Below, piece after piece: positions 1 to 47,781 of a stretch of DNA of 47,781 nt. The notes under the pieces were generated by a model, which was given only the letters and a program-made list of their open reading frames with translations, did no database searches and was not told the origin of the DNA. Numbering within the stretch: position 1 is the stretch's first letter; the number at the start of each line of letters is the position of its first letter. The stretch spans positions 1 through 47,781 of the forward strand of contig CAJOJD010000025.1 in assembly GCA_905234745.1 (NCBI GenBank), written 5' to 3'. The position numbers and the translations under genes were made by a program. This DNA is from an uncultured Bacteroidaceae bacterium (lineage in GTDB: Bacteria; Bacteroidota; Bacteroidia; Bacteroidales; Bacteroidaceae).

Positions 1-118
1 TTGCATCTACTGCATTTGATACTATCTCGCGAAGGAATATCTCGCGGTCACTGTACAGGAACTGTTTGATGATGGGGAATATGTTCTCGGTGGTTACCCC
101 AATTGTACCTTTCTGCAT
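1..118 (-). CDS. htpG: HtpG (Hsp90 chaperone), N-terminal fragment cut by window edge
   Basis: The leftward reading frame beginning at an ATG at 118 encodes 39 residues starting [16 protein letters not shown] and containing [12 protein letters not shown]. This is the first helix of the GHKL ATPase domain of Hsp90, which carries the conserved Glu and Asn used in ATP hydrolysis and Mg binding. HtpG is a cytosolic ATP-dependent homodimeric chaperone. The rest of the gene lies to the left of the window. It sits downstream of clpC on the same strand, so two proteostasis genes are adjacent, but a hairpin with a T-run lies between them and suggests separate transcription. Identity is from the N-terminal signature only. 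Confidence 0.9.
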
Positions 119-160
119 ATCTTATGTCGTTTTTGATTATTTCCTGCATGGTATAATACA

Positions 161-192
161 ACAAAAATGCCAGACGGATATCCGACTGACAT
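161..192 (-). terminator. Palindrome/terminator between clpC and htpG
   Basis: A 26-bp near-palindrome (167-192, centre GGATATCC, 11 of 13 pairs matching) is followed on the minus strand by TTTTTGT. In minus-strand RNA one of the two mismatches becomes a G-U pair, so the fold suits a terminator for clpC better than the opposite direction. It could instead be an operator for htpG, whose start lies about 50 bases further on. Confidence 0.6.
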
Positions 193-231
193 TTTGGCTG
201 AACGGGAGTCTGTCTGTGACTCTCTGTCAAA

Positions 232-2760
232 TTATTTTGTCCCTACAGAGACTGTAAGGTCCGTTTTTTCGGGATTTGCATCGACCGTAAGCAGGGAGCC
301 CTGGGGGCATTCTCCGTCAATCATGACCTCGGCAAGCTTGTCCTCGACGTATGTCTGGATGGCACGTTTGAGAGGACGTGCGCCGTACTCGCGGCTGTAG
401 CCCTTGTCTGCCAGGAATTCCTTGGCTGAGTCTGTTACAGACAGGGTGTAGCCCATGCCCTCCATGCGTGATGAAAGTTGTGAGAGTTCTATGCCTACAA
501 TGCGTCCTACAGCTTCACGGTCCAACTGGTTGAAGGTAATGATCTCATCAATACGGTTGATGAACTCGGGGGCGAACGACTTGTTCAGGGCCTTGCGTAT
601 GATATCCTGACGGGCCAGGTCTGTTCCGGCATCGGAGGTGCCGAATCCTATACCCCGACCATACTCCTGAATCTGTCTTGAGCCCAGGTTGGAGGTCATT
701 ATGATAATGGTATTGCGGAAATCGACCGTACGGCTCTCGCTGTCTGTCAGACGACCTTCATCCATTACCTGAAGCAGTATGTTGAAGACATCCTGGTGAG
801 CCTTCTCTATCTCATCCAGAAGGATGATGGAGTAGGGCTTACGGCGTACCTTCTCGGTCAGTTGACCGCCATCCTCATAACCTACGTATCCGGGAGGCGC
901 TCCGACCAGGCGTGATACGGCGAACTTCTCCATGAACTCACTCATGTCTACGCGTATGAGTGCATCGGAGGTTCCGAACATCTGCTCGGCAAGTTCTTTT
1001 GCAAGCAGTGTCTTACCTACGCCGGTGGGTCCGAGGAACAGGAACGTGCCTATTGGTTTGTTGGGATTTTTTAAACCCACGCGACTGCGGCGGATGGCTC
1101 TCGAGAGCAGATCGATTGCCGAATCCTGGGCGATAACCCTTGACTTGAGGGCAGGGGCCAGGCCTTTAAGACGCTCACCCTCCTCACGGGCTATCTTCTG
1201 TACCGGAACGCCGCTCATCATTGAAACGACAGTGGCAATATTCTCCTCGTTGACGGTCTCGCGATGGCTCTTGAGTGACTTCTCCCATTCCTTGCGCATC
1301 TGCTCAAGCTCTCCTTCAAGAACCTTCTCCTGATCGCGGAAACGGGCAGCGAGTTCAAAGTCCTGACGCGCTACGGCATCGTTCTTTCCTTCACGGGTAA
1401 AGTCTATCTGATGTTCCTTGTCCTCAATCTCCTTGGGGACTGAAAGATTGGACAGATGAGTGCGTGAACCGGCCTCATCCATGACATCAATAGCCTTGTC
1501 CGGGAATGAACGGTCGGTAATGTAACGCTGTGCAAGGGTTACGCATGCCTTGAGTGCATCGGCGGTGTAAGTTACATTATGGTGGTCCTCATAACGGTCC
1601 TTGATGTTCTCCAGGATCTGGAGGGTCTCATCGGCCGTAGTGGGTTCAACCAGAATCTTCTGGAAACGGCGCTCCAAAGCTCCGTCCTTCTCGATCGATT
1701 TGCGGTACTCGTCGACGGTAGTTGCGCCGATGCACTGAACCTCACCACGTGACAGGGCGGGTTTGAGCATGTTGGCCGCATCCATTGATCCGGGCGCAGA
1801 ACCTGCACCTATTATTGTATGCACCTCGTCAATGAAGAGAATAATGTCAGGATTTTTCTTAAGTTCCTGGATGATTGAACGGAGCCTTTCCTCAAACTGT
1901 CCGCGGTATTTTGTGCCGGCCACTACAGCCGCCATATCAAGGGCAAGGATGCGTTTGCCGAAAAGCATACGGGAGACCTTGCGCTTTACGATGCGCTGTG
2001 AAAGACCCTCTACGATGGCCGATTTACCTACGCCGGGTTCTCCGATAAGGATGGGGTTGTTTTTCTTGCGGCGGGTAAGTATCTGGGCCAGACGTTCTAT
2101 TTCCTTTTCACGTCCAACTACAGGATCCAACTTGCCATCCATGGCAGCCTGTGTCATATCCGTGCTGAAACTGTCCAGAACGGGTGTATTACTGCCTGAT
2201 TTGGATGCCGTGGCAGTTCTGGAGGGTTTCTGCTTTCCGGATTCGGGTGATGAGAACTCGTCTTCATCGTCATCCTCGTCACTGTCCAGTCCCATACCCA
2301 TCTGAATCTCGGTCTGAGTACCGTTGAGTTGTGCAAGCAGGCTGCGGTAGTCTACGTTGTACATTGACAGTATGTTGGCGGTAGAACTGGATCTGTCGCG
2401 TGCTATGGCTAGCAGCAGATGCTCGGCCTCGACCTCTTCCTTTTTCTGGAGTCTTGCCTCAAGCATGCTGATCTTGAGCAGGCGTGTCACTGCAACCGAC
2501 AGGGCAATCTTCTCAATTGGAATCTTATCGGCCTGTGTATCCTGAGATGTCTGGTCTGATTCAAGGCGCATACGCAGTTCGGAAAGGTCAACGCCCATTT
2601 CCGAAAGCAACTGGACAGCCTTGTTGCGGCCGTCGCGGAGCATACCAAGCAGAAGGTGATTGGCTGTCACCTCGGCGTGCATGAGACGCTCAGCCTCCTC
2701 TTTGGAGAGTGATATTATGGTATTCAGTTTATCTGACAGTCTGTATTCCATCATATTCAT
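232..2760 (-). CDS. clpC: ATP-dependent Clp protease ATP-binding subunit ClpC
   Basis: Hsp100/Clp AAA+ unfoldase of 842 residues that feeds substrates to ClpP in the cytosol. Order of parts: Clp_N repeats (about 1-150), a strongly acidic linker (about 160-168), AAA1 with Walker A GEPGVGKS at 240-247 and Walker B ILFIDEVH near 307, a UVR-type coiled segment near 466-495 (DFELAARFRDQE), AAA2 with GPTGVGKT at 577-584 and Walker B IILLDEIE. The UVR segment and the absence of the long ClpB middle domain favour ClpC. GIGF after the second AAA module fits the ClpP-docking loop. ATG codons at residues 1, 3 and 4 are all possible starts. A terminator-like palindrome separates it from htpG, and the 265-base upstream gap is shared with divergent gyrA. 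Confidence 0.93.
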   Translation of the reverse strand: MNMMEYRLSDKLNTIISLSKEEAERLMHAEVTANHLLLGMLRDGRNKAVQLLSEMGVDLSELRMRLESDQTSQDTQADKIPIEKIALSVAVTRLLKISMLEARLQKKEEVEAEHLLLAIARDRSSSTANILSMYNVDYRSLLAQLNGTQTEIQMGMGLDSDEDDDEDEFSSPESGKQKPSRTATASKSGSNTPVLDSFSTDMTQAAMDGKLDPVVGREKEIERLAQILTRRKKNNPILIGEPGVGKSAIVEGLSQRIVKRKVSRMLFGKRILALDMAAVVAGTKYRGQFEERLRSIIQELKKNPDIILFIDEVHTIIGAGSAPGSMDAANMLKPALSRGEVQCIGATTVDEYRKSIEKDGALERRFQKILVEPTTADETLQILENIKDRYEDHHNVTYTADALKACVTLAQRYITDRSFPDKAIDVMDEAGSRTHLSNLSVPKEIEDKEHQIDFTREGKNDAVARQDFELAARFRDQEKVLEGELEQMRKEWEKSLKSHRETVNEENIATVVSMMSGVPVQKIAREEGERLKGLAPALKSRVIAQDSAIDLLSRAIRRSRVGLKNPNKPIGTFLFLGPTGVGKTLLAKELAEQMFGTSDALIRVDMSEFMEKFAVSRLVGAPPGYVGYEDGGQLTEKVRRKPYSIILLDEIEKAHQDVFNILLQVMDEGRLTDSESRTVDFRNTIIIMTSNLGSRQIQEYGRGIGFGTSDAGTDLARQDIIRKALNKSFAPEFINRIDEIITFNQLDREAVGRIVGIELSQLSSRMEGMGYTLSVTDSAKEFLADKGYSREYGARPLKRAIQTYVEDKLAEVMIDGECPQGSLLTVDANPEKTDLTVSVGTK

Positions 2761-2789
2761 TATTTGGGGGCCATAAGCCCGATGTAATG

Positions 2790-2797
2790 CAAAGATA
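2790..2797 (-). promoter_or_regulatory. Candidate clpC -7 box
   Basis: On the minus strand the sequence reads TATCTTTG, a match to the Bacteroidales -7 consensus TAnnTTTG, about 30 bases before the clpC start. No good TTTG box is seen at the expected distance, so the promoter may be weak or activator dependent. Confidence 0.5.
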
Positions 2798-2935
2798 ATC
2801 GGTTTTTGGCCGGTTCATACCTGTTTTTCCTATAAGATATCAACAAATCACATGCCACTGGCCAAGTTATGCCATAAAGTCCGAAACGGGAGTACTAAAA
2901 CTTATTAACACCTTATTAAAAATACGCGCGTAAAG

Positions 2936-2966
2936 TTGCTTATGAAGTATTTTTAAAGTACTTTTG
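2936..2966 (+). promoter_or_regulatory. gyrA promoter, TTG-N20-TACTTTTG
   Basis: TTG at 2936-2938 and TACTTTTG at 2959-2966 are separated by 20 bases, matching the Bacteroidales primary-sigma pattern. The gyrA start codon is 60 bases downstream. Confidence 0.7.
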
Positions 2967-3025
2967 AATGCTTTTAGGCCATAGGCTTCAAAGGTATTGT
3001 AGAAGACATAAAAAACAAGACAAAA

Positions 3026-5545
3026 TTGGAAAATCAGGACAGAATTATCAAGGTGAACATTGAGGAGGAGATGAAGTCCTCATACATTGACTATTCAATG
3101 TCAGTCATCGTAGCTCGTGCTCTTCCGGATGCGCGTGACGGTCTCAAGCCGGTACACCGCCGTATCCTTTACAGCATGATGCGCGACGGTAACACATCTG
3201 ACAAGGGCTATCGCAAATCGGCCCGTACAGTCGGTGATGTGCTCGGACACTTCCATCCTCATGGTGACTCTTCAGTATACGGTGCTCTTGTACGTCTGGC
3301 ACAGGATTGGATAATGCGTTATCCGCTTGTTGACGGCCAGGGTAACTTTGGTTCAATAGATGGTGACAGCCCCGCTGCCATGCGTTATACCGAGGTGCGT
3401 CTGCGCAAGATGGGTGAGGAGATGATGCAGGATATCAACAAGAATACCGTTGACTTTGTTCCCAACTATGACAACAAGGAGGAGGAGCCTACGGTTCTTC
3501 CCGCAACCATTCCCAATCTGCTTGTAAACGGTTCATCCGGCATCGCAGTAGGTATGGCTACCAATATGCCGCCTCACAACCTTACAGAGGTTCTGAACGG
3601 CTGTATGGCAATGGTTGACAATCCTGATATCACCGTTGACGAACTGATGCAGTTCATCAAGGCTCCTGATTTCCCCACAGGTGCATACATCTATGGCATA
3701 AGCGGTGTGCGTGAGGCTTACGAAACCGGACGCGGCCGTGTAATCATGCGTGCCAAGACAGAGATTGAGGCCGGCGAGCAGCACGACAAGATCGTCGTAA
3801 CCGAGATTCCTTACGGCGTAAATAAGGCAGAACTCATCAAGTTCATCGCTGAACTTGTTACAGATAAGAAGATTGAGGGTATCAGCAACGTAAATGACGA
3901 GTCAGACCGCGAGGGTATGCGTATCGTCATAGACGTAAAGCGTGACGCCAATGCAGGCGTTGTTCTGAACAAGTTGTTCAAGATGACGGCACTGCAGACA
4001 TCATTCGGCGTAAACAATATCGCCCTTGTAAAGGGACGTCCCAAATGCCTCAACCTGCGCGACCTTATCAAGTGCTTCATCGAGCACCGTCATGAGGTTG
4101 TAATACGCCGTACCAAGTTTGACCTTGAGGAGGCTAAAAAGCGCGCTCACATACTGGAAGGTCTGATCATTGCTTCAGACAACATCGATGAGGTAATCCA
4201 GATCATCAAGAAGGCCAAGACCCCGAATGATGCCATCCAGAACCTTATGGACCGTTTCGGACTGGATGACATCCAGGCCAAGGCTATCGTGGACATGCGT
4301 CTGCGTCAGTTGACCGGACTTATGCAGGATCAGCTGCATGAGGAGTACAATGAGGTCATGGCACGTATTGAGGAACTCCAGAGCATTCTGGATGATCCCG
4401 AGAAGTGCAAGCAGGTCATCAAGGATGAGATGCAGGCCATCATTGACAAGTACGGCGACGAGCGCAAGACAGAGATAGTATACGCAAGCGAGGAGTTCAA
4501 TCCCGAGGACTTCTATGCCGATGAGCCCATGATCATCACAATGTCACATCTGGGTTACATCAAGCGTACCGCCCTTACAGAGTACCGTCTGCAGGGCAGG
4601 GGTGGTGTAGGATCCCGCGGAAGCGACAAGCGCGACGAGGACTTCATCGAGCACATATTCACCGCTACAACACACAACTACATACTCTTCTTCACACAGA
4701 AGGGACGTTGCTACTGGCTCAAGGTTTATGACATTCCTGAGGGCGGCAAGACATCAAAGGGCCGTGCAATACAGAATATGCTCAACATTGAGCCCGATGA
4801 TGCCGTAAACGCTTACATAGCAATCAAAAACCTTGGTGATGTTGAATTCACATCGAACCATTACCTGGTATTCTGCACACAGAATGGCGTAATCAAGAAG
4901 ACAATCCTTCAGGATTACTCACGTCCGCGCCAGAACGGTATCAACGCCATCAACCTCAATGAGGGTGACAAGGTTATCAACGTTCTGCTTACCGACGGAA
5001 ACAAGGAGATCATCATTGCCAACCGCAACGGCCGCGCAATCCGCTTCAACGAGAGCACGGTACGTTCAATGGGACGTACATCGACCGGTGTACGCGGCAT
5101 GACCCTTGATGAGGACGGTGAGGATCAGGTAGTAGGCATGATTGCCGTCGACGAGCAGCCAGAGGAGACCATCATGGTGGTTTCAGAGCAGGGTTACGGT
5201 AAGCGTTCCGAGATTGAGGATTACCGCAAGACCAACCGTGGCGGTAAGGGTGTCAAGACCCTGAACATTACGGACAAGACGGGCAAACTCGTTTCAATTC
5301 AGGCAGTTACCGATGACAACGACCTGGTTATCATCAACAAGTCCGGTATCACTCTGCGCGTAAGCGTTGCCGATTTCCGCGTGATGGGACGTGCCACACA
5401 GGGCGTAAGGCTCATTAACCTGGAGAAGCGCAATGACCAGATAGGTTCAATCTGCAAGGTTGACAGCGAACCAGTAGAAGAAGTTACCGAGGGTGGGGAG
5501 CAAACCGCTCCTGAAACCGCTCCAGAGGCACCTGTAACCGAGTAA
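3026..5545 (+). CDS. gyrA: DNA gyrase subunit A
   Basis: Type IIA topoisomerase subunit (839 residues) that cuts and rejoins DNA within the A2B2 gyrase to introduce negative supercoils. The breakage-reunion domain has the catalytic tyrosine at residue 121 (MRYTEVRL). The C-terminal beta-pinwheel contains the GyrA box [10 protein letters not shown], and the protein ends in an acidic, Pro/Thr-rich tail. The start is TTG: the protein begins [20 protein letters not shown], which agrees with the family N-terminus, and no in-frame ATG precedes it. In the quinolone-determining region, [10 protein letters not shown], Ser82 (E. coli Ser83) is kept but residue 86 (E. coli Asp87) is Gly. A secreted TPR protein follows after 62 bases. 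Confidence 0.96.
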
Positions 5546-5607
5546 CTTTAACAAGATGAAACAAATAATATATTAATAATGTAAAACCTATTAAACTTAG
5601 ATTCAAC

Positions 5608-6891
5608 ATGAAGAAGCTTATCTTTGTTTTGATTGCAGCTCTGGGTATGTCATGCACGTCATACGCCCAGATGACTGAGAAAGAACTCAAGAAGGCTACC
5701 AAGACCGCCAACAAGATGGTTAAGGAAGCCAAAAACGAATTTGAAAGAGATGATGTCCAGGACAAGAGAGGTGCAAAGCGTCTCATTGACCAGGCAATGA
5801 AGAATGACCTCAATAAGGATTGGGACCAGACTTGGCTTGTTGCAGCTGATATCTACCAGCATTTCTACTATCAGGAGAATACCAAGTCCTACACTCAGCC
5901 GTATGATACTGTAGCTATGTTCAATTACCTTACACAGTGGTATCAGTTCGCTATGAAGGCAGATGCTATCCAGCAGACACCGAATGCCAAGGGTAAGACA
6001 TCGGACGAGGCCAGAAAGAAACATGCCAAGGAGATACACAGAACCATGGGTGACCTGATTCGTGGCGGTATCTTCTATTTCAATGACCGTCAGGATTATG
6101 TCAAGGCATATGAGTTGTTTGACAGCTACTTTGAGACAGCCAAGCACCCGATGATTGTCGATCTGACCGAGGCCGATACGAATTTCCAGAAGAACGTGCC
6201 CATTTATTCTTATTATCCTGCTCTTGCAGCTTACAATCTTGAGAATTGGGAGAACGTTATCAAGTATGCAACAGTCGCTACAGCCGATGAGGAGGTAGGA
6301 GAGACCGCTACTGAGATGATCTGCGATGCTTACGGCAACCTTCAGGATACCATTTCATGGCTTGAGACTCTTAAGCAGGGACTTGTCAAGTATCCGACCG
6401 TTCAGTATTACTACGGAAAGCTCCTGAACTATTACAACCTCAAGAACGATATGACAGAGCTTGAGAACTTTGTAAACGAGATGGTTGAGATTGATCCCGA
6501 GAAGGCATACAACTACTACGTTCTGGGTTATGTAGCTCAGCAGAACAAGGATTATGACAAGGCTATCGCTCAGTATCAGACTGCTATTGAGAAGGATGAG
6601 AACCTGTCAGACGCTTACTTCAACCTTGGTCTTTGCATAATGTTCCAGGCTTCTGACTTCATGGATTCCAAGAGCAACCTTGACTACCGTTCAAAGGCTT
6701 ACAAGGATGCCGTTAAGGAGCAGAAGGAGTTATACAAGAAGGCACTCCCGTATTTCACAAAGTACAGAGAGCTTGAGCCGTCTGCAACCGACAAGTGGGC
6801 AATTCCTCTGCAGACAATCTATTATCAGGTTGACATGTCAAAGGAACTCAACGAGGTTGAGGCTCGTATGAAGGAGAAGGGTATGTTATAA
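5608..6891 (+). CDS. Secreted tetratricopeptide-repeat protein
   Basis: A protein of 427 residues with a signal peptide (MKKLIFVLIAALGMSCTSYAQ), so exported to the periplasm or outer membrane face. The C-terminal half has clear TPR pattern residues, for example AYNYYVLGYVAQQNKDYDKA followed by a second copy with SDAYFNLGLC. TPRs usually mediate protein-protein contacts; no catalytic motif was seen. The gene follows gyrA on the same strand with a short AT-rich gap and ends at a strong terminator, so the two may form one transcript. A TPR protein directly after gyrA is, as far as I recall, a conserved Bacteroidales arrangement. Specific function is unknown. Confidence 0.85.
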   Translation: MKKLIFVLIAALGMSCTSYAQMTEKELKKATKTANKMVKEAKNEFERDDVQDKRGAKRLIDQAMKNDLNKDWDQTWLVAADIYQHFYYQENTKSYTQPYDTVAMFNYLTQWYQFAMKADAIQQTPNAKGKTSDEARKKHAKEIHRTMGDLIRGGIFYFNDRQDYVKAYELFDSYFETAKHPMIVDLTEADTNFQKNVPIYSYYPALAAYNLENWENVIKYATVATADEEVGETATEMICDAYGNLQDTISWLETLKQGLVKYPTVQYYYGKLLNYYNLKNDMTELENFVNEMVEIDPEKAYNYYVLGYVAQQNKDYDKAIAQYQTAIEKDENLSDAYFNLGLCIMFQASDFMDSKSNLDYRSKAYKDAVKEQKELYKKALPYFTKYRELEPSATDKWAIPLQTIYYQVDMSKELNEVEARMKEKGML

Positions 6892-6913
6892 GCGATCAAA
6901 TATCCAAAATAAG

Positions 6914-6950
6914 AAAGGTCCTCGGGAAACCGGGGACCTTTTCTTTTTTC
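6914..6950 (+). terminator. Rho-independent terminator after TPR gene
   Basis: A 12-bp stem (one G-U pair) with GAAA tetraloop, AAAGGTCC..GGACCTTT, is followed by TTCTTTTTTC. It lies 22 bases after the TPR stop codon. Confidence 0.92.
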
Positions 6951-6979
6951 TTAATTCTCCAGAAGTGGGAGTGCAGTTT

Positions 6980-7019
6980 ATTTTTTGCTATTTAACATAA
7001 TAGATATTATGCAAAAAAT
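6980..7019. terminator. AT-rich palindrome, possible bidirectional terminator
   Basis: ATTTTTTGC (6980-6988) is the reverse complement of GCAAAAAAT (7011-7019), with an inner ATAAT/ATTAT pair. It lies between two convergent genes and could end the leftward bat-operon transcript. Confidence 0.4.
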
Positions 7020-7040
7020 AGGCAATTTCCCGCAGAGGGG

Positions 7041-7277
7041 TTATTTCTTGCTTTCTGCGATAATCTCCAGAGCTCTGTCAAGAACTGTCGTATCATCCAG
7101 GACAACGCATCCACCGTTTGGTCCCGGCTCTATATGGAAACCTACAGCTGAACCTTTCTTGTAGTCCGTAACTGTCTCTACATCAAGATTCAGCTCGTCG
7201 GCAATTCTGTGAATACTGCCCTCCGGAAGTTGCGCTTTGATCTGGCGCAGTTCGTTGAATGTGATTAATCTGGTCAT
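7041..7277 (-). CDS. Small putative DNA-binding (HTH-like) protein
   Basis: A 78-residue protein if started at the ATG giving MTRLITFNELRQIKAQLP; an ATG nine codons upstream adds only a hydrophobic run (MIIILILML) and is unlikely. The segment GSIHRIADELNLDVETV looks like a helix-turn-helix recognition region, and the rest ends in HIEPGPNGGCVVLDDTTVLDRAL. I recognise it as a family seen in Bacteroidales and annotated only as DNA-binding protein; the family name is uncertain. From memory, relatives have a longer loop (NYFGG-type) after the helix that seems about six residues shorter here. It lies 50 bases after the PAP2 gene on the same strand and may be the last gene of the bat transcript. Confidence 0.65.
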   Translation of the reverse strand: MTRLITFNELRQIKAQLPEGSIHRIADELNLDVETVTDYKKGSAVGFHIEPGPNGGCVVLDDTTVLDRALEIIAESKK

Positions 7278-7327
7278 AAGCATTAAAATTAGGATAATTA
7301 TCAATCTAGTTTATAAATATTGAAATC

Positions 7328-8038
7328 TCACGCAAGTCCCTGCGTAATACAGGAACCTATAAGTATTACTGCATACGTACCGAACAACACGCACATGAAT
7401 ACGAAAACGTCACTGCGCATGAATCCCGTCCTTGTATACAGAAGACTTGAATCATGAACGTTACGACGGCTACGTTCCTTACGTGTGGTCATGTAATATA
7501 TCCAGTATATGAAACTGCCGATAAGACTGCCTACGATGGCGCCTACAAGAATATCTCCTGCAAAGTGTACACCTAAGTATGTCCTTATCAGCGAGTTGAT
7601 TATAGCCCAAATTCCGACTGCAAGACTGAACCAACGGTCTCTTACCAGCCACATAAACAGAGATGCCAGACCAAATGAATTGGCCGCATGCCCCGAAAAG
7701 AACCCGTAAAGTCCTCCACGATAGCCATTTACGGTATCCACCATATTTAATATATATGGATCACGTGTTGGTCTGAGTCTATGAAAAAGCGGCTTGCAGA
7801 CCGATGATGACAACTGGTCGCACAGCAATACCGTGACGGCCACCAATATCAGTACAAGCAGCAATTTTTTAGGATTTATATTCCTGATTATCAGTAAGAT
7901 AGCAAACAAAGCGAGCGGAATCCATATTATGAATGAGGTATATAAATTGGCCACACCATCCCAGAAAAGGGATTCGCTGCCATTAATTGACAGCGTGGCC
8001 AATCTGTCTGTCTCTATGAGACCCTGTAATTCAGTCAT
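7328..8038 (-). CDS. PAP2-family membrane phosphatase
   Basis: Integral membrane protein of 236 residues with the three phosphatase motifs of the PAP2 superfamily: KPLFHRLRPTR (motif 1), the catalytic FSGHA (motif 2) and RTYLGVHFAGD (motif 3, with the nucleophilic His). About five or six hydrophobic helices surround them. Such enzymes dephosphorylate undecaprenyl pyrophosphate, phosphatidic acid or lipid A at the outer face of the inner membrane; the substrate here cannot be told from sequence. It starts 11 bases after the batE stop on the same strand, so it is probably the distal gene of the Bat operon. Confidence 0.88.
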   Translation of the reverse strand: MTELQGLIETDRLATLSINGSESLFWDGVANLYTSFIIWIPLALFAILLIIRNINPKKLLLVLILVAVTVLLCDQLSSSVCKPLFHRLRPTRDPYILNMVDTVNGYRGGLYGFFSGHAANSFGLASLFMWLVRDRWFSLAVGIWAIINSLIRTYLGVHFAGDILVGAIVGSLIGSFIYWIYYMTTRKERSRRNVHDSSLLYTRTGFMRSDVFVFMCVLFGTYAVILIGSCITQGLA

Positions 8039-8049
8039 TCATAATCAGA

Positions 8050-8850
8050 TTAAATGATTTCCATAACGTTTACCGGAATCCAACCCGTATTGCCATCCTC
8101 AAGCCTGATCTCTACCCACTCTTTCATGGAAGAATCAAGGATCTGGACTTTACGTCCCTCATGAATAATAAACAGGTCTGTGCCGGCGCTTGTGGGTGTG
8201 CTCTTGACTGTAACACTCGGTGACATGATAATTGCGGTGTCACGGTTTTTGAGATTTCCCATTTGCGTTGTAGCGAAGATAAAAGATAAAACGGATAAAA
8301 GCAAGAAAAATGCGCTAAAAGAAAAAGATATTTTTCGGATACCTGTTTTCTTTGAGAACAGGAAAACGCCTGCCAGAAGCATGGTCAATGCGAACAGGAC
8401 AACTGTCAGGACTGCCCATCCGTTAACGTCCAGCACAGCCAGAAGTTTCTTGAACCAAACCACTATAAATAACTGATTTACAGTGTTTACCTTATCAACT
8501 GTTTTAGTGCGGGCCAACTCCAGATTGAATCTTATGTCAGGATCTGACGGGTCCAGAAGGTATGCACGCTCGTAGTACAGTATAGCCTTGGCTATCTCAT
8601 CACGCTTAAGCCAGCAGTTGCCAAGATTCATATATAAGGTGGCATTTACGCCCTGATTCTCAATAATCCACTCATAGGCGCTGATTGCTGCATGGTAATC
8701 ACCTTGTATATAAGCGCTGTCAGCCTCAGCCAATGTGGGAACTGCATCTATCCTGGCAGAATCTGTCACCAGACTGGTCATTTCGTTGCCGGTCTGAGCC
8801 ATTGCCATGACCGGGACCAATGCTAATATAAGAGCAAATATCTTTCTCAT
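8050..8850 (-). CDS. batE: BatE, TPR and SH3-like aerotolerance protein
   Basis: A 266-residue protein with a signal peptide ending near AMAQ, a TPR region (DSAYIQGDYHAAISAYEW, then TLYMNLGNCWLKRDEIAKA), two membrane segments in the middle and a C-terminal SH3-like domain (KVQILDSSMKEWVEIRLEDG). This is the architecture of BatE of the Bacteroides aerotolerance locus. I start at the ATG at 8850; a GTG at 8862 overlaps the batD stop by four bases (GTGA) and is a plausible alternative that would couple translation. BatE is thought to sit in the membrane with BatA-D in a complex; its biochemical role is not established. Confidence 0.85.
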   Translation of the reverse strand: MRKIFALILALVPVMAMAQTGNEMTSLVTDSARIDAVPTLAEADSAYIQGDYHAAISAYEWIIENQGVNATLYMNLGNCWLKRDEIAKAILYYERAYLLDPSDPDIRFNLELARTKTVDKVNTVNQLFIVVWFKKLLAVLDVNGWAVLTVVLFALTMLLAGVFLFSKKTGIRKISFSFSAFFLLLSVLSFIFATTQMGNLKNRDTAIIMSPSVTVKSTPTSAGTDLFIIHEGRKVQILDSSMKEWVEIRLEDGNTGWIPVNVMEII

Positions 8851-8858
8851 AATACGAT

Positions 8859-10724
8859 TCACTTAATGGTGTTCTCAATCTGACTGATCACTGCGGCAGC
8901 CTGGTCGTAAAGACGGTCCATCCTGCCGGTATCATCACCTGGAGCATAACGTGCGAATTCACAGTCGTCCAACAGTCCGATAACCTGCTTGACAGGTTCC
9001 TCGGCCACATTGCGGCGTATCAGTTCAGACTCAATGTTATCCTTTGAAAGTTGTGCTACCGGTATGGAGAGCTTGTCGCCGAAATAGCCGTACAGGGCAC
9101 GCATCATCTCGTCGTAGAATTCATTTTTACGGTTCTCCTTCATCAGTTTGCGTGCCACCTTAAGACGTTTGGTTGCCACTGAGCTGGCCTTCTTTACGCG
9201 AACCTTGGCCACATTGGCGTTATCGGCTATACGCTTACGTGAGATTGCGATCACGGCAATCAGTATAATGAGCGGTAATGTCAGGCACAGCCAGAACAGA
9301 GATGAGCCGAAGAACTGTGAATTGCCGGATTTGAGTTTTAAGGGTGTCGAATGGAAACGGACGTCCTGACCCACAAACTTGAGATCCTCCTTGTTTACGT
9401 ATGAAACCGATGTCTGGGACTCGCCTCCACCCTGCCCTTTGGCTACATTCAGGGTGTATTCATCGGTCTTTGTGGTCTTGTATGTGCCGCTCTTGGGATC
9501 AAAAAACTGGAATTCCAGCGCAGGAATGGTGTACTGGCCTGCGTGACGCGGAATAATCAGGTATTCATATACCTTGTTTCCGGTCTGGCGGCCGCCCTTG
9601 ATGGTGTATTTGTTGTCTACCTTGGGGTCATATATGTCAAAGTCCTGCGGGAACTTCATCTCGGGAGTCTTGACAAGTTTCAGGTTACCGGTACCGGAAA
9701 GGATCACGCGGACGGTAACTGCGTCATTTGCGGTGACATCGGTCGAACTGATCGTAGAACTGATGGTGAAATCACCTACTCCGCCATAGAATGCACTTGT
9801 CTTGCCCTGTGGCAGCGGTTTGACATTTATCTTTATACTGCGGGCAGTCAGTTCTTTCTTGACCTCAACAAACCTTGAGGAGTTGAAGAACATGTCAAAG
9901 ATATCACCGCTGTTATTCTCGACGCGTTGTGCAATGACGCCTTCAAATGTTGTTGCGGGTATCTCCAGTTCACCTGAATGCTGCGGGAACAGCACGAACT
10001 GGCTCCATACTACAGTCTGGTAGTTTCGTCCGTTGTAGTGTTCCAGGGTGAACTCCTTCTGCTGCGGCAGTTCCACCTCCTGTACATGGAAGTTCTTGAG
10101 GTCGGGCATCTGCCTGCTCATGGTCTGAAGATCGACCGACGGCAGCTTGTAGATCTTGTATGTAAGCAGAAGAGCCTCCTGCTCATAAACCGTTGTCTTG
10201 TCGACAGTTACGAGCATAAACAGGTCATCATTAGCAACAGAGCCGGTACTTTGGCCCGATGCCTGCTGACGGCCGGAGCCGCCCCCCTGCCCTTGTCCGC
10301 CTTGATTCTGCACCGTCTCATCGGGCGGCAGGACTTTTATCGTCAGTTTGTTTGATGTTACCTGACTGCCGTTAGCCTTGATTGTTGCACCGTCAAGTTC
10401 AACTACGCCGGGCTCGGCAGCTACGGCCATAAAAGTATATGTAATGGTCGTGCTGCTGCTACGCTGACCATTGACTATCGTTGTGCTTGACGATGTTGAT
10501 GTAGCAGGACCTGAAAGAATCTGGATATTCTTCATGTCCGGAGCACGGAACTCCTTTGCGTCACGTGTATTGACCTTATATGTAATTCTGAAACGTTCAC
10601 CCACCACTACGGCTTGAGGCGCCTGCGCGGTAAATGATACGTCCTGGGCAACGGCTCTTACTCCGGCCAGCATGATAAGCATGACCGCGAGTAACAGTCC
10701 TTTTGTCTTCTTGAGTATATTCAT
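8859..10724 (-). CDS. batD: BatD oxygen-tolerance protein
   Basis: A 621-residue membrane-anchored protein. It has an N-terminal signal (ending AVAQ), tandem beta-rich domains typical of the BatD family (PQAVVVGERFRITYKVN near the start), a Gly/Gln-rich low-complexity stretch (QGGQGQGGGSGRQQ), a single membrane helix near residue 480-500 (LFWLCLTLPLIILIAVIAI) and a cytosolic tail. The start is the ATG at 10724, five codons-worth of bases from the batC stop; a TTG three codons upstream would overlap batC. BatD relatives are needed for oxygen tolerance or stress resistance in several bacteria, but no enzymatic activity is known. Confidence 0.9.
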   Translation of the reverse strand: MNILKKTKGLLLAVMLIMLAGVRAVAQDVSFTAQAPQAVVVGERFRITYKVNTRDAKEFRAPDMKNIQILSGPATSTSSSTTIVNGQRSSSTTITYTFMAVAAEPGVVELDGATIKANGSQVTSNKLTIKVLPPDETVQNQGGQGQGGGSGRQQASGQSTGSVANDDLFMLVTVDKTTVYEQEALLLTYKIYKLPSVDLQTMSRQMPDLKNFHVQEVELPQQKEFTLEHYNGRNYQTVVWSQFVLFPQHSGELEIPATTFEGVIAQRVENNSGDIFDMFFNSSRFVEVKKELTARSIKINVKPLPQGKTSAFYGGVGDFTISSTISSTDVTANDAVTVRVILSGTGNLKLVKTPEMKFPQDFDIYDPKVDNKYTIKGGRQTGNKVYEYLIIPRHAGQYTIPALEFQFFDPKSGTYKTTKTDEYTLNVAKGQGGGESQTSVSYVNKEDLKFVGQDVRFHSTPLKLKSGNSQFFGSSLFWLCLTLPLIILIAVIAISRKRIADNANVAKVRVKKASSVATKRLKVARKLMKENRKNEFYDEMMRALYGYFGDKLSIPVAQLSKDNIESELIRRNVAEEPVKQVIGLLDDCEFARYAPGDDTGRMDRLYDQAAAVISQIENTIK

Positions 10725-10726
10725 AA

Positions 10727-11476
10727 TTACCAATCTTTTTCCAACGGTTTCTTAGGTTGAGCCTTCATCAGTTGTTCCTGGACTCTTTCCTGAACTTCTT
10801 TCTCGTCCTGCATGGCAGCCTCCAGTATCTGCTCGGCATTCTCCTGGGACATATCCTGCTGTTCCTGCTCCTGCTGCTCTTGTTGCTGCTGCTCTTGCTG
10901 ATCCTGTTGCTGTTGTTCCTGCTGTTGCTGTTCCTGTTCCTGCTGCTGGTCCTGTTGTTGCTCTTGCTGCTGTTGCTGCTGTTGCTGCTGTTGTTTTAGC
11001 ATTCGCTGGGCAAGTATCAGGTTGTAGCGGGTCTCATCATCCTGCGGATTGTTGCGGAGAGCCTGTTTGTAGGCATCGACAGCCTTGTCATATTGCTCAC
11101 ACATATGATATACCACACCTGTGTTGTGATATGTCTTGGCCAGTGCATCCTTGCATTTGTCAAGGTCCTTCTTTGAAGAGGACGGATCGTCCATCAGTTC
11201 TTTCTTCTGCCCTTCAAGGATATTGGCCATCTTGCGGTACTGATCGATCGCTTCATTGGGCTTCTGCTGTGCTGTATAGGCATTTCCAAGGTTGTAATAT
11301 GCCTCATTGAGTTCCGGATTCATGTCCAATGCCTTTAGGTAATTCTCCTCGGCTTTGATGAACAGGCTGTCCTGGAACATACGGTTGCCCTTGCGCACGA
11401 ACGAACGGTCCGACCGCTGTGCATATGCACCGGTTACGGATGCCGTCAACAGTAAGAACAACAATATCTTTCTCAT
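10727..11476 (-). CDS. batC: BatC, TPR protein with polyglutamine tract
   Basis: A 249-residue protein with a signal peptide (MRKILLFLLLTASVTGAYAQ), two or three TPR units (for example NEAYYNLGNAYTAQQKPNEA), a Gln/Glu/Asp-only stretch at residues 162-207 and a charged C-terminal segment with NAEQILEAAMQDEKE, which is the BatC signature end. Its ATG overlaps the batB stop (ATGA), indicating translational coupling. BatC is expected to act as a periplasmic or membrane scaffold with BatB and BatE. The glutamine run is coded by mixed CAG/CAA codons. Confidence 0.9.
   Translation of the reverse strand: MRKILLFLLLTASVTGAYAQRSDRSFVRKGNRMFQDSLFIKAEENYLKALDMNPELNEAYYNLGNAYTAQQKPNEAIDQYRKMANILEGQKKELMDDPSSSKKDLDKCKDALAKTYHNTGVVYHMCEQYDKAVDAYKQALRNNPQDDETRYNLILAQRMLKQQQQQQQQQQEQQQDQQQEQEQQQQEQQQQDQQEQQQQEQQEQEQQDMSQENAEQILEAAMQDEKEVQERVQEQLMKAQPKKPLEKDW
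10856..10993 (-). repeat. CAG/CAA triplet tract (46 Gln-rich residues in batC)
   Basis: On the plus strand this reads as CTG/TTG triplets with occasional GAA/GTC-type interruptions. The first eleven codons in the coding direction are all Gln. It is an imperfect trinucleotide repeat likely to vary in length while keeping frame. Confidence 0.9.
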
Positions 11477-12513
11477 TTTGCTTTCTCCTCGTCTATTTTG
11501 AACAGATTGAATTTCCTGAGTCTGGGGTTACGGCTCTCGCAGATGAAAATCTCAAAGAGCAATATCACCAGAATCATCCAGGCAATTATTGCGAACTGTT
11601 CGTCATATTCAGTATAAATCGTGGTCTCAACGTCAGCCTTGGCCAGTTTGTCTATCTCCTTCTGAAGCGCTTTCTCGGCGGCGTTTGAATTATCCACGTA
11701 GAAATACGCTCCCTTGCCTGCGGCTGCTATGTTGCGGCACATCTCCTCATTGAGACGTGTCACCACTACATTACCTTCACGATCCTTGCGGAACTCTCCT
11801 CTCCTGTCACCCGGGATGGGTGAACCTGACGGCAGACCTACTCCCATCACATATACTATGTAGCCCTTCTCGGCGGCTGCCTGTGCGGCTTCGACTGCTC
11901 CGCCTTCATGGTTCTCACCGTCCGTTATCACGATTATGGCTTTACCTACGCCTTCATTGGGAGTGAAACTGCGTGTGGCCAGCTCGATGGCTGTCTTGAT
12001 ATCGGTTCCCTGTCGTGTGATCAGAGCGGGTGAAATGGTATTCAGGAATACCTTGGCCGATATGAAATCGCTTGTTATGGGCAACTGCACGAAAGCGTCG
12101 CCTGCAAAGACTATCAGGCCTATCTTGTCATCCTTGAACTGGTCAACCAGGTTGGATATGATACGTTTGGACTTCTCAAGACGGCTGGGCGCAACGTCAT
12201 CGGCCAGCATGGAGTTAGAGATATCAAGTGCTATGACGGTTTCAATGCCCTTTCGGGTGACCGTTTCCTGCTTTGAGCCGAACTGCGGTCTGGCCAGCAG
12301 GAAGCAGCTCAATGCATATGCGGCAAACAGCAGCCAGAATTTGATGTTGGGACGGCTGGTGGATGCATCGGGCATAAGCTGCGACAGGAGTTCACTGTCA
12401 CCGTACTCTTTCAGTTTTCTGCGGCGGCGTATGTTGGAGAACACATGCAAGGCAACTAGCACCGGAATCAGTGCCAGCAGATACAAATATTCGGGATTTG
12501 CGAACTTGAACAT
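11473..12513 (-). CDS. batB: BatB, von Willebrand factor A membrane protein
   Basis: A 346-residue protein with two membrane helices at the N-terminus (YLYLLALIPVLVALHVF and the segment near residue 60), a VWA domain and a C-terminal membrane helix (AIIAWMILVILLFEIFI). The metal-ion-dependent adhesion site is complete: DISNS (DxSxS), the Thr in SPALITRQGTD, and VITDGENHEGG. It is the paralogue of BatA next to it. Both are predicted to form a membrane-anchored complex with the VWA domain in the periplasm or cytosol depending on topology. It lies 12 bases downstream of batA. Confidence 0.92.
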   Translation of the reverse strand: MFKFANPEYLYLLALIPVLVALHVFSNIRRRRKLKEYGDSELLSQLMPDASTSRPNIKFWLLFAAYALSCFLLARPQFGSKQETVTRKGIETVIALDISNSMLADDVAPSRLEKSKRIISNLVDQFKDDKIGLIVFAGDAFVQLPITSDFISAKVFLNTISPALITRQGTDIKTAIELATRSFTPNEGVGKAIIVITDGENHEGGAVEAAQAAAEKGYIVYVMGVGLPSGSPIPGDRRGEFRKDREGNVVVTRLNEEMCRNIAAAGKGAYFYVDNSNAAEKALQKEIDKLAKADVETTIYTEYDEQFAIIAWMILVILLFEIFICESRNPRLRKFNLFKIDEEKAK

Positions 12514-12525
12514 AGTAACTCCTCT

Positions 12526-13505
12526 TTATGGTATTGTACGCAGAACGGTCTGCTTGAGCAGTATTGAGAGCAACAGGCTCAGAAGCAGTGCCAGTGCGAG
12601 CGGCTGATACTCCTCCTGGTTCTTGCTGAACTCCTTGACCTGCAGTTTGGTGCGTTCCAACTTGTCAATCTCCTCATATACCTCCTTCAGTTTGCTGTTG
12701 CTGGTGGCTCGGTAATACTGTCCGTTTGCAGTCTGGGCAATCTGACGGAGCACATTCTCATCAATCTCAACTGCCATATTCACATACTGTGTGCCGAATG
12801 CCGTATGTACGGGATATGGCGCGGTACCGTTGGTTCCTACGCCGATGGTATAGACCCCATCTCGGCAGCGGTCATGGGTGATATCTCACCGCGGTTGTTG
12901 GAACCATCGGTCAACAGGATGATAACCTTGGACTTGGCCTCACTGTCCTTAAGTCGGCTTATGGCATTGGCCAGTCCCATTCCTATGGCCGTTCCATCCT
13001 CAATTATACCATTGGCGGCGATATCGCTGCTTACGTTCTGGAACATATTGAGCAGTACGGTATGATCGACTGTCATGGGGCACTGAGTGAATGCCTCGCC
13101 TGCGAATATGGTCAGTCCTATGTTGTCATTGGGACGTCCGTTTATGAATTCCGATGCCACCTGCTTGGCAGCCTCTATGCGGTTCGGCTTCAGGTCCTCG
13201 GCAAGCATACTGGTGGATACGTCGACCGCCAGCATTATGTCGATACCTTCTATCTCCGTATCCTGCCAACGGTCAGTAGTCTGAGGACGCGCCAGAATCA
13301 GCGACAGGAGCACGATGGCTACCATATCAAGTATGAACGGAACGTGTATAAGGTAATATTTCCAGCTTTTTCTCAGGCCGCTGTACATGGACGTTGTAGG
13401 TACGGACATGGCGGCGCGCCTCTTACGACCTCTAAGTACATACCACAATACGCATGGTATGACCAGAAGCATCAGAAGGAGATATGCGCTGTTTGCAAAT
13501 GTCAT
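12526..13505 (-). pseudogene. batA: batA, VWA membrane protein, broken by an internal deletion
   Basis: The first 222 codons encode a VWA protein with N-terminal membrane helices, MIDAS DVSTS, and LLTDGSNNRGE, and run out at a stop after AAEMGS. The rest of the family sequence (YTIGVGTNG, then FGTQYVNMAVEIDENVLRQIA and a C-terminal membrane helix) continues in another frame to a stop at 12526. At 12853-12858 the codons between AAEM and YTIG, where relatives have about KxxGIRV, are missing; comparison with the remembered family length gives roughly 19 lost bases. The full span is 980 bases, two more than a multiple of three. The downstream piece has an internal ATG but is not a natural gene. 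Either a true pseudogene or an assembly error. Confidence 0.88.
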
Positions 13506-13517
13506 GACGTTAGTTCT

Positions 13518-14588
13518 TTAGAAAAACAGATAATACAACTTCAATACGGCGAGTACGAAGGCTACGGCACCTACTGCAGCAACGGCGATTCCGGCCGCCA
13601 GCAGCATGATGCGTGCTCCCTTACTCCGCTTTTCCTCAATTACTGTCTCTTCCTCCTTGGGCTTAAGTTCATCCTCAGGCACCTCGATCTTGGTGTCATT
13701 GACAAACTCCAAGGCATTCACCAGGTTCCGGTCATTCTCGTTCAGCATAGGCTTGAACTTGGCGAATTTCACCATATCGGATGTGGAAAGCAGGTCTCTC
13801 AACTCGTTGAGCGACTCCTTGTCCCTACTCTCTTCAAGACGTTCCAGAATCTCATATGATGTCATTTCGGTGGCATTGAAACCGAACCTGTCATTTATGT
13901 ATTCGCGCAAAATATCGGTCAATTGTGTATAGTAGGCTTTGGCATCCTCGTTATGGGGACCGCCTGATTGCCTGAGTTCCTCAATTTCCGATATGGCGCG
14001 TATGTGAGCCGGTATCTTGGGTTCTATCTTGATTCTCCTTATGATAGGCTTGTCATCACGGTATCTGACAATCAGATATACCGCAGCGATGATGGCAATG
14101 GCCGCAAGCAGCCAATAGATCAGCAACCCCTTGACTTCATAGAGCTTCACGGGGGTCTTCATGTTCTCCTTGGGGCCGTAAATGTTCTTCTCATACTCCT
14201 CCGGAATATCATATGATACGAAAGCCAGAGCAAGGCGGTTGGACTGATACTCCTGTCCATCAACCGTCACGGGTATGTATGGAATATAGATAAGGGCCGA
14301 ATCAAAGCATGTCAGCGTGTAGTTGCGGGTTATGGTCATCCGCTGGTTGTCGTTCACATACTGGGTGTCGGTAACTACAGGCGGGATGATTTCAAGTCCG
14401 GTAACTATGGTGTCACGGTATGCAGGAAACGAGACTGTCTGGCCGGCATCGCATGTAACCTCGACATGGAGTCCGGTCTGTTGTCCTATCCACATCATCA
14501 TCGAGTCCAGTTCAGCCTTTACGATGACCTGGGCCGATGCCAACGCGGGAACAATCCCCAAACACAGATATAAAAGGATTCTTTTCAT
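13518..14588 (-). CDS. Bat-operon membrane protein of unknown function
   Basis: A 356-residue protein with a signal peptide (ending ASAQ), a periplasmic beta-rich part, a membrane helix near residues 153-175 (GLLIYWLLAAIAIIAAVYLI), a cytosolic region rich in Glu and Lys, and a last hydrophobic helix at the C-terminus. It always lies, in Bacteroidales as I recall them, between the DUF58 gene and batA, and resembles the BatD/DUF4381-type helpers. The start is 3 bases from the upstream DUF58 stop, and its own stop is 12 bases before batA, so it is co-transcribed. No catalytic motif is visible. Confidence 0.8.
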   Translation of the reverse strand: MKRILLYLCLGIVPALASAQVIVKAELDSMMMWIGQQTGLHVEVTCDAGQTVSFPAYRDTIVTGLEIIPPVVTDTQYVNDNQRMTITRNYTLTCFDSALIYIPYIPVTVDGQEYQSNRLALAFVSYDIPEEYEKNIYGPKENMKTPVKLYEVKGLLIYWLLAAIAIIAAVYLIVRYRDDKPIIRRIKIEPKIPAHIRAISEIEELRQSGGPHNEDAKAYYTQLTDILREYINDRFGFNATEMTSYEILERLEESRDKESLNELRDLLSTSDMVKFAKFKPMLNENDRNLVNALEFVNDTKIEVPEDELKPKEEETVIEEKRSKGARIMLLAAGIAVAAVGAVAFVLAVLKLYYLFF

Positions 14589-14590
14589 CT

Positions 14591-15460
14591 CTAATTCCTC
14601 TTTGCGAACAGTCCCATAAGGGCCTTTACATAATCCTGATCCGTTCTGACGGATACCGAGTCGACACTGCTTCGGGTAAGATAATCCTGAATGCGTGCCG
14701 TATTGTCGTCAAACCATTTCTTATGGGCTGAACGGACCTTCATGGATGATGTGTCTACATACATCTCCTGACCTGTCTCGGCGTCAGTCAGTTTCATAAG
14801 ACCCACATCAGGGAGTTCTTCCATACGCCTGTCATAGACACGGATCGCTACGATATCATGCTTGCGGTTTGCAATGGTAAGGGCGTTCCTGTAGTCGTGA
14901 GGATCTATGAAATCGCTCAACAGGAATGCCGTGCAGCGTTTCTTGACGGCACCTGTCAGGAACTCCAGTGGTACGGTTATATCCGTAGTCTTGCTCTCGG
15001 GCTCATAGTTCAGTAGTTCACGAATCAGATAGAGGATGTGCTTACGGCCCTTCTTGGGCGGTATGAACTTCTCTATCCTGTCGCTGAAGAACAGCAGCCC
15101 CACCTTATCATTATTCTCGATGGCGGCAAATGCCAGCGTGGCGGCAATCTCGGTAACCATCTCACGCTTCATCATTACCTGTGTGCCGAAGTTCAGACTG
15201 TCGGACACATCGACCATAAGCATAACGGTAAGTTCGCGTTCCTCCTCAAAAACCTTTGAGTAAGGCTTGTTCATGCGGGCTGTAACATTCCAGTCAATGT
15301 CACGGGGCTCGTCACCGTACTGGTATTCACGCACCTCGCTGAATGCCATACCGCGTCCTTTAAAGGCGGTATGGTACTGGCCGGCAAAAATGTTACTGGA
15401 CAGACCACGGGTCTTGATCTCAATTTTCCGAACCTTCGCTATCAGTTCACTTGTTTCCAT
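14591..15460 (-). CDS. DUF58 domain protein
   Basis: A 289-residue cytosolic protein with the DUF58 signature GDEPRDIDWNVTARMNKP at about residues 50-67 and a degenerate VWA-like fold (VMLMVDVSDSLNFG, DKVGLLFFSD). DUF58 proteins are almost always encoded next to MoxR ATPases and VWA proteins and are thought to be clients or adaptors of MoxR-driven remodelling. It follows moxR by 26 bases and precedes the next gene by 2 bases, so it belongs to the same operon. Confidence 0.9.
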   Translation of the reverse strand: METSELIAKVRKIEIKTRGLSSNIFAGQYHTAFKGRGMAFSEVREYQYGDEPRDIDWNVTARMNKPYSKVFEEERELTVMLMVDVSDSLNFGTQVMMKREMVTEIAATLAFAAIENNDKVGLLFFSDRIEKFIPPKKGRKHILYLIRELLNYEPESKTTDITVPLEFLTGAVKKRCTAFLLSDFIDPHDYRNALTIANRKHDIVAIRVYDRRMEELPDVGLMKLTDAETGQEMYVDTSSMKVRSAHKKWFDDNTARIQDYLTRSSVDSVSVRTDQDYVKALMGLFAKRN

Positions 15461-15486
15461 ACTAAACTGATTACAAGGAGGTTAAA

Positions 15487-16482
15487 TCAAGGTACTTCAA
15501 CTTTGTTCAAGATGCGGCTTACCAGTTCGTCCTGGGTTACGTTGGTTGCCTCGGCCTCATATGTAAGACCGATGCGGTGACGCAGTACATCATGGGCGAT
15601 GGCACGTACATCCTCAGGCACTACATAGCCGCGACGCTTTATGAATGCATATGAACGTGCAGCCAGAGCCAGATTGATCGATGCACGGGGTGAACCTCCG
15701 AACGATATGAGTTCCTTGACCTCCTTAAGGCCGTATTTCTCGGGATAACGTGTTGCAAAGACTATATCAGCGATATACTGCTCTATCTTCTCGTCAAGAT
15801 AAACCATATCGACCACCTTGCGGGCTTCGATAATGTCATCGGTAGACATGACAGGCTTTACCGTACCTATCTCGTGATGTATCTGCTGATGTATGATCTT
15901 CTTCTCCTCCTCTATCTTGGGATAGTCTATGACAGCCTTAAGCATGAAACGGTCAACCTGTGCCTCGGGCAGCGGGTATGTACCCTCCTGCTCTATCGGG
16001 TTCTGTGTAGCCATTACCAGGAAGGGCTTGGGAAGCTTGAAGGTCTCGCCGCCCAGTGTTACCTGACGCTCCTGCATGGCCTCAAGCAATGCGCTCTGTA
16101 CCTTGGCGGGAGCACGGTTGATCTCATCGGCCAAGATGAAGTTGGCGAATACCGGTCCTTTCTTGGGAAGGAATGATTCATCCTTCTGGCTGTAGATCAT
16201 GGTACCTACAACATCGGCAGGAAGCAGATCGGGAGTAAACTGTATGCGGTTGAAGCTGGCATCGATAAGAGATGCAAGTGTCTTGATGGCAAGAGTCTTG
16301 GCCAGACCGGGTACACCTTCCAGGAGGATGTGTCCGTCGGACAGGAGTCCTATCAGCAAAGATTCAACCAGATGTTTCTGTCCTACGATCACCTGATCCA
16401 TACCGGCCATCAGGTTGGTAACGAATGCGCTCTGTTTCTCTATGCGCTCATTCAGTTCCCTAATGTCAACGTTTTCACTCAT
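15487..16482 (-). CDS. moxR: MoxR-family AAA+ ATPase
   Basis: A 331-residue AAA+ protein with Walker A GVPGLAKT, Walker B ILADEINRAP, sensor 1 ATQNPIEQEG and arginine-finger region EAQVDRFM. The C-terminal lid carries GGSPRASINL, typical of MoxR. MoxR ATPases act as chaperones for VWA-containing or metal-loaded complexes. It is the first gene of the Bat cluster, which fits a role in assembling BatA/BatB. A 5' leader with a stem-loop and a -7 box lies upstream. Confidence 0.94.
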   Translation of the reverse strand: MSENVDIRELNERIEKQSAFVTNLMAGMDQVIVGQKHLVESLLIGLLSDGHILLEGVPGLAKTLAIKTLASLIDASFNRIQFTPDLLPADVVGTMIYSQKDESFLPKKGPVFANFILADEINRAPAKVQSALLEAMQERQVTLGGETFKLPKPFLVMATQNPIEQEGTYPLPEAQVDRFMLKAVIDYPKIEEEKKIIHQQIHHEIGTVKPVMSTDDIIEARKVVDMVYLDEKIEQYIADIVFATRYPEKYGLKEVKELISFGGSPRASINLALAARSYAFIKRRGYVVPEDVRAIAHDVLRHRIGLTYEAEATNVTQDELVSRILNKVEVP

Positions 16483-16510
16483 AAGATTGTATTTATCAGT
16501 TAGTCAGTCC

Positions 16511-16538
16511 GTGCCCGAATCCTTTCGGATGCAGGCAC
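16511..16538 (-). promoter_or_regulatory. Stem-loop in moxR/bat leader
   Basis: GTGCC (16511-16515) pairs with GGCAC (16534-16538), and ATCC pairs with GGAT around a TTTC loop. It lies between the candidate -7 box and the moxR start, so it would be in the 5' untranslated RNA of the Bat operon. Confidence 0.45.
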
Positions 16539-16542
16539 GGCC

Positions 16543-16550
16543 CAAATATA
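16543..16550 (-). promoter_or_regulatory. Candidate moxR/bat operon -7 box
   Basis: Minus strand reads TATATTTG, matching TAnnTTTG, about 60 bases before the moxR start. No convincing upstream TTTG box. Confidence 0.5.
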
Positions 16551-16624
16551 TGACTATTAATCAGCCGTTATAGGCTAAAAAGGTTTAAATAGTATTGCTT
16601 TTATGATACTGTTAAACATTATTG

Positions 16625-17578
16625 TCATTTGTTAGCCAGCTCAGGCACCTTTATCTTGTAGCCTACAGGCAGTTTCTTGGCAGACCTGGTGTTCAAACCG
16701 TTGTACTTGGCAACATACGGCCACAGTTTCTTGGTTCCGTAATACTTCTCGGCAATGGTGGTAAGCATGTCACCCTTGACCATGGTTACGGTAGCCTTGG
16801 TGCCTACTATTTTGTAGTTTACGGTATCTGCAATGGTAAAGAGCGGCAGAGCCTTTGCCTGATCCTCCTTTGTGAGAGTGAACTTGGCATCCTCCTTCTT
16901 GGGCTGAGCGGCAGGAGCGGCTTTCTCGGCTTTCTTTTCGGGTGCGGGCTGAACTGCAGCCGGAACGGGTGCCTTATCCTTGGCAGGCTGTTTGTCGGCG
17001 TTCTTGAGGAGCTTATTGCCTATTAAAGGCCAAAGCAGAATGATTATCAGAGCGATAACGAGTATGGCGATGATGATTCTGATCCATACCCTTCCGCCCT
17101 TGTTGTCCTTATCGTCCTTAACTTCCTTCTTGGTCTCCTTGGGGGCTGCCTGAGCCTTCTTTTCTTTCTCTTTTTCCATATTGTCTGTATTTGATTTGTT
17201 TACGTTGCTGTTTTCATCGGACTGTGCATCCATTGTTTCCAGTTTGGCAGCCTGCTCCTCGGAGATCTCGACTGTCTCAAAAGCGGCAAACGGCTTGTTG
17301 ATGCGTTCCTTGAGATCCGCATCGGGAATGAATGAAATCTTCTGGTGACCCTCGATGGTGAATCTCTCGCCCGAATTTACATTCACGCTCTCACGGTCCT
17401 CCATCTGGACCAGTTTGAAGGTTCCAAGTCCTTTCACCTTGACCAGGCCCTCGGTGAGGACGGTCTGTGATATGATATCAAAGAAGTTCTTTACGAACTG
17501 TTCCGATGCGGCCTTTGACATTCCGCCAGCCTGTGCCAACAGATCGGCAAGCTGTGAAAGATTGATCTTGTTATCCAT
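16625..17578 (-). CDS. HU-type DNA-binding domain - transmembrane - LysM fusion
   Basis: A 317-residue protein with three parts. Residues 1-95 resemble an HU/IHF subunit (NLSQLADLLAQAGG, VKGLGTFKLVQMEDRES). Residues 100-160 are a charged linker. Residues 164-187 form one membrane helix (VWIRIIIAILVIALIIILLW). After a Pro/Ala/Lys-rich spacer, residues 254-313 form a LysM domain (KGDMLTTIAEKYYGTKKLW, YNGLNTRSAKKLPVGYKIKV). If the HU part is cytosolic and the LysM part periplasmic, it could link the nucleoid to peptidoglycan; this is inference. It starts 9 bases after a plain HU gene, in one transcript with rimO. HU-CCDC81-SPOR proteins of Bacteroidetes are a comparable known arrangement. Confidence 0.88.
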   Translation of the reverse strand: MDNKINLSQLADLLAQAGGMSKAASEQFVKNFFDIISQTVLTEGLVKVKGLGTFKLVQMEDRESVNVNSGERFTIEGHQKISFIPDADLKERINKPFAAFETVEISEEQAAKLETMDAQSDENSNVNKSNTDNMEKEKEKKAQAAPKETKKEVKDDKDNKGGRVWIRIIIAILVIALIIILLWPLIGNKLLKNADKQPAKDKAPVPAAVQPAPEKKAEKAAPAAQPKKEDAKFTLTKEDQAKALPLFTIADTVNYKIVGTKATVTMVKGDMLTTIAEKYYGTKKLWPYVAKYNGLNTRSAKKLPVGYKIKVPELANK

Positions 17579-17587
17579 AGCCGTACG

Positions 17588-17860
17588 TTATTTAAGTTTT
17601 TCCTTAAGGATTGAACTGGGCTTGTATGTCAATACAAGTTTCGGGGGTACGAGCATACGCACTCCTGTGGTCGGATTGACCGATACACGCTCATTCTTTT
17701 TCTTAACTTCAAGAACACCGAATCCGCTTAAACTAACGGAATCACCGTTCTGCCAAAGGTTCTCCATGACACCGATAAGGGTCTGGATCTGTTCCGCAGC
17801 CTGTTCGGCCGACATCTGGCATTTGCCGGACAATTCTGTCAAAAACTGCTTGTTGTTCAT
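17588..17860 (-). CDS. HU-family DNA-binding protein
   Basis: A 90-residue HU/IHF-type protein: N-terminal helices (NKQFLTELSGKCQMSAEQA), the turn SVSLSGFGVLEVKKK, and the DNA-wrapping arm region with VNPTTGVRMLVPPK in place of the usual GRNPxTG. This is a divergent HU rather than the main nucleoid protein. It lies directly upstream of the HU-LysM gene, so the two could form a heterodimer; that is inference from context. It is 19 bases after the rimO stop. Confidence 0.88.
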   Translation of the reverse strand: MNNKQFLTELSGKCQMSAEQAAEQIQTLIGVMENLWQNGDSVSLSGFGVLEVKKKNERVSVNPTTGVRMLVPPKLVLTYKPSSILKEKLK

Positions 17861-17879
17861 TTATAGGTTAGTTTGGTTG

Positions 17880-19175
17880 TTAATACACTCTTCCATACAG
17901 GTCAAAGGCATCGGCCTCAGTAACCTTTACATTCACGAATTCGCCTATGGGCAGTTTCCTGTCGGCCTTTATCAGAACCTCGGGATCAACCTCGGGCGAG
18001 TCAAACTCTGTGCGTCCCACATAATAATCGCCTTCAAGGCGGTCTATCATAGTCTTGAACGTCTTGCCTACCTTGGATTCACTGATTGCGGCCGATATGT
18101 CCTGCTGAACACGCATAAGACGTGACAGGCGCGCCTGCTTGATTTCATCGGTGATATCGTCCTTATAGTGCTGTGCGGAGTATGTGCCCTCCACCTCGCA
18201 GTAGGCAAACGCACCCATACGCTCAAAACGCTGTTCCTTCACGAAATCCAGCAACCTGGCGTAATCATCGTCGGTTTCACCGGGGAATCCCACCATAAGT
18301 GTGGTACGCAGGTGTATTCCGGGAACCTCCTCACGTATGCGTGCCAGGAATTCACGGGTCTGCTCGGCGGTGATGTTACGGTGCATGCGCTTTAGAACGG
18401 GGTCGCTGATATGCTGTAGGGCTATATCCATGTACTTGCATACGTTATCACGCTCACGCATGACGGGGAGCAGGTCAAACGGGAAGTTGTTCGGATATCC
18501 GTAATGCAGCCTGAGCCACTCCACACCGGGAATATCGGAAATGCGCTGTACAAGCTCCGCAAGCGTAGGTTTCTGTGCTATATCCGTTCCGTAGTATGTC
18601 AGGTCCTGTGCAATGAGCTGAATCTCCTTTACGCCTTTTGCCACCAGTCTGCGGGCCTCGTCCAGGATATCCTCCTGGCTGCGTGAGCGGTATTTGCCGG
18701 TCATTAGGGGGATTGCGCAGTATGCACAGCCGCGGTTGCAGCCCTCTGCTATCTTGAGATAGGCATAATGGGACGGTGTAGTTATGACGCGGTCATTCTC
18801 ATACTCCCCGTGCCATTTGTGGCCTGTTTCCTTGAGTATTCCGCCCCAGTCAAACTTGCCGTACCATCCGTCAACCTCAGGGATTTCGGCCATCAGTTCC
18901 TTATGAAACTTCTGAGAGAGGCATCCCATGACGTATATTTTACCGATTTTTCCGGCTTTTTTAAGCTCCGTGCACTCCAGAATCATGTTGATTGACTCCT
19001 CCTGGGCATCGCCTATAAAGCCGCATGTATTGATGACCACAGTCTCAGCGCTGACCTTGTCAGGATCATGTCTGACCTTTATGCCGTTAGCTCTGAACTG
19101 AGCTATAAGTTTCTCAGAATCAACGAGATTCTTAGAACAGCCTAAAGTAATTATGTCAACACTGTTATGGCGCAT
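17880..19175 (-). CDS. rimO: Ribosomal protein uS12 methylthiotransferase RimO
   Basis: Radical-SAM enzyme (431 residues) that methylthiolates the conserved Asp of ribosomal protein S12. The N-terminal domain has the three cysteines of the auxiliary cluster (LGCSKNLVDSE, NTCGFIGDAQEES, VMGCLSQ). The radical-SAM motif is CNRGCAYCAIP, and a TRAM-like domain closes the protein. The start is the ATG at 19175, one base after the ftsY stop; an ATG nine codons upstream would overlap ftsY and adds residues not seen in the family. The one-base gap suggests translational coupling with ftsY. Confidence 0.95.
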   Translation of the reverse strand: MRHNSVDIITLGCSKNLVDSEKLIAQFRANGIKVRHDPDKVSAETVVINTCGFIGDAQEESINMILECTELKKAGKIGKIYVMGCLSQKFHKELMAEIPEVDGWYGKFDWGGILKETGHKWHGEYENDRVITTPSHYAYLKIAEGCNRGCAYCAIPLMTGKYRSRSQEDILDEARRLVAKGVKEIQLIAQDLTYYGTDIAQKPTLAELVQRISDIPGVEWLRLHYGYPNNFPFDLLPVMRERDNVCKYMDIALQHISDPVLKRMHRNITAEQTREFLARIREEVPGIHLRTTLMVGFPGETDDDYARLLDFVKEQRFERMGAFAYCEVEGTYSAQHYKDDITDEIKQARLSRLMRVQQDISAAISESKVGKTFKTMIDRLEGDYYVGRTEFDSPEVDPEVLIKADRKLPIGEFVNVKVTEADAFDLYGRVY

Positions 19176-19176
19176 C

Positions 19177-20136
19177 TTATTCGGCTTTGAAGAGCGAATC
19201 AACGAATTCCGTTTTGTTGAACACCTGCAGGTTATCTATACCCTCGCCCAGTCCTACGTACTTGACGGGCACCTTGAACTGGTCAGATATGCCAATCACG
19301 ACGCCTCCCTTGGCCGTTCCGTCCAGTTTGGTGATGGCCAGTTGGGTGACATGGGTGGCCAGAGTGAACTGTTTGGCCTGTTCAAAGGCGTTTTGACCGG
19401 TAGATCCGTCCAATACCAGCAGGACATCATCGGGCGCGCCCTCTACGACCTTGTTCATCACGTTGCGTATCTTGGTAAGCTCATTCATCAGGCCAACCTT
19501 GTTGTGAAGGCGTCCTGCGGTGTCTATAAGCACTACATCGACATCATTGGCTACGGCCGAACTGAGCGTATCATAAGCCACCGATGCGGGATCGGAGCCC
19601 ATTTCCTGCCTTATGACCGGAACATCCACCCTGCGTCCCCACTCCTGCAGCTGCTCAATTGCGGCGGCACGGAACGTATCGGCTGCACCAAGCATGACCT
19701 TGAGTCCGCGTTTCTTGAACTGATATGCCAGTTTACCGATGGTTGTGGTCTTACCCACTCCGTTCACGCCAACCACAAGCACCACATACGGTTTACGGCC
19801 GGACGGAACGCTGAAAGGCTCCTGGTCATCGTCAGGATTGTTCTCCACAAGCAGGGCTGATATCTCATCACGCAAGATGTCGTTAAGCTCGGCGGTGCCC
19901 ATGTATTTGTCGCGTGAAACACGCTCCTGAATGCGCTTTACTATCTTCAGGGTGGTCTCTACGCCGACATCGGACGTAATGAGAACCTCCTCAAGATTGT
20001 CAAGCACCTCATCGTCGACGGTTGATTTACCCGCTACGGCACGGGCTATCTTGGAGAACACTGAACTCTTGGTCTTTTCCAGACCTTTGTCCAGGACCTC
20101 TTTCTTATCTTTTGAGAAGAATGAAAACAAACCCAT
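19177..20136 (-). CDS. ftsY: Signal recognition particle receptor FtsY
   Basis: SRP-family GTPase (319 residues) that docks ribosome-SRP complexes at the inner membrane. Visible motifs: G1 GVNGVGKTTT, DTFRAAAIEQL, G3 DTAGRLHNK, TKLDGTAKGG, and a GLGEGIDNLQVF end. The acidic A domain of E. coli FtsY is absent; a short lysine-rich N-terminus (FSFFSKDKKE) probably gives membrane contact, usual for Bacteroidetes. It has its own promoter and is separated from the ribosomal-protein genes upstream by a terminator. Confidence 0.95.
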   Translation of the reverse strand: MGLFSFFSKDKKEVLDKGLEKTKSSVFSKIARAVAGKSTVDDEVLDNLEEVLITSDVGVETTLKIVKRIQERVSRDKYMGTAELNDILRDEISALLVENNPDDDQEPFSVPSGRKPYVVLVVGVNGVGKTTTIGKLAYQFKKRGLKVMLGAADTFRAAAIEQLQEWGRRVDVPVIRQEMGSDPASVAYDTLSSAVANDVDVVLIDTAGRLHNKVGLMNELTKIRNVMNKVVEGAPDDVLLVLDGSTGQNAFEQAKQFTLATHVTQLAITKLDGTAKGGVVIGISDQFKVPVKYVGLGEGIDNLQVFNKTEFVDSLFKAE

Positions 20137-20177
20137 ATATTCGGTGAATACGGCAAAAAACTACCGTACCCAATGCG

Positions 20178-20208
20178 CAAAATTATATAAATAAGGTGGA
20201 AAAAACAA
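20178..20208 (-). promoter_or_regulatory. ftsY promoter, TTG-N20-TAATTTTG
   Basis: On the minus strand TTG (20208-20206) and TAATTTTG (20185-20178) are 20 bases apart, about 40 bases upstream of the ftsY start and just beyond the upstream terminator. Confidence 0.7.
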
Positions 20209-20213
20209 TAGTA

Positions 20214-20249
20214 ACAAAAAAAGAAGAGTGACTTGAAAAGCCACTCTTC
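20214..20249 (-). terminator. Terminator after the rpmB-rpmG-DUF4295 genes
   Basis: On the minus strand GAAGAGTG and CACTCTTC (20249-20223) form a stem, followed by TTTTTTTGTT. It lies 25 bases after the DUF4295 stop. Confidence 0.88.
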
Positions 20250-20274
20250 ATTATTTTGATTGTCAAGTATCTGT

Positions 20275-20421
20275 TTACTTGATAGCGTCCTTAAGCTGCT
20301 CGTCGCTGACGATCTGCTCTGTGAACATGTAAGCACCGGTCTTAGGTGACTTAACCATCTTAATGACCTTGGCCATTGAGACCTTACCCTGACGCAGGGT
20401 AGCAACTACTTTCTTTGCCAT
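20275..20421 (-). CDS. DUF4295 small basic protein
   Basis: A 48-residue protein, MAKKVVATLRQGKVSMAKVI..., ending SDEQLKDAIK. It is Lys-rich with the KMVKSPKTGAY core of the DUF4295 family, which I recall as restricted to Bacteroidetes and always next to rpmB-rpmG. Size, charge and position suggest a ribosome-associated protein, but its role is not established. It lies 13 bases after rpmG and precedes the terminator, so it is the last gene of the small operon. Confidence 0.85.
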   Translation of the reverse strand: MAKKVVATLRQGKVSMAKVIKMVKSPKTGAYMFTEQIVSDEQLKDAIK

Positions 20422-20434
20422 GGATTAAAATGTA

Positions 20435-20619
20435 TTACTTGATCTCACGATGGATTGTCATCCTCTTGAGAATGGGGTTATACTTCTTAAGTTCCAGTCT
20501 CTCAGGAGTGTTCTTCCTGTTCTTGGTGGTTAACGGGAAGTGCCCGGCATACCGCTTTCTTTGTGCTCAGTGCATTCAAGGATTACCTGAACTCTGTTGC
20601 CTTTAACTTTCTTTGCCAT
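20435..20619 (-). pseudogene. rpmG: rpmG (ribosomal protein bL33), frameshifted by a 4-base deletion
   Basis: From the ATG at 20619 the frame reads [20 protein letters not shown] and then SGMPGTSR, and hits TAA at 20532-20530 after 29 residues. One frame over, the sequence continues TTKNRKN, then [18 protein letters not shown] to a stop at 20435. The family reads SRYITTKNRKN at this point, so the bases for part of Tyr-Ile are missing: exactly four bases, since 185 bases are present and 189 are expected for a 62-residue L33. No other L33 copy is in the window. L33 is dispensable in some bacteria; an assembly error is equally possible. Confidence 0.92.
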
Positions 20620-20643
20620 AGTAGTATGAACTCCTTTCTGTTA

Positions 20644-20904
20644 TTACGCAATGATTCTGATGTCCTTCCAATCGCAATAACCGTTAGCGACTGCCTCCTT
20701 GAGGGCGGCATCAAGACCTTTCTTGTTAATGATTCTCAGGCCGGCAGCACTGAGTTTGAGGCTGATCCAGCAGTTCTCCTCTACATAGAAGAACTTCTTA
20801 GTGAACAGGTTAACATCAAATGTTCTCTTTGTTCTACGCTTTGAGTGAGACACATTGTTGCCAACCATTGCCTTCTTTCCGGTGATCTGACAAATTCTTG
20901 ACAT
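20644..20904 (-). CDS. rpmB: Ribosomal protein bL28
   Basis: An 86-residue large-subunit protein. The N-terminus [20 protein letters not shown] and the following [13 protein letters not shown] are the L28 signature. It is first in a short operon with rpmG and DUF4295 and has a good promoter 50 bases upstream. Confidence 0.96.
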
Positions 20905-20951
20905 ATCTATCTGTTTTTATTCGTTTTTTGCTATGTTCTCAAAACAGGGTG

Positions 20952-20983
20952 CAAATTTACACGATTGTTTTTATTCTTCCAAA
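20952..20983 (-). promoter_or_regulatory. rpmB promoter, TTTG-N20-TAAATTTG
   Basis: On the minus strand TTTG (20983-20980) and TAAATTTG (20959-20952) are 20 bases apart, matching the Bacteroidales consensus. The rpmB start lies 48 bases downstream. Confidence 0.75.
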
Positions 20984-21004
20984 CAATTGCTGTTGTTTTT
21001 TACC

Positions 21005-21085
21005 TTGGCTTTGGCTTTGGCATTGGCTTTATGTTTTTTTAACCTAGCCAACGTCATAGCCAACGCCATAGCCAACGCCATAGCC
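21005..21085. repeat. Hexamer and dodecamer tandem repeats between tsaD and rpmB
   Basis: 21005-21028 holds four hexamers, TTGGCT TTGGCT TTGGCA TTGGCT. 21045-21085 holds a 12-base unit, TAGCCAACGYCA, three times plus a partial copy. The two arrays are complementary to each other (TTGGCT/AGCCAA) around a 16-base spacer with a T7 run, so the transcript could fold into a long imperfect hairpin right after the tsaD stop. Confidence 0.85.
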
Positions 21086-22113
21086 TATAGTCTGGTGTTG
21101 GAATAGATAGGAACGTCAATTGAGCAGAAATCCTTGTCCAGATACTTGAAATAGCCCGCACAAGCTATCATGGCCGCGTTGTCGGTGGTGTATGAGAAAG
21201 GCGGAATATAGACCTTCCAGCGGTAACGGCGTGCATGGTCCTGGAATGCCTCTCGCAATCCGGTGTTGGCCGATACCCCACCCGCCACTGCGATGCGGTT
21301 AATGCCCGTATCCTTGGCGGCCTGACGCAGTTTCTTCATCAGTATCTCAACGATTGTACGCTCAAGTGATGCGCACAGATCCTCCTTGTGATGTTCAATG
21401 AAATCGGGATCCTCCTTGACCCAGTCACGCAGGTTGTACAGGAATGACGTCTTGAGACCGCTGAAACTGTAGTTGTATCCCGGAATGTTGGGTTTACTGA
21501 AAGTATATGCCTTGGGATTTCCCTGACGTGCCAGGCGGTCGATTATCGGACCTCCGGGGTAACCGAATCCCATCACCTTTGAGCATTTGTCCATTGCCTC
21601 GCCGGCTGCATCATCGATAGTCTGTCCCAGAATCTCCATCTTGTTATATGATTCCACCCTGACTATCTGTGAATTACCGCCCGAAACCAGCAAACACAGG
21701 AACGGGAATTCGGGAGCGTTTGACTCCTCGCCGGGTTTGCGTATGAAATGGGCCAGGATATGTCCCTGAAGATGGTTGACCTCTATCATGGGGATATCGA
21801 GCGAGCGTGCGAAACCCTTGGCGAACGAAACACCTACCAGAAGCGAGCCCATAAGGCCTGGACCGCGGGTAAATGCCACTGCACTGAGCTGTCCGGCATC
21901 AATTCCGGCCCTTTTCAACGCAGTATCCACCACGGGTACGATGTTCTGCTGATGAGCCCTGGATGCCAGTTCAGGCACCACTCCACCGTACTCCTCATGC
22001 ACCTTCTGGCTTGCCACCACATTGGACAGGAGTTCGCCGTTACGGATCACCGCAGCCGATGTGTCATCGCATGATGATTCGATACCTAGTATATAAACGT
22101 TATTATTATTCAT
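21085..22113 (-). CDS. tsaD: tRNA threonylcarbamoyladenosine transferase TsaD
   Basis: A 342-residue ASKHA-fold protein that, with TsaB and TsaE, transfers threonylcarbamoyl to A37 of ANN-decoding tRNAs. Seen are the N-terminal GIESSCDDTSAA, the metal-binding HLQGH, LLVSGGNSQIV, and AVAGGVSANTGLR. Length and motifs are normal for the family. The gene is divergent from the phenylacetate-CoA ligase; a -7 box (TAACTTTG) lies 27 bases before the start. Its stop codon overlaps the end of a tandem-repeat array. Confidence 0.95.
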   Translation of the reverse strand: MNNNNVYILGIESSCDDTSAAVIRNGELLSNVVASQKVHEEYGGVVPELASRAHQQNIVPVVDTALKRAGIDAGQLSAVAFTRGPGLMGSLLVGVSFAKGFARSLDIPMIEVNHLQGHILAHFIRKPGEESNAPEFPFLCLLVSGGNSQIVRVESYNKMEILGQTIDDAAGEAMDKCSKVMGFGYPGGPIIDRLARQGNPKAYTFSKPNIPGYNYSFSGLKTSFLYNLRDWVKEDPDFIEHHKEDLCASLERTIVEILMKKLRQAAKDTGINRIAVAGGVSANTGLREAFQDHARRYRWKVYIPPFSYTTDNAAMIACAGYFKYLDKDFCSIDVPIYSNTRL

Positions 22114-22139
22114 CAGCCCATTTTTTTGCTTTCGGACTG

Positions 22140-22147
22140 CAAAGTTA
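22140..22147 (-). promoter_or_regulatory. Candidate tsaD -7 box
   Basis: Minus strand reads TAACTTTG, a TAnnTTTG match 27 bases before the tsaD start. The upstream box is not clear. Confidence 0.5.
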
Positions 22148-22201
22148 CCACAAATATTCTCTTATTTTGCACCAATTTGAATACTTACCCTGATTCATAC
22201 T

Positions 22202-23503
22202 ATGATTTGGAACCGGAAGATGGAATGTATGTCGCGCGACGAGATGCGCGAACTGCAAAGTGAGAAACTCAAGAAAATCGTAGCACACGCCTACAACAAC
22301 TCGCCTTTTTACAAGAAAAGATTCGATGAACACGGAGTTCATCCCGATGACATCAAGAGCATTGATGACATCGTAAAACTGCCTTTTACCGTCAAACAGG
22401 ACCTTCGCGACAATTATCCTTTCGGAATGATGTGCGTTCCCATGACTGATATCCTCAGGCTGCACGCATCATCGGGAACTACCGGAAAGCCCATTGTGGT
22501 TGGTTATGTACAGAAAGACCTTGACAACTGGTCTGAGGCCGTCGCACGCTGTCTGACAGCATACGGACTGGGCAGTGACGACCTGGTACAGATTGCCTAT
22601 GGATACGGCCTTTTCACCGGAGGTCTGGGCGCTCATGACGGCGTAACCAAGATTGGCGGTACCGTTATCCCCACCAGTAGCGGCAATACACAGAAACAAC
22701 TTCAGCTTATGCAGGACTTTGGTGCTACCGCGGTAGCCTGCACCCCATCCTACGCACTTTATATGGCTGAGGAGATACGCAAGCAGAATCTGGACATCAA
22801 GAACTTCAAGCTTAAGGTTGGCATATTCGGTGCAGAGCCCTGGACCGAAGCCATGCGCCGTGAACTTGAGGACAAGCTTCATATCAAGGCATACGATATC
22901 TACGGACTGACCGAGATAAGCGGTCCCGGCGTAGGCGGCGAATGCGAGTGCCAGAACGGCACGCACCTCTGGGAAGATCTCTACTACCCCGAGATCATCG
23001 ACCCTGTAACACTTCAGCCTGTTGAGCCCGGTCAGAAGGGTGAACTCGTATTCACCACTCTCGACAAGTGGGGCATGCCGATGATTCGTTACCGTACACG
23101 TGACCTCACCCACCTCATCTATGACAAGTGCGAGTGCGGCCGTACTGCAGTCCGTATGGGCAAGATCCTGGGCCGCAGCGACGACATGATGATCATACGC
23201 GGTGTGAACGTATTCCCGTCACAGATTGAGTCCATCCTTCTGGAGTTCCCGGAGTACGAGCCCTACTTCCTCATTGAGGTTGACCGCGTGAACAATACCG
23301 ATACGTTCGACATCCAGGTTGAGGTTAAGCCTGAGTTCTACACCGACCAGGTGAACGAACTGGTTCGTCTGCGTCAGCGCCTGATTTCACGCATCCAGAG
23401 CGTTGTAGGCATCCAGCCCAATATCAAGATCGTACAGCCCGGTACCATTGAGCGTTCAACCGGTAAGGCTAAACGCGCCATTGACCACCGCAAATTTGAA
23501 TAA
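22202..23503 (+). CDS. paaK: Phenylacetate-CoA ligase (PaaK type)
   Basis: An AMP-forming acyl-CoA ligase of 433 residues. Visible: the P-loop-like LHASSGTTGKPIVVGY, the substrate region VQIAYGYGLFTGG, the A5 motif YDIYGLTEI, the A8 region GRSDDMMIIRGVNVFP, and a C-terminal lid with TGKAKR. These activate phenylacetate or related aryl acids. In gut Bacteroidales the enzyme usually follows indolepyruvate:ferredoxin oxidoreductase genes in aromatic amino-acid fermentation or reverse synthesis; those genes are not next to it here. The next gene, with ACT domains, is 18 bases downstream and probably regulates or accompanies it. Confidence 0.92.
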   Translation: MIWNRKMECMSRDEMRELQSEKLKKIVAHAYNNSPFYKKRFDEHGVHPDDIKSIDDIVKLPFTVKQDLRDNYPFGMMCVPMTDILRLHASSGTTGKPIVVGYVQKDLDNWSEAVARCLTAYGLGSDDLVQIAYGYGLFTGGLGAHDGVTKIGGTVIPTSSGNTQKQLQLMQDFGATAVACTPSYALYMAEEIRKQNLDIKNFKLKVGIFGAEPWTEAMRRELEDKLHIKAYDIYGLTEISGPGVGGECECQNGTHLWEDLYYPEIIDPVTLQPVEPGQKGELVFTTLDKWGMPMIRYRTRDLTHLIYDKCECGRTAVRMGKILGRSDDMMIIRGVNVFPSQIESILLEFPEYEPYFLIEVDRVNNTDTFDIQVEVKPEFYTDQVNELVRLRQRLISRIQSVVGIQPNIKIVQPGTIERSTGKAKRAIDHRKFE

Positions 23504-23521
23504 CCTTAATACATCCGACTT

Positions 23522-23920
23522 ATGCTTATCAGACAGATTTCAGTTTTCCTGGAGAATGAGAAGGGAAAATTTGCCGAGATAGCCAGACTGCTCGGTAACA
23601 ACGGTATCAACATGAAGGCATTCACCGTGTCTGAGTCCCAGGATTTCGGTATTGCCCGTATCATAGTGGAGCGTGATCAGATTGAGCGCGCTTTCAACCT
23701 TATCAAGGCTAATTCATACGCCGTTACAATGACTCATGTGGTATATCTGGAGTGCGCTCACAAGCCCGGTGCAATGGCCGAGGCCATGGAACGCCTGTCG
23801 GCAGCGGGTATATCGGTCGAGTATATGTACGCATTTGCAGACTCTTCATCGGAGTTCTCACGCGTCATCATACGTCCCGACAATACCGAGTTGGCGAACC
23901 AGATTATTTCCGAGTTGTAA
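23522..23920 (+). CDS. Tandem ACT-domain protein
   Basis: A 132-residue protein made of two ACT domains: MLIRQISVFLENEKGKFAEI starts the first, and HVVYLECAHKPGAMAEAMER the second. ACT domains bind amino acids and regulate enzymes. Stand-alone double-ACT proteins following paaK are common in Bacteroidales and are presumed to sense aromatic amino acids, but this is inference. It probably ends its transcript at the hairpin at 24003-24034. Confidence 0.9.
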   Translation: MLIRQISVFLENEKGKFAEIARLLGNNGINMKAFTVSESQDFGIARIIVERDQIERAFNLIKANSYAVTMTHVVYLECAHKPGAMAEAMERLSAAGISVEYMYAFADSSSEFSRVIIRPDNTELANQIISEL

Positions 23921-24002
23921 TAAGGATCCTTAAGCTGGCCGAAGGCCACCGTTTCCGAAAGGAAACTAAAATGAGGTGGGATAATCATCCCGCTCTTTAC
24001 GT

Positions 24003-24034
24003 AAAAATGGCTGCCCAAAAGGGTAGCCATTTTT
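24003..24034. terminator. Bidirectional terminator between ACT gene and tRNA-Ser
   Basis: AAAAATGGCTGCCC pairs with GGGTAGCCATTTTT around an AAAA loop: 14 pairs with one G-T. T-runs on both strands allow it to end the ACT transcript rightward and the tRNA transcript leftward. Confidence 0.9.
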
Positions 24035-24035
24035 G

Positions 24036-24123
24036 CGGAAAGAGTGGGATTCAAACCCACGGTACGGCTAGGCCGTACGCCGGATTTCGAGTCCGGTCCA
24101 TTCGATCACTCTGGCATCTTTCC
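24036..24123 (-). tRNA. tRNA-Ser (anticodon CGA)
   Basis: An 88-base class II tRNA on the minus strand: acceptor GGAAAGA/TCTTTCC, anticodon arm CCGGA-CTCGAAA-TCCGG with anticodon CGA at 24089-24087 (decodes UCG), a long variable arm (GTACGG..CCGTAC) and a T arm GTGGGTTTGAATCCCAC. The 3' CCA is not encoded, as the sequence continues GCAA. Discriminator base is G, as usual for serine tRNA. Confidence 0.96.
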
Positions 24124-24135
24124 TGATTTCGCCGG

Positions 24136-24143
24136 CAAAGGTA
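24136..24143 (-). promoter_or_regulatory. tRNA-Ser -7 box
   Basis: Minus strand reads TACCTTTGC about 13 bases before the mature tRNA end, a good -7 box with a very short leader. Confidence 0.6.
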
Positions 24144-24243
24144 AATAAAAATACCAACCATTCTACAGTCGGCGTAACTATTCTTAACTAAATTGTTGAT
24201 AAAAGGAAACCTTTTACAAATATGTGATTTCGGATAGAAATTG

Positions 24244-24251
24244 TAATTTTG
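24244..24251 (+). promoter_or_regulatory. -7 box of the PurF-like gene
   Basis: TAATTTTGCGG matches the -7 consensus 35 bases before the start codon; the upstream box is weak. Confidence 0.55.
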
Positions 24252-24285
24252 CGGCCAGAATACTAAACACATTTCTCTATAGCGA

Positions 24286-25722
24286 ATGGGCGGATTTTTT
24301 GGAGTCGTCTCTAAGAAGAGATGCATCAATGATCTTTTTTACGGAACTGATTATCAGTCACATCTTGGAACAAGCCGCGCCGGCATGGCGACCTACAGCC
24401 CTGAAGAGGGTTTTACACGCAGTATCCACAACCTTGAAAACGATTACTTCCGCAGCAAGTTTGAACGCGAGCTTGACCGTTTCGGCGGCAACAGCGGCAT
24501 TGGAGTGATAAGCGACACTGATGCGCAACCCATGCTCATGAACAGCCACCTGGGCCGTTTTGCCCTGGTTACGGTGGCCAAAATCAACAACAAGGAAGAG
24601 ATTTGCGACCAGCTGCTGGAGGAAAACATGCATCTGAGCGAATTCAGCAGCGGTAAGATCAACCCCACCGAACTTATTGCGCTCCTTATCATAAAAGGTA
24701 AGAACTTTGTTGAAGGAATAGAGAACGTTTACAACACCATAAAGGGATCCTGCTCAATGCTGCTCCTCACCGAGGAAGGCATCATTGCGGCACGTGACTC
24801 ATGGGGCCGCACCCCCATTACAGTGGGCACAAGAGACGGTGCCGTGGCTGTAACAACTGAGACAACAGCTTTCCCCAACCTTGGATTTGACACCAAGTTG
24901 TACATGGGTCCCGGTCAGATTGTAAAGATTACGGCCGATGGATACGAGGAACTGCGCAAACCCAACAAAAAGATGCAGATGTGTTCTTTCCTGTGGGTTT
25001 ATTACGGATTCCCCACCAGTTGCTATGAGGGACGTAACGCCGAGGATGTCCGCAATGAACTCGGACGCATGATGGGACGTGAGGATGATGTAGAGGTTGA
25101 CGGAGCGTGCGGTATTCCAGACAGCGGCGTAGGTATGGCAGTAGGTTATGCCGAAGGTCATAAATGCCCCTACACAAGAGCCGTAGCCAAGTATACTCCC
25201 ACTTGGCCCCGTTCATTCATGCCTACCGATCAGTCACGCCGCAACCTGGTAGCCAAGATGAAACTCATTTCCAACAAGGAGATTCTTAACGGCAAGCGTC
25301 TGGTATTCTGCGACGACAGTATAGTTCGCGGAACTCAGCTGAAGGATAACTCGCATGAGTTCTATGAGTCAGGCGTAAAGGCTGCACATATGAGAATCTC
25401 ATGCCCGCCGCTTATCTACAGCTGCCCGTTTGTAAACTTCTCGGCCAGCAAGAATGACCTGGAACTGATTACACGTCGTATCATTCAGGACTTTGAGGGT
25501 GAGAATCCCAGTCAGGAGACACTCAAAAAGTATGCTACCACGGGTACGCCCGAATATGATAAGATGGTTCAGGAGATAGCTAAACGCCTACAGCTTACCA
25601 CACTGAAATTCAGCTCATTAGAGGCGCTAGTTAAAGCCATTAGCCTGCCTAAGGAGCGCATATGCACCCACTGCTTTGACGGCAGTTCATTCTACACTTT
25701 GGAGGAGGAAAACAAGCAGTAA
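24286..25722 (+). CDS. PurF-like amidophosphoribosyltransferase homologue lacking the catalytic cysteine
   Basis: A 478-residue protein with the two-domain layout of glutamine PRPP amidotransferase. The N-terminal Ntn-hydrolase domain starts MGGFFG, where active PurF has Met-Cys-Gly, so the glutaminase nucleophile is absent. The PRPP loop RLVFCDDSIVRGTQ (about residues 340-353) is intact. Cysteines at the positions that bind the 4Fe-4S cluster in the B. subtilis enzyme seem kept: MCSFLWVYYG, CPPLIYSCPF and CTHCFDG. It may use ammonia, serve as a regulator, or have another phosphoribosyl role. I recall similar copies in other Bacteroidales, usually annotated as amidophosphoribosyltransferase. 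It is monocistronic and ends at a palindrome. Confidence 0.88.
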   Translation: MGGFFGVVSKKRCINDLFYGTDYQSHLGTSRAGMATYSPEEGFTRSIHNLENDYFRSKFERELDRFGGNSGIGVISDTDAQPMLMNSHLGRFALVTVAKINNKEEICDQLLEENMHLSEFSSGKINPTELIALLIIKGKNFVEGIENVYNTIKGSCSMLLLTEEGIIAARDSWGRTPITVGTRDGAVAVTTETTAFPNLGFDTKLYMGPGQIVKITADGYEELRKPNKKMQMCSFLWVYYGFPTSCYEGRNAEDVRNELGRMMGREDDVEVDGACGIPDSGVGMAVGYAEGHKCPYTRAVAKYTPTWPRSFMPTDQSRRNLVAKMKLISNKEILNGKRLVFCDDSIVRGTQLKDNSHEFYESGVKAAHMRISCPPLIYSCPFVNFSASKNDLELITRRIIQDFEGENPSQETLKKYATTGTPEYDKMVQEIAKRLQLTTLKFSSLEALVKAISLPKERICTHCFDGSSFYTLEEENKQ

Positions 25723-25726
25723 AATA

Positions 25727-25765
25727 GTACCATTGGGGTCAGACCCCAATGGTACCCAATGGTAC
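25727..25765. repeat. GGGGTCAGACCCC palindrome, copy 1 (terminator-like)
   Basis: A perfect 14-pair palindrome around a central A: arms GTACCATTGGGGTC and GACCCCAATGGTAC, at 25727-25755. A further CCAATGGTAC follows (25756-25765), duplicating the right arm end. It sits between the stops of two convergent genes, so it can act as terminator for both, although a long T-run is missing. Confidence 0.85.
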
Positions 25766-25767
25766 AT

Positions 25768-26013
25768 TTATAGCATACTTTCCAGGACGGCAACTGCATG
25801 AGTGATGTCGTCCTGGAATTTTTTATGGTCTTTAAGGAATTCGGGATGTCCCTGTGACAGCACGGAAAGGAGTTCAGGATTGATCTGGTCGGCATAGTCG
25901 CCAATTATCATCTCTATGTCATCTTTCTGCCAATCAAGAGTTGAGTGCTCATACACTCTGAGTTTCTGATGCAGAAAGGCGTAGGCGGTCTCTATGCTGT
26001 CTTTCGTTATCAT
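25768..26013 (-). CDS. Small conserved hypothetical protein next to sirtuin
   Basis: An 81-residue, mostly helical acidic protein (SIETAYAFLHQKLRVYEHST, then DDIEMIIGDYADQINPELL). No known domain is recognised with certainty; I recall similar sequences in other Bacteroidales without assigned function. It starts 7 bases after the sirtuin stop on the same strand, so the two are co-transcribed and may work together. Confidence 0.75.
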   Translation of the reverse strand: MITKDSIETAYAFLHQKLRVYEHSTLDWQKDDIEMIIGDYADQINPELLSVLSQGHPEFLKDHKKFQDDITHAVAVLESML

Positions 26014-26020
26014 TTCCGGC

Positions 26021-26728
26021 CTACTCTACCATTTCGCGGAACTTGCGCATTCCGGCAGTTGCAACATCCTTGATATGAACCACTCCGCTTACATGTGCGG
26101 CTGCTGCCGGATCCGGATCAACCATGTAAATCCTGCATTCTGACGGAGCATACTGGTACAGTCCTGCTGCCGGATAAACCTGCATGGATGTGCCTATGAT
26201 GAGCAGGATATCGGCCTTGCTTACGGCCTCGGCGGCTTTCTGAAGGTTGGGAACCTGCTCGCCGAACCATACAATATGCGGACGCAGCTGGGTATTATGC
26301 GGACCTCCCTTGTCTCCCAGATTGATAGGTTTATAGCCGATATCCTGGACGTAGCGCTCACTCCACCAGTCCATATCGGTGTAGGTATCTTCAGGACGGA
26401 CCTTGGTGAGTTCACCGTGCAGATGTATGATATTGGTGCTGCCGGCGCGCTCATGCAGGTTATCCACGTTCTGAGTGACCACGGTAACATCAAAGTCCTT
26501 TTCAAGTTCTGCAACGATCCTGTGAGCCTCATTAGGCTCAACTGTAGCCAACTGCGCGCGGCGTTCATTGTAGAAACGCAATACGCGTGCAGGATCACGG
26601 TACCAGCCGTCAATGGTTGCTACAGCTTCTACAGGCTCATTGTCCCACAGGCCGTTACCGCCACGGAATGTCGAAATACCGCTCTCGGCACTGATGCCGG
26701 AGCCGCTCAATACCACAATCTTTTTCAT
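26021..26728 (-). CDS. cobB: NAD-dependent protein deacylase, Sir2 family, without zinc cysteines
   Basis: A 235-residue sirtuin. Motifs: NAD-binding GSGISAESGISTFR, TQNVDNLHERAG, the catalytic His in IIHLHGEL, WFGEQVPN and IIGTSMQVYPAAG. Deacylates lysines using NAD. Two oddities: the usual GAG is GSG and the Asp after FR is Gly (FRGGNGLWD); and there are no CxxC pairs in the small domain, so the structural zinc is absent. I recall other Bacteroidetes sirtuins without these cysteines. Its start codon overlaps the stop of the peptidase gene (4 bases), so translation is probably coupled. Confidence 0.9.
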   Translation of the reverse strand: MKKIVVLSGSGISAESGISTFRGGNGLWDNEPVEAVATIDGWYRDPARVLRFYNERRAQLATVEPNEAHRIVAELEKDFDVTVVTQNVDNLHERAGSTNIIHLHGELTKVRPEDTYTDMDWWSERYVQDIGYKPINLGDKGGPHNTQLRPHIVWFGEQVPNLQKAAEAVSKADILLIIGTSMQVYPAAGLYQYAPSECRIYMVDPDPAAAAHVSGVVHIKDVATAGMRKFREMVE

Positions 26729-28707
26729 TTTACAATATTCATTTCATCAAGCAGATAGCTTGCGCCTCCGAACTTGTCCATCATCCAGAGCACATAGCGT
26801 ATGTCAACGCATATGCAGCGCTGCAGTTCAGGCTCAAATATCACGTCACCGCTCATAGCCTCCCAGTTGCCGTCAAATGCAAGGCCGATAAGGTTACCAT
26901 AGGCATCCAATACCGGGCTGCCTGAGTTGCCTCCGGTGATATCCAGATTGGTGATAAAGCATGTGGGAACCTCGCCGTCAGGACCTGCATACTGGCCAAA
27001 GTCGCGCTTCTCATACAGTTCCTTCTGACGTGCAGGTACGCGGAATTCATAATTTGTGGGGTCTTCCTTCTCAATTACGCCCTTCATGTTGGTGTAGAAA
27101 TCGTAATGCTTGCCTTCCTTTGTGGTATAACCCTGGACCGTGCCGTATGTGAGACGGCAGGTAGAGTTTGCATCGGGATACAGTTTGGCCTTCTTGTTCC
27201 ACTCCAGCAGACCGGCCGTATATAAAGTCGATGCTGCCTCACGTGAATTTGCAGCTTCATATGAGTAAGCGGTGTTAATGCGGCCACGGGCAGCTGCCAG
27301 CTTTGAATTCAGGTCATTGGCGGGATCCATCGAAAGGTCCTGACCATCGAACGAGGCAAGTCTTTCAGGACTTGTAAATGCGCTGTATATAAACAGATTG
27401 TCAACATTATACAATGACAGGTCCAAAGAGTCCTCAGCACTTGCATTATCGGTATAGAACTTAACCATTGCCTTTGTTATGTCATGGTCCAATGAGGAAC
27501 TGTAATTGCGATAGAAAGACTCGCGGTCTGCGTCATTCATTTGGGCTATGCGTAACAACTCAATATTTCCCAGACTCTCACTGAAAACCGCATTGCGGAG
27601 GTTATACTCGGTATTAAGCTTTACGTTCTCCTCTATCACATCTATCACACCGGCATATTTGGCCTTACGCTTGGGCTTGGCATTCACCCAGTTCATAAAA
27701 TCAGCCTCTTTCTGACGCTCACGGCCTATCACGTCAAGATCGGCAAAGCACTCTTTCATTCCACGCCATTTCTTCCAGCCGTTGGCCGATGAAGCATATT
27801 TGTTGGCATACTGAAGGCCGATGGTATCGTTTGAACGCATACCCTGCCACATCACATCCTGACGTATGGTACGTGCCGCAATACGGACATCCTGAACATC
27901 CATCATCAGCTCCAACTGAGCCGCTGTCTGGAAACGCTGTGTGCGTCCGGGATAACCCATGATCATTGCAAAATCACCTTCTTCAATACCCTTAAGAGAT
28001 ATGCTCAGGAACTTCTTGGGACGCAGGGGAACGTTTTCCTCGCTGTAATCGGCCGGTTCTCCGTCAGGACCGGTATATACGCGGAACATCGAGAAATCAC
28101 ATGTATGACGCGGCCACATCCAGTTGTCGGTCTCACCGCCAAACTTTCCGGCCGATGCGGGAGGAGCTCCCACAAAACGAACGTCACGATACACCTTGTT
28201 CACTATAATGTAACGCTGGTTACCGTTGTAGAAATCAGTCGTCTGGACCTGGCAGCCCGGATTCTCTTCACGGAGTCTGCTTAACACTTCTTTTGCCTTG
28301 TCCTGATCCATATTTGTAATATCGGTCATGCTCTGAAGGAAGGTAACCGTAAGTCCGGGAACGGGTATCTCCTCTTCCAGGCTCATTGCCCAATAACCGT
28401 CCTCAAGATAGTTGTGCTCTGGGGTTGACAGTCCTTGAATGCTGGAATAACCGCAGTGATGGTTGGTTACCAAGAGGCCTTTGTCCGATATTATTTCGGC
28501 CGTGCAACCGCCTCCAAAGTGGACTACGGCATCCTTTATTGAAGCCTTCTTTTCATTGTAGATATCGGTTGCCTTGATTTTAAGACCAAGCTTCTTCATG
28601 TCAGCCTGATTCATTTTCTTGAGTGTGGGAAGCATCCACATACCCTCATCGGCTCTTACCGACGAAAATGCCAGCACAGCAGCCAGCAGTACAACTATCT
28701 TCTTCAT
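26725..28707 (-). CDS. dpp7: S46-family dipeptidyl-peptidase (DPP7-like)
   Basis: A 660-residue periplasmic serine exopeptidase that removes dipeptides from the N-termini of oligopeptides. Signal peptide MKKIVVLLAAVLAFSSVRA; catalytic His in TNHHCGYSS; nucleophile Ser in TGGNSGSPVLD; substrate region FDGNWEAMSGDV. In this family a Gly near that last motif marks DPP7 (hydrophobic P1) and an Arg marks DPP11 (acidic P1); the GNWEAMSGD form favours DPP7. The ATG at 28707 is chosen because the upstream ATG (14 codons earlier) adds a charged segment before the signal peptide. Gut and oral Bacteroidales use these enzymes to feed on peptides. Confidence 0.9.
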   Translation of the reverse strand: MKKIVVLLAAVLAFSSVRADEGMWMLPTLKKMNQADMKKLGLKIKATDIYNEKKASIKDAVVHFGGGCTAEIISDKGLLVTNHHCGYSSIQGLSTPEHNYLEDGYWAMSLEEEIPVPGLTVTFLQSMTDITNMDQDKAKEVLSRLREENPGCQVQTTDFYNGNQRYIIVNKVYRDVRFVGAPPASAGKFGGETDNWMWPRHTCDFSMFRVYTGPDGEPADYSEENVPLRPKKFLSISLKGIEEGDFAMIMGYPGRTQRFQTAAQLELMMDVQDVRIAARTIRQDVMWQGMRSNDTIGLQYANKYASSANGWKKWRGMKECFADLDVIGRERQKEADFMNWVNAKPKRKAKYAGVIDVIEENVKLNTEYNLRNAVFSESLGNIELLRIAQMNDADRESFYRNYSSSLDHDITKAMVKFYTDNASAEDSLDLSLYNVDNLFIYSAFTSPERLASFDGQDLSMDPANDLNSKLAAARGRINTAYSYEAANSREAASTLYTAGLLEWNKKAKLYPDANSTCRLTYGTVQGYTTKEGKHYDFYTNMKGVIEKEDPTNYEFRVPARQKELYEKRDFGQYAGPDGEVPTCFITNLDITGGNSGSPVLDAYGNLIGLAFDGNWEAMSGDVIFEPELQRCICVDIRYVLWMMDKFGGASYLLDEMNIVK

Positions 28708-28737
28708 ATATTTTTTGTTTTTTATTCCGATTTGATG

Positions 28738-28745
28738 CAAATTTA
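28738..28745 (-). promoter_or_regulatory. Candidate -7 box of the S46 peptidase-sirtuin operon
   Basis: Minus strand reads TAAATTTG, about 31 bases before the chosen ATG. This also supports starting at 28707, since the upstream ATG at 28749 would lie outside the transcript. Confidence 0.55.
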
Positions 28746-28790
28746 GCATTTTCCCGTATCTTTACGTCTGGCTAACCTGATTCTTTTGAT

Positions 28791-29759
28791 ATGAAAAGCT
28801 TACCACGTTTCATCCTGTTCGCCATAATAGGCACATTTGTATGCCTAACGGCTGCCGCTCAGCGTCCGGACGGGCTTAAATGTGACACGTACAAGTTCGT
28901 GGAACGTGATTCTTCCCTATACCTTGATGTCTATAAGCCCGATGTCCCAAGGTCCGATAATGCTGCGGTTCTCATGGCTTTTGGCGGAGGATTCTTAAGC
29001 GGAGAACGTAACAACTATATCATGAAGGATTGGGCCAGGGCACTCACTGACCATGGTTTCACGGTCATATCCATTGATTACAGGCTCGGATTCAAGGACA
29101 GTGCCATGGTTGCAAGTCACAGTAAGCTGCTCAAACTGCCCGATCTCTTCAAATACTGCATTGACATAGCTGTTGAGGATTGTGCAGCAGCTGTATCATG
29201 GGTACATTCCAATGCCGGAATGCTGGGCATTGATCCGTCCAGAATCATACTGACAGGCAGTTCAGCAGGCGCGATTACGGTATTGCAACTGGATTATTGC
29301 AGGGCAAACTCATTGTCTCAGGCATCGGCCCTGCCGCCAGGCTGGAAACCTGCTGCGGTAATCCCCTATTCCGGCGGCGTAATGTGTAAGGACAGCAAGC
29401 TTAAGTACGCTACAGAACCTGCTCCTACTATGCTCATGCACGGTAAAAAGGATAAGATTGTGACTTACAAGAGTATAGGATTGCCTTTTGATGAGAAGAT
29501 GCACGGCGGCAAGAAGATGGATAAAGCCATGAACCGTCAGGATATACCGCATTGGTTTATCAGGTTTGAGGGTATCGGTCATGAAGTGGCCAACTGGCTG
29601 CCCGGATCAATCGACCTGTTCTGCACTTTCGTGGACCTGACACTTGCCGGACGCATAACCACTCTTGACGCTACCATGACGGACTCAGAACTGAAGCCTG
29701 CCGCTTGGGCGCAGATGTCAATGCTGCAACTTTATGGAGGCAAAGGTAAAAGAAAATAA
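28791..29759 (+). CDS. Secreted alpha/beta-hydrolase esterase
   Basis: A 322-residue protein with a signal peptide (ending TAAAQ), an oxyanion-hole region MAFGGGFLSGERNNY, a nucleophile elbow TGSSAGAI, an acidic residue region HGKKDKIVTYKS and a final catalytic His in GIGHEVANWL. This is the carbohydrate/aryl esterase-like or lipase group of alpha/beta hydrolases. Exported to periplasm or surface. Substrate not known. A Gfo/Idh/MocA oxidoreductase follows after 26 bases and might be co-transcribed. Confidence 0.82.
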   Translation: MKSLPRFILFAIIGTFVCLTAAAQRPDGLKCDTYKFVERDSSLYLDVYKPDVPRSDNAAVLMAFGGGFLSGERNNYIMKDWARALTDHGFTVISIDYRLGFKDSAMVASHSKLLKLPDLFKYCIDIAVEDCAAAVSWVHSNAGMLGIDPSRIILTGSSAGAITVLQLDYCRANSLSQASALPPGWKPAAVIPYSGGVMCKDSKLKYATEPAPTMLMHGKKDKIVTYKSIGLPFDEKMHGGKKMDKAMNRQDIPHWFIRFEGIGHEVANWLPGSIDLFCTFVDLTLAGRITTLDATMTDSELKPAAWAQMSMLQLYGGKGKRK

Positions 29760-29785
29760 ATTTAACCTTACATACATAACTTATT

Positions 29786-30754
29786 ATGAATCTTGGAATT
29801 ATAGGCGCTGGTTGGATAGCCGACAAAATGGCCGAAACACTTACCGGCCTGGACCCGACAATGAAATATGCAATCGCTGCGCGTGACCTTGGCCGCGCAC
29901 AGGAATTTGCCCGTCGTTGGGGCTTCCAGAAGGCCTACGGGTCATACAAGGAGATGGTTGAGGATCCAAATGTCGACCTGGTCTATGTTGCCACTCCCCA
30001 CTCCCATCACTTTGAGCACGCCAGTCTTGCAATAAATGCAGGCAAACCCGTTCTCTGTGAGAAGGCCTTTACTGCCAATGCCCGTGAGGCCGATGCCCTG
30101 CTGAATCTTGCACACAAGAAAGGAATTTTCATTACAGAGGCTATCTGGACGCGCTATATGCCATTGTCATTGAATGTCAAGGAACTGCTTGACAGCGGAG
30201 CCATTGGTGAGCCGAGACTGCTCAATGCAAGCCTCTGCTATATGATGGAGTTCAAGGAGAGAATATTGCGTCCTGACCTCTGCGGCGGAGCGCTTTTGGA
30301 CCTTGGCGTATACAGCATCAATTTCTGCCGTATGTACTTTGGTGCAGACATCATAAACGAGACATCAAATTGCATCAAGAGCGACACCGGAATGGATATG
30401 CACAACTCCATAAGCTGGTCATATCGTGACGGAAAGATAGCTAACATCCAGTCCAGCGCTCTATGCCTATGTGGCCGTTTGGGCCAGATTTGCGGTACTG
30501 AGGGATACCTTATTGTGGATAACATCAACTGCCCCGAGCGCATAACGGTATACAATGACTACAAACCCACTGTAGTGATTGAAAAGCCTGCAACCCAGAT
30601 AACCGGATACGAGTACCAGGTATTGGCCTGCAAGGACGCACTCAAACAGGGCCTGCTTGAATCGCCATACATGCCTCATCAGGAAACTCTTGATATAATG
30701 AAAGTTATGGACTCACTCCGCCAGAAATGGGGAGTGAAGTATCCTATGGATTAG
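29786..30754 (+). CDS. Gfo/Idh/MocA-family oxidoreductase
   Basis: A 322-residue NAD(P)-dependent dehydrogenase. The Rossmann fingerprint is GIIGAGWIADKM, followed by VYVATPHSHHFEHA and CEKAFTANAREA (usually EKP in the family; here EKA). The C-terminal domain has the GALLDLGVYSINF motif of the group acting on sugars or cyclic polyols. Cytosolic. No sugar-transport or glycoside genes are near, so the substrate is open. It converges end to end with the ZIP transporter gene. Confidence 0.9.
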   Translation: MNLGIIGAGWIADKMAETLTGLDPTMKYAIAARDLGRAQEFARRWGFQKAYGSYKEMVEDPNVDLVYVATPHSHHFEHASLAINAGKPVLCEKAFTANAREADALLNLAHKKGIFITEAIWTRYMPLSLNVKELLDSGAIGEPRLLNASLCYMMEFKERILRPDLCGGALLDLGVYSINFCRMYFGADIINETSNCIKSDTGMDMHNSISWSYRDGKIANIQSSALCLCGRLGQICGTEGYLIVDNINCPERITVYNDYKPTVVIEKPATQITGYEYQVLACKDALKQGLLESPYMPHQETLDIMKVMDSLRQKWGVKYPMD

Positions 30755-31494
30755 TTATCCCAGCACCACGTCAAGCACCATCATAAGCGCAAATCCAAGC
30801 GCAAAACCAACGGTTCCGATGTTGGAGTGATCTCCTTTTGATGTCTCTGGAACCAGTTCCTCTATTACCACATAGAGCATTGCGCCTGCGGCAAATGCCA
30901 GCATGAACGGCATTATACCTATTATTGACGATGCCAGCAACAGCACCAGCGCACCGCCTATCGGCTCAACTATGCCGCTCATGGCACCTATTCCGAACGC
31001 CTTGAACCGGCTGTTACCCTCGGCCCTGAGAGGCATTGATATGATTGCGCCCTCGGGAACGTTCTGTATGGCTATACCTAGTGAAAATCGGCTGTCAATG
31101 CACCCGCAATAGCAACACCCACTGCCATTCCTTCGGGGAAATTATGAATCGTTACGGCAAGAGCCAGTTTAGCAGTGCGTGATAATCGGCTTTCAGGGCC
31201 CTCAGGACCGCCTACCGGGTGTATATGAGGTGTGATATAGTCTATCAACAGCAGGAAAGCGAAACCTGCCAGCAGGCCTATTGTGGGTGATACGACAGCC
31301 TTTGTGCCTGTTCCCATACCGATGGCCGGAATAAGCAGTGACCAAACTGATGCGGCCACCATCACGCCCGATGCAAATCCCAGCAGAATCTTCTGCAGCA
31401 GGTCGGGCATATCCTTTTTCATGAAGAACACAAACGCCGATCCCAGAGCCGTGCCCAGGAACGGAATCATCAATGCTGTCAATACAGGATTCAT
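30755..31494 (-). pseudogene. ZIP-family metal transporter, broken by an internal deletion
   Basis: The first part (31494 to a stop at 31078) encodes MNPVLTALMIPFLGTALGSA, then helices with the ZIP metal site TIHNFPEGMAVGVA and ends ALTADFH. The rest continues in another frame from 31083: SLGIAIQNVPEGAIISMPLR, then GVVEPIGG-like helix IVEPIGGALVLLLASSI and the end GFALMMVLDVVLG. Relatives have about ten residues (xITxAGALAL) at the join, so roughly 28-31 bases are missing. Only 740 bases remain, two more than a multiple of three. Both HNFPEG and QNVPEG metal motifs are present in the pieces. Zinc or iron import would be lost unless the deletion is an assembly error. Confidence 0.88.
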
Positions 31495-31557
31495 ATGCTA
31501 CTCCTTTTTAGTGTCACAAAGGTAAGGCTTTTGATTTGCAATCCGGTTGCAAAAGCG

Positions 31558-31582
31558 CACAAAGGGGTCAGACCCCATTGTG
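31558..31582. repeat. GGGGTCAGACCCC palindrome, copy 2
   Basis: CACAAAGGGGTC A GACCCCATTGTG: 11 of 12 arm pairs match around a central A. It lies upstream of the ZIP gene and downstream of the DUF4491 end. The core 13 bases equal copies 1 and 3. Confidence 0.85.
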
Positions 31583-31638
31583 TCATATGCTTAGCGAATG
31601 CAGTCTGAATGAATAATAACCTCTGTGATCGAGATACC

Positions 31639-31968
31639 TCAGTGCATCTTCCAGGATTTTTTGTTTCTTATTGATTCGTAATAATCGTGGCGTGCCGGAT
31701 TCTCAGGGAACCAGCCCTTGAGCACGCGTTTCTCCTGGTGGAACATCTCGCCAATTCCCCAAAGGCATGAGAATGCAAAACCGCCTATTATGGTCGATAA
31801 GGTCTGGTTCTTTACCAGCAAGGACAATGTGCAGCAGATAAGGCCTACAACAAGCCATACCCACCAGCTTTTCTTTCCCCAGTAATACTCCATCTTAATG
31901 ACGGCAGGATGGCACAGGCCGATGCTCAGAAACACCGCAGCACCCACAATAATTCCACTCCAATTCAT
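31639..31968 (-). CDS. DUF4491 small membrane protein
   Basis: A 109-residue protein with three membrane helices (SGIIVGAAVFLSIGLCHPAV, WWVWLVVGLICCTLSLLV, and STIIGGFAFSCLWGIGEM) and a charged C-terminus with WFPENPARHDYY. I recognise it as the DUF4491 family of Bacteroidales, of unknown function. It follows the permease-HMA gene after 18 bases on the same strand and may share its transcript and role in metal homeostasis. Confidence 0.8.
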   Translation of the reverse strand: MNWSGIIVGAAVFLSIGLCHPAVIKMEYYWGKKSWWVWLVVGLICCTLSLLVKNQTLSTIIGGFAFSCLWGIGEMFHQEKRVLKGWFPENPARHDYYESIRNKKSWKMH

Positions 31969-31986
31969 GGCCGCGAAGGTACCACT

Positions 31987-33204
31987 TTATTTCCGTTTGG
32001 CAGAGTAACCACGCTCAGTTATAACACTTATTATGCTTTCATCCGATGCACTACCTTGTACTGATGCTATGCCCGATGCAAGATCAACAGTTACATCGGT
32101 CACACCTTCAACGCTCTTAATTGCGTTCTCTACGTTTGCGCGGCAGTGGTTGCACATCATGCCATCCACTTTGAATTCTCTCTTATCCATAGTTGTTTCC
32201 TTTTTAATTGTAAATCTCTTGATGAGTGCGTATATCAACAGCAATCCTAATACAACGCTGCAGATAACCTTGAATACAGCCGGTTGTTCATGACAGCATG
32301 CATGACTCTGCACAATACTCTGCGTAAACCATTCCATTGGCAGCAGATAGTCAATAATCAGGCCGAAACCTATCGCGCCCAATGTGATAGAAAGCAGATA
32401 TATCCACATCGTTTTGCGGCCCATAACCTTGCGTATAACCAGCATTGACGCCATGTTCGATGCAGGTCCGGCCATAAGCAGCACAAGTGCAGCACCGGGA
32501 GTTATGCCCTTGATCATCAGTGCTGCAGCAATGGGTATCGAGCCTGTGGCACAGACATACATAGGTATGGATATAGCCAGCACTACTGCCATACTTGCCA
32601 AAGGTGTACCGGCATATTTCAGGAAGAAATCATCGGGCACAAAAACGGTTATCAGGCCTGCTATTACAAGACCTATGATCAGCCATCGGCCTATATCCTG
32701 GATCATATCGACAAAGCCGTAGCGTAGGGCATCAAGCAATCTGGCACCAAAGCCTTTATGCGTAGTCTGTTCCGATGCACACTGACTGGAGCAGTTGTTT
32801 TCATCGGGCTCACGCTTAGTCAAAGCGTTCACCAACAGGCCGCCCAATAATCCTGTTACCAAGGCAGCCATAGGCCTCATTATTGCAAACGGAATACCAA
32901 GCAATGCCGCTGTGGCAAGAATGGAATCCAGGCCTGTCTGAGGAGTTGATATTAAGAACGATGTTGTGGCTCCGCGTGATGCACCCTCTTTGCGCAGCGA
33001 CATTGCTGTCGGTATCACACCGCATGAGCATAACGGCAGAGGAACGCCTATCAGAGCAGCCCATAGCACAGATCGGAAATCGGCCTTACCCAGATACCTG
33101 CGATATATCCGCGCCGGCACAAAGGCATGCAGAATACCAGCAAAGCCGAACCCCAGCAGCAGGTAGGGTGACATCTCATTTATCAGATTCCAAATCTCAT
33201 TCAT
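31987..33204 (-). CDS. Permease (SO_0444-type) with fused C-terminal HMA domain
   Basis: A 405-residue inner-membrane protein with about eight helices in two halves. The first half has the signature PLPLCSCGVIPTAMSLRKEG and the second MYVCATGSIPIAAALMIKG. A Cys/His-rich loop (SHACCHEQP) is followed by a complete heavy-metal-associated domain with DGMMCNHCRANVENAIKSVEGV. This is the SO_0444 copper/zinc efflux permease group, here with a built-in metal chaperone-like domain. I start at the second ATG (33204); an ATG six codons upstream is possible. An outward promoter in the repeat at 33410-33440 points at this gene. Confidence 0.85.
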   Translation of the reverse strand: MNEIWNLINEMSPYLLLGFGFAGILHAFVPARIYRRYLGKADFRSVLWAALIGVPLPLCSCGVIPTAMSLRKEGASRGATTSFLISTPQTGLDSILATAALLGIPFAIMRPMAALVTGLLGGLLVNALTKREPDENNCSSQCASEQTTHKGFGARLLDALRYGFVDMIQDIGRWLIIGLVIAGLITVFVPDDFFLKYAGTPLASMAVVLAISIPMYVCATGSIPIAAALMIKGITPGAALVLLMAGPASNMASMLVIRKVMGRKTMWIYLLSITLGAIGFGLIIDYLLPMEWFTQSIVQSHACCHEQPAVFKVICSVVLGLLLIYALIKRFTIKKETTMDKREFKVDGMMCNHCRANVENAIKSVEGVTDVTVDLASGIASVQGSASDESIISVITERGYSAKRK

Positions 33205-33288
33205 ACGTTTGTAAAGATACATCGGCAGACCGATATCTCAAAACGGCCTGCCGACATACTGACTACTATAGCAAAGTTTATGTGGTAT

Positions 33289-33383
33289 TTATTCCTTACA
33301 GATCTTGATGGAGTCAATGGCCATCAGCAGTGCCAATACATTGTCAGTGCCCAAAAGAGAATGATTCTGTTTTTCTTTTCCAT
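33289..33383 (-). pseudogene. Possible small-peptide gene remnant with frameshift
   Basis: From an ATG at 33383 the frame reads MEKKNRIILFWALTMYWHC and stops. In another frame the sequence LLGTDNVLALLMAIDSIK continues to a stop at 33289. One extra base in the A5 run after GAAAAG would join them to a 31-residue peptide. It lies just downstream of the left repeat's outward promoter. The 33205-33532 gap otherwise holds the left repeat and nothing else seen. Weak evidence; could be chance. Confidence 0.25.
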
Positions 33384-33404
33384 AATGATTTCTGTTTTAA
33401 TTCG

Positions 33405-33518
33405 TGCCGCAAAAGTACTCCCCCCCAAATGCCTGCACAATCACTAAAAGTGATGATTTAGCACAAAAGGGCAAAAAGGGGACGGTTCTTTTTTTGCCCT
33501 TTTTGTACCTTTGCGGCA
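33405..33518. mobile_element. MITE-like element, left copy, with promoter boxes at both ends
   Basis: A 114-bp sequence with 14-bp terminal inverted repeats, TGCCGCAAAAGTAC and GTACCTTTGCGGCA (13 of 14 matching). Bases 33405-33514 match 34921-35030 in inverted orientation, 103 of 110 identical without gaps. Inside are a hairpin CAAAAGGGCAAAAA..TTTTTGCCCTTTTTG with the core GGGGACGGTTC, and ATCACTAAAAGTGAT. Each end carries a TAnnTTTG box directed outward: CAAAAGTA at 33410-33417 (leftward) and TACCTTTG at 33506-33513 (rightward, towards the DUF4250 gene). No target duplication or transposase was seen. Confidence 0.75.
33410..33440 (-). promoter_or_regulatory. Leftward promoter in left repeat, spacer with G7 run
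   Basis: Minus strand TTG (33440-33438), 20-base spacer, TACTTTTG (33417-33410). The spacer contains seven G in a row next to the -7 box, where the right copy has GGGTCGG. It would drive the permease-HMA gene whose start is about 200 bases further. Confidence 0.65.
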
Positions 33519-33532
33519 GCAAAAAGAAAAAC

Positions 33533-33730
33533 ATGGAATACCTGCCTAAAGATCCGGGAATATTGGTATCGGCTGTGAATATGCTGCTCAGAGATGAGGA
33601 GTTTGATACTTTGGAGTCGCTGTGCTTTCACTTCAACAAGGAGCCGGAAGAGATAAAAAGTTATCTGCTGGAACATGATTTTGTTTACGATGAAGAACAA
33701 AAGCAGTTCCGTCCCGTAGGATACAAATAA
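33533..33730 (+). CDS. DUF4250 small protein
   Basis: A 65-residue acidic protein, MEYLPKDPGILVSAVNMLLR..., with EELC-like core LESLCFHFNKEPEEIKSYL and an ending YDEEQKQF, matching the DUF4250 family as I remember it. Function unknown. The ATG at 33533 is chosen since a longer frame would translate the upstream repeat, and the TACCTTTG box at 33506 lies only 20 bases before this ATG. It converges with the hydrolase gene (3 bases apart). Confidence 0.8.
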   Translation: MEYLPKDPGILVSAVNMLLRDEEFDTLESLCFHFNKEPEEIKSYLLEHDFVYDEEQKQFRPVGYK

Positions 33731-33733
33731 GTA

Positions 33734-34414
33734 TTAGGAGTTTAAGAACTCCAGCACTGCCCGGTTGAATGCATCCGGACATTTGTTCGCGATGAAGTGA
33801 TTTCCTTTGATAAGCACTAGTTGTGAATCAGGTATGCTTTGAGCGATAAGACGGGTATGAGCATCCTTTATCATATCATTGGTGCCTGCAATGACAAGAG
33901 TCTTTGCCTTTATGGCCAATAATTCCGCAGGCAGGACATTAGGATCATTCACCATAAGCCCAAGCATTTCAGCATTCTGCTTGGCTTCAGGGCTTTTACG
34001 GGCAAACAAACTGGCAATCCTATAACCTATTTCAATCGGGATTTGTGTAGAAGGCTTTACACCTTTTGCATTAAGATTAGCACCGTTAAGAATAAGTCGG
34101 CTCACACGGTCAGGGTATTTGATTGCAAATATCATAGCAATGTTTCCGCCATCGGAGAAACCAAGTAGATGCGCTTTGTCTATGCCATGAGAATCCAGAA
34201 ATCCCAGCAAGTCATCGGCAAACTGACGTATGGTGAACGGAGCGTTACCTCGCGGCGTTTTTCCATGTCCGCGAGTATCCAGAGCATAAACATGATAATA
34301 TCGGGCAAATGCATCTATCTGTCCTTTGAAATAGTCACAGTTCTCACCGTTCCCGTGCAACAGAATCAACGATTCCCCTTGCCCCTTCTCAATGTAATAG
34401 TGCTCGATATCCAA
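33734..34414 (-). CDS. Alpha/beta-fold hydrolase
   Basis: A 226-residue cytosolic hydrolase: oxyanion-hole HGNGENCDYF, strand-helix YALDTRGHGKTPRG, nucleophile elbow LLGFSDGGNIA, acidic residue VIAGTNDMIKD and the catalytic His in IKGNHFIANKC. The family includes esterases, C-C hydrolases and thioesterases. It starts 8 bases after the cupin stop on the same strand, so the two form an operon probably driven from the inner end of the right repeat. Confidence 0.87.
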   Translation of the reverse strand: MDIEHYYIEKGQGESLILLHGNGENCDYFKGQIDAFARYYHVYALDTRGHGKTPRGNAPFTIRQFADDLLGFLDSHGIDKAHLLGFSDGGNIAMIFAIKYPDRVSRLILNGANLNAKGVKPSTQIPIEIGYRIASLFARKSPEAKQNAEMLGLMVNDPNVLPAELLAIKAKTLVIAGTNDMIKDAHTRLIAQSIPDSQLVLIKGNHFIANKCPDAFNRAVLEFLNS

Positions 34415-34422
34415 TTATGCTA

Positions 34423-34896
34423 TCATTCTAATGGTATTTCAGGATGTTGTACAGCCAGAGGCATATCCTCCTGAGAGAGGTAGAACATATAAAGTATGAC
34501 CGGCTTGTCTCCGCGGTTCTCACCATGATGAATGGTTCCTACCATTTCAACTACGGCCTCACCTTCATGAACGGTCTTTTCTTTTCCATCCAGACCGATG
34601 ATTGTAAGCTCTCCCTGCATCAAAACTCCGTAATTCATTACCGGATGATGATGCCAGCCCAGTTTCTGGCCAACAGGAAACTCGTATTTTACTGCAACAA
34701 GTTCCGGACGGCCCTCCAGATAATCCGGAAGTTCAACACCGTCCCAGCTTTGGGATGTGCGTATAAGCTCTGTGGATACAACTTGCTGAGGCTGTTCTGA
34801 ATTGTTGGCATTACCATTCTTGCAACTTGTCAATAGAGCTGAGCCGCATATCACAGCAGCTATAATAACGACTTGGGTGAATCTCTTAATTCTCAT
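34423..34896 (-). CDS. Cupin-domain lipoprotein
   Basis: A 157-residue protein with a lipoprotein signal (lipobox LLTSC, Cys at about residue 25) and a cupin domain: the metal-binding GWHHHPVMNYGVLMQGE and second motif HGENRGDKPVILY. Cupins of this type are often dioxygenases or isomerases, but here the function is unknown. The ATG at 34896 is chosen because upstream in-frame codons come from the repeat and the signal peptide begins MRIKRFTQ. A TATCTTTG box on the minus strand (34929-34922) lies 26 bases before the start. Confidence 0.82.
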   Translation of the reverse strand: MRIKRFTQVVIIAAVICGSALLTSCKNGNANNSEQPQQVVSTELIRTSQSWDGVELPDYLEGRPELVAVKYEFPVGQKLGWHHHPVMNYGVLMQGELTIIGLDGKEKTVHEGEAVVEMVGTIHHGENRGDKPVILYMFYLSQEDMPLAVQHPEIPLE

Positions 34897-34920
34897 ATAG
34901 TCCTTTAATTTGAGTTGCTT

Positions 34921-35030
34921 GCAAAGATACAAAAAGGGCAAAAAAAGAACCGTCCCCTTTTTGCCCTTTTGTGTCAAATCCTCATTTTTAGTGATTGTGC
35001 AGGCATTTGGGTCGGAGTACTTTTGCGGCA
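34921..35030. mobile_element. MITE-like element, right copy, inverted
   Basis: The inverted partner of the left copy (103 of 110 bases identical). Its right terminus GTACTTTTGCGGCA is intact; the left terminus is degenerate (GCAAAGATAC, without the TGCC start). It bears an inward box TATCTTTG for the cupin operon and an outward promoter for the following gene. Together the copies bracket 1,406 bases with three genes. Confidence 0.75.
34995..35025 (+). promoter_or_regulatory. Rightward promoter in right repeat, TTG-N20-TACTTTTG
   Basis: TTG at 34995-34997, a 20-base spacer and TACTTTTG at 35018-35025. The next gene starts 29 bases downstream, so the element provides its promoter. Confidence 0.75.
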
Positions 35031-35053
35031 GTTAAACCATTAATTGATAAAGT

Positions 35054-35620
35054 ATGAAACCTGTATTCAAAGTTTTGCTAATGGCAATTGCCTATCTTGT
35101 CGCATTTGTATTGGGTTCTTTAACCGGATTGATTCACCCTATGTGCTATGCCTATGTCGGCGCGCTGCTGCCGTTTCTGTTTGCATTCATCTATCTCTAC
35201 ACATCATCATTTATGCGTAGTTTCGGCGTTGCAACCGTGCTGAACGGAATCCTTATGCTCCTTCTCCTAATTGCCGGAGAGGCCGATTGGGCACTAGTTG
35301 TGGGCTTTATCATTCTTTCGGCACTTTCTGAGACCATCAGATGCCGTCAGGGATATGACACAATCAAAGGTATCCGCCTGAGTTTCCTACCCTTCGCCTA
35401 CTCTTTCTTTGCCTACACAGCTCACTGGTGGACCGATACCCAAGGCTCACTTGCTGCAGCCGTTGAGGAGATGCCAGCAGGTTATGACCAACTGATGATT
35501 CCTGTAATTGAAAATATTCCCGTTCTGATCATTGTGCTGATCATCACCCTACCCGTTGCCATGCTGGCAATAAGGCTTGCAGAACGTTCAATGAAAAAGC
35601 AGATTGAATCGTTCAAATAA
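35054..35620 (+). CDS. MptD-family ECF transporter S component (putative)
   Basis: A 188-residue membrane protein of five or six helices (VLLMAIAYLVAFVLGSLTGL, YVGALLPFLFAFIYLYT, and others to the end), matching the MptD/Trep_Strep family of substrate-binding components of energy-coupling-factor transporters. Substrate unknown. No T or A component genes are near, so it would share a common energising module. Its promoter lies in the MITE-like repeat. It ends at a strong terminator. Confidence 0.7.
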   Translation: MKPVFKVLLMAIAYLVAFVLGSLTGLIHPMCYAYVGALLPFLFAFIYLYTSSFMRSFGVATVLNGILMLLLLIAGEADWALVVGFIILSALSETIRCRQGYDTIKGIRLSFLPFAYSFFAYTAHWWTDTQGSLAAAVEEMPAGYDQLMIPVIENIPVLIIVLIITLPVAMLAIRLAERSMKKQIESFK

Positions 35621-35652
35621 ATAGACGATCATATTTATCTAAATAATGTGAG

Positions 35653-35685
35653 AAGGCCCCGCTTTTGACGGGGCCTTCATTTTTT
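35653..35685 (+). terminator. Terminator after the ECF S component gene
   Basis: AAGGCCCCG and CGGGGCCTT form a perfect 9-pair stem with a 7-base loop, followed by CATTTTTT. The T-run overlaps the stop codon of the convergent gene. Confidence 0.92.
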
Positions 35686-36745
35686 AAGGGCAAACAGGAC
35701 GAATAGATCGGCCTTCATTACGGTAACTGCCGTTACCCATTGTCGCATCTCGGCAGAACCAGAACCCATTAGCGTGATCCCAACCGCCCATTAAGAAACT
35801 GGCGGCATCATGACTGAGTGAGCTTGACCAATATATTCCGTATTCAGGATACTGACCTCTGGCAATTGCAGCCGAGTCATTAAACGCATTTACAGGTAGG
35901 AAGATTGTATTGTTTTCAAAACCTTCTTTCTTGCCCGATACACGATAACCCTTAACACCATTCTCTTCCGTCCAGGTCCATTTGCATTCTCGGCGCAGTT
36001 CATCCATCTCTGCCCCGGTTGGCATTCGCCAACTGCCTCCCCACTTGACATGAGCCACGTCATCCTCCAAGTCCAATACGGCCTTATTATCGTCACTGCA
36101 ATACTTTGTATAATTGCCACGGACTCCGTCTACACAGAACTTGTAGGTAGAGTAACTGTAGTTCAATTTTGTCTCAGTCTCACCCCAGGCGTATAAGCCA
36201 CCAACTTCTTCAGGATTATCGGCCCCCACGTTACATGTGGCCCATTTTACCGATAAGCCCAAGTCAACATACTCATGAATAATATCATCGTTAAAATAGG
36301 GCTTTCCATTCACGAGAATTTTTGTGATGGCTTTACCGTTGACAGTAATGTTACCGATACTGTCTATCTGAGCACCAGGAAGCTTACGGATAAGGTCCTC
36401 AACAGATGTTCCTTCCGAACTTTTATAGGCAGCAACGTTGAACATAACGGAATCATTGACCTTGACCGTCTGGACTTTTGCCACGACTGCCGACGCCGGT
36501 TGCTCTGACGAGTTCTGAGCCAGCAGATTGTCAGGGGAGACTGTTTTGAATGGCTGCAGAATAAACAACAGAAGAATAGCTGCTACGGCAGGGATTGATA
36601 ATGATAAAGCAAGAATCCTGTGGCGCTTCTTTGTGGCACATTCATGTGCAGCACGTCTGGAAAGGAAATCATTCCAGTCAGACTCCGGCAGATCGGCCTT
36701 GCGGCCCTCCTGACGCTCTTTTATTATGTCTTCCCAATCCTTCAT
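35684..36745 (-). CDS. Candidate anti-sigma factor fused to a TonB-receptor plug-like segment and a FISUMP domain
   Basis: A 353-residue protein with an unusual order. Residues 1-43 are a short cytosolic region (MKDWEDIIKERQEG, like anti-sigma proteins) without a zinc site. Residues 44-65 form one membrane helix. Residues 98-153 match the fragment found in outer-membrane barrel receptors: VMFNVAAYKSSEGTSVEDLI, KLPGAQIDSIGNITVNGK, TKILVNGKPYFNDD. Residues 158-353 are a FISUMP domain (EYVDLGLSVKWATCNVGA, AWGETETKLNYSYSTY, WRMPTGAEMDEL, YWSSS, final RPVCP). It overlaps the stop of an ECF sigma gene by 4 bases (ATGA), so the two are coupled. Anti-sigma activity is inferred from context only. Confidence 0.75.
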   Translation of the reverse strand: MKDWEDIIKERQEGRKADLPESDWNDFLSRRAAHECATKKRHRILALSLSIPAVAAILLLFILQPFKTVSPDNLLAQNSSEQPASAVVAKVQTVKVNDSVMFNVAAYKSSEGTSVEDLIRKLPGAQIDSIGNITVNGKAITKILVNGKPYFNDDIIHEYVDLGLSVKWATCNVGADNPEEVGGLYAWGETETKLNYSYSTYKFCVDGVRGNYTKYCSDDNKAVLDLEDDVAHVKWGGSWRMPTGAEMDELRRECKWTWTEENGVKGYRVSGKKEGFENNTIFLPVNAFNDSAAIARGQYPEYGIYWSSSLSHDAASFLMGGWDHANGFWFCRDATMGNGSYRNEGRSIRPVCP

Positions 36746-37317
36746 TGTCCTGTTTTGTTTAGATAATCTGTAAGTACCTTCTTGAGGCTGGTACGGGCCT
36801 TTGCCAGAATTGAAGTAGAACCTCTTTCAGAAATGCCCAACGCTTTGGCTATTTCTTTATGACTGTATCCGTCAATGCAGTACATATTGAACACCGTACG
36901 CTTAACGGGAGGCAGTCCTGCTATCATCTCATCCAAAACATCATCCGGAATCCGGCGAACCGATTCAGCATCGGGTTCCAAAGCATTATCAATCTCATCG
37001 CCACTAACCAAATCAAGCGGAATCTGCCTGAATCGGCTTTTATTCTTAAGCCTGTCAACTGCCAGATTAATTGTAATTCTGCTTAACCATGCCAGAATTG
37101 AACCATCTCCTGAATATCGGAAAGAACGGAAGTTATCCATTGCCTTAATCATAGCGTCATGCATAAGATCCCGGGCCTCCTCACGGTTCTCAATATACCT
37201 AAGACAGAGCGCATAGAGCCTAGTTGCATATCTGGCATACAACTCCCCCTGTGCATCCCGCTCTTTACGGACACACCCTAACGCAAGTTCTTGTTCAGTA
37301 AGAATGGCTTTACCCAT
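36742..37317 (-). CDS. ECF-type RNA polymerase sigma factor
   Basis: A 191-residue sigma-70 family protein with region 2 (RDAQGELYARYATRLYALCL, then EEARDLMHDAMIKA) and region 4 (GLPPVKRTVFNMYCIDGYSH, KEIAKALGISERGSTSILAK). It lacks regions 1 and 3, as ECF factors do. It is first in the operon and translationally coupled to the membrane protein that follows, which is the usual sigma/anti-sigma arrangement. The BspA-like gene upstream on the same strand might be a target or belong to the same transcript (71-base gap). Confidence 0.92.
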   Translation of the reverse strand: MGKAILTEQELALGCVRKERDAQGELYARYATRLYALCLRYIENREEARDLMHDAMIKAMDNFRSFRYSGDGSILAWLSRITINLAVDRLKNKSRFRQIPLDLVSGDEIDNALEPDAESVRRIPDDVLDEMIAGLPPVKRTVFNMYCIDGYSHKEIAKALGISERGSTSILAKARTSLKKVLTDYLNKTGQ

Positions 37318-37388
37318 TACTTTTTAAGGCCTTTCTGATAACTAAACTGCAATGTACGCAAAATGCGTCTTACAAAAGCAATGTTTTT

Positions 37389-38693
37389 TTAATAGTATCT
37401 GATATTCTTGAATCTGCCCCAGGCGGAACCAACCTTAGCAGCCTTTTTCTGTTTCCAACCTTTGGGAACAATCAGAACGGCGTTCTCATAGACTGACTCA
37501 TCAAAAGCATTAACCGGGCATACTATCGGGTTCACTGAACCTAGTTTGACTGAGTCCAACTCGCAGTACCTGAATGCAAGTTCTCCTATTGTTGTTATAC
37601 TGCTTGGAATTGTGACCGATGTGACGCTTGTGCAGTTATCCAACGCTCCATTCGCAATTGAAGTAACCGGCCACGTCTTGCGTTCCACTGTGATGCTGGA
37701 TTCTATGACCAGATCACCAGACGGCAGAGTGCCGCTACGTTCTACAACGGCCTCATCGGTTTCAACATCATAACGATATCTCAATTGGTTTACATATGAT
37801 GTCAAAGCATATCCGTCATCATAGAAACGGGGGTAAGTAATATGCGTTCCATCAGGATAATCATAACTACCTATCCACTTGCTCTCAACCTGTTTGAACC
37901 CCAGATCCTTGCCAAACTGATGATACAGTCTGTTCCAGACTCTGTCCGGTATCTCATCACGCCAAATGACGGCTGTTTTACCGGGCATGACGGCATATAC
38001 ATTACTGCCTTCGTGGAGATGAATAACGGAAAAACCGCCATCCTCCTGAAACATCTCGCCTGGTGCCCTGTCTATAGCCAGTTCAACCGATCCGGACAGT
38101 CTTTCAGCCAGTTTATCATCAATGCGTATGGTATCGGCACAACCTCCGCCGCAGTAGTGAAGCACCACCATGTAGCCCTTATCATCTTTATGCAGGAACA
38201 AACCGTACCAACTCCATTGTTCTGAGAAATTGATAGGTTGCACCGCATATCCGCATATAAACTCTTTGGGAATGACAGGCTGGCGCAGCACATAATTATT
38301 GTCCGCTTTAATGAAATTTCCTCCTGCACCATCAGCGGGAACCATTTTGCCGGATTTGGGGCGTGCCGGCTCCAGTTTGATCTCCATATTGTCTTTTGAG
38401 GGGCTTATTTCCAACTCCTCATACAGAAAAGTAAACACCGTAAACCTGTGCTCCGGATTGTTTATCTGCATTGAAAAGCGCCCTAAAGAATCAGCCACTT
38501 CAATATTGATAATATATCCATCATCACCATATTCCCTTATATTGACACCGGCCAACGGGCCAAAACGTCCCGTAACAGTTCCGGTAAATATATCACCCGC
38601 CTTCAGGGCACTCTGGGATTGTTGTGCAAAGGCTGGGATACAGAGCAACATCAATATAGATGTCAATGCAAGCAATAGGACTTTATTTCTCAT
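37389..38693 (-). CDS. Secreted protein with BspA-type leucine-rich repeats
   Basis: A 434-residue exported protein (signal ending CIPAFAQ). Residues near 30-110 look like a carboxypeptidase-regulatory-like or transthyretin-like domain (GDIFTGTVTGRFGPLAGVN, LGRFSMQINN). The middle is of unknown fold and mostly acidic/aromatic. The C-terminus has a single BspA LRR-5 block (GALDNCTSVTSVTIPSSITT, IGELAFRYCELDSVKLGSV) and ends in the usual VPKGWKQKKA..WGRFKNIRYY tail. The gene lies upstream of the sigma operon. Surface adhesion or recognition is typical for BspA repeats, but one block is small. Confidence 0.75.
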   Translation of the reverse strand: MRNKVLLLALTSILMLLCIPAFAQQSQSALKAGDIFTGTVTGRFGPLAGVNIREYGDDGYIINIEVADSLGRFSMQINNPEHRFTVFTFLYEELEISPSKDNMEIKLEPARPKSGKMVPADGAGGNFIKADNNYVLRQPVIPKEFICGYAVQPINFSEQWSWYGLFLHKDDKGYMVVLHYCGGGCADTIRIDDKLAERLSGSVELAIDRAPGEMFQEDGGFSVIHLHEGSNVYAVMPGKTAVIWRDEIPDRVWNRLYHQFGKDLGFKQVESKWIGSYDYPDGTHITYPRFYDDGYALTSYVNQLRYRYDVETDEAVVERSGTLPSGDLVIESSITVERKTWPVTSIANGALDNCTSVTSVTIPSSITTIGELAFRYCELDSVKLGSVNPIVCPVNAFDESVYENAVLIVPKGWKQKKAAKVGSAWGRFKNIRYY

Positions 38694-38809
38694 AATGCAA
38701 TCAATTTATCTGTTATCTAAACTGAGATCTCTAAAAAATACGTCTTTGTTTAAGAATTAATTTTTGAAACAAATGTACGTTACCGTTATTCTGGATGCAA
38801 GTTTTACGC

Positions 38810-38830
38810 GTTGCAAAACTGTTGCAAAAT
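38810..38830. promoter_or_regulatory. Direct repeat GTTGCAAAA, 11-base period
   Basis: GTTGCAAAACT is followed at once by GTTGCAAAATC: nine identical bases at one helical turn spacing. A related GTTGCAAAA occurs at 31546-31554. It lies about 40 bases before the -7 box at 38869 and could be an operator. Confidence 0.35.
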
Positions 38831-38868
38831 CACAAAGTTTGGGTATTACACACGTAAAAACGCCCCAG

Positions 38869-38876
38869 TACCTTTG
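38869..38876 (+). promoter_or_regulatory. -7 box of the leader/small RNA before the MMPL operon
   Basis: TACCTTTGC fits the consensus; no TTTG at the standard spacing, so an activator may be needed, possibly through the direct repeat just upstream. Confidence 0.5.
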
Positions 38877-38882
38877 CACTCG

Positions 38883-38987
38883 CTATGAATGTTATAAACG
38901 GAATTGGTTTATGTATGATAGTATCGGCCTTGGGTACAGGGACGAATACGAATGGGGAGGGCTGCATGTGAGCCCTCCTTCTTTTTT
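38883..38987 (+). ncRNA. Candidate leader RNA or small RNA with terminator
   Basis: Transcription from the -7 box at 38869 would give about 105 bases ending in the hairpin GGAGGGCT-GCATGTG-AGCCCTCC (38956-38978) and TTCTTTTTT. The MMPL gene begins 32 bases beyond. This may be an independent small RNA or an attenuator of the export operon. A short frame (ATG at 38911, 26 codons, MYDSIGLGYRDEYEWGGLHV and on to a stop at 38991) overlaps the hairpin, as leader peptides do. The 38694-39019 gap holds nothing else. Confidence 0.45.
38956..38987 (+). terminator. Rho-independent terminator/attenuator before MMPL gene
   Basis: Eight-pair GC-rich stem with a 7-base loop followed by TTCTTTTTT. Confidence 0.88.
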
Positions 38988-39019
38988 ATAGATAATGTAC
39001 AATTCAAAAAGCAATAGTT

Positions 39020-41368
39020 ATGACAATTGAAATGATTAATGAAAAGTTCGGGCGTGTGTGCCGCGGACTGCTTAAAAGGCGCTGGATTGCACTGGGCGCC
39101 TTTGTGTTAATCCTGTTTGTAGGAATGATCGGAATGAAGAAGATGGTCCAGGAAACATCATTCGACGCCTATTTTATTGAGGGTGACCCCATGCTGGTCA
39201 AAACCGATGAGTTCAAGGCCCATTTTGGAAACGACTACTTTGTAGGAGTACTCACAGAATGTGACAACATCTTTACCAAGAAGAACCTGACCCTGCTGCG
39301 AGAGCTCTCAAACGAGCTTATGGACAGCGTATCATATGCCGACAAGATTACATCATTGACCGATATAGAATTCATGGTCGGCGATGAATGGGGCATGAAC
39401 ATTGTGCAGATTGTGCCCGATGAGATTCCCGATGATGGAACGCCGGAGATGGAAGAAATCAAGCGCATGGCATACAGCAAGCCCAATGTATCCAAGAAGT
39501 TGGTATCAAAGGATGGCACCATGTCTTGGGTAGTACTTAAACTAAGGGCATTCCCCGAGGACAGCGTATGGCGTAAGGAAACAAATGTCGCTCCCGATAT
39601 GCAGACCGGTGCCGAGGTTGACCACATACTGCTCAAGCCCAAATATGCAGCTTTGAACCCCAAGGGAACCGGAATGCCGGTTGTGAGTTATGAAAAGATG
39701 GAGTTCATCAATGTTGAGATGAGCCGCATCATGATGATTGCCTGCATAATCTGCCTTATAGTGATGATCGTGATGACCAAGTCCCTGCGTGGCGTTATTT
39801 CACCTTTCCTGGCTGTTATAGGTGGTATGTTCATTACATACGGAATAGCCGGATACACGGGAATGTACGTAGACTCAACCACTACACTGATACCTGTGAT
39901 ACTGGGATTCGCTGTATCCATTGCCTATAACATACACATCTTCTCATACTTCAACGGCCGCATGCGCATACACGGAGAGCGCCGCAAAGCCGTTGAGGAG
40001 ACAATAACCGAGATTGGATGGTCAGTTTGCTTCTGCGGTCTCACCACGATAGTGTCCCTACTCTCTTTCCTTGTCATCCCTATCCGCCCCATGAAGTGCG
40101 TAGGTATGATCTGCTCCATGACAGTGCTGTTTGTGCTGCTCACCACACTGGTAGTAACTCCAGTGCTGCTCTCATTCGGCCGCAACCGCAAGCCGCGTGA
40201 GGGATTCACCGAGGACAGTGACACCACCTGGAGCCGCATGATGGTTCGTCTGAGCGACTGGACAATGCGCAGTTCACGTCCCGTCGTGACCGTATTCACC
40301 ATCATCTGCCTGTTCCTGTGCATCGGCCTTTTCAAGATCGTTCCGGCATTTGACATTGAGAAAACCATGGGAATAGACGTTCCTTATGTAAAGCAGGTGG
40401 TAAGCGTAGGTAAGTCCGAACTTGGCTCACTCTACAGCTATGACCTGGTTATTGAGATGCCTAATGAGGACGATGCCAAGCAGCCCGAGAACCTGCGCCG
40501 TCTGGAAAAACTCTCAGGGATTGTTGAGGGTTATGACCTGACCAAGCGCACCACAAGCATACTGGACATTCTCAAGGACCTGAACCAGACGCTCAACGAG
40601 GGCGATCCCGCCTACTACCGCATACCCGATACCGAGGAGGAGGTTGCCCAGATGATGATGCTTTATGAGAACGCCGGCGGTACCGAATCTGAGTACTGGG
40701 TTGACTATGACTACCGCCGTCTCAGACTGATGGTTGAGATATCGGACTTCAACTCAGCCGAGGTTGAGAAAGAGCTGAATGATATTGACCGTCGTGCTAA
40801 GGAGGTATTTCCGGGAGCAACCATCACAGCCGTTGGTAACCTGCCACAGTATAACGTAATGATGCAGTACCTGGTTCGCGGACAGATGCTGTCATTCATT
40901 ATATCGGTACTCATTATCGGTATTATCCTGATGATTGCATTCCAGAGCGTAAAAGTAGGTCTGATAGGTCTTATACCGAACATTATGCCGGCCATATTCG
41001 TAGGCGGCATTATGGGTTGGGCCGGAATTCCTCTCGATATGATGACTGCTACAATCATTCCCATGATGCTTGGTATGGCTGTCGATGACACCATTCACTT
41101 TATCAACCACTCAAAGCTTGAGTATGACCGCTGCGGCAAGTATCCCAAGTCAATCAACCGCACGTTCAGAGTTGTAGGTGTAGCTATCGTGACCACCAGT
41201 ATCATCACTTCGGCTGTATTCGGAAGTTTTGCCACTTCACCATGTGCCATGAACAGTCACTTTGGCTGGCTGGCAGTGGTCGGTATCATATCGGCCCTGG
41301 CTGCAGACCTGTTCGTGACACCTATTCTGGTTAAGAGATTCAAAGTATTCGGTAATGAAAAAGATTAA
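39020..41368 (+). CDS. MMPL/RND-family hydrophobic-substrate exporter
   Basis: A 782-residue inner-membrane protein with about 12 helices in two repeats, each having a large periplasmic loop, as in RND/MMPL and sterol-sensing-domain proteins. Seen are the first helix [18 protein letters not shown]-like segment near residue 30, the block of helices from residue 240, and the second set after [18 protein letters not shown] with [18 protein letters not shown], the signature of the proton-coupled family. Such proteins move lipids, hopanoids or other hydrophobic compounds. The following lipoprotein-sorting-like and barrel genes complete a path to the outer membrane. Confidence 0.88.
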
Positions 41369-41372
41369 GACA

Positions 41373-42149
41373 ATGAAAGCAAGAATGATTCTTACGGCAC
41401 TTGCAGGCCTTATGACAATGACGGCCGGCGCCCAGACCCTGACGGGACGTGATATAATGCAGCGCGCCAAGGATGTACCCGATGGCGACAGCCGCTACAG
41501 CGAGATGGAACTCACTCTGATCAAGAAGAACGGCGACAAGCGCGAGCGCAAGGTGGTTTCATGGTCTATCGATGAGGGTAAGGACAAGAAGACACTTATG
41601 TTCTTTACCTACCCCGGCGATGTAAACGGAACAGGATTCCTTACCTGGGATTATGATGACATTAGCAAGGATGATGATAAGTGGCTCTATCTGCCGGCCA
41701 TGAAGAAGACCCGCCGCATAAGCGGGTCATCATCCAAGACTGACTACTTTATGGGTACTGATTTTACCTATAACGATATGGGATCGCGCAATATCGATGA
41801 AGACACCCACACCCTGCTGCGTGAGGAGGAGCGTGACGGACAGAAATGCTGGGTCATTGAGTCCATCCCTGTCGATAAGCGTGAGATATACAGCCGTAAG
41901 GTCACATGGATACGTCAGGACTGCTGCGTAGCCGTCTATGTGGAGTTCTATGACAAACTGGACAAACTGCACCGCAAACTGACCATATCTGACATCAAGC
42001 AGGTTCAGGGATACTGGACCAAGTCACATATGGAGATGCAGAACGTCCAGACAGGTCACAGTACGGTCATTATAATGAAGAACCCCGAGTATGACCTTAA
42101 GGTCGACAAGAGCATGTTTACAGTAGCCAAACTTGAAAAAGGACTATGA
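41373..42149 (+). CDS. Outer membrane lipoprotein-sorting-like protein (LolA fold, DUF1329-like)
   Basis: A 258-residue periplasmic protein. Signal peptide [21 protein letters not shown]; then [39 protein letters not shown], and [16 protein letters not shown]-like [17 protein letters not shown] followed by [12 protein letters not shown]. This is the lipoprotein-sorting-like protein that accompanies MMPL transporters. I start at 41373, five bases after the MMPL stop; an ATG at 41355 overlapping the MMPL gene is possible. It would carry a lipid-like substrate across the periplasm. Its stop overlaps the next start by 4 bases. Confidence 0.87.
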
Positions 42150-43369
42150 GGAACATCCTGTTTATTTTGTTGTTTACAGTTCCGATCCCTGCCGTGGCGC
42201 AAGAGTCGGAGCCGCTCAGCGTGGACGTGAAAGGCTTTGTTGACACCTATCACGCCCTACGCTCCGAGTCGGACTATGACTGGATGTCTTCCCGCAGCCG
42301 TGTTCGTGGCGAATTTACGCTTAGCAAAGGTGGCGCAGGTACGTTCGTATCGGCCAATCTGGTTTACAATTCCATACTTAAGGAGCGCAGCGGATTGCAG
42401 ATACGTGAAGCCTACACATGGTGGGGAAATGAACATTGGGATATCCGTGCCGGACGTCAGATCATCACATGGGGTGTTGCCGACGGACTGCGCGTGACCG
42501 ATATCATATCGCCCATGGATTATACCGAGTTCCTGGCACAGGATTATGACGATATCCGCATTCCCGTAGGCGGAGTGCGCCTGCGTTATCTTCGTGACCG
42601 CTGGAATATAGAGGCAGTAGCCGTTCCTGTGGCATCATTCTTTGAACTACCTGTGGAACCAAATAACCCTTGGTCAGTTGTTCCTACCGGACTGCCAATG
42701 CCCGTCCAGGCTAGCATGGGTACTACCCCAGCCCCCAAACTTGAGAACATGGAGTATGGCGCAAGGTTATCAATGTTTTTGAGCGGTGTAGACTTTTCAC
42801 TATGTGCATTGCGAACATGGAACAAGATGCCGGTATTTTCCAGTGAGGTTCAAGCAGGGACAATACTCATGACCGGCCAGTACCGCCGCATGACAATGGT
42901 TGGAGCCGATGTATCTCTGCCCGTTGGACAGTTCGTGTTGCGCGGAGAAGGTGCACAATACTTTGATGAGGCTCAGACCCCTGCAGCAGGAACCGATATT
43001 CCTCGCTCAGGTACAGCCAACGCCTTGCTTGGAATAGACTGGTACGCAGGCAGTGACTGGAACCTGTCGGCCCAGTACAGTTACAAGTACATTGAGGGTT
43101 ACAACGCATCAATGAGTGGTAACCAACATACCCACATGGGAACGTTCCGCATATCAAAGAGTCTGCTCAACAACACGCTCTCACTGCAGTCATTCGCATA
43201 CATGGACCTGACTGACGGCGGTATCTACAACCGCTTCAGTGCTGATTACGCCATGAATGACCAGATGCACCTTATGCTTGGATACGACCTGTTCCATGCC
43301 GACAAAGGCATGTTCCAAATGTATGCCCATAACTCAGAATACTGGCTCAAACTAAAGTACAACTTCTAA
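42146..43369 (+). CDS. Outer-membrane beta-barrel protein (DUF1302-like)
   Basis: A 407-residue exported protein (signal ending PAVAQ) whose sequence alternates as in a barrel and ends in an aromatic residue (YWLKLKYNF). Motifs such as [10 protein letters not shown] and [20 protein letters not shown] recall DUF1302 proteins, which in proteobacteria accompany DUF1329 and RND/MMPL genes. Translation is coupled to the preceding gene (ATGA overlap). Likely the outer-membrane part of the export path. Confidence 0.8.
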
Positions 43370-43403
43370 TTCTTTATTAACTTAGCGGCAAAATACATCG
43401 CAT

Positions 43404-43943
43404 ATGAGAAAGTTAATCGCATTTATCATGCTGTTTACGGCTGTAGCGGCTGTATCGGCACAGGACAACGTCTATTCTTTCAAGGTAAAGAATGATAAGG
43501 GTGAAGAGGTAAGTCTGGAGCAGTATAAAGGAAAGGTGCTGCTGATTGTAAATACCGCCACCCGTTGCGGATTTACCCCGCAGTACAAGGATCTGGAGGA
43601 GATTTATGAGAAGTATAACAAGCAGGGATTCGAGATTCTGGATTTCCCCTGCAACCAGTTTGGTCAGCAGGCACCCGGTACCATTGCTGAGATCAAGGAG
43701 TTCTGCTCAACCAACTATCATGTCACGTTCACCCAGTTTGACAAGATTGAGGTAAACGGAGATAACGAGATTCCTCTCTACACATGGCTCAAGGCCAATG
43801 CCGAGAACAAGAACAACATCCGCTGGAACTTCACTAAGTTCCTTATCTCAACTGATGGCAAAGTGATACAACGCTTTGAATCCGGCGACAAGATGACCGA
43901 TGTCGAGGATGCCGTCGCTCAAGCCCTCAAGGCTGAAAAATAA
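43404..43943 (+). CDS. Periplasmic glutathione peroxidase (cysteine type)
   Basis: A 179-residue thiol peroxidase. Signal peptide MRKLIAFIMLFTAVAAVSAQ places it in the periplasm. The peroxidatic Cys is in NTATRCGFTPQY, followed by DFPCNQFGQQ and the catalytic Trp in RWNFTKFLIS. There is no selenocysteine. As Bacteroidales make little glutathione, reduction is presumably through thioredoxin-like proteins (inference). Related oxygen-stress genes (Bat operon) are elsewhere in the window. Confidence 0.93.
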   Translation: MRKLIAFIMLFTAVAAVSAQDNVYSFKVKNDKGEEVSLEQYKGKVLLIVNTATRCGFTPQYKDLEEIYEKYNKQGFEILDFPCNQFGQQAPGTIAEIKEFCSTNYHVTFTQFDKIEVNGDNEIPLYTWLKANAENKNNIRWNFTKFLISTDGKVIQRFESGDKMTDVEDAVAQALKAEK

Positions 43944-43982
43944 AAAAAGGCCCATTGGGGTCAGACCCCAATGGGCTTTTTT
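43943..43982. terminator. GGGGTCAGACCCC palindrome, copy 3, as bidirectional terminator
   Basis: AAAAAAAGGCCCATTGGGGTC, central A, GACCCCAATGGGCTTTTTT: 13 GC-rich pairs, extended by A/T runs. It separates convergent peroxidase and YeiH genes. The core ATTGGGGTCAGACCCCAAT is identical to copy 1 at 25732-25750. Confidence 0.92.
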
Positions 43983-43983
43983 A

Positions 43984-45279
43984 TCAGTTCTTTATTACTC
44001 CGAACAGGATTCCTGCAACCAACAGAGTGAACAGGATGTTGAAGCCCTGAGCTGTAAGGAATGCCTTGAGTGACTGATTGTTCTCCTTTGCGAATATCTG
44101 CTTGAAGTTGGTTTCAAGGCCGATGCATACGAATGCGATTGAGAAGAATATGTTCTGGAAGTTCTTGGCCAGGCTCTTGTATGCAATGCCATCGGCACTC
44201 TTTCCGGCAAAGAATATGCTGAACACGATTGAAGCAATCACCATACCTACCACGAACTTGGGGAAGCGCTCCCAAATAACCTTACCGGAAGTCTTCTCAA
44301 CACCCTGAGTACCACGGAAAGACCAGTACAGCGAGATAAAGAATGCAGCCACACCAATCAGAACGTTCTGTGAAGCCTTTACGATAACTGCAGTCTGCCC
44401 TGCCTCATCACCCAAAATTCCGCCCGATGCAGCTACAGCAGCGGTTGTATCGATGGTACCACCGATCCATGCACCGGCCACTTGAGCCTGAGCCAGTTCA
44501 TTTCCAGGGAAGAACAGCGGCAGCAGCCAGTTGCAGAGCAGCGGCATGAGGTAAAGCATGGGGATTGCTACCACCATAACAAGTGAGATCACGTATGACA
44601 GCTTCTTCTGGTCACCCTTGATTGTACCGCAGGTAGCAATGGCTGCTGATACACCGCAGATACTTACTGAGCTTGCCAGCATGGTAGCCATTTCATCGTC
44701 CACCTTAAACACCTTACGTGAAATCCAGAAACCAAAGTACCATACGCACAGAACCACTATCAGGGCCTGTGCAAGACCGTATGCGCCGCTCTTAAGCACT
44801 TCCTGGTAAAGGACAGTAGCACCAAGGCAGACAATACCGATCTTGATATAGAATTCACTCTGGATGGCCGGTTTGAGCCAATCGGGAATCTTAAAGAAAT
44901 TACTGATTATTAGGCCAAGAATTACTGCAAACAGTACTGCTTCAAGACCATACTTCTTGCAGAAAGGAATTGTAGCCAGAGCCAATGATACCACTGTCAG
45001 CAGACATATCACAAGAAACGACAGGAATATACCTTTGAACGGTTTGCCAGTTAGAGCCGATGACAAATAAAGCAGAGCCAGCACGAACACAAAGATATAT
45101 ACTGCGCCCAGCCATCCCTGAAGGCTACCCAGCGCACTTGCCGACTGACTGGCCAGAATACCCGGAATCTTGAAACTGTTCATCACATTAGGAAACAGCA
45201 CTGACAGAGCCAGCACAATGAATCCCAGAACGACTACGATCCACTCGTCGTTCACCAAAGCTTTTCTTGTATTACTCAT
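43984..45279 (-). CDS. YeiH-family putative sulfate exporter
   Basis: A 431-residue inner-membrane protein with about eleven helices. Characteristic segments are EFYIKIGIVCLGATVLYQEV, SSVSICGVSAAIATCGTIKG and GAWIGGTIDTTAAVAASGG. Members of UPF0324/YeiH are predicted sulfate or sulfonate exporters. The start at 45279 (MSNTRKALVNDEW) is chosen; an open frame continues 62 codons upstream but crosses the promoter of the divergent TonB gene and has no family match. Its promoter overlaps that of the receptor gene. Confidence 0.88.
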   Translation of the reverse strand: MSNTRKALVNDEWIVVVLGFIVLALSVLFPNVMNSFKIPGILASQSASALGSLQGWLGAVYIFVFVLALLYLSSALTGKPFKGIFLSFLVICLLTVVSLALATIPFCKKYGLEAVLFAVILGLIISNFFKIPDWLKPAIQSEFYIKIGIVCLGATVLYQEVLKSGAYGLAQALIVVLCVWYFGFWISRKVFKVDDEMATMLASSVSICGVSAAIATCGTIKGDQKKLSYVISLVMVVAIPMLYLMPLLCNWLLPLFFPGNELAQAQVAGAWIGGTIDTTAAVAASGGILGDEAGQTAVIVKASQNVLIGVAAFFISLYWSFRGTQGVEKTSGKVIWERFPKFVVGMVIASIVFSIFFAGKSADGIAYKSLAKNFQNIFFSIAFVCIGLETNFKQIFAKENNQSLKAFLTAQGFNILFTLLVAGILFGVIKN

Positions 45280-45308
45280 ATTTCCAATTTTTGTATCATT
45301 TATAGATG

Positions 45309-45339
45309 CAAATATAAACTCTTTTTTGTCACGATTAAA
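45309..45339 (-). promoter_or_regulatory. yeiH promoter, TTTA-N19-TATATTTG
   Basis: On the minus strand TTTA (45339-45336), 19 bases, TATATTTG (45316-45309), 30 bases before the start. It overlaps the opposite promoter at 45325-45355. Confidence 0.65.
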
Positions 45340-45355
45340 CTTTCTCATACCTTTG
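45325..45355 (+). promoter_or_regulatory. TonB receptor promoter, TTTG-N19-TACCTTTG
   Basis: TTTG at 45325-45328, a 19-base spacer, TACCTTTG at 45348-45355: an exact consensus promoter. The start codon follows 28 bases later. Confidence 0.85.
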
Positions 45356-45382
45356 CGACCGTTTGATTGACTATAAATATTT

Positions 45383-47329
45383 ATGATAGACACATACCAT
45401 AAACTAATCGCTGCCGCGTTGCTGTTGCAAACCGCCGGCAGCGTTTCATTATATGCCGAAAGCACAGACTCTCTGTTTTACAGAATGGACGAGATTGAGG
45501 TGACCGCCTCAAGGATAAAGACAGCCCTACCCGATGCAGTCCGCATAACCAATGTCATGACGGCCGATGAGATTGCTACATACCCCGTAAAGTCTGTAAA
45601 TGATATATTGAAATATGCCGCTGGTGTAGATGTACGCCAACGCGGTCCAATGGGCGCGCAGACCGATGTAGGCGTTCGTGGCGGCAATTTTGAGCAGGTT
45701 GCCATACTGCTTGACGGAATTAATATCTGTGATCCGCAGACCGGCCACAACTCTTTTGATTTCCCTGTAGACATGAGCGATATTGACCATATCGAGGTTC
45801 TTGAAGGTCCCGCAGGCCGAGCATACGGATCATCATCACTGATGGGCGCAATCAATATCGTGACCAAAACCGCAGCAAGGACATTGGCATCGGCACATGC
45901 CGAGGGCGGCAGTTACGGATATGCCGCAGGCGGAGTGAGTGCATCGGCAGTTAATAAGGGTTGGAACAACATGTTATCTGTTGGTTACGGTCGATCCGAC
46001 GGCTACAGCCGCAACAATAACGGAGGTCTTAACGCGGACTTTGAATATAAGAAATCTTTTTACAAAGGCAGCTACTCAAGTGACAATCTGCGTATTGACT
46101 GGCATGCCGGAATGAGTATCAAGGATTGGGGCAGCAACACATTCTACTCCGCCAAATACGATGATCAGTTTGAGCATACCGCAAAGACTTACACCGCACT
46201 TCAGGCAGAAACCAAAGTGGGTATTGTAAACATTCACCCCAGCATTTGGTGGAACCATAACCAGGACCGTTTTGAGCTGATTCGCGGCAGCGAGACACCG
46301 GTTCCTTTCAATTATCATCGGTCCGATGTTACCGGAGCCGCTCTTAACAGTTGGTTTGACTGGTGTTTGGGACGTACAGCCATAGGTGCCGAATTTCGTA
46401 ATGAGGATATTGTAAGCAGTAACTTGGGAGAACCGCTGAATCGTCTGCATGGAAGATATAAATACGGACTGAACCGCTCGAACCTCTCATTCCATCTGGA
46501 GCATAACATCTTGCTAAAAAGATTTACGCTCTCAGCAGGTTTCATCGCCATCAAGAACACCTGGAACGAAATGCCTTTCACCATCTATCCAGGTATAGAT
46601 GCCAGCTATCGTATTGATGATCACTGGAAACTTTATGCCTCGTATAACTCATCGCTTCGAATGCCCTCATTTACAGAACTCTATTACAGCGTAGGTGGTC
46701 ACAAGGCGGATAAATATCTGAAGCCTGAAGAACTAAGAGCTGTAGAGGGTGGCGTAAAATACAGTTCACAATGGTTGACTATGCAGGCTGCTATCTTCCA
46801 CCATCATGCCCGCAACATGATAGACTGGGTGATGGATACACGCGAGGCTGACCCCATCTGGCAAAGCGTAAACCATACGAAAGTGAACACCTTTGGGCAG
46901 GAAATCTCTTTTACTGGACAATTAGCTATTGGCAATTGGCAATTGGCATATTGTCACTTGCATCAGCAAAAGCAGAAGGCAGCATATCTCCAGTCGCAAT
47001 ATTCGCTGGAGTATCTGCGTCATAAGGTTACAACCCAGTTGACACTTTCCCTCGGTAGTATTCTCTCACCTCTCACCACTCATCTCTCACCACTAACCTT
47101 GACGTTAGACTATCGTTGGCAAGAGCGCATGGGTACATACACCACTGTTAACGGGGAGGTAAAGGACTATCACCCATACTCCATCATCAATGCACGATTA
47201 GCATGGACCAAAGACACCTATTCTGTTTATGTCGAAGGCAATAATCTAACTGGACATCACTATGTGGATTACGGCAACGTACCACAGTCTGGATGTTGGG
47301 TAACAGGTGGTTTGAAGTTGATTTTGTAA
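45383..47329 (+). CDS. TonB-dependent outer membrane receptor (BtuB-like)
   Basis: A 648-residue receptor. It has a signal peptide of about 24 residues, a TonB-box-like MDEIEVTASRI, a plug (residues 50-155: VKSVNDILKYAAGVDVRQRG, LLDGINICDPQTGHN, IEVLEGPAGRAYGSSSLMGA) and a barrel of about 490 residues. The end is GGLKLIL. The plug resembles BtuB and related receptors for small ligands such as cobalamin, but no cobalamin riboswitch was seen. Two tandem arrays of 7-base repeats lie within the last strands (QLAIGNWQLAY and SPLTTHLSPLT), which is unusual. No SusD partner is present. Confidence 0.9.
   Translation: MIDTYHKLIAAALLLQTAGSVSLYAESTDSLFYRMDEIEVTASRIKTALPDAVRITNVMTADEIATYPVKSVNDILKYAAGVDVRQRGPMGAQTDVGVRGGNFEQVAILLDGINICDPQTGHNSFDFPVDMSDIDHIEVLEGPAGRAYGSSSLMGAINIVTKTAARTLASAHAEGGSYGYAAGGVSASAVNKGWNNMLSVGYGRSDGYSRNNNGGLNADFEYKKSFYKGSYSSDNLRIDWHAGMSIKDWGSNTFYSAKYDDQFEHTAKTYTALQAETKVGIVNIHPSIWWNHNQDRFELIRGSETPVPFNYHRSDVTGAALNSWFDWCLGRTAIGAEFRNEDIVSSNLGEPLNRLHGRYKYGLNRSNLSFHLEHNILLKRFTLSAGFIAIKNTWNEMPFTIYPGIDASYRIDDHWKLYASYNSSLRMPSFTELYYSVGGHKADKYLKPEELRAVEGGVKYSSQWLTMQAAIFHHHARNMIDWVMDTREADPIWQSVNHTKVNTFGQEISFTGQLAIGNWQLAYCHLHQQKQKAAYLQSQYSLEYLRHKVTTQLTLSLGSILSPLTTHLSPLTLTLDYRWQERMGTYTTVNGEVKDYHPYSIINARLAWTKDTYSVYVEGNNLTGHHYVDYGNVPQSGCWVTGGLKLIL
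46928..46948 (+). repeat. Heptamer tandem repeat ATTGGCA x3 inside receptor gene
   Basis: Three perfect copies of a 7-base unit in the coding sequence, encoding part of LAIGNWQLAY. Gain or loss of one unit changes the reading frame. Confidence 0.9.
47063..47097 (+). repeat. Heptamer repeat array CTCTCAC/CACTCAT x5 inside receptor gene
   Basis: Five 7-base units: CTCTCAC, CTCTCAC, CACTCAT, CTCTCAC, CACTAAC, giving SPLTTHLSPLT in the protein. Confidence 0.85.
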
Positions 47330-47374
47330 ACCCTACCTTACATTATTATATATAGTACGTAAAAAAGACTTAAT

Positions 47375-47402
47375 TTTTCACTTTTCACTCTTTACTTTTC
47401 AC
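47375..47402 (+). repeat. Heptamer repeat TTTTCAC x4 at the pgk promoter
   Basis: TTTTCAC, TTTTCAC, TCTTTAC, TTTTCAC: three identical units and one with two changes, ending inside the promoter spacer of pgk. Confidence 0.85.
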
Positions 47403-47420
47403 TTAAAATTTGTAACTTTG
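47391..47420 (+). promoter_or_regulatory. pgk promoter, TTTA-N18-TAACTTTG
   Basis: TAACTTTG at 47413-47420 matches the -7 box. TTTA at 47391-47394 is at 18 bases and lies within the heptamer array, so repeat number sets the upstream sequence. Confidence 0.6.
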
Positions 47421-47469
47421 CACTCGCGTTTAAAAAGAAGTATTTCACATTATTAATATTAATAGAATT

Positions 47470-47781
47470 ATGACAATCAACGAATTCAACTTTGCCGGTA
47501 AGAAGGCAATCGTGCGCGTTGACTTCAACGTGCCCCTCGATGAGAATGGTAAAATTACTGACGACACCCGTATCCGTGGTGCCCTGCCTACCCTGAAGAA
47601 GATTCTGGCTGATGGTGGTGCTACTATCATTATGAGCCACATGGGTAAGCCCAAAGGTAAGGTAGATGCTAAGAAGTCACTCGGTCAGATCCGCGAGGCT
47701 GTAGAGAAGGCTCTGGGTGTTCCCGTTGCTTTCGCTCCCGACTGCGCTAAGGCTGCTGATGCTGCTAAGGCTCTGAAGATG
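47470..47781 (+). CDS. pgk: Phosphoglycerate kinase, N-terminal fragment cut by window edge
   Basis: The first 104 residues of the glycolytic enzyme that makes ATP from 1,3-bisphosphoglycerate. It begins [20 protein letters not shown], then [20 protein letters not shown] with the substrate-binding Asp/Asn/Arg, and [11 protein letters not shown], the family loop. The rest is beyond the window. The gene is preceded by a 140-base gap with a heptamer array and a consensus-like promoter. Confidence 0.96.

Follow-up and report, generated by a model that had tools for sequence, protein, structure and literature searches.

Analysis of a 47,781-nt window, which is the whole of one contig (C25) of a 2.2-Mb assembly about 80% complete, revealed that a pair of inverted 110-bp repeats, judged from comparison with related loci, is a composite of known parts with a promoter duplication, and not a dispersed mobile cassette. 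The pair probably arose in an old inversion, in which the breakpoint region was duplicated and a Cu/Zn efflux permease gene came to lie behind a copy of the promoter of a putative ECF S-component gene (gene 35054, named after its first position; Table 1). If so, a short REP family, combined with an old rearrangement, can mimic a mobile promoter cassette, and the locus would be an example, common to two species, of a gene acquiring a copy of its neighbour's promoter.

The sequence-only reading had described an ungapped inverted match of 110 bp between 33405-33514 and 34921-35030, and the match was reproduced at 94% identity, with 1406 nt between the two arms, which enclose the DUF4250, alpha/beta hydrolase and cupin genes. 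It was the one inverted pair of at least 40 nt found in the window. Its ungapped score of 89 was far above chance, since 20 of 20 first-order Markov windows gave scores of only 14-20. Numbered from the side of gene 35054, the arm had a tripartite structure: positions 1-55 carried the promoter of gene 35054 and its dyad TCAYTTTTAGTGA, which covered the TTG of the promoter, positions 61-99 were an imperfect 39-nt palindrome forming the REP hairpin, and positions 100-110 contained the -7 box for the gene on the module side. The left-arm end TTTTTGTACCTTTGC was the promoter of the DUF4250 gene, which was also found in L058 and, with changes, in L052, L053 and L057, and the right-arm end TATCTTTG was the cupin promoter, as in L057.

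All four outward TAnnTTTG boxes reported earlier were recovered, and one TTG-N20-TACTTTTG promoter per copy was read from the sequence. Both arms showed the features of a Bacteroidota sigma promoter (a -33 TTTG-like element and a -7 TAnnTTTG box about 20 nt apart), and a -33 TTTG / -7 TANNTTTGY rule is given for Bacteroidales in the relevant part of one paper (PMC8748976). By these sequence features, the outward promoters are real. TAnnTTTG occurred 32 times in the window against 25.6 expected, and 10 of 100 shuffles were as high, so the motif itself showed no clear enrichment. Three of the four boxes were located 19-28 nt before the ATG of the genes starting at 33533 (+), 34896 (-) and 35054 (+), and the fourth was located 187 nt ahead of the permease start at 33222 (-).

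Table 1. Coordinates of genes, repeat arms, promoter boxes, dyads and hairpins at the locus
Feature	Position	Strand	Remarks
SO_0444-family Cu/Zn efflux permease with HMA domain	31987..33222	-	NF033936 over cut-off
DUF4250 protein, 65 aa	33533..33730	+	PF14056
Alpha/beta hydrolase	33734..34414	-	PF00561; TTG start as listed
Cupin	34423..34896	-	PF07883; counted from ATG at 34896
Trep_Strep / MptD-like putative ECF S-component	35054..35620	+	PF09605 over, TIGR02185 below cut-off
Arm L (left copy)	33405..33514	-	gene-35054-type promoter directed left at the permease
Arm R (right copy)	34921..35030	+	native promoter region of gene 35054
-7 box TACTTTTG facing the permease	33410..33417	-	TTG 20 nt upstream
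-7 box TACTTTTG of gene 35054	35018..35025	+	TTG 20 nt upstream
Native -7 box of the DUF4250 gene	33506..33513	+	
Native -7 box of the cupin gene	34922..34929	-	
Dyad TCACTAAAAGTGA, arm L	33441..33453		overlaps the -33 region
Dyad TCATTTTTAGTGA, arm R	34982..34994		one base short of perfect
REP hairpin, arm L (AAAAGGGCAAAAAGGGGACGGTTCTTTTTTTGCCCTTTT)	33465..33503	+	
REP hairpin, arm R, inverted	34932..34970	-	

A search of the whole assembly showed that only the inner part of the repeat was multicopy. Two full-length copies were listed, namely the two arms, and the remaining 49 of the 51 matches spanned at most 60 nt and were centred on the REP part. The earlier proposal of a mobile promoter cassette was contradicted, because the 110-bp unit was not dispersed and its promoter part was confined to orthologues of gene 35054, in 8 of the 37 genus genomes; the sole exception was the second copy in the window's own genome (G000) and in G008. 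The related idea of a multicopy, probably mobile element was borne out for the 39-nt REP hairpin but not for the 110-bp unit.

The 39-nt palindrome, centred on GGGGACGGTTC, folded as a DNA hairpin (z of -2.54 on one strand of arm L and -3.05 on the other). Its 51 matches represented 45 distinct sites in the assembly, both arms counted, since six were second-strand matches of the same palindrome. All of the 19 close inverted pairs were arranged plus-then-minus, and the 39 exact REP cores in the genome were balanced between the strands (19/20), compared with none for the reversed control. Among the 21 other sites classified, 18 were intergenic (17 convergent or tandem and one divergent), two were within a called ORF and one was at a contig edge. 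The window hairpin thus belonged to a short multicopy palindrome that was mostly intergenic and often present in close inverted pairs. The core occurred in 21 of the 37 genus genomes and, among 394 genomes sampled elsewhere in the phylum, in just one, so it was essentially a genus feature in that sample. No earlier description of the family was found in the open-licence literature searched. A further RAYT-type hairpin, of the GGGGTCAGACCCC type, was observed between two genes at 43942-43984 of the window.

To the REP family corresponded a set of RAYT-like transposases in the same genus. PF01797 scored over its cut-off in 23 of the 37 genus genomes, including three genes of the window's own genome, whose matches to NF047646 (REP_Tyr_transpos) were below the cut-off of that model. 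Of 42 PF01797 matches overall, 39 loci were examined, and the remaining three did not reach the cut-off of the family. An open frame with the two catalytic motifs was obtained from 36 of the 39, two of these 36 being cut by a contig end. Matching inverted flanks with a score of at least 17 were found for 30 of these 36 genes, compared with 2 of 161 control genes similar in size, and among the six genes below this score, L135 had window-type REPs on both sides and L155 on one side. The flanks were of the types GGGGACGGTTC, GGGGTCAG/GGGGCCTGACC, GGGGTCGTTTC, GGGGACAGGTC and GGGGACTGTCC. When labelled by hand on the transposase tree, the hairpin types were clustered, requiring 15 changes compared with a shuffled mean of 22.0 (as low in 0 of 200). 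Transposase lineages carry their own hairpin types. The ACGGTTC type alone needed 5 changes (10.9 when shuffled), so it did not form one clade.

The closest connection to the window was provided by a 35-nt hairpin, AGGGGCACAAAGGGGACGGTTCTTTTTGTGCCCCT, which flanked the transposase genes L146, L202 and L203 on both sides and was found unchanged at the orthologous 35054 locus in L054, L057 and L058. The changes that set the window REP copies apart from it preserve the pairing of the stem. The L146, L202 and L203 proteins formed the sister group (95/94) of L033, the nearest RAYT of the window's own genome. The same hairpin therefore flanked a Y1 transposase gene in relatives but not the own-genome gene L033, which had no matching flanks; of the other two own-genome genes, L031 was cut by a contig end and L032 had another hairpin. 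By these comparisons, the window REP is a member of a RAYT-linked multicopy family of the genus.

Seven named loci (L052-L058), from horse faeces, yak reticulum, RUG isolates, which were presumably from the rumen, and UBA1179, contained an orthologue sharing at least 90% identity with gene 35054. Positions 1-55 were located directly before the gene in all seven. Comparison of the locus with these relatives showed that the 35054-type promoter was single in six of the eight orthologous loci and that two inverted copies were present in G000 and G008 only; the exact dyad pattern occurred in 8 of the 37 genus genomes, once in six of them and twice in G000 and G008 only. The extra copy in both genomes was inverted, faced the same permease and had flanking bases beyond the copy in common (CGGCACGAATT...), so it predates the species split or was exchanged between the two. 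In a third species (L056) the permease start region was related but did not have the 35054-type promoter. Reading by eye, a REP-family hairpin was located just upstream of the 35054 promoter in five of the eight loci (the window, L052, L054, L057 and L058), of which the automatic hairpin scan reported only the window and L054; L056 had a different RAYT-type hairpin at this place, and L053 and L055 had none. A GGGGACAGTCCCC / GGGGACTGTCCCC hairpin was also observed at or just past the stop codon of 35054 in four relatives (L053 8588-8618, L054 8567-8613, L055 915-961 and L058 8564-8608), with none reported there in the window, and similar motifs flanked the L159 and L200 transposases.

The order of the genes at the locus varied among the species. 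DUF4250 was head-to-head with 35054 in L052, L054 and L055 and away from it in the other five of the eight loci, where its neighbour was either DUF4491 (L056, L057 and L058) or the permease (the window and L053). Other genes next to 35054 also differed among species. Between the arms of L053, DUF4250 was accompanied by two genes unrelated to those of the window. The order in arm L, with the DUF4250 promoter followed by the REP and the 35054 promoter, matched that of L052, and the bases between the REP and the promoter beside DUF4250 (TGTGCTAAATC) were the same in arm L and L052.

Because the gene order around 35054 varied among species and the junction of DUF4250, REP and 35054 promoter survived as arm L, an old inversion was favoured. 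The rearrangement would date from the ancestor shared by this species and RUG476 (L053). It would have reversed the segment holding DUF4250 and duplicated the junction, so that one copy was found at each end of the segment, by a staggered-break or template-switch inversion or by repair initiated at the REP. DUF4250 would have been carried with the junction towards the permease, a second copy of the junction staying with 35054, and the permease and 35054 would each have ended up with the same promoter and dyad. The displaced promoter copy, now ahead of the permease, would be expected to drive it. The REP would once have arrived by means of a RAYT-type transposase, and the function of the promoter would not need it. 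Eukaryotic staggered-break inversions leave the breakpoint region duplicated and inverted on both sides of the inverted segment; unlike these, the present case is bacterial, involves 110 bp and is inferred. The polarity of the inversion was unrooted, as no match to DUF4250 was obtained in any of the 73 loci that were more distant, and the history needs more than one step because DUF4250 was found beside DUF4491 without a promoter copy in L056, L057 and L058. Further observations stood against this reading. The arm similarities between the window and G008 did not sort cleanly: of 56 bases, 51 were identical between the two window arms, 49 between the right window arm and the left G008 arm, 45 between the left window arm and either G008 arm, and 43 between the two right arms, which would allow later conversion, flipping or exchange between arms as well. 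In addition, the window REP was of the subtype (GGGCAAA..TTTGCCC) seen in most copies of the own genome and differed in subtype from the REP at the orthologous site of L052. The missing flanks of L033, the lack of hairpin enrichment at species-specific junctions and a TGA within the G036 match to gene 35054, both described below, also count against it.

Alternatively, recombination between the arms, by RecA or an unlinked recombinase, might flip the 1.4-kb module within the population and swap the neighbours of genes and promoters. The long identical blocks in the inverted arms, the two placements of DUF4250 among the orthologous loci (beside 35054 or away from it) and the arm variants that look partly exchanged between the own genome and G008 are consistent with such a switch. 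However, a flip would have little effect, given that the promoters at all four ends resemble one another, and the gene content between the arms differed even in L053, the sole other species with both arms. Searches for two recombinase families in the assembly (about 80% complete) gave no match to PF00239 and three to PF00589, which were located on contigs C5, C7 and C9 and not on C25, whereas the invertible resistance promoters of Bacteroidales described in the part of PMC8748976 considered here adjoin an invertase gene. An invertible switch is unlikely. It is distinctly improbable that a RAYT-type transposase moved the module as a composite unit with the two REPs as its ends. Their plus-then-minus arrangement is that of all 19 close pairs, and in L057 the same three genes were seen by eye between a plus and a minus REP, but the promoter part of the arms had no third copy in the assembly, G008 had both promoter copies without REPs, and the hairpins were not enriched at unique junctions. 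RAYTs are not known to carry genes.

The MITE reading takes the repeat for a non-autonomous DNA transposon that is dispersed, bounded by 14-bp terminal inverted repeats (TIRs) and equipped with outward promoters. It was favoured by these promoters and by the left copy, in which 13 of the 14 terminal bases were matched by eye. The right copy had no such TIR, and the last four bases of the left one (33515-33518) fell outside the repeated arm. What had been taken for a TIR was the two -7 regions of native promoters facing apart, which were kept in relatives. The whole unit occurred as two copies, both at this locus, with no trace of dispersed full copies in the assembly, and among the matches listed in 61 genomes, those covering positions 1-50 were located at 35054 orthologues, with the second copy in G000 and G008 as the exception. 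The MITE was therefore rejected for the 110-bp unit and is hardly credible. Convergence without a notable rearrangement, in which the same regulator and sigma factor shaped two promoters and a REP entered both, would account for the promoter boxes and dyad being the best-conserved parts. It is very improbable, since 51 of 56 bases agreed including the motif-free spacer, the REP and its edges agreed too, and the permease of the third species (L056) was without the motif.

Under the inversion history, the permease and gene 35054, which are divergent and 1.8 kb apart in the window, would share a regulatory signal, as each has the same promoter and dyad. In 5 of 80 loci (L074, L076, L086, L110 and L127), a permease match began 46-98 nt past a relative of gene 35054 on the same strand, and a sixth locus (L092) had a short partial match. 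In L103, L104 and L120 the permease was downstream of the 35054 relative on the opposite strand. Within the genus, the two matches were 65 nt apart on one strand in G036, where the relative of gene 35054 had a TGA inside the match. The same-strand neighbours suggest that the two genes may form a shared regulon in some lineages, and we infer that the left copy would drive the permease in step with gene 35054. Outside the genus, a loose dyad (AAATCnC..GGnGATTT/G) was found upstream of 35054 relatives in 20 of 71 Bacteroidales regions (L059-L131), compared with a mean of 0.11 and a maximum of 1 in shuffled regions. This pattern was written after reading 20 upstream regions (L059-L078); 13 of the matches were among these 20 and 7 among the 51 unread. 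It matched neither the window's own dyad nor any of the seven genus loci, so it is at most a hint of a conserved operator.

Two features were observed between the left arm and the permease. On the minus strand at 33289-33383, an apparent short frame started with ATG at 33383 and stopped after 19 codons, followed by a run in another frame ending in ..SIKICKE, of which G008 retained just the last part. Read by eye, this stretch may be what is left of a small leader gene that was broken. A dyad, CGGCAG..CTGCCG, was located right before the permease start at 33223-33253 and was kept with changes in G008 and G010; it is a candidate operator or leader hairpin. The only candidate from a separate search for known RNA elements was a SAM-II match, which at 21 bits fell short of the gathering score of 44 (E 0.73) and was taken as chance.

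A broader role of the hairpins was also considered. RAYT-type hairpins were not significantly more frequent at junctions specific to one species (7 of 33) than at shared ones (6 of 34; p = 0.77) in a comparison in which mechanical gene calling dropped some small genes, including the DUF4250 gene of the window, and gaps below 30 nt were excluded, and REPs are therefore not claimed as a cause of the shuffling. It seems doubtful that RAYT-type hairpins in divergent promoters serve as a shuffling site that passes a promoter and its regulator site between genes, with a module that may still flip. If they did, hairpin-mediated inversion or repair-driven copying would keep separated genes co-regulated by inverted twin promoters, the pair here being the Cu/Zn efflux permease and the putative ECF S-component.

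The arrangement was compared with known systems. In the part of the work used here, TIRtrons, or RAYT-REPtrons, are IS200-like tyrosine transposase genes with inverted hairpins on both sides; some of the repeats make up families found as dimers or clusters, and those at the flanks have the motif GGGGWSAS in common (Di Nocera et al. 2013, PMC3733652). Several flanking hairpins of the genus (GGGGTCAG, GGGGACAG) fitted this motif, and with hairpins on both flanks, the GGGG-W-S motif and dimers, the genus pairs resembled TIRtrons as described there more than GTAG REPs. The canonical GTAG/GTGG foot was not present on the window hairpins when read from the sequence, so they were likened to TIRtrons. 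In contrast to that description, the window hairpin GGGGACGG was one base off GGGGWSAS, the host was an uncultured Bacteroidales genus, and the window repeat was located in divergent promoter regions.

The transposases themselves had NHVH and YIH-NP type motifs, similar to those of TnpA_Y1 subclasses 2.1 and 2.6 in the sections consulted of one survey (PMC6006769). There, FQ replaces WQ in part of subclass 2.1, for which no REP-like sequences were found, and subclass 2.6 is mainly from Bacteroidetes and has atypical hairpins. The genus genes, mostly 263-289 aa with NHVH, FQ and YIHQNP, resembled subclass 2.1, membership being judged by motif and by eye, but differed from it in having matching hairpins, none being reported for 2.1 in those sections. 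The present results thus point to matching hairpins for Bacteroidales Y1 transposases that resemble a subclass for which that survey, in the part used, reported none. The invertible promoters of Bacteroidales (PMC8748976, in part) were similar to the window in having inverted repeats and -33 TTTG / -7 TANNTTTGY promoters. However, the promoter there is located between the inverted repeats beside an invertase gene, whereas here it was inside the repeats, on a contig without a match to the two recombinase families searched. Elsewhere in the window, a CTG/TTG-rich low-complexity tract with short-period repeats was observed at 10832-11008.
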